In this document: piece by piece, positions 1-64,000 of the stretch
Layout of the letters: each line of letters starts with the position of its first letter
Numbering within the stretch: the stretch's first letter is position 1
Source of the DNA: Kiritimatiellia bacterium
GTDB taxonomy: Bacteria > Verrucomicrobiota > Kiritimatiellia > JAAZAB01
Assembly (NCBI GenBank): GCA_028718125.1
Contig: JAQUMN010000015.1
Location: 21,640-85,639 of the forward strand
Reading direction: 5' to 3'
Length of the DNA: 64,000 bases
Translations under genes and position numbers: made by a program
The notes under the pieces: model-generated
What the model saw: only the letters and a program-made list of their open reading frames with translations
What the model was told of the DNA's origin: nothing
Database searches by the model: none

Positions 1-191
1 ATATAAAATCTCTCATTGCCGGTATGACGTTGGTCTTTAGCCTGAATGGTTTTGGTGGCGGGACGGCGGCGCGAAAAGCACAAAGAAAAGCGTTGGTAGG
101 AATGATGCAGTGGCGAAAACAGAAAAAGACTTGGAGGAGTTGTTTGACAGTTGACTGTGGTCCGAATAAGGAAATTTAGGACAAAAAAACG

Positions 192-3100
192 ATGAACAAG
201 TTGTTATTGGCAGCATTAGGCGTGGTGGTGATGATAAGTATGGCGGATGGCGCTTATGCAGGCGCGAAGATAAAGGTCGGCATCTTCTCTCAGAATCAGA
301 GAGCAGATACTGCGCTGAAGGAGATAATACGCACATTGGAAGAGAAAGGAATGGAAACGGGGACGTTCAATAGCCAGGACGTCAGCGCCGGTAAAATATA
401 CGATTATGACGTTCTATTCTTCGGCGGCGGCTGGAATGGATACGACTGGCTTACCCTGCAAGGTAGAATGCATCTGGTGGAGTTTGTGCAGCAACGCGGC
501 GGCGGCGTAATCTTTTCCATGTTCCGCTGTGGTTGCGCGGCCAAAAGCAGTATAAGGCCGATTTTTCCCGAGATTGCTCAGGCCTACAACAAATCAAACG
601 GGCCTGAGATTATCATGGCCGACACAAACCATCCCATTGCCAAGGGACTTCCGAAAGAATTTGCAACGCCCTTCTGGGATCATGCGGTATTGAGGTTGGG
701 GCCGGAAGGAGAAATTATCGCGCTTGATTCCAACGATGATATATCAATTGCCTGCGGGAAGGTCGGCCAAGGCCGGGTGGTGTTTATTGGTTCCTGGATC
801 GGGATAGATAATGACGGGAAACCCTGTTATCCCCTTCCTCCCAACGACGAAAAACTTTTTTTAAACAGTATTGGCTGGGTCGCATCGAGCGTCAAGCGAC
901 CAACAACCAACGTCCAGATAAGCGCGGAAGTAAAAATGAAGGTATTAAGGAGAGAACGGACCTGGGACTGGACACATGACGAGCGCGGATTTGATTCGCG
1001 ACCAGGACTGCTTGCCTCGCAGATGTTTGAAGAAAAGGCACTTCTGGATGATCTTTTGTATAGAACCAAGGAACTGATTCCTTTTGCTTCTCCTGATTTG
1101 GCAAAAAGAATCTTAGCGTTGCAAGACCGGGTCTACTCGCTCGAAAACCATTTCTTGCTGATTTATGTGGAGAAGAAAAAGGAAAAGGAGATAGAAATAA
1201 GCAAAATGGGCTTGAAAGAATTGGAGCAAAAACCCGAATGGAACGGGACGTTCCTTTTTCCCCATCAGATTGAGCCTCTGCAAGCACAGGTGGAAGAACT
1301 TGAACGGATTCTTTCTCCGGCAATCGCAAATGCACAGGAAAAAAAAATTGAGAACGAAAAGAAGGAAGACCTGAGAAATATCCCGGATTTAATAAAAGAA
1401 TTAAGTTCCGGGGATAAGCATGCAAGGGCGGAAGCGCTTCTGGAATTAGGGCGCATCGGCGATAAACGAGCGGTTCCGTGCATGATAATGGCATTAAATG
1501 ACAGGGAGTATGAAATAAGGAAAAAAGCAATTTACGGTTTGAGCTGGATGCAGGCCCGGAAGGCGGTTCCCCACCTTTTACGGATGGGCAAGGAAACAAA
1601 AGACCGGTTGACAAAAAGAAGAATCGTGCAGGCATTGGGGATGATTGGTGATGCGAAAGCGGAAGATTTCCTGATTGAGCAATTGGAAGACAAGGATCGG
1701 CACACCCGCCAGAACGCCATCTTATCGCTGGGCTGGCTAAAGAGCAAAAAGGCGACACCTTATCTGTGTAAAATGGCGGAAAAAGAAGATACTGACAGAG
1801 AAGAAAGGGTTTGTCTTGTTCGGGCGCTTGGTCATATCGGAGATCAAAGTATAATTCCCTGCATCAGGAGAGTATCCGAAAGTTATTATGAACCTCCTAC
1901 GGCAGATTCGGCGGGCTATCACAATTTTATGATTATTCCCCTGGCCTGCGAGATGGCGATCAAAGAAATAGAAGACGGGGGCAGAAAACAAGTCGGCATA
2001 AGCCAGGAAGAATTTTTGCGGGAAAAGGAAAATTTCTATTGGCTGACCGGCAGATACAATGCCTTCTATGGCAGATTCTTCTTGTACGGTGCGATAGATA
2101 AAAACTTAAACGACACCCAGAGGATGCAAATCCTCCGCTACGCCAGATTTGCCGGCATAACCGGATTTATTGAATTCAACCATGTTTTAAGAAAACATAA
2201 ATATACGCCATGGTTTCCTGCCCTTGAAGAAGAATATCTACCCCGTTTTTCACAGTACAATTTAAAATATTTGCCCCAGTGGCGCCGCCGAGGAACCATT
2301 ATATTTGACAAGGCGGGCTTTGAATACGATATATTTAAGCAGGGAAAATATCCCTGCCTGGGCGGGTTCTGGGATGAAGAGAGTCTCGGCTGGGCGGGTT
2401 CCGGGATTACCGGCCGTATAAAAAGCGATACGATGTTCCATGACGATAAGGATTTCCAGGGATATCTGAGCCGGAAATACAATCAGGCGGAACTTTCCCG
2501 GTTCGGGATAAAGGAGATCAATGCGGTAAAAATTCCTCCACTTGACGACGAAGGCCGAAAAGAAAAATTCTTATTTGCAGAATATATGGAGTTTGTTGCC
2601 GAAGGCGGGACGGCAGAATACCAAGAAGCCGCGGAATGGCTGAGACAATTGAGGATGGGCACAGAACTGCTTTACAGTTTATCTTCAAGGTATGACGGCG
2701 GAAACTCCACCTATATTTCCGGTTATCCAAATGTTGCCCGCTTGATTGGAAGCGGCGGCCCACAGAGTTATGAATGTCATTCAGCACAAAATAATTTCGA
2801 TCTTGAGATGCACCTTGACGGCGAAGCCCGGCCTGTAATCGGCGAATGGTATGCCCATATGACAGATGGGAATGCGAGGGTCGAAAGGGGGTTTGCCTCA
2901 AGTTTGCTCCACGGCCAGTGTTTCTTTGAAATGAATTGGCAGCAAATAGCGCAAAGACCCTGGCGGGACATGAAAGCCTGGGAAAAAGGACGTTCTGAAG
3001 CAGCCGAAAGGCAATTCCAGAAGGGCAGGGCAATAAGCGATTACTTGGTCAATGCGGAAAGCCCCAAGATCATTGCCTTGTTATATTCAGGCAGGACAAC

Positions 3101-4112
3101 CACCCTCACCTATGGCAAAGGTAGTCCTGATGAAATGCCTCAGGGAAGAAGAAACCGTTACACCCAAGACCAGGAAGGTCTATGGGAGACCTTAATCCAA
3201 TTACATCTGCCGGTGGACATTCTGTGGCTGGAGACATTGACTGAGGAAAAAATGGGAAGATATAAAGTGGCGATTCTGTCCGGCGCAAGGTCTTTGTCCT
3301 CAGGGGAAGAGCGATTGTTAAAAGGTTGGGTCGAAAATGGCGGAATATTGATCTCGAGCGGCGGCGCGAGTCTGCATGATCAATGGGATATATCTCTGGC
3401 GAACTATGCGCTATCCGATGTGTTCGGCCTGGATTATGTGAAGACGGAGATGCAGGCTAAAGACGAGTTCTGGCGTTTCGTGGAGCGAGACATTAAACCG
3501 GAGAAAGTGGATAAGATCAAGCTGATTGATGAGGAATACAAGAAACATGCTCAGGGAAAAGAGACGGCTGAATACGAGCAGGCCGTTGGCTATGATGTCA
3601 TCAAGCCGACAAAAGGAAAAACTGTTGCCGCATGGGAAGATGGTTCCCCGGCGATAGTAGAGAACAAATATGGCCAGGGGCTTTCGATCTTTCTTTCCCC
3701 GAGCTATCCCGGATTAAGCCATAAGACCATCGGCTGGACGGCGGCCCCGCTTTATCTTGAATTCTGGGACGGGACGAAGGAACTGATCGGTGCCGCCGTT
3801 AAGCGCGGGCTTGAGTTTGCGCATGCGAGATTACCCATAGAAGCCATGAACTGCCCGCATTATGTGGAAGCGGCTTTAAGGGTTCAGGAGAAACAAAAGA
3901 GAGCCATGGTCCATCTTTTCAACATTGATTCCAAGGTAAACCTTGTCAAGGATGTGGAAGTGAAAGTAATCCTGCCGGGCAAATCAATCAAGGCTATTTA
4001 CTATCCTTATCCGGCGCGGCAAGAATTGAAATGTACTGTTGCCGGAGATACCGTCCGATTCAAGGTGCGCCCTCTCGACATTCATGAAGTGGCAGTGATC
4101 GAATACGAATAA
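192..4112 (+). CDS. Large secreted protein: ThuA/GATase-like N-terminus, HEAT repeats, C-terminal glycosidase-like region with GATase-like fold
   Basis: Signal peptide MNKLLLAALGVVVMISMADGAYA; DYDVLFFGGGWNGYD; repeated HEAT units (ALLELGRIGDKRAVPCMIMALND...); late 'YKVAILSGARSLSSGEERLLKGWVENGGILISSGG' resembling a beta-galactosidase trimerisation/GATase domain. Confidence 0.7.
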   Translation: MNKLLLAALGVVVMISMADGAYAGAKIKVGIFSQNQRADTALKEIIRTLEEKGMETGTFNSQDVSAGKIYDYDVLFFGGGWNGYDWLTLQGRMHLVEFVQQRGGGVIFSMFRCGCAAKSSIRPIFPEIAQAYNKSNGPEIIMADTNHPIAKGLPKEFATPFWDHAVLRLGPEGEIIALDSNDDISIACGKVGQGRVVFIGSWIGIDNDGKPCYPLPPNDEKLFLNSIGWVASSVKRPTTNVQISAEVKMKVLRRERTWDWTHDERGFDSRPGLLASQMFEEKALLDDLLYRTKELIPFASPDLAKRILALQDRVYSLENHFLLIYVEKKKEKEIEISKMGLKELEQKPEWNGTFLFPHQIEPLQAQVEELERILSPAIANAQEKKIENEKKEDLRNIPDLIKELSSGDKHARAEALLELGRIGDKRAVPCMIMALNDREYEIRKKAIYGLSWMQARKAVPHLLRMGKETKDRLTKRRIVQALGMIGDAKAEDFLIEQLEDKDRHTRQNAILSLGWLKSKKATPYLCKMAEKEDTDREERVCLVRALGHIGDQSIIPCIRRVSESYYEPPTADSAGYHNFMIIPLACEMAIKEIEDGGRKQVGISQEEFLREKENFYWLTGRYNAFYGRFFLYGAIDKNLNDTQRMQILRYARFAGITGFIEFNHVLRKHKYTPWFPALEEEYLPRFSQYNLKYLPQWRRRGTIIFDKAGFEYDIFKQGKYPCLGGFWDEESLGWAGSGITGRIKSDTMFHDDKDFQGYLSRKYNQAELSRFGIKEINAVKIPPLDDEGRKEKFLFAEYMEFVAEGGTAEYQEAAEWLRQLRMGTELLYSLSSRYDGGNSTYISGYPNVARLIGSGGPQSYECHSAQNNFDLEMHLDGEARPVIGEWYAHMTDGNARVERGFASSLLHGQCFFEMNWQQIAQRPWRDMKAWEKGRSEAAERQFQKGRAISDYLVNAESPKIIALLYSGRTTTLTYGKGSPDEMPQGRRNRYTQDQEGLWETLIQLHLPVDILWLETLTEEKMGRYKVAILSGARSLSSGEERLLKGWVENGGILISSGGASLHDQWDISLANYALSDVFGLDYVKTEMQAKDEFWRFVERDIKPEKVDKIKLIDEEYKKHAQGKETAEYEQAVGYDVIKPTKGKTVAAWEDGSPAIVENKYGQGLSIFLSPSYPGLSHKTIGWTAAPLYLEFWDGTKELIGAAVKRGLEFAHARLPIEAMNCPHYVEAALRVQEKQKRAMVHLFNIDSKVNLVKDVEVKVILPGKSIKAIYYPYPARQELKCTVAGDTVRFKVRPLDIHEVAVIEYE

Positions 4113-4113
4113 T

Positions 4114-6045
4114 ATGGAGAAATTAAACATGTCCATCTCGAAGGCCGACTGTTTAAATTTGAATAGCCATGTCCTTCAAAATAAATTTCCACTGGAAACC
4201 GAGGTGCAGCGGATGTTTAAAGATGGTCCAATTCCTGTTTCGCCGCCCGATTATCCTCTCTATCTGGACCTGGCTGAAGTCATAATCAATCATGCCGCCC
4301 CGTGGGTGAACGACGCCGGTGTGCTGATCGATCCGGTGGAAGGGCATGATGACCGCTGGGCGAGCAGCACAGTCGCGCGTTTTGTCTGTCCCGCTTCCAT
4401 CTTGGTGCGCGAAAAAAAGCGGACTGATCTTGTGCCGGTTATTACCCGGTCCATGGATCAATTATGCGCCGGAGTGCTTCAGCGGGCGGTGAGCGGCAAG
4501 GATGTTGTCTGGGGCGTTCTGGACTTGGTGTTGAAGGAAATAATCGTTACCTGGGACATTATGCGCACATATGTGCCGGAGGATGTTTCTGAAAAATGGC
4601 GTAAAATGCTTTCGGCTGTTTCGGCAAATGTTGCGTATTCATGTCTGAATTGCCTGGCGGAAAAGGGGTTGAGTTTGACCAATTACGGCGTTTCGGCTTG
4701 TACCGGCGAATGGATAAGGCATGTGCATGGGCTTTCCGGCGACCGCCAATGGATTGACCGTGTGCTGGCGCTGGAATTGCCTTTATTCACTCCTTTTGGC
4801 ATGTATCAGGATCCCCATGATCCCATGCTATACGATTTGATGGTTCGCCAGAACCTTTCCGAATTGCTGGCGCATGGATATGACGGAGCTCATAAAAAAC
4901 ACCTTGTCGATTTGCTGGTCCGATCGGGATGGACAATGTTAATGACACTTTCCGCCTGCGATTATGCGCCGTTCGGAGGCCGCTCCAATTTTGTGTTACA
5001 CAACGAGGCCATGCTTGCCTATAATTGCGATTTTCTGGCCGGATATTGGAGCGACCAAGGGCGTCCGGATTATGCGTCGGTTTTCAAGGAAGCGGCATAT
5101 CGATGCGGCAAAACAACAGAATCGTTTATCAGCGCCGATCCGGTTCGTTTTATCAAAAACTGGTTTGATCCTTCAAGCCGGCACGGCAAAGACGGTGCTT
5201 ATGGCGAGTATGCCAATTACCTTCTGTTGACGGCATCGTTATTTGCCCGCATTGCCCTTATGCCAAACAACAACATCCCGCCGGCAACATTGCCCGCAAA
5301 ATCAATGCGTTATACGGTCAACCTATGGCCCGCCTTTCACAAGACATTTGCCCGTTGCGGCGATACTTCCGTTGAAATTGACACACGGGCTCAAAAAGGA
5401 TATGACGCCACCGGACTTGGTCTATTGCATCACAAGGGTGCTCCTCCGGAACTGGTGTTATCCATGGGAATTCCGGCCGAGCCTTCTTATGTGATTTCCG
5501 GGGCGGAAAAAGGCCGGGCAGCGGCGCTTGGTCCCTGCTGGAAACTTCCGTCCGAACAATGGCAGTCCTTGGCCGCGTTAAATGACGAAATCGAACATGT
5601 GGCGTTTACAGAAGCGACGATTTCTTCGGATAATGTGATCTGGTCGTTGGAATGGTTTTTTAAATCGGGCGCACGGCTTCCAATGGCGATCATAAAACAG
5701 GTGTTCACTTTGTCGAATGGAAGTCTTGCCGTGGATGTTGCGTATCAGGGTGTTTTTGAAGAAACAGGATTTGAAATTCCCTGCCTGGTTGCCTCAGGTA
5801 AAGCTCAATCCGAAATCGAGGTTATTTCCGCGGAGACCGTGCAGGTCCGTTATCAGGGCTGGCGTTTTACGGCTGAACTTGCCGGCGCAACGGGCTGTGA
5901 AATCGAGGACGCGATCAGGGCCAACCGGCAGGCTCGGTATTGCATGGCGCGCTTCAGAATCAAAGCTCCGTTCTTTCGGGTGTTGTTAAAGGTAGTGCGC
6001 GAAGCCTGTCAGGCGGCTCCATTGGATAACTGCCGGCAAAAATAG
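4114..6045 (+). CDS. Conserved hypothetical, possibly an alpha/alpha-toroid polysaccharide-degrading enzyme
   Basis: 643 aa ORF starting 2 bp after the preceding gene; helical, Trp/Tyr-rich composition like toroid lyases. Weak family assignment. Confidence 0.55.
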   Translation: MEKLNMSISKADCLNLNSHVLQNKFPLETEVQRMFKDGPIPVSPPDYPLYLDLAEVIINHAAPWVNDAGVLIDPVEGHDDRWASSTVARFVCPASILVREKKRTDLVPVITRSMDQLCAGVLQRAVSGKDVVWGVLDLVLKEIIVTWDIMRTYVPEDVSEKWRKMLSAVSANVAYSCLNCLAEKGLSLTNYGVSACTGEWIRHVHGLSGDRQWIDRVLALELPLFTPFGMYQDPHDPMLYDLMVRQNLSELLAHGYDGAHKKHLVDLLVRSGWTMLMTLSACDYAPFGGRSNFVLHNEAMLAYNCDFLAGYWSDQGRPDYASVFKEAAYRCGKTTESFISADPVRFIKNWFDPSSRHGKDGAYGEYANYLLLTASLFARIALMPNNNIPPATLPAKSMRYTVNLWPAFHKTFARCGDTSVEIDTRAQKGYDATGLGLLHHKGAPPELVLSMGIPAEPSYVISGAEKGRAAALGPCWKLPSEQWQSLAALNDEIEHVAFTEATISSDNVIWSLEWFFKSGARLPMAIIKQVFTLSNGSLAVDVAYQGVFEETGFEIPCLVASGKAQSEIEVISAETVQVRYQGWRFTAELAGATGCEIEDAIRANRQARYCMARFRIKAPFFRVLLKVVREACQAAPLDNCRQK

Positions 6046-6093
6046 CATGTTGTATTTCGCGCGCGGAGCGCTGCTATAATATCGCATGGAAAC

Positions 6094-6960
6094 ATGATGA
6101 TAACGAAAAAAAAGATACGCCTGACGGTTGATTATTATCGGCATTTTGACGCCGATTTTGCGAGGGCTGTGCCGGCGGAAGGATACGGCGGCTGGCAAAA
6201 GACCGAAATTGAACTGGATCTGGCCCATACGGCCGTAGTGATTATGCATGCCTGGGATACCGGAACGCGGGAACAGTACCCGGGCTGGTACCGTTGCGTC
6301 GAATACCTTCCGCGCGCTCAGGAAATATTGCGCAAGGTATTTCCGCCCCTCGTGGCCGCCGTCCGCCGGAGCGGTATGCCTTTTTACCATGTAGTCGCAA
6401 AGGGCAAATATTATCGACAATATCCCGGCTTTCAACGCGCCTTGCGTTTGGCCGGCCCCGAATCAGTCCCCGAGCAGGCAAAAACCGATCCGGCCCTGGA
6501 ATCATTGCGCAGTTTTCGCTCTGAACATGTTTTCGTTGGACGCCGCAACCAGGACGATGTTAAAGCCGGCTTCAGCCGCCTGGATTTTCCGCCTGAAGCC
6601 AGACCGGAGGGCGAGGAGGGCATAGCCGAAAACGCCGCCCAGTTGTTTGCGCTGTGCAAGGCCGACGGCGTCAATCACCTCGTTTATGCCGGTTTTGCAG
6701 TCAACTGGTGCCTGCTGATGTCGTCCGGCGGCATGCTTGACATGAGCCGGCATGGCATTATGTGCTCGGTAATCCGTCAGGCGGTCACCGCCGTGGAAAA
6801 CAAGGAATCCGCCCGACTTGAATCACATAAGGAGGAAGCTCTCTGGCGCATTGCGCTGGCTTTTGGGTTCGTGTTCGACTTGGCCGATCTTATCGCCGTA
6901 CTTTGTCAAGGGTCGGATCAAAACCAGCCAGTACGGGTCACTTCAAAACCAGCCGGTTAA
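6094..6960 (+). CDS. Isochorismatase-like cysteine hydrolase
   Basis: TAVVIMHAWDTG near N-terminus and HLVYAGFAVNWCLLMSSGGMLDMSRHG resembling the isochorismatase-family catalytic Cys region. Confidence 0.7.
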   Translation: MMITKKKIRLTVDYYRHFDADFARAVPAEGYGGWQKTEIELDLAHTAVVIMHAWDTGTREQYPGWYRCVEYLPRAQEILRKVFPPLVAAVRRSGMPFYHVVAKGKYYRQYPGFQRALRLAGPESVPEQAKTDPALESLRSFRSEHVFVGRRNQDDVKAGFSRLDFPPEARPEGEEGIAENAAQLFALCKADGVNHLVYAGFAVNWCLLMSSGGMLDMSRHGIMCSVIRQAVTAVENKESARLESHKEEALWRIALAFGFVFDLADLIAVLCQGSDQNQPVRVTSKPAG

Positions 6961-7160
6961 GTTAAGCTAACGAGTATCATTTCTGTTCCTTTGTGCAAGC
7001 ATGCTCCGGTGATCTGAGGGCCGGAATGGGGCAAACTGTTACACGCCATGAACGCCCAAAATATGATTGCTTACAGGATGAATGGATCCTATTATGAAAG
7101 CATATTGTCCGGCATTTTCATGCGACCATGGTTCGGCAGGTAGGAGATATAGGCTATTTT

Positions 7161-7751
7161 ATGAAATTTTTACGTTTTCTTTTATTGGCGTTCATTTTGA
7201 CCAGCGTTGCGATCTGGCTGATCAACGCAGGATATGTGCAGCTGATCCTGCCCTCTAAACTTAACCGGGAAATCGACCGATGCCAGAACGAGCAGGATCT
7301 GGCCGTGTCAATTCGCATGCTGCAGGAGGTCCTGGCAAAATATCCCGAGGCGCCCAACCTCCCAGTGGCGGAACAACTGCTGAAAACCCGACAACGGCAA
7401 CTGACCCATACCGAGCAACTGATCAGGATCTTAGACCAGGTCAAAAACACTCCTCAGATTACCAATGCGCTTATCCTGCTGAAAAACGGCATGGACACAT
7501 ATTTCGATGCAACCAACCAGGCGAACGCCCGGCGGATCCTGATGGACCTCCAGTTACGGCTAGTTGAAACGGAACGTCTGGCCATTGCTATCCAATATGC
7601 CAAACAATCCGAGGACGCAACATACGGCGTGGAGGTGCTGACCCAGACTCTCGCTGAATCACCTAACGCCATTAACCGGCAGGAGGCTGAGGAGTTGCTG
7701 GCCAAGAAAAAACGGCAGCAGGCCGTTGATGAAGGCCGGGCAAACCCATGA
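7161..7751 (+). CDS. Membrane-anchored hypothetical protein
   Basis: ATG at 7161 gives MKFLRFLLLAFILTSVAIWLINAGYV (one TM) followed by helical repeats. Confidence 0.5.
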   Translation: MKFLRFLLLAFILTSVAIWLINAGYVQLILPSKLNREIDRCQNEQDLAVSIRMLQEVLAKYPEAPNLPVAEQLLKTRQRQLTHTEQLIRILDQVKNTPQITNALILLKNGMDTYFDATNQANARRILMDLQLRLVETERLAIAIQYAKQSEDATYGVEVLTQTLAESPNAINRQEAEELLAKKKRQQAVDEGRANP

Positions 7752-8042
7752 TCGAAAGCCCGTGAACCGCTGGAAAACAATCGCCGCAGGAACAAGCTTC
7801 ATCAGGATCAAGTCAGTTTTGCGATACCGTGCGCCGAAGAAGAAGAAGACCGAGAAATCCTGCCGGCCAACTCCACCGCTCTCTACCCATGGAAGCCATT
7901 TGCGCAAAACTCCTTTGATTGCTGCCCGGCTCAGTGTTTCCGTGGTGAAGGTTTGTGCTACATCGCACGCCTGCCAAGTCAAATCGTCAATAAAATGTAC
8001 CACGTAAATACGGGCGAGCCTTATTCTAAGGGCTTCTCGCCC

Positions 8043-8399
8043 CTATGCTCGACTATCCGGGGCCTTCCTTCTGCCATTGAAGGCCAGTATGGCAACCAGG
8101 GCGAAAACGCCCCAGACCACGTGCTCCACCAAGTTCAGCAGAGTGAGAAAACCGCCCATCGTGATTCGGCCCTGCTCGATAAGGCTGAAAGGAAAGGTGC
8201 TGACTTGCTGTCCAAGCGTCAACCGGTCTATGCCTGCCTGAAGCCAGAAGCCGAGCGGCAGAGCCACAAGCGGTAACAGCACAAGCGGCAGACCAAGCCA
8301 GAGAAACCCAGCATCCCTCGTTCCGCGATATTTCCGAACCAGCAGCACAGCCGCTAAAGCGTAAAGAACGAACGTAGTCGCGCCTAAAACACCAATCAT
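8043..8399 (-). CDS. Small multi-pass membrane protein
   Basis: 118 aa, about three hydrophobic segments. Confidence 0.45.
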   Translation of the reverse strand: MIGVLGATTFVLYALAAVLLVRKYRGTRDAGFLWLGLPLVLLPLVALPLGFWLQAGIDRLTLGQQVSTFPFSLIEQGRITMGGFLTLLNLVEHVVWGVFALVAILAFNGRRKAPDSRA

Positions 8400-8558
8400 T
8401 CCTGCTTCCCCTTTCCCGGGTGCAACAACACCCTTAATTCATTTCATTGAGCGTCCTTGCTTGAAGCTGTTTGGATGGATACACGGATCGATCAAACCTG
8501 CGTGGCGGCCAGCGGTCGTGAATCACGGCGGATGGACTGTCCACGCACGCGGCAACAA

Positions 8559-8807
8559 TCATTTCCCGTCTGTCTTTTTAATAGTGTAAATAACACCGGC
8601 AGTGAGCAAGGCAACAATCACCACTTCAATATTCAGCCGATACCGGTCGATAGGCATACGGTTATTTAGCGATTTGCTGAAGATATAGCCGAAGGTTATC
8701 GGCATATAATAATATTCCCGATCATAATGTGGCGGGAACAGCAATGCCAGTATCACCAGGCCGATACCAACCCACAAGGCAATCAGTTGTTTTTTCATTT
8801 TGCTCAT
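8559..8807 (-). CDS. Small membrane protein
   Basis: 82 aa with two predicted TM helices. Confidence 0.4.
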   Translation of the reverse strand: MSKMKKQLIALWVGIGLVILALLFPPHYDREYYYMPITFGYIFSKSLNNRMPIDRYRLNIEVVIVALLTAGVIYTIKKTDGK

Positions 8808-8921
8808 TTACGAAGCCGCCATTCTTGAATCGTTTTTTATTTCACGCGCTTTTCGGCAACAATCATGGGCAGCCCTGAATGGCGCTAAGTTAAGATGACT
8901 TGCGGGCGTTTGACAAGTTTT

Positions 8922-9906
8922 TTACCATTGTTTTTCACCATTGTGAGGAAGAGGTTTAAAGACACGTCTAGGCTTGGTGAGCAAAGGATAATGTTTTGGG
9001 CGCATTTTAACGGCACGCGGTTCAGAACGCCCTGCCCATACGGGCAACACGTCGGCTGCGAGAATGTTCCGCAAGCGTAAATGCAAACGGGTACGCGACC
9101 GTTTTGAGGTGGTTCGGAGCATGACCGGGGTGAAGGATCGGAGGGAGTCGACGGCCCCTTTGAAACTGATGCGCTGGCGTGGCAGCGCAGGTGTAATGGC
9201 CGCCTCGGCCATCAGCGCACGCACGCAGTTATACGCGATGAGAAACACGCGGAGTTCCTTTTCAATCATGTCCGGAGTGCGGCAGCGTATGGCCTCCATA
9301 CCCATGGTGGTTTTCAGGTCCCGAAAGGACAGCTCCATCTGCCAGCGTTGCAGGTATACGTTGCAGATGGCAGTGGCGTGATAGCGCTGTGCGTCGAGCA
9401 GTGTCGTGACGATCCACAGGGTCCGGGTTCGGGAACCTTTGATCTGTAGGCAAGAACGGATGCTGCGCACGGGGATAATGGCCGGCAGGATCTTCCATTC
9501 GGCCGGCGTCATGTAGGCGGGTGGAATCGGCGGTTTAGGCAACGAGGTCAGCCAGTCATTTGGTCCGAGTTTGGGGACGTGCCACAGATCGAGGTTTCGT
9601 CCTTGTGATAGCCGGGCCACCACATCGACGCCTTGCAACGGCATGGCGGCCAGAAAGACGAAGCAACCATACATTCGGTCCCCGAGCGCAATGTCGCCAG
9701 TCAACAGCGTGCGCCATAAGAGTTTAAGCATGGCCATCTCGCCTGCATAGCAGGCCGCGGTAACGATATGGGAGATGGCGCCGCTGGCCAGAGAAAAAAC
9801 AGCCAACGCGCGCATGACGGGGAATCCGTGTCCGGATTTTCCGCCGAAGCCGGAACTGCCTGCGGCATGGCGGGCCACAAGGCTTTTTATCCGGTAGAAA
9901 GCGTTC
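8922..9906 (-). pseudogene. 5'-truncated IS4-type (DDE) transposase
   Basis: GDIALGDRMYGCF and Y-(2)-R-(3)-E-like 'YLQRWQMELSFRDLKTTMGMEAIRC' signature; frame continues upstream as NAFYRIKSLVARHAAGSSG without an N-terminal domain and abuts the next gene's stop codon. Confidence 0.75.
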
Positions 9907-11145
9907 TTACGGGGCCTTGGCGAGTTCGCCGATCTTCTGATGGACCTCTTCTGCCATCAATACGATTCCGGATGAACTGTTGAAATGAATCCCGTCGCCG
10001 GAGAACAGGCCGGCGTATTGATCGCCGGAAAGTTTCCGGGCCAGGTCAATCAGCGGTGTGTTGGTGTCTGCCGCAACTTTGCGGACAATATCGTTGTATT
10101 CATCGTGCGCACGGATAGCCTCTTCGACCGATGACGTCAGCTTGCGGTGAACGAGTGCGCGGGATAATTTTGCCGCGCGCGGCGACGTCATCAGGATCGG
10201 GATCGCGCCGACGGCGCGGACCTCGGCAACGAACCGCATCAGCGTCTGTTCATATTCCTGCAGCGGCACGCGGACGCCGGACGCATTCTTTTTCTGTACC
10301 AGGCTGCGCTGGCTCGAAAGGGAAAGCAGAAGCTGGCCGAACCGTTTCATGCGCAGTATCCTGTATAATATAGCCCGCCCCGGGCTCACCTCGCGCACCA
10401 TCCGGTTGCTGTCCGGCAGAGGGCTGAGCCAGTGGTCGTTCCAGCCGTACATGATGGCCACAATATCGGGCTTCAGATTGACCGCCTGGAGTTCGAACAG
10501 GCGCAATCCCTGCACGGAGGTGTAGCCGTGCACGGCCATGTTGAATGATTCCCACGTGCCTGCGCCCGGCGGCGCGGCGGCGAGTTTAGCATTCAGGTGG
10601 CCCGAGTAAGGCGGGATCCCCTGCCCCGTTACGGAGTCGCCCATGCAGATCACGCGCATCGTTCCGGGTTTTTTGGCGGGGTCAACCTCGCGATCCAGGA
10701 ACCCCATCCGGTTCACGGTGCGCCCGTTGAATTCAGCGCCCGGCCGGAACCGGAAGAGCAGCAGGGAATCCTCCAGGTAAAGCCCGTCGCTTTGCGTGTC
10801 GGATTCTTTCTGGCCGACAATCACGATCGGCGGCACGTGGGCCTCGTAACCGGCAAGTTTCAGGCACTGTTCCACTCCGAAGAAAAAAAGGAACGTGGCG
10901 GCCAGCGCAAGGGACACTTTCCTGAAAGCGGAATACTCCCAGATGCCGTTGCCGGGGAAATACCTGTGGATCACAACCCGGAGAACCAGAATAACCGGCG
11001 GTACAAGAATTAGCGCTGCGCTCCAGGGGATTACGAGATGAATGGGGCCGAGCGACAGCGTCAATGGCGTCATCAGCCATGCTGCCAGAACGATGATCAG
11101 GGCTGCGAGAAAGGCCAGATCGAGAATATACAGGATAATGCGCAT
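9907..11145 (-). CDS. SGNH/GDSL-hydrolase-like protein with N-terminal TM helices
   Basis: ICMGDSVTGQG (GDS block), YGWNDHW (block III-like), DGIHFNSSSG (block V-like DxxH); start taken at MRIILYILDLAFLAAL. Confidence 0.75.
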   Translation of the reverse strand: MRIILYILDLAFLAALIIVLAAWLMTPLTLSLGPIHLVIPWSAALILVPPVILVLRVVIHRYFPGNGIWEYSAFRKVSLALAATFLFFFGVEQCLKLAGYEAHVPPIVIVGQKESDTQSDGLYLEDSLLLFRFRPGAEFNGRTVNRMGFLDREVDPAKKPGTMRVICMGDSVTGQGIPPYSGHLNAKLAAAPPGAGTWESFNMAVHGYTSVQGLRLFELQAVNLKPDIVAIMYGWNDHWLSPLPDSNRMVREVSPGRAILYRILRMKRFGQLLLSLSSQRSLVQKKNASGVRVPLQEYEQTLMRFVAEVRAVGAIPILMTSPRAAKLSRALVHRKLTSSVEEAIRAHDEYNDIVRKVAADTNTPLIDLARKLSGDQYAGLFSGDGIHFNSSSGIVLMAEEVHQKIGELAKAP

Positions 11146-11152
11146 CTTTGAC

Positions 11153-11986
11153 TTACGCGCGACGCCGCAGGCCAAAGGTTTCGTTGACATCCTGCACCAG
11201 ATCAGACACCGTCTCCTCCGCAACCTGGCGGCCGAGTTTCGGCGTGCTCAGCAAACGCGGGTCGTCATTGGGTGGCATGGCATGGCCGGGACCGGGCTCG
11301 CCATCAAAGCCGCCGCTATCCACGATGCTGTAATCCGTATACTTGAGCTTACGGGACTTTGGCGGCAACTTGGAAAGATCGACCTGACGCGGGCTTTTAT
11401 ACATCATTAGCGCCGTTTCCTTAGCCCCGCCATGGCCCGCCGATTTCGTAAGAGCGGCGCTCTTGGGAAAGGCCAATCCACAGCCGACGGTTACCCCCTT
11501 GACCTTGTGGCTGAATTCGATGGCCAACCTCCGAATGGTTTCAATCTGGTTCACGGCGCCATGGCCGTTGACGACAAAAATGTGCTTGTAGCCGTGCTCG
11601 ATGCAAAGCTCCAGGTGGCCGCGCAGCGCGACGGCAAACACGTCCTCCGGAAAATAGAAGCTCTTATATAGCCCCTTGGCCCGCGGGAAATTCATGCCCA
11701 CCACGTAATCGCTCCGGGCAAACCCCAGGCTTTCAAGCATATCGGGCAACCGCTCGCGCTCCGTGCCCATGAAGAGGGTCGGCATAACCACGCCGCCCAC
11801 GCGGCGGGCCACGGCCAGCGCCGCCCATTCTGCGCCAAACGCGTCCATGCCCAGCGCCAGATGCGGCCCATGCCATTCCAGTGGCGCCACCGGCAGAAAC
11901 ACGAGCGGCAATTTTTTCAATTCTGCGTTGAGCTGGCCGGGCAGCATGAATGCGACGCGAATTTCTTTTTTTGACGTTTTACGCAT
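11153..11986 (-). CDS. Creatininase-family amidohydrolase
   Basis: LPVAPLEWHGPHLALGMDAF and VVNGHGAVNQ and AGHGGAKETALMM motifs. Confidence 0.85.
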   Translation of the reverse strand: MRKTSKKEIRVAFMLPGQLNAELKKLPLVFLPVAPLEWHGPHLALGMDAFGAEWAALAVARRVGGVVMPTLFMGTERERLPDMLESLGFARSDYVVGMNFPRAKGLYKSFYFPEDVFAVALRGHLELCIEHGYKHIFVVNGHGAVNQIETIRRLAIEFSHKVKGVTVGCGLAFPKSAALTKSAGHGGAKETALMMYKSPRQVDLSKLPPKSRKLKYTDYSIVDSGGFDGEPGPGHAMPPNDDPRLLSTPKLGRQVAEETVSDLVQDVNETFGLRRRA

Positions 11987-12090
11987 GGCTGAATCTCCTT
12001 GTGATGTGCATTATCCTATAAAATACTGGAGAGCATTGTGCCATGCTCATGGTTAATTAGATTGCCAAAGGAGGCAAAAAAAACCGATGG

Positions 12091-12157
12091 ATTCCCGATC
12101 AGGTCGGGAATGACGAACGATGCCCATCCATTCTGTCATTCCCGCGAAAGCGGGAAT
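12091..12157. repeat. Two REP-like hairpins
   Basis: ATTCCCGATCAGGTCGGGAAT (12091-12111) and ATTCCCGCGAAAGCGGGAAT (12138-12157). Confidence 0.7.
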
Positions 12158-12252
12158 CCACTCCAACCTTCCAAATTCCTTAGCAATTCCTGTAAAATAT
12201 TTTTTCATTCACTTAACATGGTACGGCCACAACCAAATCGGCGCATGGTTAT

Positions 12253-12309
12253 GGAGGACGGCAGGCCTCTGCCGCCGTTGACTGCGGCGACGGAGGCCCG
12301 TCGCCCTCC
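12253..12309. repeat. Double-hairpin intergenic repeat
   Basis: CGGCAG-GCCT-CTGCCG and CGACGG-AGGC-CCGTCG flanked by GGAGG/CCTCC. Confidence 0.6.
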
Positions 12310-12357
12310 TATCATATTCTCCACAAAAGCGTGTATTATAGGCACTCTGGCCAGCCA

Positions 12358-13575
12358 TCACTTCTTCAGCGCTTTCTTGAATTCGCGGGTGAGAAGCGGA
12401 ACGAGCTTGAAGAGATCGCCAATCAATCCGTAAGTCGCTACGCGGAAGATGGGCGCATCGGGATCCTTGTTGATGGCCACGATGATGTCCGAACTGGACA
12501 TGCCGGCTAAATGCTGGATCTGCCCGCTGATGCCGCAGGCAATGTAGATTTTTGGACAGACCGTCTTGCCGGTCTGGCCGACCTGGTGCGAATAAGGGAT
12601 CCAGCCCGCATCCACCGCAGCGCGCGAGGAGCCGACGCCGGCCCCCAGCACTTCGGCCAGTTCGCGGACAATCGAAAAATTCTCCGGGGCCTGCAGGCCG
12701 CGCCCACCGGACACAATAATGTTGGCTTCCGCGATGTTCATGGTGGTTTCCGCTTCCGGCACGAACTTCACGCGCTGGGCGCGGGATTTCAGCACTTCCG
12801 CCGCAACCTTCTCGATAAGCGTCTCGCCTTTCCGGGAAGCATCCACCAAGGCTTCTTTCATGACCTTGTGACGCACGGTGGCCATTTGCGGCCGGTGCTT
12901 GGGCGTGATGATCGTGGCCATGATATTGCCGCCAAAGGCCGGACGGGTCTGCATCAGGTTCTTTGTCTCCGGATCAATGGCCAGGCCGGTGCAGTCGGCC
13001 GTCAGGCCGGCCCTGACGTTTACGGCCACGCGCGACACCAGCGAGCGCCCGATGGTGGTGGCGCCGCAGAGCATGATGGCGGGCTTGTGCCGCCGAATGA
13101 GATCGATCAGCACGGCGGCATAGGGCTCGTCCTGAAAATAGGCCAGTTCGGGGGCATCCACCACGTAGACCCGGTCGGCCCCGCGCTGGACCAGCTCAGC
13201 CGTCTTATCGCTCATGCCGGAGCCCAGCAGGACCGCGCACAGACTCATGCCCAGCTGATCGGCCAGCTTGCGCCCCTCGCCCAGGAGCTCATAGGTGATG
13301 CTTTGAATCCGTCCGTCCTTCTGCTCGGCAAATATCCAGACATCGCGGTAAGCGCTCAGGTCCGCGACGGCGCCGGCGACGGGCGCGTCCTTCTTGCGCA
13401 TCTCGATGGCCTTGAACTTGCAAACCGGGACACAAGCCCCGCAGAGCGTGCACCTGGTAAGCTCGATGACCGCCAGTTTTTCCTGCATGGCAATCGCGCC
13501 AAAGGGACAGGACTTGATGCAGAGACGGCAGCCGACGCATTTATCCTTCATAACCACAATGGGATCGTTTTCCAT
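12358..13575 (-). CDS. etfA: Electron transfer flavoprotein alpha subunit with N-terminal 2x[4Fe-4S] ferredoxin domain
   Basis: [15 protein letters not shown] and [14 protein letters not shown]-terminal FAD-binding '[43 protein letters not shown]'. Confidence 0.95.
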
Positions 13576-13642
13576 TAATATTCTCCTGGATATACTTAAG
13601 AGCCGATTTCAGAAGTAACCGCAAAGAAATATAAATAAAGAT

Positions 13643-13781
13643 TTGCCCGCGAAACACGCGAAAGGAACGCTAAATATGATCGCTGGGATAATTTCATTCG
13701 CTTCCAACTCGTTTGTTGATCTATCTATTATGTAAAAAAATCTGATCCTGTTCGCGTTCCTTTCGCGTGTTTCGCGGGCAA
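13643..13781. repeat. 28-bp perfect inverted repeat with ~83-bp loop between etfB and etfA
   Basis: TTGCCCGCGAAACACGCGAAAGGAACGC (13643-13670) and its exact reverse complement (13754-13781). Confidence 0.92.
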
Positions 13782-13797
13782 GGTTTTGTTAGTGCGC

Positions 13798-14592
13798 TTA
13801 CGAAGCCGCGGCAATCACGGCATCCTTAAGTTTTTCGACCAACTGCGGCACGATTTCCTCGGGTTCCCCCTTGAAGATTTGTCCGCCCTGCCTGGCCGGC
13901 GGCGTAAATATTTTGACGACCTTGGTCGGCGACCCGTCGAGGCCCAGGTTCCCTTTTTCGGCCTTGAGATCGTCCGCTTTCCAATGGGTAATCTGCGCCT
14001 TCTTTGCGGCCAGCTTGCCCTTGAGCGAAGGCAGGCGCGGCTCATTGATTTCCTTGACGACCGTCAGCACGCAGGGCACCGGCGCGCGGATGACCTCGGT
14101 GCCTTCTTCCAGGAGCCGCTCGCCAACCACGTGGTCGGCGCTGATTTCCTCGATCTTGCGCACGTAGGTGATTTGCGGCAGGTCAAGGTGGGCGGCAATG
14201 CCGGGTCCCACCTGGGCAGTATCGCCGTCGGAGGCCTGCTTGCCGCACATAATCACGCCGTAATCGCCGATTTTTTTCAAGGCCATGGCAAGCGTATAGC
14301 TGGTGGCCCAGGTGTCACTGCCGGCAAAGGCCCGGTCGGAGACGAGGATGCCGGCATCCACGCCCATGGAAATGGCCTCGCGCAGGGCGTTCTCGGCCTG
14401 GGGCGGGCCCATGGTGATGGCCGTTACTTTGCCGCCCAGTTTCTCCTTCAGGCGGATGCTCTCCTCGATGGCGTACATGTCGAAGGGATTGATGATCGAA
14501 ACGACGCCCTCCCGGATCAGCGTATTGGTCTTGGGATCAATCTTGACGTCCGCCGTATCCGGAACCTGCTTTATACAAACCACGATATGCAT
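13798..14592 (-). CDS. etfB: Electron transfer flavoprotein beta subunit
   Basis: MHIVVCIKQVPDTADVKID, AVTMGPPQAENALREAISMG, CGKQASDGDTAQVGPGIAAHL. Confidence 0.95.
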   Translation of the reverse strand: MHIVVCIKQVPDTADVKIDPKTNTLIREGVVSIINPFDMYAIEESIRLKEKLGGKVTAITMGPPQAENALREAISMGVDAGILVSDRAFAGSDTWATSYTLAMALKKIGDYGVIMCGKQASDGDTAQVGPGIAAHLDLPQITYVRKIEEISADHVVGERLLEEGTEVIRAPVPCVLTVVKEINEPRLPSLKGKLAAKKAQITHWKADDLKAEKGNLGLDGSPTKVVKIFTPPARQGGQIFKGEPEEIVPQLVEKLKDAVIAAAS

Positions 14593-14793
14593 AAGACCTC
14601 GCTTTCTTCAAAAAGGCTGGAGACTGTAGGCTGAAGGCCATGGACCTCAACATCAAACTTGCATTCGGGATATTTTTGCTTCAGAATCTTTACTATGAAA
14701 CGTTGGCCGCGATTGTAACGGTCTTGCCTTGTATTGCAAGCCGTTTTCAGATTATTTCGTGATGGGTCAGATACGTGGGGCCTATGCCAAAAT

Positions 14794-14852
14794 GGCGCGA
14801 CGCAAGGTCGCGCCCTACGACCGCAACCGCAGGGCCTCAGCTTGCTGAGGCC
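14794..14852. repeat. Double-hairpin intergenic repeat
   Basis: GGCGCGACGCAAGGTCGCGCC and GGCCTCAGCTTGCTGAGGCC. Confidence 0.6.
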
Positions 14853-14944
14853 ATTGTTTCCCTGACCAGGGTCAACGCCACCCCGCGAGCGGTAATAGCC
14901 GCATGATTGACACCGCCCCATAACATCCTACAATGTGATTCGTT

Positions 14945-16285
14945 ATGCACAAACCTCCACGCCATACGCCCTTGATCCCGATCGCCGGGCTGGTGATCCT
15001 GCTGATTGCCGGCGTGGCCGTGGTCAATCTCTGGCTGCTCGTCAACCTGTACGAGAGCACGGCGCGCTCGTCCTCGGCGCTATCGGCCATCCAATACGGG
15101 CTGCTGGTGACCCGGTACCTGGAGCAACAGCCGTTTTTCAGCAAAAGCGCCATCGGCAAGGAAAATGCCGGGCAGTTCGGGCAAGTCGTGGATGCCTTGC
15201 AGATGGTGGATCCCGGCTTGGAATATGTATCGGTCAACGAACGGGGTGCCGTTGTCTATCACAAGCAGGCGCGCCTGGCTGCGAAACCGGAAGAATCCGC
15301 CGGCGCCATCACCAACCGGGCGGAACCGGTGAGCGTGGGGCGCAAAAAACTATGGGTCGGCACCAACATGATCCCCGTGATCACGTTCACCCGCACCTTG
15401 CGTTCCGCCGATGGCCGCTCACGCGAATTGCAGGTGGCGTTCAGCAAGAATGTATTTGAGCGCGATCATGCGGGCGCCGCCACGGCCGTGACCACGATGT
15501 TCCATATGTCGCTCCTGACCCTGGTAGTTTCGTTCGGCCTGTGCCTGCTTGTGATCATCGGCCTGGTCCGGCGCGAACTGATCTGGCAGAAACGCCAGCG
15601 CCTGAACGAGCACCTGTCCTTCGCGGGCGCCATGGCCGGCAGTATTATTCATGATTTCCGGAACCCCATGTCGGCCATGCGGCTGGATGCCCAGCTGCTC
15701 CAGAATGAAACCGCCAAGGGCCCCGCCGGCCGCCCCGAGCGGCTGATGGACCTGGCTAACCGCATTACCCAGGCCATTGACCGGATGGACACCCTGCTGG
15801 GCGAGTTCCTGGTCATTTATAACCCGGATTCCGCCATCCGGGAACGATTCGACCTTAACGGCTGCGTGCAGGATTGCATCGAGCTGGTCAAACACCGGTT
15901 TGCCAAAGCCGGGATCAAGGTTGCCCTGGAACTCTCGCCGACGCCGCTCTGCGTCCAGGGCTATCCCGTGCAATTCAAACGGGCGTTGTCAAATGTATTG
16001 AATAACGCCGAGCACTTTTCGCCCGTGGACAGCACGGTAACGGTTCAATCCCGGAAGGAGAATGACCAGGCGATCGTGACCGTCACCGACGAAGGTCCGG
16101 GCATACCCAATGCCGACCGCGGCCGCATTTTTGAAATCTTTTTTTCCCGGCGCCCCGGCGGCACGGGCATCGGCCTGGCCCTGGCCAAAACCGCGTTGGA
16201 AAACTGCGGCGGCACTATTGACGTGGAAACACCGGCCTCCGGCAAAGGCAGTCGGTTCATCATTCGGATCCCGATGCAGACCTGA
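14945..16285 (+). CDS. Membrane sensor histidine kinase
   Basis: Two TM helices, H-box SIIHDFRNPMSAMRLD, N-box NVLNNAEHFSP, G-boxes DEGPGIP and GGTGIGLALAK. Confidence 0.9.
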   Translation: MHKPPRHTPLIPIAGLVILLIAGVAVVNLWLLVNLYESTARSSSALSAIQYGLLVTRYLEQQPFFSKSAIGKENAGQFGQVVDALQMVDPGLEYVSVNERGAVVYHKQARLAAKPEESAGAITNRAEPVSVGRKKLWVGTNMIPVITFTRTLRSADGRSRELQVAFSKNVFERDHAGAATAVTTMFHMSLLTLVVSFGLCLLVIIGLVRRELIWQKRQRLNEHLSFAGAMAGSIIHDFRNPMSAMRLDAQLLQNETAKGPAGRPERLMDLANRITQAIDRMDTLLGEFLVIYNPDSAIRERFDLNGCVQDCIELVKHRFAKAGIKVALELSPTPLCVQGYPVQFKRALSNVLNNAEHFSPVDSTVTVQSRKENDQAIVTVTDEGPGIPNADRGRIFEIFFSRRPGGTGIGLALAKTALENCGGTIDVETPASGKGSRFIIRIPMQT

Positions 16286-16873
16286 CCAGGATAACCAGCC
16301 TCGTCATCAATGCCACTTCGGTCGTCAATATAGGTCGTGGTTGATGATGGGATAAAGCGGAGCGCGAGCGGGCTAACGACCCCATTGCTTATTCGCAGAC
16401 TAACGTTTCTCTGACCAGCAACAAGCCATGGATCACTTGTTTTTTCTGCCCAAGCGTCATACGATTCATAAATGAGCGATACACTAACTCGCCAGCAACG
16501 CAGTTGAACCATGTCTCAGGTCCGATCACATGACACAAAACCGGAATTAGCAGTTCGTTCGTTGTTGCATAGAATGGGGTATCGGTTCACGTTGCGGAGA
16601 AAGGATCTGCCGGGTAACCCAGACGTGGTGCTGCCACGTCAGTAATAAGGTTAGAGCACAACTGACAAGAAACCGCTTGATAGACAATACGGGCCACGCC
16701 CGTTGAGACCGGCCTGAAGAAACGCGTTTGTATCGGTAAGTATGCTGAAATTGGACTGGAGCGTCAAGATCGAGGATGAATCAGAGTTTAAGTTCAATCC
16801 TGCGGCGTTCCTATGGGACGATAGTGAACTTTATCCTGTAATCCTTCCGTTTTTTTCATTATCTTAATCACCA

Positions 16874-18223
16874 ATGAGCAAGAAAACCTCAGCCCGAATT
16901 CTGATCATCGAGGACGATCCCGACGGGCGCCGCTCCGTGGCGGAAGCCATGGAAGAAGCCGGCTATGCGGTGACGACCGCCGCCACGGGAGAAACAGGCA
17001 TCCGCCTGTTCCAGGAACAGCCCTTCGATGCCGTACTTTCGGATATCCGGCTCCCGGATATTGACGGCCAGAAAGTCCAGGAACGCCTGAAGGCGATCAA
17101 CGCCGAAGTGCCGGTTCTGCTCATGACGGCCTACGGAACGGTGGCCTCCGCCGTCTCCGCGCTCAAGGCCGGCGCTTACGATTATATCCTCAAGCCGCTT
17201 AATTTGACGGATATTCAGTCCAAGGTGGCGCATGCCATCGAAAACCGGCGTCTGCGCTCGCAGGTATCGTCACTAAAAAAAGCGCTTTACGGCCGCACTA
17301 TTATCGCCGTCTCACCCGGCATGGTCGAACTGCTCCGGCAGGTAAAAACCGTCGCCGCCACCCAGGCCACGGTGCTGATTCTCGGGGAAAGCGGCGTCGG
17401 CAAGGAACTGATTGCCCGCGCCCTGCACGATGGAAGCGCCCGCGCCGATGGGCCGTTTGTAGCCGTCAATTGCGGCGCGTTTTCGGAATCTCTGCTAGAA
17501 TCGGAACTCTTCGGCCATGAAAAAGGCGCATTCACCGGCGCCATCAACCGGCACGAAGGCGCCTTCGAGCGCGCCCGGGGCGGCACGCTGTTCCTGGATG
17601 AAATCGGGATCGCGCCCCCCGCCGTACAGACCAGGCTTCTGCGGGTCCTTGAAGAGCGCGAAATCATGCGCGTCGGCGGAACCCAAATGATTCCAACCGA
17701 TGTGCGCGTGATTTCCGCTTCGAACCGTAACCTGGATGATCTCGTCGCCGAACGCATTTTCCGCCACGACCTGCTCTATCGGCTGCAGGTGGTGACGCTC
17801 TCCGTGCCGCCGTTACGCGAGCGGCAGGAAGATATCCGGCCCCTGGCGGATTTTTTCATCGCCGATGCATGCAATCTGCATGGCCGCCACATTGACCAAA
17901 TCGAGGATGGTTTTTACAAGGTCCTGGAACGCCATCCCTGGAGCGGCAATGTCCGCGAATTGAAAAATGCGGTTGAATCCGCGGTTATCATGGCAACCGC
18001 ATCCCGTCTGACCGCGGCAAGCCTTAACCTGGAGCAACCCGGCGAACGCGCACCCGCAGGAATTGTCATCCTCCCGCAGACGACCCTGGCCGAGATCGAG
18101 CGGCAGGCGCTGCTGCAATCGCTGGAGCGCCACACCGGCAGCCGCAATCTGGCGGCGGAAGAATTGGGACTTTCCACCCGCACCATCCAACGCAAGATCA
18201 AGGAATACGACCTGCCATTTTGA
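16874..18223 (+). CDS. Sigma54-dependent response regulator (NtrC/AtoC family)
   Basis: Receiver domain (IIEDDPDGRRS, DIRLPD), GESGVGKE Walker A, ELFGHEKGAFTGA (GAFTGA loop), C-terminal Fis-type HTH. Confidence 0.95.
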   Translation: MSKKTSARILIIEDDPDGRRSVAEAMEEAGYAVTTAATGETGIRLFQEQPFDAVLSDIRLPDIDGQKVQERLKAINAEVPVLLMTAYGTVASAVSALKAGAYDYILKPLNLTDIQSKVAHAIENRRLRSQVSSLKKALYGRTIIAVSPGMVELLRQVKTVAATQATVLILGESGVGKELIARALHDGSARADGPFVAVNCGAFSESLLESELFGHEKGAFTGAINRHEGAFERARGGTLFLDEIGIAPPAVQTRLLRVLEEREIMRVGGTQMIPTDVRVISASNRNLDDLVAERIFRHDLLYRLQVVTLSVPPLRERQEDIRPLADFFIADACNLHGRHIDQIEDGFYKVLERHPWSGNVRELKNAVESAVIMATASRLTAASLNLEQPGERAPAGIVILPQTTLAEIERQALLQSLERHTGSRNLAAEELGLSTRTIQRKIKEYDLPF

Positions 18224-18253
18224 CACAGGCTGCTGTTTCTCTCCTAGCAGTGT

Positions 18254-18265
18254 GATCGAATTCGA
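18254..18265. repeat. 12-bp perfect palindrome ATCGAATTCGAT
   Basis: Self-complementary sequence read directly. Confidence 0.6.
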
Positions 18266-18277
18266 TTCGCGGAAGGT

Positions 18278-18308
18278 GACAAAATGTCCGCTCAATGGAC
18301 ATTTTGTC
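18278..18308 (+). promoter_or_regulatory. Paired dyads GACAAAATGTCC-N7-GGACATTTTGTC, putative enhancer (UAS) of the adjacent sigma54 activator
   Basis: Two 11-bp GACA-N3-TGTC dyads with centres 20 bp apart (about two helical turns), about 70-100 bp upstream of a sigma54-like promoter. Confidence 0.6.
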
Positions 18309-18326
18309 GGGTAATTCCATAACAGC

Positions 18327-18349
18327 CACGCCGTCACCGGCGCGGCTAC
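18327..18349. repeat. Half copy of the GTAGCCGCG...CGCGGCTAC repeat element
   Basis: CACGCCGTCACCGGCGCGGCTAC vs CACGCCCTCACAGGCGCGGCTAC at 30430-30452. Confidence 0.55.
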
Positions 18350-18375
18350 GATAATGAAATCAAGAACAGGCGGTC

Positions 18376-18395
18376 TTGGCACGATTGGTGCTATT
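18376..18395 (+). promoter_or_regulatory. Putative sigma54 (-24/-12) promoter TTGGCACGATTGGTGCTATT
   Basis: GG-N10-GC spacing and near-consensus TGGCACG...TGCTA, about 25 bp upstream of the Hsp20-like ORF. Confidence 0.75.
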
Positions 18396-18419
18396 TATCA
18401 CGAACCTTATTAAAGAGCC

Positions 18420-19274
18420 ATGGAAACGAACATTCCAAATTATGAACCTGAACCCAAACGGGAATCCAGGATCAACTGGTTCCTGATCACCGTCATTATC
18501 CTGCTTTGCATCGTATCTTTTGTGCAGGGGGTCATCCTGTTCAACATGAAAAACGAACGGGACGGTCTTTCCATAGGCAGGATATTGCGCGAATGCTTTC
18601 AAAAAGCTTGCCCGGGCCAGCTTGGAAAAGTCCGCCAAGCGAACGTCAGCCCGCAGGATAACCAGGTTGTTTTCTGGGAAACCACGGACGATCTCGATCA
18701 AATCCACGATCAGATTAACCGGCTGTTGCGGAATATGACCACGACCTTCGGCTCCCCCATGGCCAGCGGGCCGTTTCCCGGCATAACCATTCAACACAAG
18801 GACGCCCATCGTTCCCCGGCCATGCCGCCATCCAGCCGCGATCTGAACGAGCTTCAACGGGAAATCGAACGGATCTTCGAAGACGCCTATAACGAAAATC
18901 AGCAGAGCAGCTTGCTGTCGCGAGTTAACCACGGGTGGGACATGGTCCCATCCGCTGCGGCCATGAATATCGAAGATCGGGGCAGCAATTATGTGGTCGC
19001 CGTCGCCATGCCGGGATTTGAAAAGGAGGCAATCACGATCAGCCTGGAAGGCCGGCTATTGATCATTGATGCCGAGCAACCGGCACGCGCACAAGCCGCG
19101 GCAACCCGGAACGTTCCAGCCGCGCACCAGGGCCGGCTCCACACGCAGATCATGATGCCGGACAATATCGAAGGTATTGGGACGCAGGCCGTGTTTGACC
19201 ATGACGTGCTCCGCGTGCACATTCCGAAGGCGGTTGAGACCAATTCACTTGTCAGGGCAATTGCAATCCGATAA
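18420..19274 (+). CDS. Membrane-anchored Hsp20/alpha-crystallin-like protein
   Basis: N-terminal TM (INWFLITVIILLCIVSFVQGVILF); C-terminal alpha-crystallin pattern (YVVAVAMPGFEKEAITISLEGRLLIIDAE ... VFDHDVLRVHIPKA). Confidence 0.75.
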   Translation: METNIPNYEPEPKRESRINWFLITVIILLCIVSFVQGVILFNMKNERDGLSIGRILRECFQKACPGQLGKVRQANVSPQDNQVVFWETTDDLDQIHDQINRLLRNMTTTFGSPMASGPFPGITIQHKDAHRSPAMPPSSRDLNELQREIERIFEDAYNENQQSSLLSRVNHGWDMVPSAAAMNIEDRGSNYVVAVAMPGFEKEAITISLEGRLLIIDAEQPARAQAAATRNVPAAHQGRLHTQIMMPDNIEGIGTQAVFDHDVLRVHIPKAVETNSLVRAIAIR

Positions 19275-19306
19275 CGTGAACAAGTTTTGTTTATATTCAG
19301 TGAAAC

Positions 19307-19396
19307 TGAGATTCCTCGCAAACGCGGAATGACATGTTCGTTGTACGCGGAACGGCATATAAGATCTTGTCATTTCGAGCGTAGCGAGGAATCTCA
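19307..19396. repeat. Inverted pair of GTCATTTCGAGCGTAGCGAGGAATCTCA-type repeats
   Basis: TGAGATTCCTCGCAAACGCGGAATGACA (19307-19334) vs TGTCATTTCGAGCGTAGCGAGGAATCTCA (19368-19396); related copy at 35190-35219. Confidence 0.75.
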
Positions 19397-19455
19397 ACTG
19401 TCATGCCGTATAACAGAGTTGCAACCATGATCGTTACCAACAAAGGAGAGAACTG

Positions 19456-20415
19456 ATGCTGGCAGTCAAGCACCTCCAAAAAACATTCGGACTGATCCAC
19501 GCGGTTCGTGATGTGTCATTTAAAGTCGCCCGGGGCGAAGTCCTCGGCTTCCTGGGTCCCAACGGCGCGGGCAAAACCACGACCATGCGCATGATCACCG
19601 GCTTTATCCCGCCCACGGCGGGCACGGCGGAAATCATGGGGCACGATATTCAGGCGGAGCCGATTCCCGCCAAGAAGCTGATCGGGTACCTGCCGGAAAA
19701 CGCCCCGGTTTATGCCGAAATGACCGTCTGGAATTACCTGGAATTCATCGCCGAAATCCGGGGCTTTAACAATCGCGCCAACCACGAGCGGGTTCAACAG
19801 ACCATCGCAGACTGCCGGCTGGATGCCGTCAAGCACCAGGCCATCGGCACGCTCTCCAAGGGGTATAAACAGCGCGTGTGCTTCGCCCAGGCACTCCTGC
19901 ACGATCCGCCGGTGCTCATCATGGACGAGCCCACGGACGGCCTGGATCCCAACCAGAAACATATTGTCCGCACCATGATCCGCGACATGGCGGCGCGCAA
20001 AGCCATTGTGATTTCCACGCACATTCTCGAGGAAGTGGAGGCCATCTGCACGCGCGTCATCATTATCCGCGACGGCACGATTGTCGCCAACGCCACGCCG
20101 ACCGAACTGAAGGCTAAAAGCCGCGCGCACGGCGCGGTGGAACTGATGGTCAAGTCGACGCCCAGCGACATGTTGGCCAAGCTGGGACACACGGCCTCCG
20201 CCGCCCGCGTGGAAGTTTACCCGCCTCTGGCGGCGCAGGCGGTGACCGGAACCTCGTTGCCCCGCGTGGTGGTCTATCCCCGTGATGCCGCCCAGCTGAG
20301 CAAGGACATTATTGCGCTGGTTAAGGCCAACCCGGGGTGGGAAATATCCGCAATGAAAACTTTGGAAGGCCGACTTGATGACGTCTTCCACGAATTGACC
20401 GAAGTCAAAAATTAA
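19456..20415 (+). CDS. ABC transporter ATP-binding protein (GldA-like)
   Basis: GPNGAGKTTTMR Walker A, LSKGYKQRV signature, VLIMDEPTDGLDPNQ Walker B. Confidence 0.9.
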   Translation: MLAVKHLQKTFGLIHAVRDVSFKVARGEVLGFLGPNGAGKTTTMRMITGFIPPTAGTAEIMGHDIQAEPIPAKKLIGYLPENAPVYAEMTVWNYLEFIAEIRGFNNRANHERVQQTIADCRLDAVKHQAIGTLSKGYKQRVCFAQALLHDPPVLIMDEPTDGLDPNQKHIVRTMIRDMAARKAIVISTHILEEVEAICTRVIIIRDGTIVANATPTELKAKSRAHGAVELMVKSTPSDMLAKLGHTASAARVEVYPPLAAQAVTGTSLPRVVVYPRDAAQLSKDIIALVKANPGWEISAMKTLEGRLDDVFHELTEVKN

Positions 20416-20610
20416 CGTGGGCCATGCCCATAACTGAAAAAATTCTAAAATCCAAATTCCAAGGAATCATCTAATTCCAATGGAAACAAACAAAATCTTA
20501 AATTATTTTTCACCTTTGGCTTAATTGATTGGTTTTTCTTGGAATTTGGAACTTGGATTTTGGAATTTGGTTTGCGCATCAATGTTCGATGTTCACTAAC
20601 AAGGAGATAT

Positions 20611-21354
20611 ATGGATTCTATACGCAACACCAAGGCCATCATCAAACGCGAGTTGGCGTCATACTTCGAATCGCCGGTGGCCTACGTGTTTATGGTTGTA
20701 TTCCTGATGCTGATCGGGTTCCTGACGTTTTTTGTAGCGCGATTTTACGAAAGCGGCCAGGCCGACTTGCGCGGATTTTTCTTCTGGCACCCGTGGATGT
20801 TTCTTATCCTCGTGCCGGCCGCCGCCATGCGGCTCTGGGCCGAAGAGCGCCGCGCCGGGACCATTGAAACCCTGCTGACTCTGCCCGTGACGGCCACGCA
20901 GGCGATCCTCGGCAAATTTCTGGCCGCATGGATTTTCATCGGGCTCATCGTGGCATTGACCTTCCCCATCGTGCTGACTACGGTCTATCTGGGCGCCCCG
21001 GACAGCGGCGCCATCATCTGCGGCTACATCGGGAGCTTCCTGCTGGCCGGGGCCTATCTTTCGGTCGGCATGCTGACTTCGGCCCTGACACGCAACCAGG
21101 TCATCAGTTTCGTGCTCTCGCTGGTCATCTGCCTGTTTCTTCTGCTGGCCGGCTGGCCGCCAGTAACGGATCTCATGGTGCACTGGGCGCCGGAATGGCT
21201 GGTGCGCACCGTGGCGGCCTTCAGTTTTATGCCGCACTATGAGGCGTTCCAGAAAGGCGTCCTGGACCTGCGCGATTTTGCATATTACTTCAGCGTGATA
21301 ATATTCATGCTGTTCGGCACGCACCTGGTGCTGGAAAACCGGAAGGCAGCGTAA
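20611..21354 (+). CDS. ABC transporter permease (ABC-2 / GldF-like)
   Basis: ATG after AAGGAGATAT; six hydrophobic segments; EERRAGTIETLLTLPVT motif. Confidence 0.85.
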   Translation: MDSIRNTKAIIKRELASYFESPVAYVFMVVFLMLIGFLTFFVARFYESGQADLRGFFFWHPWMFLILVPAAAMRLWAEERRAGTIETLLTLPVTATQAILGKFLAAWIFIGLIVALTFPIVLTTVYLGAPDSGAIICGYIGSFLLAGAYLSVGMLTSALTRNQVISFVLSLVICLFLLLAGWPPVTDLMVHWAPEWLVRTVAAFSFMPHYEAFQKGVLDLRDFAYYFSVIIFMLFGTHLVLENRKAA

Positions 21355-21448
21355 TCTAATTGCTGATTTGGAATTTGGGATTGCGGATTTCAAATCATAA
21401 ATCAGAAATCATAAATTCGAAATAATTTAACTATAAAGGAATACCCCT

Positions 21449-23374
21449 ATGGCAATACGGCAACTCTGGAAATTCACCGGCAGCCTGATCGGCCTGCTGG
21501 CCCTGCTGGCCGTCCTGATCGCGGCCAATATTCTTCTCAACCGCGTGCGGGCAAGGGTGGACCTGACGGAAGAGAAACTCTATACCCTCTCCGAAGGCAC
21601 ACGCACCGTTCTAAAGTCCCTGGACGGACCTGTGACCCTGAAGTTTTTCTTTTCCGGCAGCAGCCCGGAAGTGCCCGTGCCGCTCAAGAATTTTGCCCGG
21701 CAGGTAGAGGATTTGCTGAAGGAATATGAATTGGCTTCCGGCGGCAAGGTCCTGGTTGAAACCTACGATCCCGAGCCAGACTCGGACGCGGAGGAATGGG
21801 CACAGCGCTACGGCCTCGCCGGCGAACAGCTGGGCATCATGAACTTCGCCCTCTATATGGGCCTCGTGGCCGTGAAAGGCGACACCCTCTCGGCCCTTCC
21901 TTTCCTCGACCCGCGCAACGAGGCAATGCTGGAATACAACATCACCCGCATGATCGCCCGCGTGGCGAACCCGAAGAAGCCGGTAGTCGGCATCCTGAGC
22001 AGCCTGCCGGTAATGGGCGTGCGCGCTTTCCCTTATGCCATGCCGGGCCAGCCGCGCCCCAAGAACCAGCCGCCCTGGGTGGCATTCCAGGACCTGAACA
22101 AGGACTACGAGGTGCGCCAACTGCCCGTCGATGTCGACGCAATTGATCCCGACCTTGATGTCTTGATCGCCGTCCATCCCAAGGCCATCTCCGAGAAGAC
22201 GCAGTATGCCATTGACCAGTTTGTCCTGCGCGGCGGTCGTCTGCTGGCGTTCATTGACCCCATGTGCCTGGCCGACGCCATGAACCAGGAGGCGGCCATG
22301 GGCATGGCGCGCCCGATGTCCGATCTGGGCCGCTTGCCCGCGGCCTGGGGTATCACCTATGACCCCGACCAGGTCGTCGCCGACCTCACGGCTAGCACCC
22401 GTGTGCAGCGCGGCGACAATGTAGTCGAGGATAATCCCATGTTTCTCACCCTCCGCAATGCAAATATTAGCGGCAAAGACATCGTCACCTCCTCGCTGGA
22501 ATCGCTTGGCCTCCCCATCGCCGGAGCGTTTTCCGGAACCGGCACGGAAGGTTTGAGCGTCGGTTCCCTGCTGGTATCCTCGGAACAGTCTGCGCTCATC
22601 AGCTTTTTCTCCGCCCAGTTGGGCGGGGAAGCCGTCCGCCGCGAATTCAAGAGCGGGCTGAAGCGCCTGAACCTGTCCATCCGCCTGCAGGGCAAGTTCA
22701 AAACCGCTTTCCCGCAAGGCAAGCCCAAGGCGGCTCCGGACCAGGAGAAAAAGGATCCGGCGGAGAGCGCCAAGGAACCGGCCAAACCGGAAGACACCAC
22801 ACCGGCATTGAAGGAAAGCATCAAGGCAAGCACGGTGATCCTAGTGGCAGACGTGGATATGCTGTATGACCCCTTCGCCGTGCAGGAAATGCCTATTTTC
22901 GGCCAGCGCGTATTTCAGCCGCTGAACGATAACGTCAATTTCTTTGCCAACGCGCTTGAGCAGCTTTCCGGTAGTGTGGACTTGCTCCAGATCCGTGCGC
23001 GCGGCCGGATCGAACGTCCGTTTGACCGCGTTCAGGATCTCCAGAGCGAAGCGCAACAGCGCTGGATGATGCAGGAACGCACGCTCCAGGAACAGCTGGC
23101 CGCCACCCAGACACGACTGGAAAGCCTGCAGTCCCAGAAAGACAAGAGCCAGCGCTTCATTCTCAGCGCCGAGCAGGAACAGGAGATCGCCAAGTTCAAG
23201 CAGGAACAGATCAAGACCCAGCGCGAACTCAAGCAGGTGCGCAAGAACCTGCGCGAAGGCATTGAAGAACTTGGCGTGAAGGTCAAGGTCATCAATATCC
23301 TGGCCGTGCCCGTGCTGGTTTGCCTGGCAGGACTGGCCTTCGGCTGGCGCCGGCGGCAGAGCATGAGGCTCTAG
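21449..23374 (+). CDS. GldG-like ABC-type auxiliary protein
   Basis: N-terminal TM, 'VDLTEEKLYTLSEGTRTVLKSLDGPVTLKFFFS' typical of GldG/DUF7088-type proteins; C-terminal TM. Confidence 0.85.
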   Translation: MAIRQLWKFTGSLIGLLALLAVLIAANILLNRVRARVDLTEEKLYTLSEGTRTVLKSLDGPVTLKFFFSGSSPEVPVPLKNFARQVEDLLKEYELASGGKVLVETYDPEPDSDAEEWAQRYGLAGEQLGIMNFALYMGLVAVKGDTLSALPFLDPRNEAMLEYNITRMIARVANPKKPVVGILSSLPVMGVRAFPYAMPGQPRPKNQPPWVAFQDLNKDYEVRQLPVDVDAIDPDLDVLIAVHPKAISEKTQYAIDQFVLRGGRLLAFIDPMCLADAMNQEAAMGMARPMSDLGRLPAAWGITYDPDQVVADLTASTRVQRGDNVVEDNPMFLTLRNANISGKDIVTSSLESLGLPIAGAFSGTGTEGLSVGSLLVSSEQSALISFFSAQLGGEAVRREFKSGLKRLNLSIRLQGKFKTAFPQGKPKAAPDQEKKDPAESAKEPAKPEDTTPALKESIKASTVILVADVDMLYDPFAVQEMPIFGQRVFQPLNDNVNFFANALEQLSGSVDLLQIRARGRIERPFDRVQDLQSEAQQRWMMQERTLQEQLAATQTRLESLQSQKDKSQRFILSAEQEQEIAKFKQEQIKTQRELKQVRKNLREGIEELGVKVKVINILAVPVLVCLAGLAFGWRRRQSMRL

Positions 23375-23557
23375 ACTCCGGAAGACGGACGCCTGACACC
23401 AGACGACTAAGGATGGGATAAGAAACTAAACAATAAACGTTGCGTTCGGCGTGAGACACTTTTTCGACTTGTCCGCCTATGGTGGAACCAAATTTGACAC
23501 ACTGCCGAAGTTAGACATCAATCGAATATATACGGAGAAAGACAGGAGACATAGACC

Positions 23558-24889
23558 ATGAAGACACGGAACCTAATTCTGCTTGTTGTGTTGGCAGGCG
23601 GTCTGATCGGATGGGCCGCATGGACAATGCGTCCCCAGGCGAAACCGGGATCCGCGCTGATCGGCACGCAAGTCCTGCCCGGCCTGCCGATTAATCGCGT
23701 AAACAAAATGGTGTTGACGACCACGGGGAGCACCCTCACGCTGGCTAAGGTAAAAGGCACCTGGACCGTGGCCAACCGGTTTAATTATCCTGCCGCCTTC
23801 GACAAGATCGCCGATGGCCTGCTTCAGCTCAGCGAGATGAAGGTGGGGCAAGTAATGAACGTCAGTGACTCGCAGAAAGGCGCCTTTAACCTGCTGGACC
23901 CTGTCGCGGTGACCACGGGACGCATGGAACAGGCCGGCACGCGCGTAGAACTTCGGGACGAAAATGACGGGCTGCTGGCCAGCCTGCTCATCGGCAAACC
24001 TTTTATGCGCGCCTCCCCGGAGGGTGGCATGCAAGGGCCGCTTGACTCCGGCAGTTATCCGGATGGACAATATGTGCAGACGGCCGATGGCCATGTTGTT
24101 CTGGTCGGCAAGACCCTTGACCGGCTGACCGAAGGTGTTAAAAACTGGCTGGCCGAAGAGTTCATCAATGCCACCGCCGACGATATTCAGGAAATTTCGA
24201 TCACTGCGCCCGATCGCGCGGCGATCAAGTTGGTGCGGGCAAAAGAAGGCAAGCTTTTCACACTCGAAGGGATGAAGGCCGAGGAAGGCACATTAGACAC
24301 GGCCAAGGTCAACCAGATAAGCGGCGCGCTGAATTTGCTCGGGTTCGACGACATCGCCGCCCCCACCCTGTCACCCAATGAAACCGGCCTGGAGCACCCC
24401 GTGGCGTTTGAAGCCAAAACACGGCAGGGCCAGACCTATACCATACGCATCGGCAACACGCTGACCAACGACACCTTCGACCGTTACATACAGGTGGGCA
24501 CAACATGGGAAGCGCCGGCGGAGCCGGCGGCGAAGGGAGCGGCGGCGGGGACGAACGCGGTGGACGCGGCCAAGGCAGTCCAGCAGAAGGCAGATGAAGC
24601 CGCGAAGAGAGCGGAAGAAGTCAAGGCGCTCAACGACCGGCTATCGGCTTGGACGTTTATTATCAAGTCATATCGGGCGGAGCCTTTGCTGATCAAGCGC
24701 GCGGACCTGATCAAGAAAACCGAGCCGGCCGGAGGACAGAAGACTGACACCGGCCTGCCCGCCGAAGCCCTAACGAAGGCGGGAGGACGGACGCTGGACG
24801 ACAGACGCCGGACACCAGACCAGACAACGAACAACGGAGAAGAGAAGCAAACGCCCAACGTCCATCGCCAGACGCTCAACGCCGAATGA
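23558..24889 (+). CDS. DUF4340-like protein
   Basis: 'WTVANRFNYPAAFDKIADGLLQLSEMKVGQVMN' pattern; syntenic after the GldG-like gene. Confidence 0.75.
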   Translation: MKTRNLILLVVLAGGLIGWAAWTMRPQAKPGSALIGTQVLPGLPINRVNKMVLTTTGSTLTLAKVKGTWTVANRFNYPAAFDKIADGLLQLSEMKVGQVMNVSDSQKGAFNLLDPVAVTTGRMEQAGTRVELRDENDGLLASLLIGKPFMRASPEGGMQGPLDSGSYPDGQYVQTADGHVVLVGKTLDRLTEGVKNWLAEEFINATADDIQEISITAPDRAAIKLVRAKEGKLFTLEGMKAEEGTLDTAKVNQISGALNLLGFDDIAAPTLSPNETGLEHPVAFEAKTRQGQTYTIRIGNTLTNDTFDRYIQVGTTWEAPAEPAAKGAAAGTNAVDAAKAVQQKADEAAKRAEEVKALNDRLSAWTFIIKSYRAEPLLIKRADLIKKTEPAGGQKTDTGLPAEALTKAGGRTLDDRRRTPDQTTNNGEEKQTPNVHRQTLNAE

Positions 24890-24969
24890 CGGACACCTGA
24901 TGAATTGCGGATTTAAAATCCGAAATCAAAAATCATAAATCAAAAATACTCTATACAGGAGATAAAACC

Positions 24970-25959
24970 ATGGACCACACAGAAATCACCAAAACCACCG
25001 ACCTGATTCACGAGCAAACCAAGGCCATCGACACCGTGCGCCAGGAAGTGATGAAAGTCATGGTGGGCCAGGAGCGCATGCTCGACCGCATGCTGATTGC
25101 GCTCATCACCGGCGGCCACATTCTTCTGGAAGGCGTGCCGGGGCTGGCCAAAACCACAGCTGTAAAAACGCTGGCCCGGACGCTGGGGCTCAAATTCCAG
25201 CGGATCAGTTTCACGCCGGACCTCTTGCCGGCCGACCTGATCGGCACGATGATTTACGACCCGCGCGCCGGAACATTCTCAGCCAAGAAGGGGCCGGTCT
25301 TCACCAACCTCCTGTTGGCAGATGAAATTAACCGGGCACCGGCCAAGGTGCAGTCGGCCCTGCTGGAAGCCATGCAGGAACACCAGGTGACGATTGGCGA
25401 CCACACCTATCCCCTGCCGGAACCGTTCATGGTCATGGCCACGCAGAACCCCATCGAACAGGAAGGCACCTATCCCCTGCCCGAGGCCCAGATCGACCGC
25501 TTCATGCTCAAGTGCAAGGTAACTTACCCCTCCAAGGACGACGAACGCCGGATCATGAACCGGTTCACACGCAAACGGGATGACCAGGTCAACACCGTCA
25601 TGTCGTCCGAGCAGATCTTCGTATTGCGCGACCTGCTGGACCAGGTCTATTGCGACGAGAAGGTGGGCGAATATATCCTTGACCTCGTCTTCGCCACGCG
25701 CAAGCCCTCGGCATACAACATCCCGGCGGATCACCAGATTGAATACGGGGCCTCGCCGCGCGCCACCCTTTATCTGAACATGGCCTCCCGCACCAACGCC
25801 ATGCTGCGCGGCCGTGGTTACGCCACGCCCCAGGACGTCAAGGAAATCGCCCATGACGTGCTCCGGCACCGCATCATGTTGACCTACGAGGCGGAAGCGG
25901 AAGAAGTCACCAGCGAGGACCTGATCACGCGCCTGTTAAACGACATCCCGGTGCCCTGA
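24970..25959 (+). CDS. MoxR-family AAA+ ATPase
   Basis: LLEGVPGLAKT, LLADEINRAPAKVQSALLEAMQE, ATQNPIEQEGTYPLPEAQIDRF. Confidence 0.95.
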   Translation: MDHTEITKTTDLIHEQTKAIDTVRQEVMKVMVGQERMLDRMLIALITGGHILLEGVPGLAKTTAVKTLARTLGLKFQRISFTPDLLPADLIGTMIYDPRAGTFSAKKGPVFTNLLLADEINRAPAKVQSALLEAMQEHQVTIGDHTYPLPEPFMVMATQNPIEQEGTYPLPEAQIDRFMLKCKVTYPSKDDERRIMNRFTRKRDDQVNTVMSSEQIFVLRDLLDQVYCDEKVGEYILDLVFATRKPSAYNIPADHQIEYGASPRATLYLNMASRTNAMLRGRGYATPQDVKEIAHDVLRHRIMLTYEAEAEEVTSEDLITRLLNDIPVP

Positions 25960-26102
25960 CGGAATTTAGTGATTGCCGATTTGCGATTGCCGATTTCAGA
26001 TTTATGAAAGATCGCCATCATCAACCGTGACCATGTTCCACATCGCTCGTTGACAGGTTCAGGTCAAATCGACAATCGGAAATTGAAAATCGAAAATCTA
26101 CC

Positions 26103-26993
26103 ATGCCCATTGACACCAAAGAACTGATGAAGCATGTCCGCCGGATCAAGGTGGTTACGGCCAAGCTTGTGGACGAACACATTTCCGGCGAATATCACTC
26201 CGTCTTCAAGGGGCGGGGCATGGAATTCGACGAAGTGCGCGAGTATGTGCCCGGCGATGACGTGCGCTCCATTGACTGGAACGTGACGGCCCGCATGGGC
26301 CACCCCTACGTCAAGCGTTTCTGCGAAGAGCGCGAATTAACCATCATGTTCCTGGTGGACATTTCCGGCTCCATGATTTTCGGGTCCGCCCTGCGCTCCA
26401 AGGCCGAGGTGGCCGCCGAACTGACCAGTCTCCTGGCTCTTTCGGCCATTAAAAATCAGGACAAGGTCGGCATGATCCTGTTTTCAGACCGGATTGAGCG
26501 CTATATCCCGCCGCGCAAGGGACGGACGGCCGCGATGCGGCTGGTGCGCGAAGTGCTGGCCGCCGAGGAAACGCGCCGCGAAACCAACATGGGCGCGGCC
26601 CTGCAGTTCCTGAACAAAGTCCAGAAACGCCGGGCAGTGGTTTTCCTGGTTTCCGATTTCCTGGCAACGGGATATGACAAGGAATTACGGGTTATGGCCC
26701 GCCACCACGACCTGATTGCCTGCCCGATTTCCGATCCCCGCGAACAAAGCATGCCCAACATCGGACTGCTGGAAGTGATCAACCCGGAAACGGGCGAGTT
26801 CATGCTGGTCGATACCGGCTCCCGCCGGCTGCTGGAGTCGTTCCGCTCCCAGGCCGCCGCCGAAGAACAGACGCGCAACAAGCAATTTCAGCGGCTCAAA
26901 GTGGACCGCCTGGCGCTGACCACCGACCGGCCCTTTGTGGACGATGTGCGCCGGCTTTTCCACCTTCGCCAGCACCGGAAACAGCGGGGATGA
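26103..26993 (+). CDS. DUF58 (VWA-like) protein
   Basis: GRGMEFDEVREYVPGDDVRSIDWNVTAR and FLVDISGSM. Confidence 0.93.
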   Translation: MPIDTKELMKHVRRIKVVTAKLVDEHISGEYHSVFKGRGMEFDEVREYVPGDDVRSIDWNVTARMGHPYVKRFCEERELTIMFLVDISGSMIFGSALRSKAEVAAELTSLLALSAIKNQDKVGMILFSDRIERYIPPRKGRTAAMRLVREVLAAEETRRETNMGAALQFLNKVQKRRAVVFLVSDFLATGYDKELRVMARHHDLIACPISDPREQSMPNIGLLEVINPETGEFMLVDTGSRRLLESFRSQAAAEEQTRNKQFQRLKVDRLALTTDRPFVDDVRRLFHLRQHRKQRG

Positions 26994-27020
26994 AAAAAGG
27001 CGGGATAAAGAGAATGTCGG

Positions 27021-28019
27021 ATGAAAAATAAATGGAAAATTACCCCGGTATCATTGTTTTTTGCCGCAGGCTTATGGCTGGCGACCATTTCTTGCGCAGC
27101 GCCGCTATCTTCCAATGCCGCCCCGCGCGTGGAAAAAACGACCTCGGGCCCCGTGGAACTCATCATCACCGCCGACCCGCCACAGGTTCACCTGGACCGG
27201 GACATCCTGCTTTCCATCAAGACGATCACACCGGCCAAAATCACGGTTCGGCTGCCGTCCCTGGATAATCGGCTTGCAGGATTCACGCTGAGCGGCGAGT
27301 TTGACCGCGAGCCCGTGACCCAGGACGGGGCCATTGTGCGCGAACACTGTTTCCGGCTGACGCCGCTCGTGGCCGCCGAATACCGGCTGGCGCCCATGGC
27401 CGTGACCTATACCGATACGAGCCGCCCGGAGGCGCAGGAAAGCTGGTTTGCCACACGGGCCTTTGTTTTCGAAGTCGCCCCGGTCGGGACGGAACATCCG
27501 GGTGCCACGATCCGCGATATCCGCGGGCCGGTCTGGATTTATCCGGCTTTCAAGACAGTCGCCGGCTGGACGGCTATCCTGGCGCTGATCTCCGCGGCAA
27601 TATGGGCGCTCTATCGGTTCAGCCGCCGGATTCACCGTGCCATCCAGTTGCGACGGATGTCGCCGCGTGAACGCGCGCTCAATCAACTCGGTGAACTGCT
27701 TAAAAAGGATTTGGTTGGCAAAGGCAAAATAAAGGAATTTTACACGGAATTGACCATGATCGTCCGGTGCTATATAGAGGGCGCTCATTCCATAAGAGCA
27801 CCTGAACAAACCACCGAAGAATTCCTTGTAACAGCGTCACACAATCCCTCCTTCAAGCCCGAGGTCGTTAATAAACTGAAAATCTTTTTACAAACAAGTG
27901 ATCTTGTTAAATTTGCCGTTTATCAGCCTGACAAAGAGATTATCGACCGAACTCTGGCTACCGCTGGCGATTATATAGATACAGACGAACAATACCACGA
28001 TAAGGCAAAGGAAGCCTGA
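27021..28019 (+). CDS. Bat-operon membrane protein (DUF4381/BatD-like)
   Basis: Signal peptide, Ig-like region, central TM, cytoplasmic 'FYTELTMIVRCYIEGAHSIRAPEQTTEEFL'; operon position. Confidence 0.7.
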   Translation: MKNKWKITPVSLFFAAGLWLATISCAAPLSSNAAPRVEKTTSGPVELIITADPPQVHLDRDILLSIKTITPAKITVRLPSLDNRLAGFTLSGEFDREPVTQDGAIVREHCFRLTPLVAAEYRLAPMAVTYTDTSRPEAQESWFATRAFVFEVAPVGTEHPGATIRDIRGPVWIYPAFKTVAGWTAILALISAAIWALYRFSRRIHRAIQLRRMSPRERALNQLGELLKKDLVGKGKIKEFYTELTMIVRCYIEGAHSIRAPEQTTEEFLVTASHNPSFKPEVVNKLKIFLQTSDLVKFAVYQPDKEIIDRTLATAGDYIDTDEQYHDKAKEA

Positions 28020-28020
28020 T

Positions 28021-29055
28021 ATGTTCCGTTTTGCAGACCCTTATTACCTGTTTCTGCTGATCCCGCTGTGTGCAGCGGGATGGGCCATGCTCGCACGGCG
28101 GCGAAAAGCAGCTGTCCTCTTCGCGCCCACGCATCGCCTGCCCACATCGCCCCTTACCTGGCGGACCGCCGCCATCGCCATGACCCCGCTCCTGTTCCTG
28201 GCCGGCGCCGGGCTGACGATCTTCGCCCTGGCGCGGCCGCAAACCGTGTTATCGAAGACGGCCCATCAGTCCGACGCCATCGCCATCCAAATGGTGGTGG
28301 ACGTCTCAGGATCGATGGAAGCGCTGGACTTCTCAACGCGCGATACGACGCGCACCCGGCTGGACGTGGTCAAGGAAACGTTTGCCCAATTTATTGAGAA
28401 GCGCACTGACGACTTGATCGGCCTGGTGACGTTCGGCGGCTATACCGCCAGCCGCGTGCCGCTGACCATCGACCACAGCGCGCTACTGCACGTCCTCAAA
28501 GGCGTTCAGATTCCGAAGCCCTCTCTGGACGCGAACGGACAGTTGGCCAACCAGGAGGAACTTTTGACCGCCATCGGCGACGCGCTGGCCATGGCGTGCG
28601 CCCGGCTGGAAAAGGCCGAAATCAAATCTAAGATCATCGTGCTTCTCAGCGATGGCGTATCCAACACGGGACTGATCAAGCCCGACGAGGCCACCAAGGC
28701 AGCCAAGGCGCTGGGCATCAAGGTCTACACCATCGGCGTGGGCTCGAATGGCCGCGCCCCATTCATGGTGCGGGATCCCTTCGGCCGGAACGTTATTCAA
28801 TACGCCGAAGTCCAGATTGACGAGGATACACTTCGCCGCATCGCCTCAACAACCGGCGGACAATATTTCAATGTTAAGGATCCCAAGGGACTTTTGCGGG
28901 CTTTTGGCGACATCGACAAGCTGGAAAAAACGAATATTCGCAAAGAGGTTTTCAACCAATACACGGAATTGTTTCCCCACTGCCTCTGGCCGGGCTTATT
29001 GGCATTGGTCCTGGCGGTGTCAATGAATATGGGCGTACGGAAGGAAATCATCTGA
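28021..29055 (+). CDS. VWA-domain protein, BatA-like
   Basis: VVDVSGSMEALDF MIDAS motif, flanking TM helices, SDGVSNTG. Confidence 0.9.
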   Translation: MFRFADPYYLFLLIPLCAAGWAMLARRRKAAVLFAPTHRLPTSPLTWRTAAIAMTPLLFLAGAGLTIFALARPQTVLSKTAHQSDAIAIQMVVDVSGSMEALDFSTRDTTRTRLDVVKETFAQFIEKRTDDLIGLVTFGGYTASRVPLTIDHSALLHVLKGVQIPKPSLDANGQLANQEELLTAIGDALAMACARLEKAEIKSKIIVLLSDGVSNTGLIKPDEATKAAKALGIKVYTIGVGSNGRAPFMVRDPFGRNVIQYAEVQIDEDTLRRIASTTGGQYFNVKDPKGLLRAFGDIDKLEKTNIRKEVFNQYTELFPHCLWPGLLALVLAVSMNMGVRKEII

Positions 29056-29256
29056 ATTTCTGATTTCGGATTGCTGATTTCGGATTCGAAATCCAAAGAT
29101 TTAGGAATTGCGAACTTTTGATGGATCATACCGAAGACAGATGTGCATTTCGCCGTCGCTGAAGCTTCCGCCTTCGTCGAAGCTGCACCGGACAAAATGG
29201 TGGACAAGCTGATGGAAAATCAGAAATCAAAAATCCGAAATCAGAAATAATTAATT

Positions 29257-32193
29257 ATGCATCTTCAGTTTGCCAATCCCTGGGCCCTGGTCCTGCTCTG
29301 GCTGCTGCCGGTTATTGGGATCATCTGGCTGGCAGCCTGGCGTATCAAGAGCCGGGCCCTCGACCGGTTCCTGTCGCCGGCCATGCGCATGAAACTGTGT
29401 CCCCCGCCCCAGATCCATCGTTTTTTCTGGCAATGGGCATTGGTCATGCTCGGGCTACTTTTGGCGCTGATCGCCGTGGCACGCCCGCAATGGGGACTGC
29501 GTGAGGAAAAGCTCCTTCAACGCGGACGCGACCTGATTATCGCGCTTGACGTTTCGCGCTCCATGCTGGCGCAGGATGTTCATCCCAATCGTCTCCAGCG
29601 CTCCAAGGCGGATATCCAGGATCTGCTTCGCGAACTGCGCGGCGACCGGGCCGCATTGATTGCCTTCCGCGGTAAGGCTGTCCAGCTTTGCCCGCTGACC
29701 ACCGACTATGCGTACCTCGAACAGGCGTTAGCTGAAATTTCCCCGGAATCGGCGCCGCGGGGCGAAACTGATATCGGGGACGCCATTGCCAAGGCCCTGG
29801 ACGCCTTCGAAAGCGATGCCGGCGCATACCAGGCCATCATTCTCATTTCCGATGGCGACGACCTGGCCGGCCGAACCAAAGTTGCAGCCGAAAGCGCCAG
29901 GAAAAAAGGCGTTGTTATTTTTACGGTGGGCCTGGGCGACCCGCAGGGCGCCAAAATTCCCAGCTCGTCCCGGCCCAATGAATTCGTGACCTACCAGGGC
30001 AAGGATGTGATCAGCAAGCTTCAGCACGATACGTTGAAATCCATTGCCGAAATCACGGGTGGCGCCTATGTGCCTGTCGGCACGGCCAATGTCAAGTTGG
30101 GCACGTTGTACCGCGATCACTTGAGCAAGCTGACGGCTCGCGATATCGAGGAATCCATCCAGCGCCGGTATATCGACCGCTTCCAGTGGTTCCTTATGCC
30201 TGCCGTGCTGGCCTTCCTGGCAGGCGCGCTGCTGAGCCGCGGGCGATTGGGCCGGAAAGTCAAGGCGCCGCCATCCGCCCAGCCTGTAACCGTGCGTGTT
30301 TGGCCGTTGCTATTTTCGCTTGCACTCGTTGCCGGCCTTGTTCAGGCCCAAGTCCCGCAGCAGATCGCTTCGACAACCACCAACGGATCAAGTAGCCGCG
30401 GCGGTAGCGCCGTGACCGCCGGAGGAATCCACGCCCTCACAGGCGCGGCTACACCTTTGAAATCTCCGAACACGGCACTGACCACCGTCCCCTCGACCAA
30501 TGCGGCCATACCCAATACAGGGAGCGGCAACGGCCGTAACGGCGCGCGTCGCGCTCAGCGCCTGTACCGGATAGGCGCCTACCACGAAGCGGCCAAGGCA
30601 TATCTGGCGGCCATGCAAGGCCAAACGGCGGCGCTCCAGAATGACTGCCTTTTCAATGCCGGGGACGCGTTGTACCGAGCCGGGCAGTACCAGGCTGCCG
30701 CTGATAAATTTGCCGAACTCACGATGCGCCAGCCAACTGATCCCGCGGCCGCGTTTTACAATTCGGGTTGTGCCGTTTTCCAACTGGCCGAACAAGCCAA
30801 GGCCGCCGGAACCAACCAGCCGCCCGAGATGCACCCGATGTTGCTGGAAAAGGCCGGGCTGGCATTTCAGCGCGCGCTGCGCATTCACTCGGATGATACA
30901 GCCTCCCGCGCCAACCTGGGCGTAGTCACCAACCTCCTGCCATCCGCTCGCGAAGAAGCCAAAATCAAAGCCTTGTTGGCGCGTTATCAGGGCACTCCGC
31001 CGCCGCAGTTGGCCGACACTCTGCTGATGAATCAGCGCAAGCTGATCGGAGACCTGCCCTCAGCACTGACCAATGCCACCCCCGCCCGAATCGACCAGAT
31101 GGAGGGTTTGAGCGCACAGGAACGTGCCAATACGGATTTGCTGATCCCTCTGAAAATCGGGCTGGCCTCGGCTTTTGCCTCAATGGGAACCTCCACTTCG
31201 GCCCCGCAACAGGCGGCCCAAGTTGAACAACACCTTGAAGCCTTGCGGAATAGTATGCAGCAAGCCGCGGAAAGTCTGCGCAACCTGGATTCCGGCGCAT
31301 ACCGTCCGGCGATGACGGCAGAAAGCGGCATCTACACCCTGTGGAAAGGCATGGTCCAATTTCCCCAGCTTCTCCGCGAAGATATTTTCCGCCAGACCAA
31401 CACGATCAGCCTGACAACATCCGTCCTCACCCGCGCGGCAGAGGTTGAGCTGCCCGCCATCAGTTACCAGCAGAAAGAAGCCCGGGAATTGACCAGCTTG
31501 TTCGTGGAGCGTTTCTCGCAGGCTGTGCCTGAGGGTGGAACTCCACCTGAGGGCGGCATTACGCCTCCGGGTGGGACGCCACCTCCGAGCGGAATACCGC
31601 CTCCCGCCATGGCTGGCACGGCCGGTGCAGCCGGAGTCGCTGTCAACATTACAACCAACCTGGCGACTGGGATTGCCGGGACCAATGCGCCGGAAGCAAA
31701 ACAGGCAATTACGGCGGAAACACGCTCGAAGATTCTTGCCCTAGCTCGGCAGACGCTGTCCCTGCAAGGCCAGGCGCTCCGGCAAATCGAATCTACCAAT
31801 CTCACCGCTTCCCTGCCCAACCAGCGCAAAGCCTATGAGCTCCTGCAGGAAATTGCAAAGCTCCTGCCGAAAAACGAGGACCAGAACCAGCAACAGCAAA
31901 ACCAGCAACAGCAAAACCAGCAGCAGAACCAGCAAGACAAACAGCAACAAGACCAGCAAAAGCAGGACCAGCAAAAGCCTGAACAACCGCCGCAAAACAA
32001 ACCGCAAGAGCAACCACCGCAACAGCAGCCGGAGGCAGACCAAAAGAAAGCTCAACAGGATAAAGACAAGGAAATGACACCCGAACAAGCCCGGGCGCTA
32101 TTGGAAAAAGTCCAGCAACGCGAAAAAGACCATCGCGAGGAACGTGAACGGGACACCTATATTCCACCGTCCCCGGTGGAAAAGGACTGGTAG
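29257..32193 (+). CDS. Fused BatB-like (VWA) and BatC-like (TPR) protein with Gln-rich C-terminus
   Basis: ALDVSRSMLAQDV MIDAS; TPR segment AQRLYRIGAYHEAAKAYLAAM; Q/K/P-rich tail; C-terminal 'EKVQQREKDHREERERDTYIPPSPVEKDW'. Confidence 0.85.
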   Translation: MHLQFANPWALVLLWLLPVIGIIWLAAWRIKSRALDRFLSPAMRMKLCPPPQIHRFFWQWALVMLGLLLALIAVARPQWGLREEKLLQRGRDLIIALDVSRSMLAQDVHPNRLQRSKADIQDLLRELRGDRAALIAFRGKAVQLCPLTTDYAYLEQALAEISPESAPRGETDIGDAIAKALDAFESDAGAYQAIILISDGDDLAGRTKVAAESARKKGVVIFTVGLGDPQGAKIPSSSRPNEFVTYQGKDVISKLQHDTLKSIAEITGGAYVPVGTANVKLGTLYRDHLSKLTARDIEESIQRRYIDRFQWFLMPAVLAFLAGALLSRGRLGRKVKAPPSAQPVTVRVWPLLFSLALVAGLVQAQVPQQIASTTTNGSSSRGGSAVTAGGIHALTGAATPLKSPNTALTTVPSTNAAIPNTGSGNGRNGARRAQRLYRIGAYHEAAKAYLAAMQGQTAALQNDCLFNAGDALYRAGQYQAAADKFAELTMRQPTDPAAAFYNSGCAVFQLAEQAKAAGTNQPPEMHPMLLEKAGLAFQRALRIHSDDTASRANLGVVTNLLPSAREEAKIKALLARYQGTPPPQLADTLLMNQRKLIGDLPSALTNATPARIDQMEGLSAQERANTDLLIPLKIGLASAFASMGTSTSAPQQAAQVEQHLEALRNSMQQAAESLRNLDSGAYRPAMTAESGIYTLWKGMVQFPQLLREDIFRQTNTISLTTSVLTRAAEVELPAISYQQKEARELTSLFVERFSQAVPEGGTPPEGGITPPGGTPPPSGIPPPAMAGTAGAAGVAVNITTNLATGIAGTNAPEAKQAITAETRSKILALARQTLSLQGQALRQIESTNLTASLPNQRKAYELLQEIAKLLPKNEDQNQQQQNQQQQNQQQNQQDKQQQDQQKQDQQKPEQPPQNKPQEQPPQQQPEADQKKAQQDKDKEMTPEQARALLEKVQQREKDHREERERDTYIPPSPVEKDW
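30392..30452. repeat. Palindromic repeat element located in frame inside the BatB/BatC-like ORF
   Basis: GTAGCCGCGGCGGTAGCGCCGTGACCGCCGG...CACGCCCTCACAGGCGCGGCTAC with terminal inverted GTAGCCGCG/CGCGGCTAC; related half copy at 18327-18349. Confidence 0.6.
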
Positions 32194-32288
32194 CGGAAGA
32201 TTTTTAAGCAAACGTCGAACATCGAACGCCCAACGTCCAACGCCGAAGTATAAGCATTTTCGGCATGGTTCAATATCGGCATTTTGCA

Positions 32289-32374
32289 GGTTACAGGTAG
32301 GGACGGCTCTCCGAGCCGTCCGAATGTCCAGGAACGGATGCCTCGGAGAGGCATCCCTACCAGAATATGTAACC
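32289..32374. repeat. Double-hairpin intergenic repeat (MITE/REP-like)
   Basis: GGTTACA...TGTAACC and TAGGGA...TCCCTA outer inverted repeats enclosing hairpins GGACGGCT-CTCCG-AGCCGTCC and GGATGCCT-CGGAG-AGGCATCC. Confidence 0.65.
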
Positions 32375-32486
32375 CCTGTTTGAACCATGCTGCATTTTCT
32401 GTTTTCATTCGATGTTCGATGTCGGGTTTTTCTCCGTCGCTGAAGCTATGGCGGACAAGTCGGCGTTTACTTCGATGTTTATTATC

Positions 32487-35111
32487 ATGAAAGATCGTCG
32501 TTACATATTGACATGGATTTCGCTCTGGCTGGTCGCGGCCTTGCCGCTCGTGGCCGATGAGGTGGCCGTGACCGTCGAAGCCAACCGTAACCAGCTGTTC
32601 CTTGGGGAGTCGTTTATTCTACAAGTCAACGTATCCGGAGCCGGCGAAGCCGAGAGCGATCTTTCCCAGATCAAGAACAGCAAGGTCCGCAACCTGGGCA
32701 AGCAGAACATCAGCAACTACAGCATCAGTTTTGTGAACGGCCAGATTAGCCGACAGGGGTTTGCAGGCCTGATTATCAGTTACGAAATCACACCACTGGC
32801 CGCCGGCACCTTCAAGGCCGGGCCGACTATCGTCACCGTGAATGGCCGGAGCCATACGGTCGAAGGCCCCTCCCTTACCGTCACCGATATTGAAAAACAG
32901 GATTTGGTCAATCTGGCCATATCATCATCAAGCGAGACGGTTTTGATTGATGAGCCGTTTGACATAACGCTCATGGTACGGATTAAGCGGCTGCAAGGCA
33001 AATTTGCCAATGCCGAGCCGATTTTCCCCGACAATGCCCCCGTCTTGACCATCCCATGGCTGGCCATGGCAACCATACCCGGTTTGAATGGGCCTGACAT
33101 CAACCAGCTCCTGAATAAGTTGTTGATCCAGAACAATCGCCCCGGGTTCGCCATTAACGATTATACGCGCCAGCCTGATCCATTCGATTTCAGCAGTTTC
33201 ATGTCCGGCGGCCAGCGGCGGGCCCAGTTTGCGCTGGACCGGCGGCCGGCCCGCCAGGGCTTCATGGATTACGTGGAATATTATCTTACGCTCCCCTATT
33301 CACCCAAGGATGAGGGCAATTATGTGTTCGGGCCGGTGGTATTTAAAGGTTCTGTGCCGGTCGAGACGGACAATACGGGCAAGGCCCGTGGGATGGACAT
33401 CTTTGCGGTGGGCCCCGCCTGCACGGTCCGGGTCATCCCTCCGCCCGAGCAGGATCGGCCCACGTGCTTTACCGGGGCCATTGGCCGCAATCTGGCCGCC
33501 AAGGCCAGCCTGGACACGACGGTTTGCTCAGTGGGCGATCCTTTAAAACTGACCCTGGAATTGACCGGCAACGTGCGCTTCGATAAAATGTTGCCGCCAA
33601 AATTAACTTTGCAAACCAACTTGCTGGAGCATTTCACCGTCTATGACAACACCGTTCAAACAGTCAGGCAGGACGGCGTTTGCCGCTATATCTACACAAT
33701 GCGGCCAACGCATGCCGGGGCATTCCAGGTGCCGCCGATTGAAGTGGCCTATTATGATGTCAAAAGCCGCGGGTATAAAACCATCGCAACAGCCATGATC
33801 CCGCTTGCAGTCAAACGAAGCTCAGAAATCACGGCTTCCCAGATTATGGTCAATACCAATCGCCTGCAGGCTGCAGCAAAAATAAACGATGACCGGACCT
33901 TGCCCGTAGCCTCCGCCCGCGCGAATGCGGCGGGCGCCGACTCGGCATCCCTGCTGGGGCACCCGGTCTGGCTGGCCGTGGCGCTCTCCGGCCCCGCCTT
34001 GTTTCTCATCGGCCTGATGATCCAATTCTATCTGGAGCACAGCGAAAAGAACAAGGCCGCCTTTCGGCGCCAACAGGCCATGCCACGTGCATTGCGGCGG
34101 CTGGATAAGGCAATTAAGTTAAGCGCGACGGCAACGACCGCTGCGACAGCAACGTCCGCCGCCGCTGAGTTGTGCGCCGCCATACGCCAATACCTTGCCG
34201 AACGCCTGTGTGTTTCGGCAGCAGGCATCACGCCGGAAGATGCCCGTTACCTGCTGGCGGCAATGGCCGCTCCAGCGGCAACGACCGCTCCGGCGGCAAC
34301 GGCCGCTCCGGCGGCAATGGCCGCTCCGGCTGAGGAATTATGTCGCCTTTTTGAATATTATTTTAATGCCGGCTTTTCAACCCGGGCGGAACCGAAAAAT
34401 TTCAGCACTGATTGCCGGAAGCTTAAGAAACTAATCGGGAAAGTTGACCAGGAGCTGCGGGTACAAGGGAAAAGGAAAAAGAACGTTACGGCATCGCTTC
34501 TTCTGTTGCTGGCAACAGGAAGCCTTGTGCTGTTTTACTGCACAACCGCATTCGCCCTGGACAAGTCCGAAAGGGATTTCATCTGGAATGAAGCCAATGC
34601 GCGCATGGCGGCCGCCCGCAATCCGGATGCCTACCTGCAAGCCGCCCGGACGTACCAGAAGCTGGTGGACGACGGTGTGCGCAACGGGCCCCTATTTTAC
34701 AACCTGGGCACGGCCCTCCTGCAAGCCGGGCAGAATAATCCGGCGATTGACGCCTTCCACCGGGCCGAGCGGTTCTTAGGTATTCAGAGCGATATCCGCC
34801 GGAATCTTAAAATCGCCATGGCGCGCAAGGATAACATTGAAACGGCGGAGTGGCCCTGGTACCAGCTGGTGCTGTTCTGGCTATTCTATTTGCCCGCCGC
34901 CACGCGCACGATGGTGGCTGCGCTCGCGTTTTTCATCTTCTGGGCGATGCTGACCCTGCGGCTGGCGGGGATTCAACGAAGCATGGCAAACGCCGTCCTG
35001 ATCCTGGCGGCCATCACCATGATCCTGTTCGGATCGAGCGTGGCTACATCGTGGTATCAGGAAGCCACGGCAAGCAGTTATTCGTTGAACCAACCATCCG
35101 TACCAAGGTAA
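32487..35111 (+). CDS. Fused BatD-like and BatE-like protein
   Basis: BatD-like N-terminus (EVAVTVEANRNQLFLGESFILQVNVSG), TM, cytoplasmic domain, then second TM segment and BatE-like TPR (NGPLFYNLGTALLQAGQNNPAIDAFHRAERF) with two TMs. Confidence 0.8.
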   Translation: MKDRRYILTWISLWLVAALPLVADEVAVTVEANRNQLFLGESFILQVNVSGAGEAESDLSQIKNSKVRNLGKQNISNYSISFVNGQISRQGFAGLIISYEITPLAAGTFKAGPTIVTVNGRSHTVEGPSLTVTDIEKQDLVNLAISSSSETVLIDEPFDITLMVRIKRLQGKFANAEPIFPDNAPVLTIPWLAMATIPGLNGPDINQLLNKLLIQNNRPGFAINDYTRQPDPFDFSSFMSGGQRRAQFALDRRPARQGFMDYVEYYLTLPYSPKDEGNYVFGPVVFKGSVPVETDNTGKARGMDIFAVGPACTVRVIPPPEQDRPTCFTGAIGRNLAAKASLDTTVCSVGDPLKLTLELTGNVRFDKMLPPKLTLQTNLLEHFTVYDNTVQTVRQDGVCRYIYTMRPTHAGAFQVPPIEVAYYDVKSRGYKTIATAMIPLAVKRSSEITASQIMVNTNRLQAAAKINDDRTLPVASARANAAGADSASLLGHPVWLAVALSGPALFLIGLMIQFYLEHSEKNKAAFRRQQAMPRALRRLDKAIKLSATATTAATATSAAAELCAAIRQYLAERLCVSAAGITPEDARYLLAAMAAPAATTAPAATAAPAAMAAPAEELCRLFEYYFNAGFSTRAEPKNFSTDCRKLKKLIGKVDQELRVQGKRKKNVTASLLLLLATGSLVLFYCTTAFALDKSERDFIWNEANARMAAARNPDAYLQAARTYQKLVDDGVRNGPLFYNLGTALLQAGQNNPAIDAFHRAERFLGIQSDIRRNLKIAMARKDNIETAEWPWYQLVLFWLFYLPAATRTMVAALAFFIFWAMLTLRLAGIQRSMANAVLILAAITMILFGSSVATSWYQEATASSYSLNQPSVPR
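34257..34328. repeat. Four tandem 18-bp units (GCGGCAAYGRCCGCTCCR)
   Basis: Direct reading; encodes AAMAAP AATTAP AATAAP AAMAAP in the fused Bat protein. Confidence 0.75.
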
Positions 35112-35189
35112 CAACCTTCTTGTAAGCCGTTTCTCCGCCATCCGGTACTGATTCAATTCCCTCAGTAATTGACGCTATCAAAAGGCGTT

Positions 35190-35283
35190 TGTCATTCCGA
35201 GCAAAGCGAGGAATCTCAAATCCATGTATAATCGCGTGATATGGAGATGCTTCGACTCCGCAAGGCTTCGCTCAGCATGACAG
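35190..35283. repeat. GTCATTCCGAGC...GCTCAGCATGACA repeat element
   Basis: TTGTCATTCCGAGCAAAGCGAGGAATCTC ... GCTTCGCTCAGCATGACAGAC with complementary ends. Confidence 0.6.
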
Positions 35284-35351
35284 ACAAATAATACGGTCAG
35301 ACCGTTCGGCGAATATTTCACCACTTCTCATTGGGGTCGCCCCACCCCGAC

Positions 35352-35904
35352 TTATGCCTCCCACATCCGGTTGATCGCCTGCAGGATGCGTTCCACAAGG
35401 ATCTGCCAGCCTTCGGAGCTCACCTTGTTATCGTTGACCTTGGCGCTATAGCCGCCTCCCAGGATCGCCTTGGCTGTCGGCAAGTACCCGGCCCAATCTC
35501 AGTGAGACCGGGCGGGTCGTAAAAACGGACCTCGCCGCGGCAGCGCCTCACCAGGTCGCGTGGAGACTGATCGCCTCCAGCAGTGCGCCAGGGCAGAACG
35601 AACAAGCCCGCTCCGTAACGCTCGCCCAGGATCCGACGCGTCTCACCCCGGTAATCCGCCGAAACATACTATTTGCTCTCGACGACCTGCGAAGGGCAGG
35701 CCTGATTATGATCCCGGTGAGTTTCCGGTCGGCGCTCCAACAGAACAGCGTCTCGATCGCCAGCGTGGTGGCGGGAACCGGATCATGCACGTACCGGGCA
35801 ACCCGCTCGTGGAACTGACCGCAAAGCTATACCGGCCGGTCCGGGGTAATGCTCGCTGACGTCCAACCGACATGGATCTGTTTAGCCGGATGACTGGCCA
35901 TCAT
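35352..35904 (-). pseudogene. Decayed neutral/alkaline ceramidase-like gene
   Basis: MMASHPAKQIHVGWTSASITPDRPV*LCGQFHERVARYVHDPVPATTLAIE (in-frame TAG), then disrupted frames ending GYLPTAKAILGGGYSAKVNDNKVSSEGWQILVERILQAINRMWEA*. Confidence 0.6.
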
Positions 35905-35911
35905 GTATCCC

Positions 35912-36943
35912 CTATTCTTTTCCGACCTCCACGTTCAGGGATGCGAAACGGGCCAGCAAAATGTCATCAAACCAGAGGACGCTGGTCAGATTCAACCAGG
36001 CGCCGATCTGCAGGCGGCCGCCAAACGACACCGTGTCATCTTCCGGCATGACGGGCTTGGCCTTGACGGCGTCCGGATCATCCAGCGGCTCGGGCGTCGC
36101 CACAGCCTTGCGCGCTGGCGGTTTTGCGGCGGTGTACAACCCGTAGATTGTCATCCAGTCATAATCATACTGTGGCCACTTTATTCCTATCACACCCGGA
36201 ATCTGCGCGTTTGCGTAAGCCATGGGCACCGGCGAAAGATTACGCGACTTGCTGGAGGCGGCCAAGATCAACTGTTCCCCGCGGTGCAACGGCTCGTTCA
36301 GCTTTAACGTGCCCGCTGCGATGAAGGCGCCGCCGCCGGGGGAGTTGGTGCTCGTGCGCAGACACATGCTCACCGAACCCGAGCAGGGGTCGTTGGTCGA
36401 GCGACCGCTCCCTTCGCCCAAGATGCCCGCCCAGGAACCCCATCCGGCCGCCAACTGCGGATTTTTCGGGTTTTCCTCCTCAAACCCGGGATTGCGAATG
36501 CAATTCAGCTTCGTATACGCCAGGTTAAGACGCTCGTGCCGGCCCGCCTTCGGATTGTCGTACAACAGGAACAGTTTTTGCTGCCCACCCGCCGGCAAAT
36601 CCACGGTAAACAGCAGGATAAAGCCGAAGTATTCCCGCACATTGGCTACCATCACTGGTTGCTCAAAACCATTTTCATCCGTCAACCGGATATCGCCCAT
36701 GTCCGGCTTCATGCCATCCTGGATTTCGATTTCCACCTTGGCGACGGCGTTTGACACCGGCCGCTGAGTCTGGTTCCGCACGACCAGCGACAGGCGGTGT
36801 TTCCACTGCCCGGCGTCGAGCTTGCGCGGCTCGTTAAACGCAACCGCATTGGTTGCGGGGAGCGCCAAGCACGTCCCGCATCCGCAAGTCCACAACAAGA
36901 CCACCCCCACCCCAACCATGATCCATCGATTCATTCTCGATTG
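35912..36943 (-). CDS. Secreted/lipoprotein-like hypothetical
   Basis: MNRWIMVGVGVVLLWTCGCGTC lipobox-like N-terminus (start within ORF 35912..36973, exact start uncertain). Confidence 0.5.
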   Translation of the reverse strand, partial: QSRMNRWIMVGVGVVLLWTCGCGTCLALPATNAVAFNEPRKLDAGQWKHRLSLVVRNQTQRPVSNAVAKVEIEIQDGMKPDMGDIRLTDENGFEQPVMVANVREYFGFILLFTVDLPAGGQQKLFLLYDNPKAGRHERLNLAYTKLNCIRNPGFEEENPKNPQLAAGWGSWAGILGEGSGRSTNDPCSGSVSMCLRTSTNSPGGGAFIAAGTLKLNEPLHRGEQLILAASSKSRNLSPVPMAYANAQIPGVIGIKWPQYDYDWMTIYGLYTAAKPPARKAVATPEPLDDPDAVKAKPVMPEDDTVSFGGRLQIGAWLNLTSVLWFDDILLARFASLNVEVGKE

Positions 36944-36985
36944 CATGTGTGCACCTTTATTGAATGCCAACACTATTAGCGTTCA

Positions 36986-37291
36986 TTATATTTGCTCGAC
37001 CCCGTTAAATCTGATGCCGGTATAGATTTTAATGCTCCGCGGCGTTGTCTTCAGCGCCCGCGCCACGAGAGCGGACTTCAGGCGGACCCGGTCCCCATCT
37101 ACGCGGGCGCCGGCCTTCCGCAACAGGGCACATGCTTCCGTGTCTTGGACCCGCACCCCAGTTTTCTCCAGGATATCCAACGAGGCCCGGTGAATCTTCT
37201 GGATCTGCTGCCGGTTAGGAATGCCAAGCGAAATGTTTGCCGAATTTCCAATTTGTTTTTCTGTCATGAAATCATCCTTAGCATTTTGCAC
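36986..37291 (-). pseudogene. N-terminal fragment of MttB-like trimethylamine methyltransferase
   Basis: IHRASLDILEKTGVRVQDTEACALLRKAGARVDGDRVRLKSALVARALKTTPRSIKIY then stop; full-length family is several hundred residues. Confidence 0.6.
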
Positions 37292-37576
37292 ATATTCAAG
37301 CGGCGCCGGAATGCAACGGGCAGATTATGTTAGTCGCTTTTCCCATGGAAAACAATGCGGCATTTCGCCCCTAAATCCACGCGTAAAAATGCGCGGCTCG
37401 GGTCCATTCACGTGTTCTTGACACCATTCCTAAAGATGCCTACGCTCTTCCTCAGCCATTTGTAAGCTGCATGTTTCTATGCGTATTTGTTCAGCCTCAG
37501 GCTAATCCGCCTCCGGCGGAAAATACACGGAGAGCCGTGCAAGCCATAATGCTTTTCAGGGCCACGGGGAACAACA

Positions 37577-38599
37577 ATGCCTGAATCTACCGGAACAACC
37601 GCCTACGTCACCATCAACGACCAACCGGCTTTTTCAACGCCGACCGGGCGCTCACTACTGGCAACGTTGAAAGCGCGGGACATCTTTATACCTTCCGCCT
37701 GCGGCGGGCATGGCGTGTGCGGGCTGTGCCGGGTCAAGGTGCTTTCGGATGCCGGGCCGCACACCAGCCGGGAGGAAGCGCTTCTTAGCGCTGCAGATCG
37801 CCTGGCCGGCATGCGCCTGTCCTGCCAGGTGATGGTGGAACGCGATCTCAAGCTTATTATCCCGAACGATTTTTTCCACGCGCGCGAATACAAGGCGGAA
37901 GTCGTCGCTCTCCGGGATCTGACAGCGGATATCCGCGAGATTACGCTCCAGCTTCGATCCCCGCCGGTTATCGATTTCAAGGCCGGGCAATATATCCAAT
38001 TTCGCATCCCGCCTTACGCCGCCGTACGCCGGTTCACCGAACGCGCCTATTCCATTGCCTCGCCGCCCTCGGCGCACAACCGGCTGGAACTGGAAGTTCG
38101 CAAGGTGCTGAACGGCGTGGGCACGACGTATATCTTCGATCACCTGCGGTTAAACACCCCGGTGACCTTCAATGGCCCCTACGGCAATTTCTTTCTGCAC
38201 GAAAACGACCTTGAGATCATCCTGATCGCCGGCGGTTCGGGCATGGCGCCCATGAAAGCCATACTGTTGGATATCAAGGAACGCAGCATTCGGCGGAAAA
38301 TCCGATATTTCTTCGGCGCCCGCACACGGGATAATCTCTTCCTGCTGGATGAAATGCAGTCCTTTGAACAAAGCCTGCCGGATTTCCGGTTTATCCCGGC
38401 GCTTTCCAGGCCATTGCCGGAGGACCAGTGGCAGGGAGAAACAGGGCTCATCACGGAAGTGCTGAAGCGACAGCTGGCAGACCAGTATCCCGGGGAAGCC
38501 TATCTTTGCGGCAGCCCATCCATGATCCAGGCCTGCATTAATGTACTGTGTGAAAAAGGCGTTGCAAACGATCGCATATACTACGACTCGTTTGCCTGA
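37577..38599 (+). CDS. 2Fe-2S ferredoxin/FAD/NAD(P) oxidoreductase, NqrF-like
   Basis: CGGHGVCGLCRVKV 2Fe-2S motif, RAYSIASPP FAD motif, IAGGSGMAPMKAIL, YLCGSPSMIQA. Confidence 0.85.
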   Translation: MPESTGTTAYVTINDQPAFSTPTGRSLLATLKARDIFIPSACGGHGVCGLCRVKVLSDAGPHTSREEALLSAADRLAGMRLSCQVMVERDLKLIIPNDFFHAREYKAEVVALRDLTADIREITLQLRSPPVIDFKAGQYIQFRIPPYAAVRRFTERAYSIASPPSAHNRLELEVRKVLNGVGTTYIFDHLRLNTPVTFNGPYGNFFLHENDLEIILIAGGSGMAPMKAILLDIKERSIRRKIRYFFGARTRDNLFLLDEMQSFEQSLPDFRFIPALSRPLPEDQWQGETGLITEVLKRQLADQYPGEAYLCGSPSMIQACINVLCEKGVANDRIYYDSFA

Positions 38600-38611
38600 C
38601 CGAGGTGATCC

Positions 38612-39079
38612 ATGAAAAAAACCGATGTCCCGAACGCCATCGAACAAACCCTGCGCCAGGCAAGCGCCACGCGCGAAGGATTCCTGGGGCCGGACTCCCG
38701 GAGCCTGGCGGCCATTCTCCGGGCGGATGATAAAGCCGTGCGGCAACGCGGGCTGACCCATGCGCGCATCGCCAAGCAGCTGCTTGCCTTACGACAGGCC
38801 GGCTGGAAGGGATTGGGTGAACTTGTGTCCGTCCCCCCGCATTTCGAGGTGCGCGTTGACGCCGCACGGGGCAAACTCCCCTGCCCCTTCGGCGATCCGG
38901 GATCGTTTGCGAAAGTAAACACCACCGTCTGCAACCTGGAGCGCGGGACGGAAATCACGTTTACCGACTTGAATATTCACCTGATTGCCATACACGGATT
39001 TTATGAGGGCCGCGGCGCCCCGTTCCGTCTCGACCCGGAGCAATTGATGGACACGCTGGAAATGGGAAGAGACCCGTGA
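38612..39079 (+). CDS. Hypothetical protein
   Basis: 12 bp downstream of the NqrF-like gene; no recognised motif. Confidence 0.5.
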   Translation: MKKTDVPNAIEQTLRQASATREGFLGPDSRSLAAILRADDKAVRQRGLTHARIAKQLLALRQAGWKGLGELVSVPPHFEVRVDAARGKLPCPFGDPGSFAKVNTTVCNLERGTEITFTDLNIHLIAIHGFYEGRGAPFRLDPEQLMDTLEMGRDP

Positions 39080-39175
39080 AGCAATCCGCAGGGTGCTTCA
39101 CTTGCTGCATCCTCATGTTGCGACAACGGCCAGGCGCGTCCACACGCACCTGGCCGTCGCGCTATCATCGGATGA

Positions 39176-39781
39176 TTATTTCGCCGCTTCGGCAGGCGCC
39201 GCAGGCGCAGGAGTCGCCGCAGGCACTGTCGCTTCGGCAGGAGCCGCAACCGGGGCCGCAGGCGCCGCAGCCGGAGCCGCTTTCATACCGCATTTGGAGG
39301 CATCCAACCCGCAGGGCATGGTCTTGCCAAGGACATCCGGCTTGCAGCAGCCGGGAGAATCCTTGTCCATCTTGCATTTATCGCATTTCACGGCATCGGG
39401 CTTACAGCACTTGTCCGAGCCCTGGTATTCGCCGCACTTCGGGCACACGACGCACACGCACTCGGGCTGTTCGCCGTTGGCTTTGATCTTGGCAATGGCC
39501 GCTTTCGGGTCCGCTTTGACTTTATCAATGCAGTCCTTGCAGCACACGAAGATCCGAACGCCTTCGGCATCCACAAATATATCCTTGCTGCACTTGCCGC
39601 CCATGATCGGGCAGAGCGTCTGAGCCTTGGCCGCCGCCGTGTCCTTGGCCATGCTGCAGGTCGCAGCAGCCGGAGCCGCAGGCGCAGCCGCCGGAGCCGC
39701 CGCTTCCTGTGCCACCAAACCCGCTACCAAACCCATAGTAATCGCCGCCGCCAATGCACTCATCATTCCTTCATGTTTCAT
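39176..39781 (-). CDS. Exported Cys-rich, Ala/Pro-rich protein with YHS-like metal-binding segment
   Basis: Signal-like N-terminus; TLCPIMGGKCSKDIFVDAEGVRIFVCCKDCIDKVK; many Cys (PECVCVVCPKCGEY..., DKCCKPDAVKCDKCKMDKDSPGCC). Confidence 0.7.
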   Translation of the reverse strand: MKHEGMMSALAAAITMGLVAGLVAQEAAAPAAAPAAPAAATCSMAKDTAAAKAQTLCPIMGGKCSKDIFVDAEGVRIFVCCKDCIDKVKADPKAAIAKIKANGEQPECVCVVCPKCGEYQGSDKCCKPDAVKCDKCKMDKDSPGCCKPDVLGKTMPCGLDASKCGMKAAPAAAPAAPVAAPAEATVPAATPAPAAPAEAAK

Positions 39782-39862
39782 AGGCATCTCCATTTTTGTT
39801 TGATCGATAATAAACTGGTTTTACTGATTGCCGGTTTAAACTTTTGCCTTGTACCTCCTTGT

Positions 39863-40312
39863 TTATTTGTTGCCAAATTGTTTCAACAAATCTTTCAGAT
39901 GATCCACGTATGCTGCCGCCCCGCCCCGCCGATAACCGGTGCGGGCAATGACTTTGCCGCCGGCATCCAGGAGCAATACGGTGGGAAACCCCTCGACAGC
40001 GTATGTCCTGCTTAACTGCTCGTTTTGCGCCTTCAAGTCGGCCGTCTGTTCTTTGCCGCGCGGGAAGTCGGCGATAAACAATATCAGGTTTCCCTTGGCA
40101 AACTCGTTGAATTCCTTTTGCGAAAATACTTCTTTGTCGAGCTTGATGCACCAGCCGCACCAGTCGGATCCCGAAAAATCCGCCAGGATCGGCAGTTTCT
40201 TTTCAGCCGCTTCTTTCTTGGCCTTGTTAAAATCTGTCAGCCACCCCTCGCCCGCCAGGGCACAGGACCCAAACAGGATTGCCAACAACAGTCCAGCCAT
40301 TAGTCGTTTCAT
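39863..40312 (-). CDS. Thioredoxin-family protein
   Basis: Signal peptide; SGSDWCGWCIKLDKEVF; EGFPTVLLLDAGGKVI. Confidence 0.9.
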   Translation of the reverse strand: MKRLMAGLLLAILFGSCALAGEGWLTDFNKAKKEAAEKKLPILADFSGSDWCGWCIKLDKEVFSQKEFNEFAKGNLILFIADFPRGKEQTADLKAQNEQLSRTYAVEGFPTVLLLDAGGKVIARTGYRRGGAAAYVDHLKDLLKQFGNK

Positions 40313-40359
40313 AATGCCTCCTCATTTTACTTTCCGTTCGAACCATTAAAGACAGTGCT

Positions 40360-41469
40360 CTACCGCGGCGTGGCATCCGGCAGTCCGCCGTCAACTGGGA
40401 TCGTGGCGCCGGTCGTCGGCGTTTGCCGGGTGGCAAAGAAAAGCACGGCATTGGCCACGTGGTCGGACGTTACCCGGGCTTTCAGTAAATTCCGGCTGCG
40501 ATAATAGTCTTCCAGCCCCTTTTCATCAAGGCCGCGGGCCTTCATTCGCGAAGGACCGACCTCGGCCCATAACCCCGACTTGCGCTTGCCATCGGAAAAA
40601 ACAGCATCGGGCGCCACCATGTTCACACGGATATCGAAGCCCGCCAATTCCAGGCTGGCGATGCGCGCCAACTGATGGGCCGCAGCCTTGGTGGCACTGT
40701 AGGCCCCGAATTGGGCGCCCGGGGCAAACACGTTCTTGGTGGAAACCAGGATGATGTCGCCGCCCGTCGCCTGGCGGCATAAACGCCGGCCGGCCTCCGC
40801 CAGGGTCAGCAAGGTCCCTTCCACGTTGACCCGCTCCAACCGCCGGAATGCCTCCAGATCCAACTCAACCAGGGGCGCCACCATGGCAATCCCGGCATTG
40901 ACCACAACAATATCAACACCACCCCATGCCTCGGCTACGGCATTGAATCCGGCGGCTACGGAAGCGGCATCGGTAACATCCATGGTCACGCCCATTATAC
41001 GGCCCCGACTCTCTGAGAGGTCGGGGTCAAGTTCCCTGGCCAGGGCATCCAGGGCTTCACGCGCCAGGTCGGTGGCGGCCACATGCGCGCCCTTCGCCAG
41101 CAAGCTGCGGCAAATCCCCGCCCCGATGGCGCCCGCCGCGCCGGTAACCAGCGCAATTTTATTTTGCAGAGGCGCCTGAACCGACGCCGCCCCGCGCTCA
41201 ATGCAATATGCGCTGCCGCCGGGCACGGTAATCTTATCCGGCCGGACTTTGGCCTGTTGCAGAACTCCCCGCATCTGACTGCGGAGTTCATCGTCCTGGG
41301 CCACACTCTTAACACCATCCAAGGATACCACCGCGCCCGATACCCCGGAGAATGAGGCCCAGGACTTGAATACCACCCTCTGCCAGGGGTCATCGGGAAG
41401 GCGAGAAGGCTCGGCCAGCAGGCCCCGGAGGATAGTCAGAAGGCGGGCGGTATTTACAGGTTCGCCCAT
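40360..41469 (-). CDS. Short-chain dehydrogenase/reductase, similar to the C-terminal half of bifunctional aldolase/SDR proteins
   Basis: VTGAAGAIGAGI Rossmann motif, VVNAGIA, YSATKAA; extra ~100 aa N-terminal segment. Confidence 0.8.
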   Translation of the reverse strand: MGEPVNTARLLTILRGLLAEPSRLPDDPWQRVVFKSWASFSGVSGAVVSLDGVKSVAQDDELRSQMRGVLQQAKVRPDKITVPGGSAYCIERGAASVQAPLQNKIALVTGAAGAIGAGICRSLLAKGAHVAATDLAREALDALARELDPDLSESRGRIMGVTMDVTDAASVAAGFNAVAEAWGGVDIVVVNAGIAMVAPLVELDLEAFRRLERVNVEGTLLTLAEAGRRLCRQATGGDIILVSTKNVFAPGAQFGAYSATKAAAHQLARIASLELAGFDIRVNMVAPDAVFSDGKRKSGLWAEVGPSRMKARGLDEKGLEDYYRSRNLLKARVTSDHVANAVLFFATRQTPTTGATIPVDGGLPDATPR

Positions 41470-41487
41470 AAATAAAATCCAATAATA

Positions 41488-42372
41488 TTACGTTTTTTTC
41501 GCCTTCAGCGCCTGGTAATACTTGAGCGCCTCGGCAGGCTTCATATCCTCATGCACGACCTTGCGAATCGCCTTGATCATGCCTACCGGACAATCGCTCT
41601 GGAAAATGTTCCGGCCCATGTCCACGCCGGCAGCACCTTCCTGGATGGCATTATACGCCATGGTCAGCGCATCCAGTTCCGGCAGTTTCTTGCCGCCGGC
41701 CATGACAATCGGCACCGGACAGGAGGCCGTTATGGTGTCGAACCCCTGCGGGACGTAATAAGTCTTAACCACGTGCGCGCCCAGTTCCGCGCAGATGCGG
41801 CAGGCCAACCTAAAATATTTGGCGTCGCGCGCCATATCCTTGCCAACCGCCGTGACGGCCATGACCGGGATACCGTAGCGCAGGCCAAGATCCACCAGGC
41901 GGGTCATGTTATGGACCGAGCGGGTTTCAAACTCGCCGCCGATGAATACCTGGATCGCCAGGGCCGAGACGTTCATGCGGATGGCATCCTCGATATCCAC
42001 GGCCAATTCCTCGTTGGAGAGCTCCTTCAAAATGCTGGGTCCCCCGCTGGCGCGCATGACGATCGGCCGTTCGCAGGCGGGCGGAATGGTAGAGCGCAGG
42101 ATGCCGCGCGTCAGCATGAGCGCGTCGCAATGGGAAACAAGCGGGACAATATTCAGGTCCACGCGCTCCAACCCCGTGGTGGGGCCCTGAAAATAGCCGT
42201 GGTCAATGGCCAGCATGACCGTATGCGCGTCGCCGGGATTGAAAATCCGCGCCAGGCGGTTTTTCATGCCCCAGTCAAGCGCACCCGAACCTTTCAGGAA
42301 AAAGCCCGGGGTCTTCATGGGGACGTCTTCGTAAAAGCGCTTGCCTTCCTTAAGGGCTTCCGGATCCGGCAT
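41488..42372 (-). CDS. lsrF: LsrF-like class I aldolase/thiolase
   Basis: [75 protein letters not shown]; start at [10 protein letters not shown]. Confidence 0.8.
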
Positions 42373-42551
42373 GACCGTTCTCCTTTTCGATATGCGCAAT
42401 ATGGTTCGAATGGCCGTCATCTTCCCTTTTTTTAACGGGCCTGTCAAGAGCAGGCAACGGCCTGTGCGTGCGACGTCCCGGCTGGTATCCAATTGAACAA
42501 CAGCAATCGCATTTTAGGGCTTCTTTCACAAAAAAGGCGCTGATATCACCG

Positions 42552-43394
42552 TTAACCGTGTGGTTTTTTTTGGACGTGTTTACGGCATTGGGTTGGCGTC
42601 AATCCGAGGTATCTCCGAAATCGTGTTGCGAAATGTCGCTGGTCGTTGTAGCCACAGGCAGCCGTGACCAGCTTAACGGGCAACCCCGTAGTCAAGAGCA
42701 GATCCCGGGCGTGATTGAGGCGGGTCCGTTCGAGCCATCGTTGCGGTGTCTGCCCAATGCATTCACGGAAGAGCCCCCCCAGGCGTGACGGCGACAGGCC
42801 ACAGGCTGCGGCCGCTTCAGGGATTGACGGAGGATTTACAAGCCGCTTGAAAAAGAGCTCTATGGTTGCTTGAACTCTTCGGTCGATCCGCACATCGGCA
42901 ATTTTCAGTTCCGCCTGCAACCATAGCAAGGCCCGCTCCAGGGCATTCATGGCAAGTGCCTGACCGCCGGCCGGACTGATCGCAAAGCGGTGGGCCTGTA
43001 ACAACGAGCGCCTGATCTTTCCGTCATATTTTCGTCCTGCCAGGGCAATTCGACTGAATCGGGGAAATTCCTCTGGAAGATCAAGTAATGGGATCCATTC
43101 AGGCTTTGGCACAAACACAAACCAAATCACCCGCCAGGGTTCGCGCACATCGCGCGGCACCTCCCAAGCATGACTACCGCCCGATTTGAGAATCATAAGA
43201 TCGTGTGGTTGTTCCCAAGTTTCACCCTGCGCCAGGATCTCCCGCACGGTGCCTGAAATCGTGTAGCCAATATTCCAGGTTCTTTCCCCCGCCTGCCATG
43301 TACCTACACTCCGACCTGGCGGATGGGCATGAAATCCATGCTGCAGGACTGAATCGGCCATAGGATCCGGAAAGATGGGATGCGATTTTCTCAT
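42552..43394 (-). CDS. AraC-family transcriptional regulator
   Basis: C-terminal double HTH: AACGLSPSRLGGLFRECIGQTPQRWLERTRLNHARDLLLTTGLPVKLVTAACGYNDQRHFATRFRRYLGLTP. Confidence 0.92.
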   Translation of the reverse strand: MRKSHPIFPDPMADSVLQHGFHAHPPGRSVGTWQAGERTWNIGYTISGTVREILAQGETWEQPHDLMILKSGGSHAWEVPRDVREPWRVIWFVFVPKPEWIPLLDLPEEFPRFSRIALAGRKYDGKIRRSLLQAHRFAISPAGGQALAMNALERALLWLQAELKIADVRIDRRVQATIELFFKRLVNPPSIPEAAAACGLSPSRLGGLFRECIGQTPQRWLERTRLNHARDLLLTTGLPVKLVTAACGYNDQRHFATRFRRYLGLTPTQCRKHVQKKPHG

Positions 43395-43588
43395 TTATTC
43401 AACATAAATACTCGATTTACAAACATATATATTCTCGCAGTTATCTAATTACAAGTCTATTTCTATTCGCGCGCGAATATTCTCAGCGTAAAAACAAACA
43501 TTCAGAATAGTGCTGATGGGAAGGAACGCTTAATAACAAGACGTAATATGAGCCTCTTGAAACGACCGAGCATAGGAGATGACAGTCA

Positions 43589-44704
43589 GTGACTCACCGG
43601 AAATACTTTCACAAGATCATGCATGGCAAGCCGACCGATTGGGTGCCGAATTATGAACTGGGGTGCTGGGGACAGACGGTTCAACGCTGGCTGGATGAGG
43701 GAATCCCCGGCGACCAGATGTACTGGAACTTCTGGCAGGGCGAACCGTTTTTCAAGATTGACCGCCATGATTACGCTCAGATTAACATGGGCATGATTCC
43801 GTCGTTCGAATATCAGGTCATCGAGGAGACCGAGCACACAATCACAGCGCGGCGTAAGGACGGCATTGTTACGAAAGCCCTGAAGGATGGGACGGTCCGG
43901 GGCACGCGGATGAGCATGGATCAATACATTTCCTTTCCCGTGACGAACCGCGCCAGCTGGCAGGCTGTCAAGCAACGCTATAACCCGAATGCGCCTGTTC
44001 GCTACCCGCTCCTCTGGGATGAGCTGGTACGGACATGGAAAAAACGGGATTATCCGGTCTGCCTGCTGGGCAACGCAAGTTTCGGACTGTATTCCCAACT
44101 GCGCGCATGGGTGGGCACCGAGAACATCTCTTACCTGTTTTACGACGATCCCGCGCTGGTGGAGGAAATGATCGAGTTTAACACGGATTTTCTCCTCCAG
44201 ATTGTGGGACGGGCGTTGCAAGACGTGGAGTTTGATTATTTCAACTTTTTTGAGGACTGCGCCGGCAAGGGCGGCCCACTTTATGGGCCGGAACTATTCA
44301 ACCGGTTTTTCCGCAAGCCGTATCAACGGATTATTGATACCCTGCGCAAAGGCGGCGTAAAATACTTCTGGCTGGACTGCGACGGTGATCCAATGCCGTT
44401 GATTCCGCTGTGGATGGAGGCGGGAATAAACTGTTTCTGGCCGCTGGAACAGGCCTCCGGCATGGACCCCCTGACGTTGCGCAAGAAGTTCGGCAAGGAA
44501 CTCATCCTGGCGGGAGGGATTGACAAAATGGAGATTGCCAAAGGCAAACAGGCCATCGAAAAAGAACTTTACGCTAAAATTCCGCCTCTGTTGGAACAGG
44601 GCGGTTATATCCCGCACTTAGACCACACGGCCTCGCCGGAGATTTCATACAAGGACTTCCTCTACTACATCGAACTGAAGATGAAGCTGATGGGGAGAGG
44701 ATAA
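43589..44704 (+). CDS. Uroporphyrinogen decarboxylase-like protein
   Basis: MHGKPTDWVPNYELG..., EMIEFNTDFLLQIVGRAL, WPLEQASGMDPLTLRKKFGKELILAGGIDK. Confidence 0.8.
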   Translation: MTHRKYFHKIMHGKPTDWVPNYELGCWGQTVQRWLDEGIPGDQMYWNFWQGEPFFKIDRHDYAQINMGMIPSFEYQVIEETEHTITARRKDGIVTKALKDGTVRGTRMSMDQYISFPVTNRASWQAVKQRYNPNAPVRYPLLWDELVRTWKKRDYPVCLLGNASFGLYSQLRAWVGTENISYLFYDDPALVEEMIEFNTDFLLQIVGRALQDVEFDYFNFFEDCAGKGGPLYGPELFNRFFRKPYQRIIDTLRKGGVKYFWLDCDGDPMPLIPLWMEAGINCFWPLEQASGMDPLTLRKKFGKELILAGGIDKMEIAKGKQAIEKELYAKIPPLLEQGGYIPHLDHTASPEISYKDFLYYIELKMKLMGRG

Positions 44705-44869
44705 AACAGGACACTTGTTTAACCCGGTTGATGGTGCGGGAATCGATCTCGGCGCGGTAACGCCGGATACCAATGGCGACTGGCTAATGCCGCTTCAAAA
44801 GGACACTTGCCGGCTGCGGCCAATTTATCAGACCTGGGTCATCGTGCTGTGAACACAAGGAGAGCGCCA

Positions 44870-45952
44870 ATGAACACCCGCGAACGTTTTCACGCCTGCA
44901 TGGCGTATCAACCGATGGACCACACGCCCTTTTGGAGCGGGGGCGGATGGGCTGAGACCATTGAACGGTGGAAGAAAGAAGGTTACGATCCGAAACGAAA
45001 CGAACCGGCGAATATCTGCGATCAAGGACTCTGGTTCGGCGGATGGTTTAAGCCAAACCCGCCTTTCGAACGCCGGGTTATAGACGAGAACGAGACAACC
45101 GTGGTCTATATCAACCACGAGGGCATCCTGATGCGGGAGTTGAAAACAAATGCTTCAAGCTCCATGCCCCAGTTTTTGAAATTTCCCGTTGTAACCCGCC
45201 AGGAGTTCCGCGCCTTCTGGAAAGAACGCATGCAGCCGGACCTGACCCGGCGGATTGGACCGGATTGGCAACAAAAAATGAAGGACTGGCGCGCCCAGCC
45301 GCTGCCATTCATTATCATTTCGGATCGCTGGGGCGGTTTTTTTGGCCCCCTGCGCAATCTGGTGGGCGTAGAAAATCTTTGCCTGCTTTTCCATGATGAT
45401 CCGGAGTTTGTGGAAGAAATGATGGAGGCCAATGCGGATTTCATCATTGCCATGATGGCGCAAATCCTGGATGTGATCGAGATCGATGCTTTCGGCTTCT
45501 GGGAAGACATGGCGTATAATCACGCCCCGCTCATCTCGCCGGCCATGGTCCGGCGCTACATGCTCCCGCGATATCGCAGGGTAACGGAATTTTTACGCAA
45601 GCGGGGGGTCAAGTACATCGGCTTGGACAGTGACGGCCAAATTGACTCGCTTATTCCAATCTGGATGGATGCGGGCTTGAACTTCCTGTATCCCTTTGAG
45701 GTGCAATCGGGCATGGACGTACTCGCCGTCCGCCGCAAATATGGCAAGGAATTACGCATATGGGGCGGGGTGGACAAACGGGCGCTGGCCAAAGGGCCCG
45801 CCACAATTGATGCCGAACTCTTTCGCTTGAAACCGTTGATCGACGCGGGCGGTTACATTCCCCATACGGACCACGCTTGTCCACCCGACATATCGTTTGC
45901 CAACTATTGTTATTACTTGAAAAAACTGGCGGCAGCCTGTAATAAATACTGA
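44870..45952 (+). CDS. Uroporphyrinogen decarboxylase-like protein (paralogue)
   Basis: MNTRERFHACMAYQPMDHTPFWSGG, YPFEVQSGMDVLAVRRKYGKELRIWGGVDKR. Confidence 0.8.
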   Translation: MNTRERFHACMAYQPMDHTPFWSGGGWAETIERWKKEGYDPKRNEPANICDQGLWFGGWFKPNPPFERRVIDENETTVVYINHEGILMRELKTNASSSMPQFLKFPVVTRQEFRAFWKERMQPDLTRRIGPDWQQKMKDWRAQPLPFIIISDRWGGFFGPLRNLVGVENLCLLFHDDPEFVEEMMEANADFIIAMMAQILDVIEIDAFGFWEDMAYNHAPLISPAMVRRYMLPRYRRVTEFLRKRGVKYIGLDSDGQIDSLIPIWMDAGLNFLYPFEVQSGMDVLAVRRKYGKELRIWGGVDKRALAKGPATIDAELFRLKPLIDAGGYIPHTDHACPPDISFANYCYYLKKLAAACNKY

Positions 45953-45985
45953 CCTGTTGCCACTTTGCCGAAAACAGAAAAATAG

Positions 45986-48271
45986 ATGACGATGAAAAGG
46001 CACAAACTGCCGGCCTTGGATTATCTGGATGATCACGACCTTGTTTATGAGCGCGCTCCGGAGGGATGGGTAGACGGCGTTCCCATGGCCAATGGCCACC
46101 TGGGCGCAATGCTGTGGGGCGACGGCCAGCCTCTGCACGTAACGCTTGACAAATACGATGTCTGGGAAACACGCGCCCCCGAGCCGAATTGGGACCGTTT
46201 CCGGTATTCCGTGATCAGGCAATTACTGCGCGAGAATCGCCTGGTGGAGATCCAGGATATTTGTTCCTCGTTACCCAAAGGCAGCGGAGATACCGTACCC
46301 TACCCCACGCGCCTTCCGTTGCCGCGCATGGCAATAGACAACTTGACTTTCCAGGGCGGGCGGCTGCGCTTGAAAGACGCCACGTGGGAAACGGGGCGCT
46401 GGCGCGCCTTCGCCCACGCAACACGCCGGCTTTTTGTGCTGCAAGGCCTGCCGGCTGACGTGACGGTTCGCCTGGATTACGCGCCCAACCCCGGCGGCAA
46501 GAAGGTTCGCCAGATTCAGGATCTGCTGAATCTGTGGGGCTATCCACCTTTGGAGCGCGGAACCGCAGGTACGACGCAGTGGGTGCGGCAGGCATTCCCG
46601 GCCGGCGGCGAATATGTGATTGCATATCGGGTGCGCTCCTGCGAATTACTTCTTTCCATTCAGAGCAGCCGGGATGCGGCGAATCCGTTGCAAGCGGCGG
46701 TGGCGGCGGTGGAAAACCTCCCGGAATACGACAGCCTGCATAAGGAGCATGCGGCGTGGTGGCGCGATTTCTGGGGCCATTCCGCGATCGCGTTGCCGGA
46801 TGCGCGCCTGGAAAACCTGTATTACGCGGAAATCTATAAGTTGGGTTCGAGCACCAGGCCGGACGGTTATCCGATTCCGCTCCAGGGCTTATGGTCCGTG
46901 GATGGGTGCCAGCCTCCCTGGTGGGGGGATTACCATCTTGATTTGAACGTCCAGGAAACCTACTGGCCGATTTACACCTCCAACCACCTCGATCTTGGAG
47001 ACGCGCTCTATGAACGCTTCTTCGCGATGCTCCCCCGTTTCCGCGAGGATGGCCGGAAATTTTTCGATAGCGAGGGGGCTTGGGCACGCTGTGCGTTGGC
47101 TATTGATGGTATTCCGATCGTCGGCGCGAAGCCCGCCGACGACAAATATGTCGGGTGGGTGGCCACGGCTTGCAGTCCTTCGTACCTGGCCTGGCTCAGC
47201 CATCATTACTGGCTGCATTACCGCTACAGCCTGGATGCGGAGTTCCTGCGCGCGCGCGCCCAGCCGATGATGAAAGCAGCTTGGCAACTTTATCGCGACC
47301 TTTTAGAAGAAGGCCCGGACGGCAAACTGCATTTGCCCGTTTGCCATTCGCCGGAATATGCCGAGGGCACGCCCGCTGAATGGCAGGCGGACACGTCGTA
47401 TGACGGCGCGCTGATTCGATTCCTCTGCCAGGCGCTTATGGAAGCCGACGACGTGCTGGCCGCGCACGATCCCGATCGTTCCAAATACGCGGAGATACTC
47501 GCCAGGCTCTATGATTATCCCGGCGGCAACGAGCTTTGGATCGCCAAGGATCTTCCGTTAACGCAATCCCACCGTCACTTGTCGCATCTGCTGGCAATCT
47601 ACCCGCTGGGGCTCCTGACGATCGAGGGCACCGAGGCGGATCGGTTGTTGATCGAGAATTCGTTGCGAACACTACGCCGGCAGGGAATGGCGGCTTGGGC
47701 CGGGCATACATATCCACCCATGTCCCTGATCGCCGCCCGCGCAGGCAAGGCGGAATGGGCCTGGAATATGCTCCAGCTGTATTTCGCCTGGCTCACGCCG
47801 AATTCATTGCATCTTAACGGCGATCGCCGGAATTTCGGCATCACTCTTTTTGCCGGTACCGCAATGACCCTGGAGGCCGGGTTCGGCGCGGCGGCGGCCG
47901 TCATGGAACTGCTGCTGCAAAGCTGGAATGGCCTGATCCGTGTTTTCCCGGCCACGCCCGATTTCTGGCCGGATGTGTCCTTCCGTGACCTGCTGGCGGA
48001 AGGAGCTGTGCTTGTATCGGCCGAGAAAAAAGCCGGTCGGGTGCAATGGATCGAAATCGAGAGCCGGAAAGGCGGGATGGTGAGGATCAAAAACGTGTTC
48101 CAGGGCCCGGCAATGATTGCGGGGCAGAAATATTCCGGAGATATCCTGGAAGTGCCGGCCAAGGCAGGCGAACGGATCAGGATTGTGCCGGCAACGCCGC
48201 CCGCTCAAAAAATGGAAAAAACCGACCGGACAAAAAACTGGTTCGGGCTGAAGCGCTTGCCGCGATATTAA
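45986..48271 (+). CDS. GH95-like (alpha-L-fucosidase-like) glycoside hydrolase
   Basis: ANGHLGAMLWGD, 'LPLQGLWSVDGCQPPWWGDYHLDLNVQETYWPIYTSNHLDL', SHRHLSHLLAIYPL. Confidence 0.8.
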   Translation: MTMKRHKLPALDYLDDHDLVYERAPEGWVDGVPMANGHLGAMLWGDGQPLHVTLDKYDVWETRAPEPNWDRFRYSVIRQLLRENRLVEIQDICSSLPKGSGDTVPYPTRLPLPRMAIDNLTFQGGRLRLKDATWETGRWRAFAHATRRLFVLQGLPADVTVRLDYAPNPGGKKVRQIQDLLNLWGYPPLERGTAGTTQWVRQAFPAGGEYVIAYRVRSCELLLSIQSSRDAANPLQAAVAAVENLPEYDSLHKEHAAWWRDFWGHSAIALPDARLENLYYAEIYKLGSSTRPDGYPIPLQGLWSVDGCQPPWWGDYHLDLNVQETYWPIYTSNHLDLGDALYERFFAMLPRFREDGRKFFDSEGAWARCALAIDGIPIVGAKPADDKYVGWVATACSPSYLAWLSHHYWLHYRYSLDAEFLRARAQPMMKAAWQLYRDLLEEGPDGKLHLPVCHSPEYAEGTPAEWQADTSYDGALIRFLCQALMEADDVLAAHDPDRSKYAEILARLYDYPGGNELWIAKDLPLTQSHRHLSHLLAIYPLGLLTIEGTEADRLLIENSLRTLRRQGMAAWAGHTYPPMSLIAARAGKAEWAWNMLQLYFAWLTPNSLHLNGDRRNFGITLFAGTAMTLEAGFGAAAAVMELLLQSWNGLIRVFPATPDFWPDVSFRDLLAEGAVLVSAEKKAGRVQWIEIESRKGGMVRIKNVFQGPAMIAGQKYSGDILEVPAKAGERIRIVPATPPAQKMEKTDRTKNWFGLKRLPRY

Positions 48272-48371
48272 AGAAGCCAGAATTCTGAATTCCGACACCT
48301 TGCACGGCTTTTTTAATTCTGAATTTTGACTCCCGAATCCCGGCTTCTTCCGAACAGTTGCGCTCAGGATG

Positions 48372-49484
48372 TCAGCGCTTGCCGGTTAATTCGCCGCTCA
48401 GCGCCAGCAGGAAGTCGCGGTTATCAACGGACAGGTAGCGCATGGCGCCGCCCATGCGGCTGAATGTCTTGCAATAGCGCAGGTAATAGGCCGGGTTATC
48501 CATGGGCGGCTCGCTCTTGGCGCTCCAATCCCAATGGGCGTCGGCCAGGTCAACCACCAGGATAAAATGGTCTTGAATGGGCTGCCCTGCCTGGCGGTGC
48601 AGGTTCTGGGCCATGGAAAAGGCTTTTTCAAAAATCATGGGCGACATAACCGCGGAACCGACCGAAAGGTACGCGCCACCGGCCAGGTTGTTGACACTGT
48701 GCGCGAAGGACAGGAAATCACGCTCGGCTGTCCTCCCGATGGCCGCCCCCTGATTCATGGGGTGGTTATAAATGATGTCATGCCCGAACATGGGATGGCC
48801 GGTAAACGGTATGTTCAGGCGATAGGCCGCCGCCTGCACGCTGTAGGACTTGAAAGGATGCGGAATCGGCAGGGGCCCGGGCTGAAGGTCAAAATGGCGC
48901 ACGGTCGCCAGGAAATCGGCGGCCGCGGCAGCGCGCGCAGGATCCTTGGCCAGGGCATCCATCACCACGCGCCGCAATTCGTCGGCGGAAGGGATCACCA
49001 GGCGTTCATTCTGGATCAGAGCCCCAACCGATTCGCCGTAGCCTAACCCCTCATAGGCGCCGGCGATCAGCGCCAGATTAATATAGCGGCCGGTTTCCTG
49101 CCAGATGCCAAACTGGCCCTCGGCCACGTACCGGCGCACATCCTCGCTACTCTGGCCCTGGAAGGCGAATTCCCAGTCATGAATGATCCCGGCGCCGTTG
49201 GTCGCCAGATGCGTCAACCACCCCTCTTCCATCAGCCGGATAAGGACCGGGGCCAGGCCGTTCTTGATCGTATGTGCGCCAAACGCCAGCATGACGGACC
49301 GCCCCGCCTGCCTCGCCTGGCGCATACGCCCGGCTGCTTCCTGCACTATTTTCCGCGCTTCCCTGGAAAGTGTTCGGGGCGCGGCCCCAGGCAAAACGCA
49401 ATCGCGCTCAATCGCGAGCTTGTTCTTGCGTTCGCTCAACGGCTTGACGAGCAACTTGTTACGGTCGAATTGCGGGTGGGGCAT
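48372..49484 (-). CDS. Conserved protein with deoxyhypusine-synthase-like features
   Basis: HLATNGAGIIHDWEFAFQGQSSEDVRRYVAEGQFGIWQETG resembles the NAD-dependent DHS-like fold; assignment tentative. Start at MPHPQFDRNKL. Confidence 0.5.
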   Translation of the reverse strand: MPHPQFDRNKLLVKPLSERKNKLAIERDCVLPGAAPRTLSREARKIVQEAAGRMRQARQAGRSVMLAFGAHTIKNGLAPVLIRLMEEGWLTHLATNGAGIIHDWEFAFQGQSSEDVRRYVAEGQFGIWQETGRYINLALIAGAYEGLGYGESVGALIQNERLVIPSADELRRVVMDALAKDPARAAAAADFLATVRHFDLQPGPLPIPHPFKSYSVQAAAYRLNIPFTGHPMFGHDIIYNHPMNQGAAIGRTAERDFLSFAHSVNNLAGGAYLSVGSAVMSPMIFEKAFSMAQNLHRQAGQPIQDHFILVVDLADAHWDWSAKSEPPMDNPAYYLRYCKTFSRMGGAMRYLSVDNRDFLLALSGELTGKR

Positions 49485-49777
49485 GCCGGTATCTCTCCTA
49501 CAGGGTTGATTTGTGGAAACCCTATCATAATGGCGACTTAAGACAACAAAAAACGGGCCAAAAAGCGCGAAAATGCTCCCCAAAAATACATAAAAATAGT
49601 TATTGCATTCATTTTGCAATATGATAGGTTATGCATCACTTGACTGCAGAATGAGAGAGTTCACAGTGCGAGATGGTAGATTGTCAGTCGACGTTTTTGT
49701 TCGGTAGACGATCTGAAACCCGAATGAGTCGGGAACAGTCGCTGAACGCTCATACCGCAGTTTAAGGGAGGAAAAGT

Positions 49778-50089
49778 ATGGCTACGAAGCTGTATGTCGG
49801 AAACCTGTCCTTCACCACGACCGAAGGTGACCTGAAGGAACACTTTGCCACGTGTGGCACGGTGGTTAGTTGTAACGTCATTATGGACAAGTACACGAAC
49901 AAGTCGCGCGGATTTGCCTTCGTGGAAATGGGATCGCAGGAAGAGGCCAACAAGGCCATTGCCGAGAAAAACGGCGCGGACTTCCAAGGCCGCACCCTGA
50001 CGGTCAACGAAGCGAAACCCCGTGAAGATCGCCCCCGCGGCAACTTTGGCGGCGGCGAACGCGGTGGTGGCAAGCGCGACTATCGTTAA
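49778..50089 (+). CDS. Small RRM RNA-binding protein with Gly/Arg-rich tail
   Basis: KLYVGNLSFTTTEGDLKEHFATCG (RNP2), KSRGFAFVEM (RNP1), C-terminal NFGGGERGGGKRDYR. Confidence 0.95.
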   Translation: MATKLYVGNLSFTTTEGDLKEHFATCGTVVSCNVIMDKYTNKSRGFAFVEMGSQEEANKAIAEKNGADFQGRTLTVNEAKPREDRPRGNFGGGERGGGKRDYR

Positions 50090-50116
50090 ACCGATTGTCG
50101 GGTTTTAAAATCGGGA

Positions 50117-50158
50117 AGAGCGTTCCGTGGAGGCAACTCCCGGGACGCTCTTTTTTTT
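50117..50158 (+). terminator. Rho-independent terminator after the RRM gene
   Basis: AGAGCGTTCCG...CGGGACGCTCT stem followed by T8. Confidence 0.85.
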
Positions 50159-50277
50159 ATCGCAAGCGAATCTGAAGCTATTGTTACCACGGACAGCACG
50201 AATGGCACTGATTTGAATTCCGGATCATCGATTCCGATATCCGTGCCACCCGTGTAATCCGGGGTGTCTGGTATTCC

Positions 50278-51048
50278 ATGTCCAAATCCCCATCGCCCCT
50301 GCCCCCCGTCCTGTTCGAGGATGAGTGGCTGATTGCCTTCGACAAGCCCAGCGGCCTGTTGACCGAACCCGACCGCTGGAACGCGCCCCGCGCCAGCCTG
50401 ACCGCCCTGATTCGCCAGCACCTTGCACCCAACATATTCAATGTCCACCGGCTGGATGCCGAAACCAGCGGCGTCCTGCTATGCGCCAAGCAAAAGCCCG
50501 CGCTGATCGCACTGGCCCGTCAATTTGAAGCCCGGCAGGCCGAGAAGCATTTCCTGGCGCTCGTAGGCGGCGCATTGCCGGAACCCGACATGGTCATCCG
50601 CCGGGAACTGGAACGCGATCCCGGCCAACCGGGCCGGATGCGCGTGGCCGCCGCCTATCGCCGGGGCGCCTGCCGGACGCGCGTGCATGCGCTCGAGGTT
50701 TTTCGTGCACACAGCCTGCTGGAGGCCTGGCCCAGCGCCGACCGGCCCCACCAGGTCCGGGTCCACCTGGCCCACGTCGGCTGTCCCGTGGTCGCCGATG
50801 CGTTTTACGGCAACGGGCGCGGTTTATACCTCTCCGAGATCAAGAGCGACTACAAGTTCAAGCCCGATGTGCCCGAGCGCCCGCTGATCGGGCGCGTGGC
50901 CCTGCACGCCGAGAGCCTGACCTTCACACACCCGGTCAGCCAGGCAAAGGTCACGATTGCCGCGCCCTGGCCCAAGGATTTTACGATTGCGGTCAAGTAT
51001 TTGAAACGATTCGCGTCCACCGGCGGACGGATGACAGAGGACGGATGA
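50278..51048 (+). CDS. RluA-family rRNA/tRNA pseudouridine synthase
   Basis: NVHRLDAETSGVLLCAK (HRLD motif), PHQVRVHLAHVGCPVVAD. Confidence 0.9.
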   Translation: MSKSPSPLPPVLFEDEWLIAFDKPSGLLTEPDRWNAPRASLTALIRQHLAPNIFNVHRLDAETSGVLLCAKQKPALIALARQFEARQAEKHFLALVGGALPEPDMVIRRELERDPGQPGRMRVAAAYRRGACRTRVHALEVFRAHSLLEAWPSADRPHQVRVHLAHVGCPVVADAFYGNGRGLYLSEIKSDYKFKPDVPERPLIGRVALHAESLTFTHPVSQAKVTIAAPWPKDFTIAVKYLKRFASTGGRMTEDG

Positions 51049-51072
51049 CGGATAGGGGACGGAAATAGACGG

Positions 51073-51270
51073 TCAGGAACGGACCAGCACATAATATGTG
51101 CCCTTGTTGTCCCCCACCCTGCGGATCAGGCCCCGCTGTTCCAGCGTATAAAGCAGACGATACGCCGTGCTATGTGAAACGCCTGATTGTTCCATCACCT
51201 CCCGGCGGGTCACCCGACCCTGGGCTTTGAGCAGATCCAGAATCCGGGCCTGTTGAACACCGATTTATTG
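51073..51270 (-). pseudogene. Winged-helix C-terminal remnant
   Basis: IGVQQARILDLLKAQGRVTRREVMEQSGVSHSTAYRLLYTLEQRGLIRRVGDNKGTYYVLVRS* with an upstream in-frame stop and no start codon. Confidence 0.5.
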
Positions 51271-51351
51271 CCCCGCGTATCTTTCTCGACTTGTTTCACA
51301 AAAAAGTTTATACAATGCGGTGTCTAACCTGTTTCCCTGAACATTCGATTT

Positions 51352-52014
51352 ATGAGCACCTCATCCAGTGTCCGCGAAAACGAGGTCGCCTTTTGTGGCG
51401 ACATTCAATCCTGGTCGGAAGCCCTGTTTGCGCGGCATCCGGAATGGCCCTTTTCACGTGCGGCCATTGAGCATTATGGCCCCACCGGGCATAAGCGGCA
51501 GGACCTACGATTTTTTCGGCGCGGGAACCAATCCCCGGTCATATCCGGCGAGGTCAAAATGCTGGGCACCCCCGAGGGCCAAAGCCCCTATCAGGCCGAT
51601 CTGATGCAGGATGCCTATCAGAAATCCGACAATATCCAGTGTCCCTTTTTCTTTACCTGGAACGTCAATGCATTCGTCCTGTTTGACCGCAGCCGCTGGA
51701 ATGTACCGATGATCCAGCGGCGCGTGCGCGACTGGGAACTGGGTATCCATTTGGCTAATCCTTCCGATTGCCGGCGACCGGATGTCCAGGCCGAAATCCG
51801 TGAAAAGTTCCTGCCCCGCCTGGGCGTCACCGGCGACCTCGCGTTGCCCAAATCGGAAGCCGACTGCCGGCATTGCCTCAAGGACCTGAACGACCGCCTG
51901 CGCCAAGCCAATGAGCGCTTCGCCGCCCTGGCCGCCTCCCGCACCGGCAACGCCGAAATGCAGGAAAAAACCGCCAGCCTGTTGTTGCATTGGTATATTC
52001 ACGGCCGGGGGTAG
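51352..52014 (+). CDS. Short ORF resembling the N-terminus of a DNA methylase/restriction protein; probably truncated
   Basis: EHYGPTGHKRQDLRFFRRGNQSPVISGEVKMLGTPEGQSPYQADLMQDAYQKSDN; no methylase motifs downstream before the stop. Confidence 0.45.
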   Translation: MSTSSSVRENEVAFCGDIQSWSEALFARHPEWPFSRAAIEHYGPTGHKRQDLRFFRRGNQSPVISGEVKMLGTPEGQSPYQADLMQDAYQKSDNIQCPFFFTWNVNAFVLFDRSRWNVPMIQRRVRDWELGIHLANPSDCRRPDVQAEIREKFLPRLGVTGDLALPKSEADCRHCLKDLNDRLRQANERFAALAASRTGNAEMQEKTASLLLHWYIHGRG

Positions 52015-52048
52015 GATTAATTATCCGTCAATATCGGACAAACTAATT

Positions 52049-52744
52049 ATGAAAAAACGAGCCCAGCTTGTCTGTCAGCATCTGGAAAACATTTCCCGCG
52101 AGGCGCTGGAGAGGAATCCCGAAATCATCTATCAATACGTCCGTGGGCGGCAGGGCGTATATGCGCTGTACCGGCACGGGAAATTATACTATGTGGGCCT
52201 TGCGACAAATTTGCGCAACCGGTTGAAGCATCATCTCAAAGACCGGCATGGCCATTCGTGGGACCGGTTTTCAGTATATCTCACAATCGGCGATCATCAT
52301 CTGCGAGAGCTTGAGGCCTTGATCCTGCGCACGGTGAAGCCTAAGGGCAATAAGCAAAAAGGCAAGTTTGCCCGGTCAGAAGACTTGCGTCGCCGATTCC
52401 GGCGCGATAGCAAACGGAACGCCCTGGCACAGGTTGATGGATTGTTCGTCGAGATGCATCCTGCGCGGACGAGGCGAGAAACGGTCGATGAGCCCGATGG
52501 ACGCAAGCCCATCCTCGCGGTGTATATCACCGGACCAATGAAGCTAAGATCATTCTACAAGGGAAAGAAACTCAACGCCCGCGTGCGCAAAAACGGCACC
52601 ATTCGCTATGCTGGAAAAATTTACACATCCCCTTCTGTAGCTGGCGCCGCCGCCGTCAAACGCCGCACCTGCAACGGCTGGACCTTCTGGGAATACGAAC
52701 GCGCCCCAGGGGATTGGGTGAAATTGGATACCTTAAGGATATGA
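52049..52744 (+). CDS. GIY-YIG nuclease-like protein with C-terminal RAMA/DUF-type domain
   Basis: QGVYALYRHGKLYYVGLATNLRNRLKHHLKDRHGHSWDRFSVY (GVY..YVG core); C-term 'GTIRYAGKIYTSPSVAGAAAVKRRTCNGWTFWEYE'. Confidence 0.7.
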   Translation: MKKRAQLVCQHLENISREALERNPEIIYQYVRGRQGVYALYRHGKLYYVGLATNLRNRLKHHLKDRHGHSWDRFSVYLTIGDHHLRELEALILRTVKPKGNKQKGKFARSEDLRRRFRRDSKRNALAQVDGLFVEMHPARTRRETVDEPDGRKPILAVYITGPMKLRSFYKGKKLNARVRKNGTIRYAGKIYTSPSVAGAAAVKRRTCNGWTFWEYERAPGDWVKLDTLRI

Positions 52745-52768
52745 ATAACATTACAGAATAGTGTTTCC

Positions 52769-53353
52769 ATGACCACTACGGGATTAACAACCAATGTGAT
52801 GGTGCTCCTGAGTGGCGGAATCGACTCATCCGCCTGCGTTGAGTTCTACACGTCCAAGCGAATCTCCGTCACGGCCCTGTTTATAGATTACGGGCAGGTA
52901 TCCCGAAGGTGTGAGCAACGTGCTGCCATGCGTATATCAAACTATTTTGATATTCCATTCCGATGCCTATCCCTTAAGGGGGCGGCAAAAAAATGCAAGG
53001 GAGAGATTAGAGCAAGGAATGCGTTCCTTCTCTTCACGGCCTTACTTGAATTCCCACATCGAAGCGGGATTATAGCCATCGGAGTACATTCTGGCACACC
53101 TTACTTTGACTGTTCTGCCATGTTCATTCGTAAATGCCAGGATTCTTTCGACGAGTATGCCGATGGGCGCATCCAGATCGGAACCCCTTTTATTGACTGG
53201 ACAAAAAGTGATATCTGGTCTTATTCTATTAAGAAACTTCTTCCTTTGGAATTGACGTATAGTTGTGAGATAGGTCGCCGCCAACCTTGCGGCAAATGTC
53301 TGTCTTGCAGGGATTTGGAGGTTCTGCATGCTGGCGCGAAGCACAACCATTAG
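52769..53353 (+). CDS. QueC-like enzyme of type IV CBASS (Cap9-like)
   Basis: VLLSGGIDSSACVEF PP-loop; Zn site SCEIGRRQPCGKCLSCRDLE; location in a CD-NTase operon. Confidence 0.88.
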   Translation: MTTTGLTTNVMVLLSGGIDSSACVEFYTSKRISVTALFIDYGQVSRRCEQRAAMRISNYFDIPFRCLSLKGAAKKCKGEIRARNAFLLFTALLEFPHRSGIIAIGVHSGTPYFDCSAMFIRKCQDSFDEYADGRIQIGTPFIDWTKSDIWSYSIKKLLPLELTYSCEIGRRQPCGKCLSCRDLEVLHAGAKHNH

Positions 53354-54341
53354 ACCCCCGGGCGGGATTTCGATCCAGACACCAATCTTGGTTCCCTCAT
53401 TCTCCAGCAAAGGATTCAAAGTCAAACAAAATGGGATTTCAGAGGTAAAAGATATTTTCGTCAATACGGCAGAATTTCTCACAGAAACCATGTTGGTCAG
53501 CGCGTATGATATCTTCTATCGTCACATTCTATCCCCGCACAAATTTCCATGTGTGCCCGCCCTGACATTTGTCGATAGCGGGGGTTACGAGACAAATGCT
53601 GATCATGATTACTGCACCGTATATCATTTTCATAACAAGCCTCGTCCATGGGAACTGAAGCATCTTCAGAATATTCTTGATTCCTGGCCTGAACGCATCC
53701 CTGCAGTCTTTATAAATTTCGATAAGAGTAGCGCGGGAAAGAGCCTTCCTAAACAAATCGCACTTGCGCGAGGGCTCTTTGCTAACTACCCAAAACAAAT
53801 GCACAATTTTCTTTTAAAACCCTCCTGGCAATCAAAAGGAAATCTCTTGCCCATTATCAATGCGCTTCCGACCTGCATCACTGAAATTGCAGACTTTCAT
53901 ATACTCGGAGTCACGGAAAAGGAACTGGGTAATACGCCTCTTGACCGCATGGTTGCAATCGCTACCTTGCGACGCCATATGGATACCGCGAATATCCGCG
54001 CTCCAATTCAGGTGTTTGGCGCACTGGACCCACTTTCCGCATGCCTATATTTTCTTGCAGGAGCAGAGATATTTGATGGTCTGTCTTGGCTTCGGTTCTC
54101 CTATACCGACGGCTACTGCACGTATATGCAGAACTATGGCATTCTGCACATCGGTCTTGATCAAAACGACGATTATGTCCGCGCCAAGACATTCTCTGAT
54201 AACTACACCTTTTTGAGGGATCTTCAGCTAAAGATGCGAACCTTTGCTACGACTAAGGATTATAGCGCTCTACCGTACCATTCGGGTTTTTTGCGTCAAG
54301 CGTCGGATGCGTTATCAGGAAGGCTCAATGGAGGTGTCTAA
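53328..54341 (+). CDS. TGT-like (tRNA-guanine transglycosylase superfamily) protein of type IV CBASS
   Basis: ALTFVDSGGYET (cf. TGT DSGG motif); ADFHILGVTEKELGNTPLDRM; IQVFGALDPLSACLYFLAGAEIFDGLSWLR; overlaps the QueC-like ORF by 26 bp. Confidence 0.82.
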   Translation: MLARSTTIRPPGGISIQTPILVPSFSSKGFKVKQNGISEVKDIFVNTAEFLTETMLVSAYDIFYRHILSPHKFPCVPALTFVDSGGYETNADHDYCTVYHFHNKPRPWELKHLQNILDSWPERIPAVFINFDKSSAGKSLPKQIALARGLFANYPKQMHNFLLKPSWQSKGNLLPIINALPTCITEIADFHILGVTEKELGNTPLDRMVAIATLRRHMDTANIRAPIQVFGALDPLSACLYFLAGAEIFDGLSWLRFSYTDGYCTYMQNYGILHIGLDQNDDYVRAKTFSDNYTFLRDLQLKMRTFATTKDYSALPYHSGFLRQASDALSGRLNGGV

Positions 54342-55264
54342 TGGGTTCATCAGGGGGATTCTTCTCTAGTGGTATTGGTCCATCTAATCTTAGGCGGCAA
54401 GTCCAACAGGCCAACGATCTGAACCGGAGCGATGAATTCGTATCAAATATTGCGGCCATCTTAGATAGCTACCTTGCGAACGCGAACAAACGCGATTCGA
54501 CCGCGTTAACCAAGCATGTTCAGGAAATCATCGACGCTTTGGAAAAAGATATTGAGGGCTCAGTGAGCCTTCTCTTTGGCGGCTCCTTGGCAAAAAGCAC
54601 ATATGTCAATGGTTTGAGCGACGTTGATGCGCTTGTCTTTATCAATCGTTCGGAGTTAATCGACAAATCTCCCTCCGATGTTCAGACCTATTTTGCGAAA
54701 TGCCTTCGCCAACGATTCCAGAACACAGAAATCCATCAAGGCAGTATGGCTGTGACCGTGATCTTTAATGACATGGAGGTTCAACTTCTCCCCGCCATCC
54801 GAACAAAGACCGGTCTGCGATTATCTCTCGCTGATGGCTCCGCTTGGTCTGATGTCGTTCGTCCTGATAAATTCGCGTCCAAGTTGACAGACACCAATCA
54901 GCATTGCTCCGGCAAACTTGTCCCAACGGTAAAACTGGCCAAATTAATACTCGCAAAGCTGCCCGAGAATCATCAACTTACAGGTTATCATATCGAGTCG
55001 CTCGCCGTACGTATTTTCGACGAATATGCTGGGCCCTTTACAACAAAGGCCATGTTGAGGCGTTTTTTCATTGAAGCCCCAAATCATCTGCTTTCAAGAA
55101 TCGGCGACTCTACGGGTCAATCATTCCACGTCGACGACTACCTAGGGTCGGCAAGAAGTCTAAAAAGACGCATCGTCGCAGATACCATTGCACGAATCGG
55201 ACGAACTATCCAGAATGCTGATGCCGCCTGTTCTGTGAATCAATGGCGAGACGTATTGGAGTAG
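54341..55264 (+). CDS. CD-NTase (cGAS/DncV-like nucleotidyltransferase)
   Basis: LFGGSLAKSTYVNGLSDVDALVF (GS...DxD) and later MEVQLLPAI third-acidic region; GGAGGT at 54330-54335, 5 nt before ATG; TAATG overlap with preceding stop. Confidence 0.9.
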   Translation: MGSSGGFFSSGIGPSNLRRQVQQANDLNRSDEFVSNIAAILDSYLANANKRDSTALTKHVQEIIDALEKDIEGSVSLLFGGSLAKSTYVNGLSDVDALVFINRSELIDKSPSDVQTYFAKCLRQRFQNTEIHQGSMAVTVIFNDMEVQLLPAIRTKTGLRLSLADGSAWSDVVRPDKFASKLTDTNQHCSGKLVPTVKLAKLILAKLPENHQLTGYHIESLAVRIFDEYAGPFTTKAMLRRFFIEAPNHLLSRIGDSTGQSFHVDDYLGSARSLKRRIVADTIARIGRTIQNADAACSVNQWRDVLE

Positions 55265-55268
55265 TGTC

Positions 55269-55862
55269 ATGCAATGTGCTTGCGACGAGATACAAAGGCA
55301 ATACCGTGTTATCGATCAGACACTTACGATGTATTCTGTTCTCCGGGATCGTTACTCGCGACTTGCCCTTATAATCATTCTTGGTGTGCTCGCTGCGTCA
55401 GTATTTCTATGCGCCTTTACATTCACTCCTGATGACATTCTTCGTCTGTTGGGCGTTTCTGAGCCCATTGCTAGGCTCGCATTGGCACTTCTGTCAGCAT
55501 TTGTCTTCTTTCTATCGATTGCTAATCTCTGTCTTGGCTGGAGTGATAAATCGGCTCAGTTTGGTCAGGCTGCGGAATCCGTTTATCGTCTCAAAACGAT
55601 ATATCGATCTATCCTGATAAAAAACGCTGATCCAACCTTTGATGCTCTTTTACAACTTCATGAAGAATATAAGAAGGGCATGGAAGGCCTGCCTCGCATT
55701 CCGGATTCAGAATTTCTTAGGCTCAAGGCGTACCATCTCCGGAAAGTAGAGATCAGCAAGATGATCAGCTTGAGACCGGGGTATCCAGTATGGGTTCTCC
55801 GGGCAATATTGCTCATCCGCGGTCGATTTAAGGACACTACTAAGGAGGCAGAACGTCAGTGA
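55269..55862 (+). CDS. Two-TM (SLATT/S-2TM-like) membrane effector
   Basis: Two TM helices (LALIIILGVLAASVFLCAFTF; LALALLSAFVFFLSIANLCLGW) followed by a soluble helical domain; 4 bp after the CD-NTase. Confidence 0.75.
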   Translation: MQCACDEIQRQYRVIDQTLTMYSVLRDRYSRLALIIILGVLAASVFLCAFTFTPDDILRLLGVSEPIARLALALLSAFVFFLSIANLCLGWSDKSAQFGQAAESVYRLKTIYRSILIKNADPTFDALLQLHEEYKKGMEGLPRIPDSEFLRLKAYHLRKVEISKMISLRPGYPVWVLRAILLIRGRFKDTTKEAERQ

Positions 55863-56518
55863 ACACACAAGATAATCTCCAGTCCTTTGACAAGCATACG
55901 CTCCACATCGCTACTGCATACATGACAGCTAAAGAAACCGTAATAGAACAAGGCTATGCTGATGAAATCGACTGGCAAGACTGTCTTGATTTTAATGATA
56001 TTACGGAATGTTTTTTCCTTCGGGAGAGTGCTTGGGTCATCCTTTCTGCCGGGATGAATGAACGTGTAATAAAAAATAAATTTCTTGCGATCTCATCAGC
56101 TTTTTGTAACTGGGAATCGGCAGCAATAATAGTTAAAAACAGTTTGCGTTGTCGCCAAGTAGCCCTCGCAATCTTCGGCAACATCAAGAAGGTCGACGCA
56201 ATTCTCGACACCGCCCGCATTCTTAAAGAACGCGGGTTTCAAACAGTAAAGACCGAGATACTTGAATATGGCGTAGACTCCATTCGCCAATTTCCGTATA
56301 TGGGGCCAGCTACATCCTTTCATTTGGCGAAAAACTTGGGCCTACCCCTGGCAAAACCTGACAGGCATCTTGTCCGTGTTGCACGAAAAACTGGCTTTCC
56401 ATCACCTGCCGTGATGTGTGATCGCATTTCACAGGTTGTCGGCGACAAGGTTCCTGTCATTGACCTTGTCATCTGGCGATATGCAACCATCAACAGACAG
56501 TATCTCAATCTCTTTTAA
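55859..56518 (+). CDS. HhH-GPD/OGG-like DNA glycosylase-fold protein of type IV CBASS
   Basis: FPYMGPATSFHLAKNLGLPLAKPDRHLVRVARKTGF (HhH plus catalytic-Asp region); GTG start overlaps the upstream TGA. Confidence 0.8.
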   Translation: MNTQDNLQSFDKHTLHIATAYMTAKETVIEQGYADEIDWQDCLDFNDITECFFLRESAWVILSAGMNERVIKNKFLAISSAFCNWESAAIIVKNSLRCRQVALAIFGNIKKVDAILDTARILKERGFQTVKTEILEYGVDSIRQFPYMGPATSFHLAKNLGLPLAKPDRHLVRVARKTGFPSPAVMCDRISQVVGDKVPVIDLVIWRYATINRQYLNLF

Positions 56519-56576
56519 CTTGCAAAGGGCAGTCCGTGGTTTGTAGAGTTTGGACGTCATTCACCAGCCATTCATG

Positions 56577-56698
56577 AGTCCCGAGAGTCAGTCCTACGCA
56601 TAGCGAATAAGTCTATTTCCGGAACTGCGCACTCAGATTGGTGTCCCGATGCTTCACCTCGCGGGGCCAGCTTCGCATCGGCCACCAGGCCACGCGCA
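56577..56698. repeat. Direct repeat copy 1 (~122 bp)
   Basis: agtcccgag.gtcagtcctacg.atagcgaataagtctatttccggaactgcgcactcagattggtgtcc...cttcgcatcggccaccaggccacgcgca, shared with 58407-58527. Confidence 0.9.
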
Positions 56699-56783
56699 GG
56701 TTGGCAAAACCCAACCCAGCGAAAGAATCGGCGCTGCCATATTCGACCGTGGATTCACGGACCATGAGCTCGCGAAGATTCAT
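56613..56783 (-). pseudogene. HsdR 5' fragment fused to repeat-encoded tail
   Basis: MNLRELMVRESTVEYGSADSFAGLGFAN... overlaps the RhuM 3' end by 29 bp, then runs into the 122-bp repeat and stops. Confidence 0.45.
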
Positions 56784-57771
56784 GATTCTCAATGCGTTTG
56801 ATCTCCCGGTCGAAGTCTGAGATATATTCCGCGTCCTGCCGCTGGCGGTACACCTCGAATGCCCCCTCGGCTTTGAGCTTGGCCTCCAGCGCGCTCACTT
56901 TGCCCTTGTCTTGCAGAATCGGATAGTTCGACAATTCCAAAAAGCTGTTCAAGAAACCCACCCAATCGGCCATCTTCATCAGGATGCCCCGCTCGGCCCG
57001 ATTCTCCGCCAGATCGAGGTAGGCGGATACAATCCGGTTCAGCTCCTTCACATGGGCCTCGTTCAGGTAGTTCTTTGCCACTGTGACATCGGACTTTAGA
57101 ATCTTCCCGTGTGGCGCATGTTTCCAGGTTGTCAGGCCCAAGTAAATCTTGGCCGCATCGGCGGAAGCGTAGATCAGTTCCGCTGCCGTCTGGCCGGTAA
57201 TGGCCCAATGCAGCTTGTTCTGCACGGTGGCGAAGAACTCCTGGGTCACCGGTGCATCTGCGCTGTAATCCACCGACAGGGCGTAGATATCCGTGATCTT
57301 CTGGTAAAAGCGACGTTCACTGGCCCGAATCTCGCGGATGCGCTCCAGCAGTTCGTCGAAGTAATCCTTGCCAAAGACCTGTTTGCCCTGTTTCAGCCGT
57401 TCGTCATCCAGCACGAAGCCCTTGATGATGAACTCCTTAAGCGTCTTCGTAGCCCAGATGCGGAATTGCGTAGCCTGGTAACTGTTGACCCGGTAACCCA
57501 CGGCGATAATGGCGTCGAGGTTGTAAAAACCGGTCTGGTAACTTTTTCCGTCGGCGGCAGTTGTTTCCAAAATGGAAATAACTGATTTCTCCGCCAACTC
57601 TCCCGACTCGAAAATATTCTTCAGGTGCTTGTTGATGGCAGGCACCTTGACGCCAAACAGCTCGGCCAGAGCCTTTTGTGTCAGCCAGACCGTCTCATCT
57701 TTGAAGCAAACCTCCACCTTCACCGCCCCGTCCGGCGCGGAATATAGAAGAAATTGATTCTGGTCGTTCAT
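56755..57771 (-). CDS. RhuM-family protein
   Basis: VCFKDETVWLTQKALAELFGVKVPAINKHLKNIFESGEL; NLDAIIAVGYRVNSYQATQFRIWATKTLKEFIIKGFVLDDERLK. Confidence 0.93.
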   Translation of the reverse strand: MNDQNQFLLYSAPDGAVKVEVCFKDETVWLTQKALAELFGVKVPAINKHLKNIFESGELAEKSVISILETTAADGKSYQTGFYNLDAIIAVGYRVNSYQATQFRIWATKTLKEFIIKGFVLDDERLKQGKQVFGKDYFDELLERIREIRASERRFYQKITDIYALSVDYSADAPVTQEFFATVQNKLHWAITGQTAAELIYASADAAKIYLGLTTWKHAPHGKILKSDVTVAKNYLNEAHVKELNRIVSAYLDLAENRAERGILMKMADWVGFLNSFLELSNYPILQDKGKVSALEAKLKAEGAFEVYRQRQDAEYISDFDREIKRIENHESSRAHGP

Positions 57772-57788
57772 GCAGGCATCCCCTTAAA

Positions 57789-58180
57789 ATGAACTATTCG
57801 ATAACGCCGAATAGTTGCCCGCGCCTCCTCGGAAAAGGCCGGATTCAGCCACAGAATCGCATCGCGCAAGCAGCCCACCAGCAAGTTTTTGCTGCATGCA
57901 TCCCTCCGCCCGGGGGAGAATACCATGGCGACGGGTGGCTCCACCGCTATCAGGGCGGTGATACCGCGCCCTGCTCCAACTCGATCTTCAGCGGCTCGCG
58001 GCGCGACTCGAACGAGTCGGAAACATACTTGAGAAAGAACAGCCCCAAGGCAACGTGCTTGTACTCGGCGGCATCCACCGTGCCGCGTAATTTATCCGCG
58101 GCAGCCCAGAGGGTGTCTTCAAATCCAATACCCGTATCGTTCGCTTCCGGTTTTGCCACGATTATTCCTCCATGGATCAT
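57789..58180 (-). pseudogene. Type I RM remnant: HsdM N-terminus followed by HsdR-like fragment
   Basis: GIGFEDTLWAAADKLRGTVDAAEYKHVALGLFFLKYVSDSFESRRE then truncated; downstream frame has LRDAILWLNPAFSEEARATIRRYR, HsdR-like. Confidence 0.7.
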
Positions 58181-58406
58181 TTGGGCCGCACGGAGTTCTT
58201 ATAATATAGATAAACAAGCCGTTTTGTCCAAACAGCTTGATATGGCCATTGCTTTCAGGCGCTTTGGCCCGGTACCACATTCAAGGCTATGCAACAAAGA
58301 AGAAGATTAACTTACGCAGGTTGCCTGTCAACGGAAAATCCTCGGATTTTGGATCTAACGGAAGTAACAGTTTAGCCCGTTTTGCTGAGCGAGTCCTGAG
58401 GGTCCA

Positions 58407-58527
58407 AGTCCCGAGGGTCAGTCCTACGAATAGCGAATAAGTCTATTTCCGGAACTGCGCACTCAGATTGGTGTCCAGACGCTTCACCACGCAGGCCAGC
58501 TTCGCATCGGCCACCAGGCCACGCGCA
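58407..58527. repeat. Direct repeat copy 2 (~121 bp)
   Basis: See copy 1; roughly 90% identical by eye, same orientation. Confidence 0.9.
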
Positions 58528-58759
58528 AATTCCTCCAACGTGAGATTCCCCTGCGCACGATGCGGCCGATTGGATGATATATCCATGCCGATACCATTCC
58601 ACCTGGGGATCAAATCTATTTTGGCGTTTTCCGCCGGTCGCGCGGGCCTTTCTATCAGGAAGACCAGGGCCAACCTTACCATATTAAATATCTGGGCGAA
58701 CCCGGAAATATGAATTGAATAACTCGTCTAACCATTGAAGATATGGCACTGTATGGACC

Positions 58760-59545
58760 ATGCGGAAAGGGCTACGGATGATTCATAATAAGCTGCTCAT
58801 GATAAGCCTGGCCTCGGTCATCCCATTTCTCGGGGCCTGCAACAGCATGAAGCTCATGTCCACCTATAAAGATGCCGGGTTTCTTGGCGATTATTCCAAC
58901 CTTCGGCCCGATCCTGACCATTGCGATGCGGCGATATGGATTAAACCGGGATTCAGCCTGAAGAATTATGACAAAATCCTCCTGGATAACATTATCGTCT
59001 GGTATAGGGACAAGTCCGATTACAAGGGGGTTGATGCATCCAGGCTCAAGATTCTTACCGATTATTTCCATGCGGCCATTACCCATGCGCTTGGCGCCGA
59101 TTACCCGGTTGTGACCGAACCCGGGCCGGGTGTCTTGAGGATTCGTGTCGCCATTACCGAAATGGTCCCTACCAAACCTTCCATGAGTGTCGTCGTCCTG
59201 GTCTTACCCTATGCAACGATAGCGGATCTTGCCGCAAGTATGACGACCCAGGGCGGGTTCGGCAGTTCCCCGTATGTCGGGGATGCCGCGATCGAGTCGG
59301 AGTTTCTGGATAGCGTAACAAGCGAACGGGTTGTGGCCTATGTGGACCGGCGCATCGGCAAAAAATACGATTACGATTTTCATCGCGGACCTGTGAAATT
59401 CGTTTCCCAGGCCGCCGTGTCCTATGTGGAAGCTTATACATTCTGGAGCTATACAAAGGAAGCCTTCGATTACTGGGCCCGGGAATTGAGAACGCGCCTT
59501 GATAAGGCGCATGGGAAAGCCCCCGTAAAGAAAAAATGGTGGTAA
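58760..59545 (+). CDS. DUF3313-like lipoprotein
   Basis: Lipobox ...VIPFLGAC; DAGFLGDYSNLRPDPD..., LLDNIIVWYRDKSDYKGVDASRLKILTDYFHAAI. Confidence 0.75.
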   Translation: MRKGLRMIHNKLLMISLASVIPFLGACNSMKLMSTYKDAGFLGDYSNLRPDPDHCDAAIWIKPGFSLKNYDKILLDNIIVWYRDKSDYKGVDASRLKILTDYFHAAITHALGADYPVVTEPGPGVLRIRVAITEMVPTKPSMSVVVLVLPYATIADLAASMTTQGGFGSSPYVGDAAIESEFLDSVTSERVVAYVDRRIGKKYDYDFHRGPVKFVSQAAVSYVEAYTFWSYTKEAFDYWARELRTRLDKAHGKAPVKKKWW

Positions 59546-59653
59546 ATATCCTTGTGCAGGGAATGGGCTGTTGGCCAGCCCACTCATCGAAGACGAGTTC
59601 AAGGATCTGCTTCGGCAGGCCGATCATGGTCGCCCCCTGAGGCTTCAAAAACA

Positions 59654-59692
59654 AAAAGGCGCCCCCGATTCGACATCGGAGACGCCTTTTCG
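59654..59692 (-). terminator. rRNA operon terminator
   Basis: AAAAGGCGTCTCCGAT-GTCGA-ATCGGGGGCGCCTTTTT on the minus strand, downstream of 5S. Confidence 0.85.
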
Positions 59693-59697
59693 AAAAA

Positions 59698-59815
59698 ATC
59701 CCGGCAACGTGCTACTCTCCCGTGGCCTACACCACAGTACCATCGCCGCAGGGGCCCTTAACGGTCGTGTTCGGAATGGGAACGCGTGTTACCTCCCCGC
59801 TATGATCACCGGGAA
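59698..59815 (-). rRNA. rrf: 5S rRNA
   Basis: Minus strand TTCCCGGTGATCATAGCGGGGAGGTAACACGCGTTCCCATTCCGAACACGACCGTTAAG...GCCGGGAT. Confidence 0.93.
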
Positions 59816-59884
59816 AAAAAGCCAATTGCATAGAGGTTGAACAAGGATTCACCTATTCGCACTCGAGTGGCGAGATAGGCAAAA

Positions 59885-62860
<2,976 letters not shown>

Positions 62861-63052
62861 ATACATTTGCCTGGTCTCGCCTACCCGAGCACAAGTAGAT
62901 TGTACTTGTTTTACCCTCTATGCAATTGTCAAAGAACAACGCCCCTTTACGGAGCTAAAAAATCGGCACATCCGATCCGCCCCCGCGGGATATTCGGACG
63001 AATAAAATCGAATCCAAAACGTCAAACGCAAATCCAAAATCTCAAATTCTTA

Positions 63053-63129
63053 TGGTGGGCGTGCCTGGAGTCGAACCAGGGACCTCGTCCTTATCAGGGA
63101 CGCGCTCTAACCAACTGAGCTACACGCCC
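63053..63129 (-). tRNA. tRNA-Ile(GAT)
   Basis: GGGCGTGTAGCTCAGTTGGTTAGAGCGCGTCCCTGATAAGGACGAGGTCCCTGGTTCGACTCCAGGCACGCCCACCA; CCA encoded. Confidence 0.97.
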
Positions 63130-63220
63130 CCGATCCACGGCCAATTTATGATTTATGATTTTTGATTTCTGATTTACCGCTCTGATTGAAAAACCAGCAA
63201 TCATATGTCATCAATTCAGC

Positions 63221-63296
63221 TGGTGGAGGCAACCGGGCTTGAACCGGCGACCCCGAGCTTGCAAAGCTCGTGCTCTGCCAACTGAGCTATGCCCCC
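63221..63296 (-). tRNA. tRNA-Ala(TGC)
   Basis: GGGGGCATAGCTCAGTTGGCAGAGCACGAGCTTTGCAAGCTCGGGGTCGCCGGTTCAAGCCCGGTTGCCTCCACCA; CCA encoded. Confidence 0.97.
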
Positions 63297-63581
63297 GATC
63301 CCATTTTTGATTTTTGATTTTCGACTTCTGATTTACCATTTTAATTGGAAAAATCAGCAATCAGCAATCACAAATCATCAATGCTGACGCCCCGGTCGCC
63401 GTCATTCAACAGAAATCTGCAGGCCAAACTTTTTTTCGAACCGGAAGAGGTGTGACTTGCTTCAAAGCCCCTGTTCACTTCAATCTGCCCCGGTTGCCCG
63501 GAGCTGACCCCATCCCGGCGATAAAACCAGGACAGTTGACCTCTCATTGTTCCGCAAGCTTGCGCTTTTGGAACGCTGATA

Positions 63582-64000
<419 letters not shown>

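Follow-up and report, generated by a model that had tools for sequence, protein, structure and literature searches.

An intact type IV CBASS operon in a Kiritimatiellia bacterium, with a glutamine at the third catalytic site of its cyclase

Introduction

Five adjoining genes in a 64,000-nucleotide stretch of DNA from a Kiritimatiellia bacterium (the window, meaning the whole stretch that was analysed) raise the question of whether they form a working anti-phage operon of the type IV CBASS class, an operon that is intact in sequence and idle in its host, or queuosine genes that happen to lie beside a cyclase. A preliminary description had called the locus a complete and intact type IV operon, and type IV the least understood CBASS class. 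The latter view has been overtaken, as work of 2025 showed that Cap9 and Cap10 bring about N-terminal deazaguanylation of the cyclase and that both are required for defence (PMC11996544, PMC13279940). In the system studied, Cap9 joins 7-carboxy-7-deazaguanine (CDG) to Gly2 of the cyclase, a G2D change abolishes defence, and the MGGS motif is required (PMC13279940).

Results

The operon is complete and every frame is open

Five open reading frames fill positions 52769–56518 on the forward strand of the window. Their coordinates agree with those first reported, as do all four junctions: the first two genes overlap by 26 bases, the second and third meet at TAATG, four bases separate the third from the fourth, and the last two overlap at GTGA (Table 1). 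The ORF lengths of 337, 307, 219, 197 and 194 aa all exceed those from every one of 200 mononucleotide shuffles, in which the highest top-five lengths were 173, 142, 108, 98 and 82. All five proteins were matched by PADLOC profiles (QueC, TGT, cyclase, 2TM effector and OGG), each match covering almost the full profile, with E values from 1e-36 to 1e-111, and the QueC, TGT and OGG matches by which type IV CBASS is recognised (cap9, cap10 and cap11) are adjacent on a single strand. In a PDB search, the first three proteins each matched one distinct sequence, namely Cap9, Cap10 and CdnD of 9NTN/9NTO. The motifs that had been read from the letters are real, with the QueC-like blocks, DSGG, GGS...DVD, the helix-hairpin-helix and two hydrophobic segments all found again, and the claim of a complete, intact type IV operon stands.

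Table 1. Coordinates of the operon genes, sites within the cyclase gene and neighbouring features, as positions in the window
Feature	Position	Strand	Basis
GIY-YIG/RAMA domain protein	51911..52744	+	
cap9, QueC-like ATP-dependent ligase	52769..53353	+	PADLOC QueC, Pfam QueC, PDB 9NTO Cap9, six motif blocks
cap10, TGT-like protein	53328..54341	+	PADLOC TGT, PDB 9NTN Cap10, DSGG and FDG
cdnD, CD-NTase (oligonucleotide cyclase)	54341..55264	+	PADLOC PDLC00790, NCBIfam CBASS_cyclase_b, PDB 9NTN/9NTO CdnD
MGSSGG codons, predicted deazaguanylation acceptor (Gly2) of cyclase	54341..54358	+	Gly2 in 22/22 type IV cyclases; MGGS needed in studied system (PMC13279940)
Codon 148 of cdnD (invariant Gln)	54782..54784	+	
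Two-TM effector, predicted membrane-acting	55269..55862	+	PADLOC 2TM effector, hydrophobic segments, AlphaFold model
cap11, OGG-like helix-hairpin-helix protein	55859..56518	+	PADLOC OGG, AlphaFold model, Foldseek, residue counts
RhuM-family protein	56755..57771	-	
HsdM N-terminal fragment	57950..58180	-	
rRNA operon	59699..64000	-	

Genomic surroundings and origin

Among 388 genomes of the host's phylum there was no other strong match to PDLC00790; ten others scored below 90 bits, versus 370 for the window copy. The GC content of the five genes is 0.45–0.48, compared with 0.56 in positions 1–50000 of the window. A GIY-YIG/RAMA domain protein is encoded 24 bases upstream of cap9. On the other side, a gene for a RhuM-family protein is followed by an N-terminal HsdM fragment of 76 aa; they look like what is left of a restriction system. 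An rRNA operon (5S, 23S, tRNA-Ile, tRNA-Ala and partial 16S) lies downstream, some 3 kb from the CBASS operon. Because the operon is isolated in the phylum, low in GC and flanked by GIY-YIG/RAMA, RhuM and HsdM genes, we think that it was probably acquired horizontally, within a defence island.

The same isolation could be taken to mean that the operon is carried silently or in decay, with its sequence intact but no function in its host, and this reading can also draw on the apparent remnants nearby, such as the HsdM fragment, on decayed copies elsewhere with split reading frames (L035 and L040), and on a promoter and terminator scan in which nothing rose above shuffles, so that no promoter exceeding chance was seen upstream of the operon. 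We nonetheless regard it as improbable, since all five frames are open, every motif is intact, a ribosome-binding-like GGAGG precedes the Cap10, CdnD and OGG genes, and the CDG pathway is present in the host.

Cap9 and Cap10 resemble the CBASS proteins and not the queuosine enzymes

Cap9 was matched by PADLOC QueC (1.6e-71, profile positions 5–186 of 190), by Pfam QueC (5.4e-24) and by Cap9 of PDB 9NTO (2.7e-44), and it scored far below the cut-off of the NCBIfam QueC equivalog (69 bits against 150). It contains the motifs LLSGGIDS and CEIGRRQPCGKCLSCRD and carries all six published Cap9 motif blocks, which are LxSGGxDS, Y/FxQ(x)5E, RN, H(x)4YxDCxxxF, PF(x)4K and CE(x)6CxxCxxCxD (PMC13329287). 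The Tyr/Asp pair by which Cap9 recognises CDG (PMC13279940) is kept as YxD. If the operon is a working CBASS system, as we prefer, Cap9 is predicted by analogy to conjugate CDG onto Gly2 of the cyclase.

Cap10 was matched by PADLOC TGT (1.3e-101) and by Cap10 of PDB 9NTN (1.3e-54), with DSGG at residue 83 and FDG at 249; Pfam and NCBIfam searches gave no match, and Pfam TGT was missed altogether. A canonical TGT exists separately in the genome, so Cap10 is not the tRNA enzyme; its predicted role is instead to bind the cyclase at its deazaguanylated N-terminus. That the two genes serve queuosine biosynthesis and stand beside the cyclase incidentally, as the Pfam call of QueC for the first and the TGT motif DSGG in the second might suggest, is scarcely credible, because full-length canonical copies of QueC (L002) and TGT are encoded elsewhere in the genome, the two proteins fail the equivalog and Pfam TGT models as described, and both match the Cap9 and Cap10 structures instead.

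Supply of CDG

Outside the window, the host genome holds queD and queE as two adjacent pairs, along with canonical copies of queC and tgt. QueD exceeded the cut-off of NCBIfam TIGR03367 twice. The QueE-family genes had TIGR04349 as their best match (1e-65 and 1e-69) and did not reach the cut-off of that model; their identity therefore rests also on adjacency to queD. With QueD and QueE both encoded, the host likely makes CDG, the substrate for Cap9. The two pairs, G000:C89 (L008) and G000:C8 (L009), differ; behind the C89 pair, queC sits at the end of the contig, and a transposase-like ORF is nearby.

Elsewhere, Cap9 is the only full-type QueC-like gene in the carriers L034, L037, L046 and L024 and in the broken L035. 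QueE was not found by two models in these same carriers, and QueD was also missing in L034, L035, L037 and L046; draft genomes may be incomplete. One guess is that carriers with no visible pathway, Devosia sp. YR412 among them, might obtain CDG from phages that bear it.

The cyclase has an N-terminal glycine and two catalytic carboxylates

CdnD was matched by PADLOC PDLC00790 (2e-111), by CdnD of PDB 9NTN/9NTO (1e-71) and by NCBIfam CBASS_cyclase_b (253 bits, cut-off 200). Its N-terminus, MGSSGG, is of the MGxS type and offers an exposed N-terminal glycine, Gly2, which every one of the 22 type IV cyclases in the alignment shares; 19 of these have Gly at the third position, two have Ser and one has Glu. 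The G-S...DxD signature is present as GGS...DVD and supplies the carboxylates D94 and D96. The third site is occupied by Gln148 (VQLLP), which a profile alignment to Rhodothermus-type cyclase structures pairs with the third catalytic Asp of 6P82 (VDAVP). Every type IV cyclase has Gln here (22/22, the solved CdnD of 9NTN included), and 10 of 10 other CBASS cyclases sampled from the host's phylum have Asp or Glu. Glu146, two residues before Gln148, is not invariant. As judged from these alignments, Gln at the third catalytic site is a property of the clade and is not peculiar to the window copy.

The CD-NTase assignment of 54341–55264 had been made to depend on matches to CD-NTase profiles and on a catalytic acidic triad; the profile half holds, and the triad half does not, Q148 being neither Asp nor Glu. 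Type IV membership is not refuted by this, because the Gln is common to all 22 type IV cyclases, among them the solved one. Because the third catalytic carboxylate is replaced, cyclase activity is assumed from relatives. With only two carboxylates and a conserved Gln, it can be argued that some further component has to complete catalysis, and type IV cyclases would then be a clade with two carboxylates and a strict Gln in which completion comes from elsewhere, e.g. from the deazaguanylated N-terminus or from Cap10. We hold this to be rather unlikely. Were it true, nucleobase licensing would be built into the chemistry and would not be regulatory only, the window copy being one instance.

The two-TM effector and the OGG-like protein

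The effector was matched by PADLOC 2TM effector (1.5e-36) and has hydrophobic segments at residues 32–50 and 71–89. Its AlphaFold model is all helical (pLDDT 93), and a fold search with it gave no confident match to a solved structure. In three Acidobacteriota loci, a Cap17-like/TIR-class protein (L028:6582-7775, L029:4688-5872 and L047:2154-3347, the last on the reverse strand) adjoins a type IV operon that has no 2TM gene, so that the effector slot is exchangeable.

The product of cap11 was matched by PADLOC OGG (1.6e-81) and modelled with a pLDDT of 95.2; the best Foldseek matches were archaeal and Thermotoga Ogg2, at TM scores of about 0.5–0.56 and E values of about 1e-3. A PDB sequence search with the single protein returned chance matches only, and Pfam found no family shared among 21 type IV OGG-like proteins. 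In a profile search of the PDB, the KPDRH that follows the helix-hairpin-helix aligned with the catalytic-Asp motif of 9O00. Asp168 is kept in all 21 proteins, none of which has Lys where 9O00 has its catalytic Lys (the residue there is V, T, I or A), so that the combination of a Lys in the helix-hairpin-helix and an Asp after it is lacking in cap11. Activity as a bifunctional 8-oxoguanine glycosylase/lyase is unlikely because the catalytic Lys is missing, and "OGG-like" describes the fold only. The protein could be a glycosylase of the monofunctional kind, or it could bind bases.

Discussion

We consider it very probable that the locus encodes a complete type IV CBASS defence against phages, acquired horizontally and working through a CDG-licensed cyclase. 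By analogy with the studied system, Cap9 would use ATP to activate CDG drawn from the host queuosine pathway and would join it to Gly2 of the cyclase, the modified N-terminus would be bound by Cap10, and both steps would presumably be needed for defence. On phage infection, the licensed cyclase may make a cyclic oligonucleotide that would switch on the two-TM effector; the membrane damage that might follow would lead to growth arrest or cell death, and the phage would be stopped. An accessory step, in which a base or nucleotide is bound or processed, is the probable role of the OGG-like protein.

Among 84,980 species genomes, a profile scan picked out 26 loci, and a plasmid search added one more. 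QueC-TGT-CdnD-2TM-OGG is the commonest order, found in several phyla at 14 of the 26 genomic loci (L022, L023, L026, L027, L030-L034, L036, L037, L042, L044 and L046); the remainder are cut by contig ends, broken, devoid of an OGG-like gene or arranged otherwise. In the Bacillota copies L025 and L041, the 2TM gene precedes QueC and there is no OGG-like gene. The earlier idea that such an arrangement, with its effector, might be untested is not supported, as the order is also that of the crystallised source, Rhizobiales bacterium Ga0077537. Single-sequence cyclase scans of genome and viral contigs found no relative, their peptide patterns being too specific, and neither a profile scan of viral contigs nor tblastn against phages found one. 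A CdnD tree gave the window copy no firm placement.

The system is thus a known one, with the order of the crystallised copy and a mechanism largely known since 2025, and the window copy alone leaves existing knowledge unchanged. It adds an intact, divergent copy (about 40–48% identical) to a rare defence class and extends that class into a phylum of which 388 genomes gave no second strong match. Three class-wide leads can be tested, namely the Gln in place of the third carboxylate, the OGG-like protein without a catalytic Lys and the carriers without a visible CDG pathway.

The solved Cap9, Cap10 and CdnD chains (9NTN/9NTO) are exact matches to the Ga0077537 locus (L027), which shares with the window the five genes in the same order, the N-terminal glycine motif and the site with two carboxylates and a Gln, its CdnD being about 43% identical. 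It differs in host phylum, in having MGGS where the window has MGSS, and in its effector, which is only 26% identical. The closest cyclase found, about 48% identical, belongs to the plasmid-borne system of Pseudanabaena sp. ABRG5-3 (NZ_AP017561.1, L011), which has the order QueC-TGT-CdnD-2TM but no OGG-like gene after the effector. The OGG2 8-oxoguanine glycosylases of archaea and Thermotoga (3KNT, 3N0U, 9O00) share the fold class of cap11 and a helix-hairpin-helix followed by [K/L]xDRH, whereas the type IV proteins lack the catalytic Lys (21/21) and the TM score is only about 0.5. The qatABCD system likewise pairs a QueC-family protein with a partner whose N-terminal glycine is essential, but it has no cyclase or TGT, and its QatC carries extensions and a Thr replacing the Tyr/Asp pair (PMC13279940). 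The window protein, by comparison with QatC, is of the short Cap9 form and has YxD.
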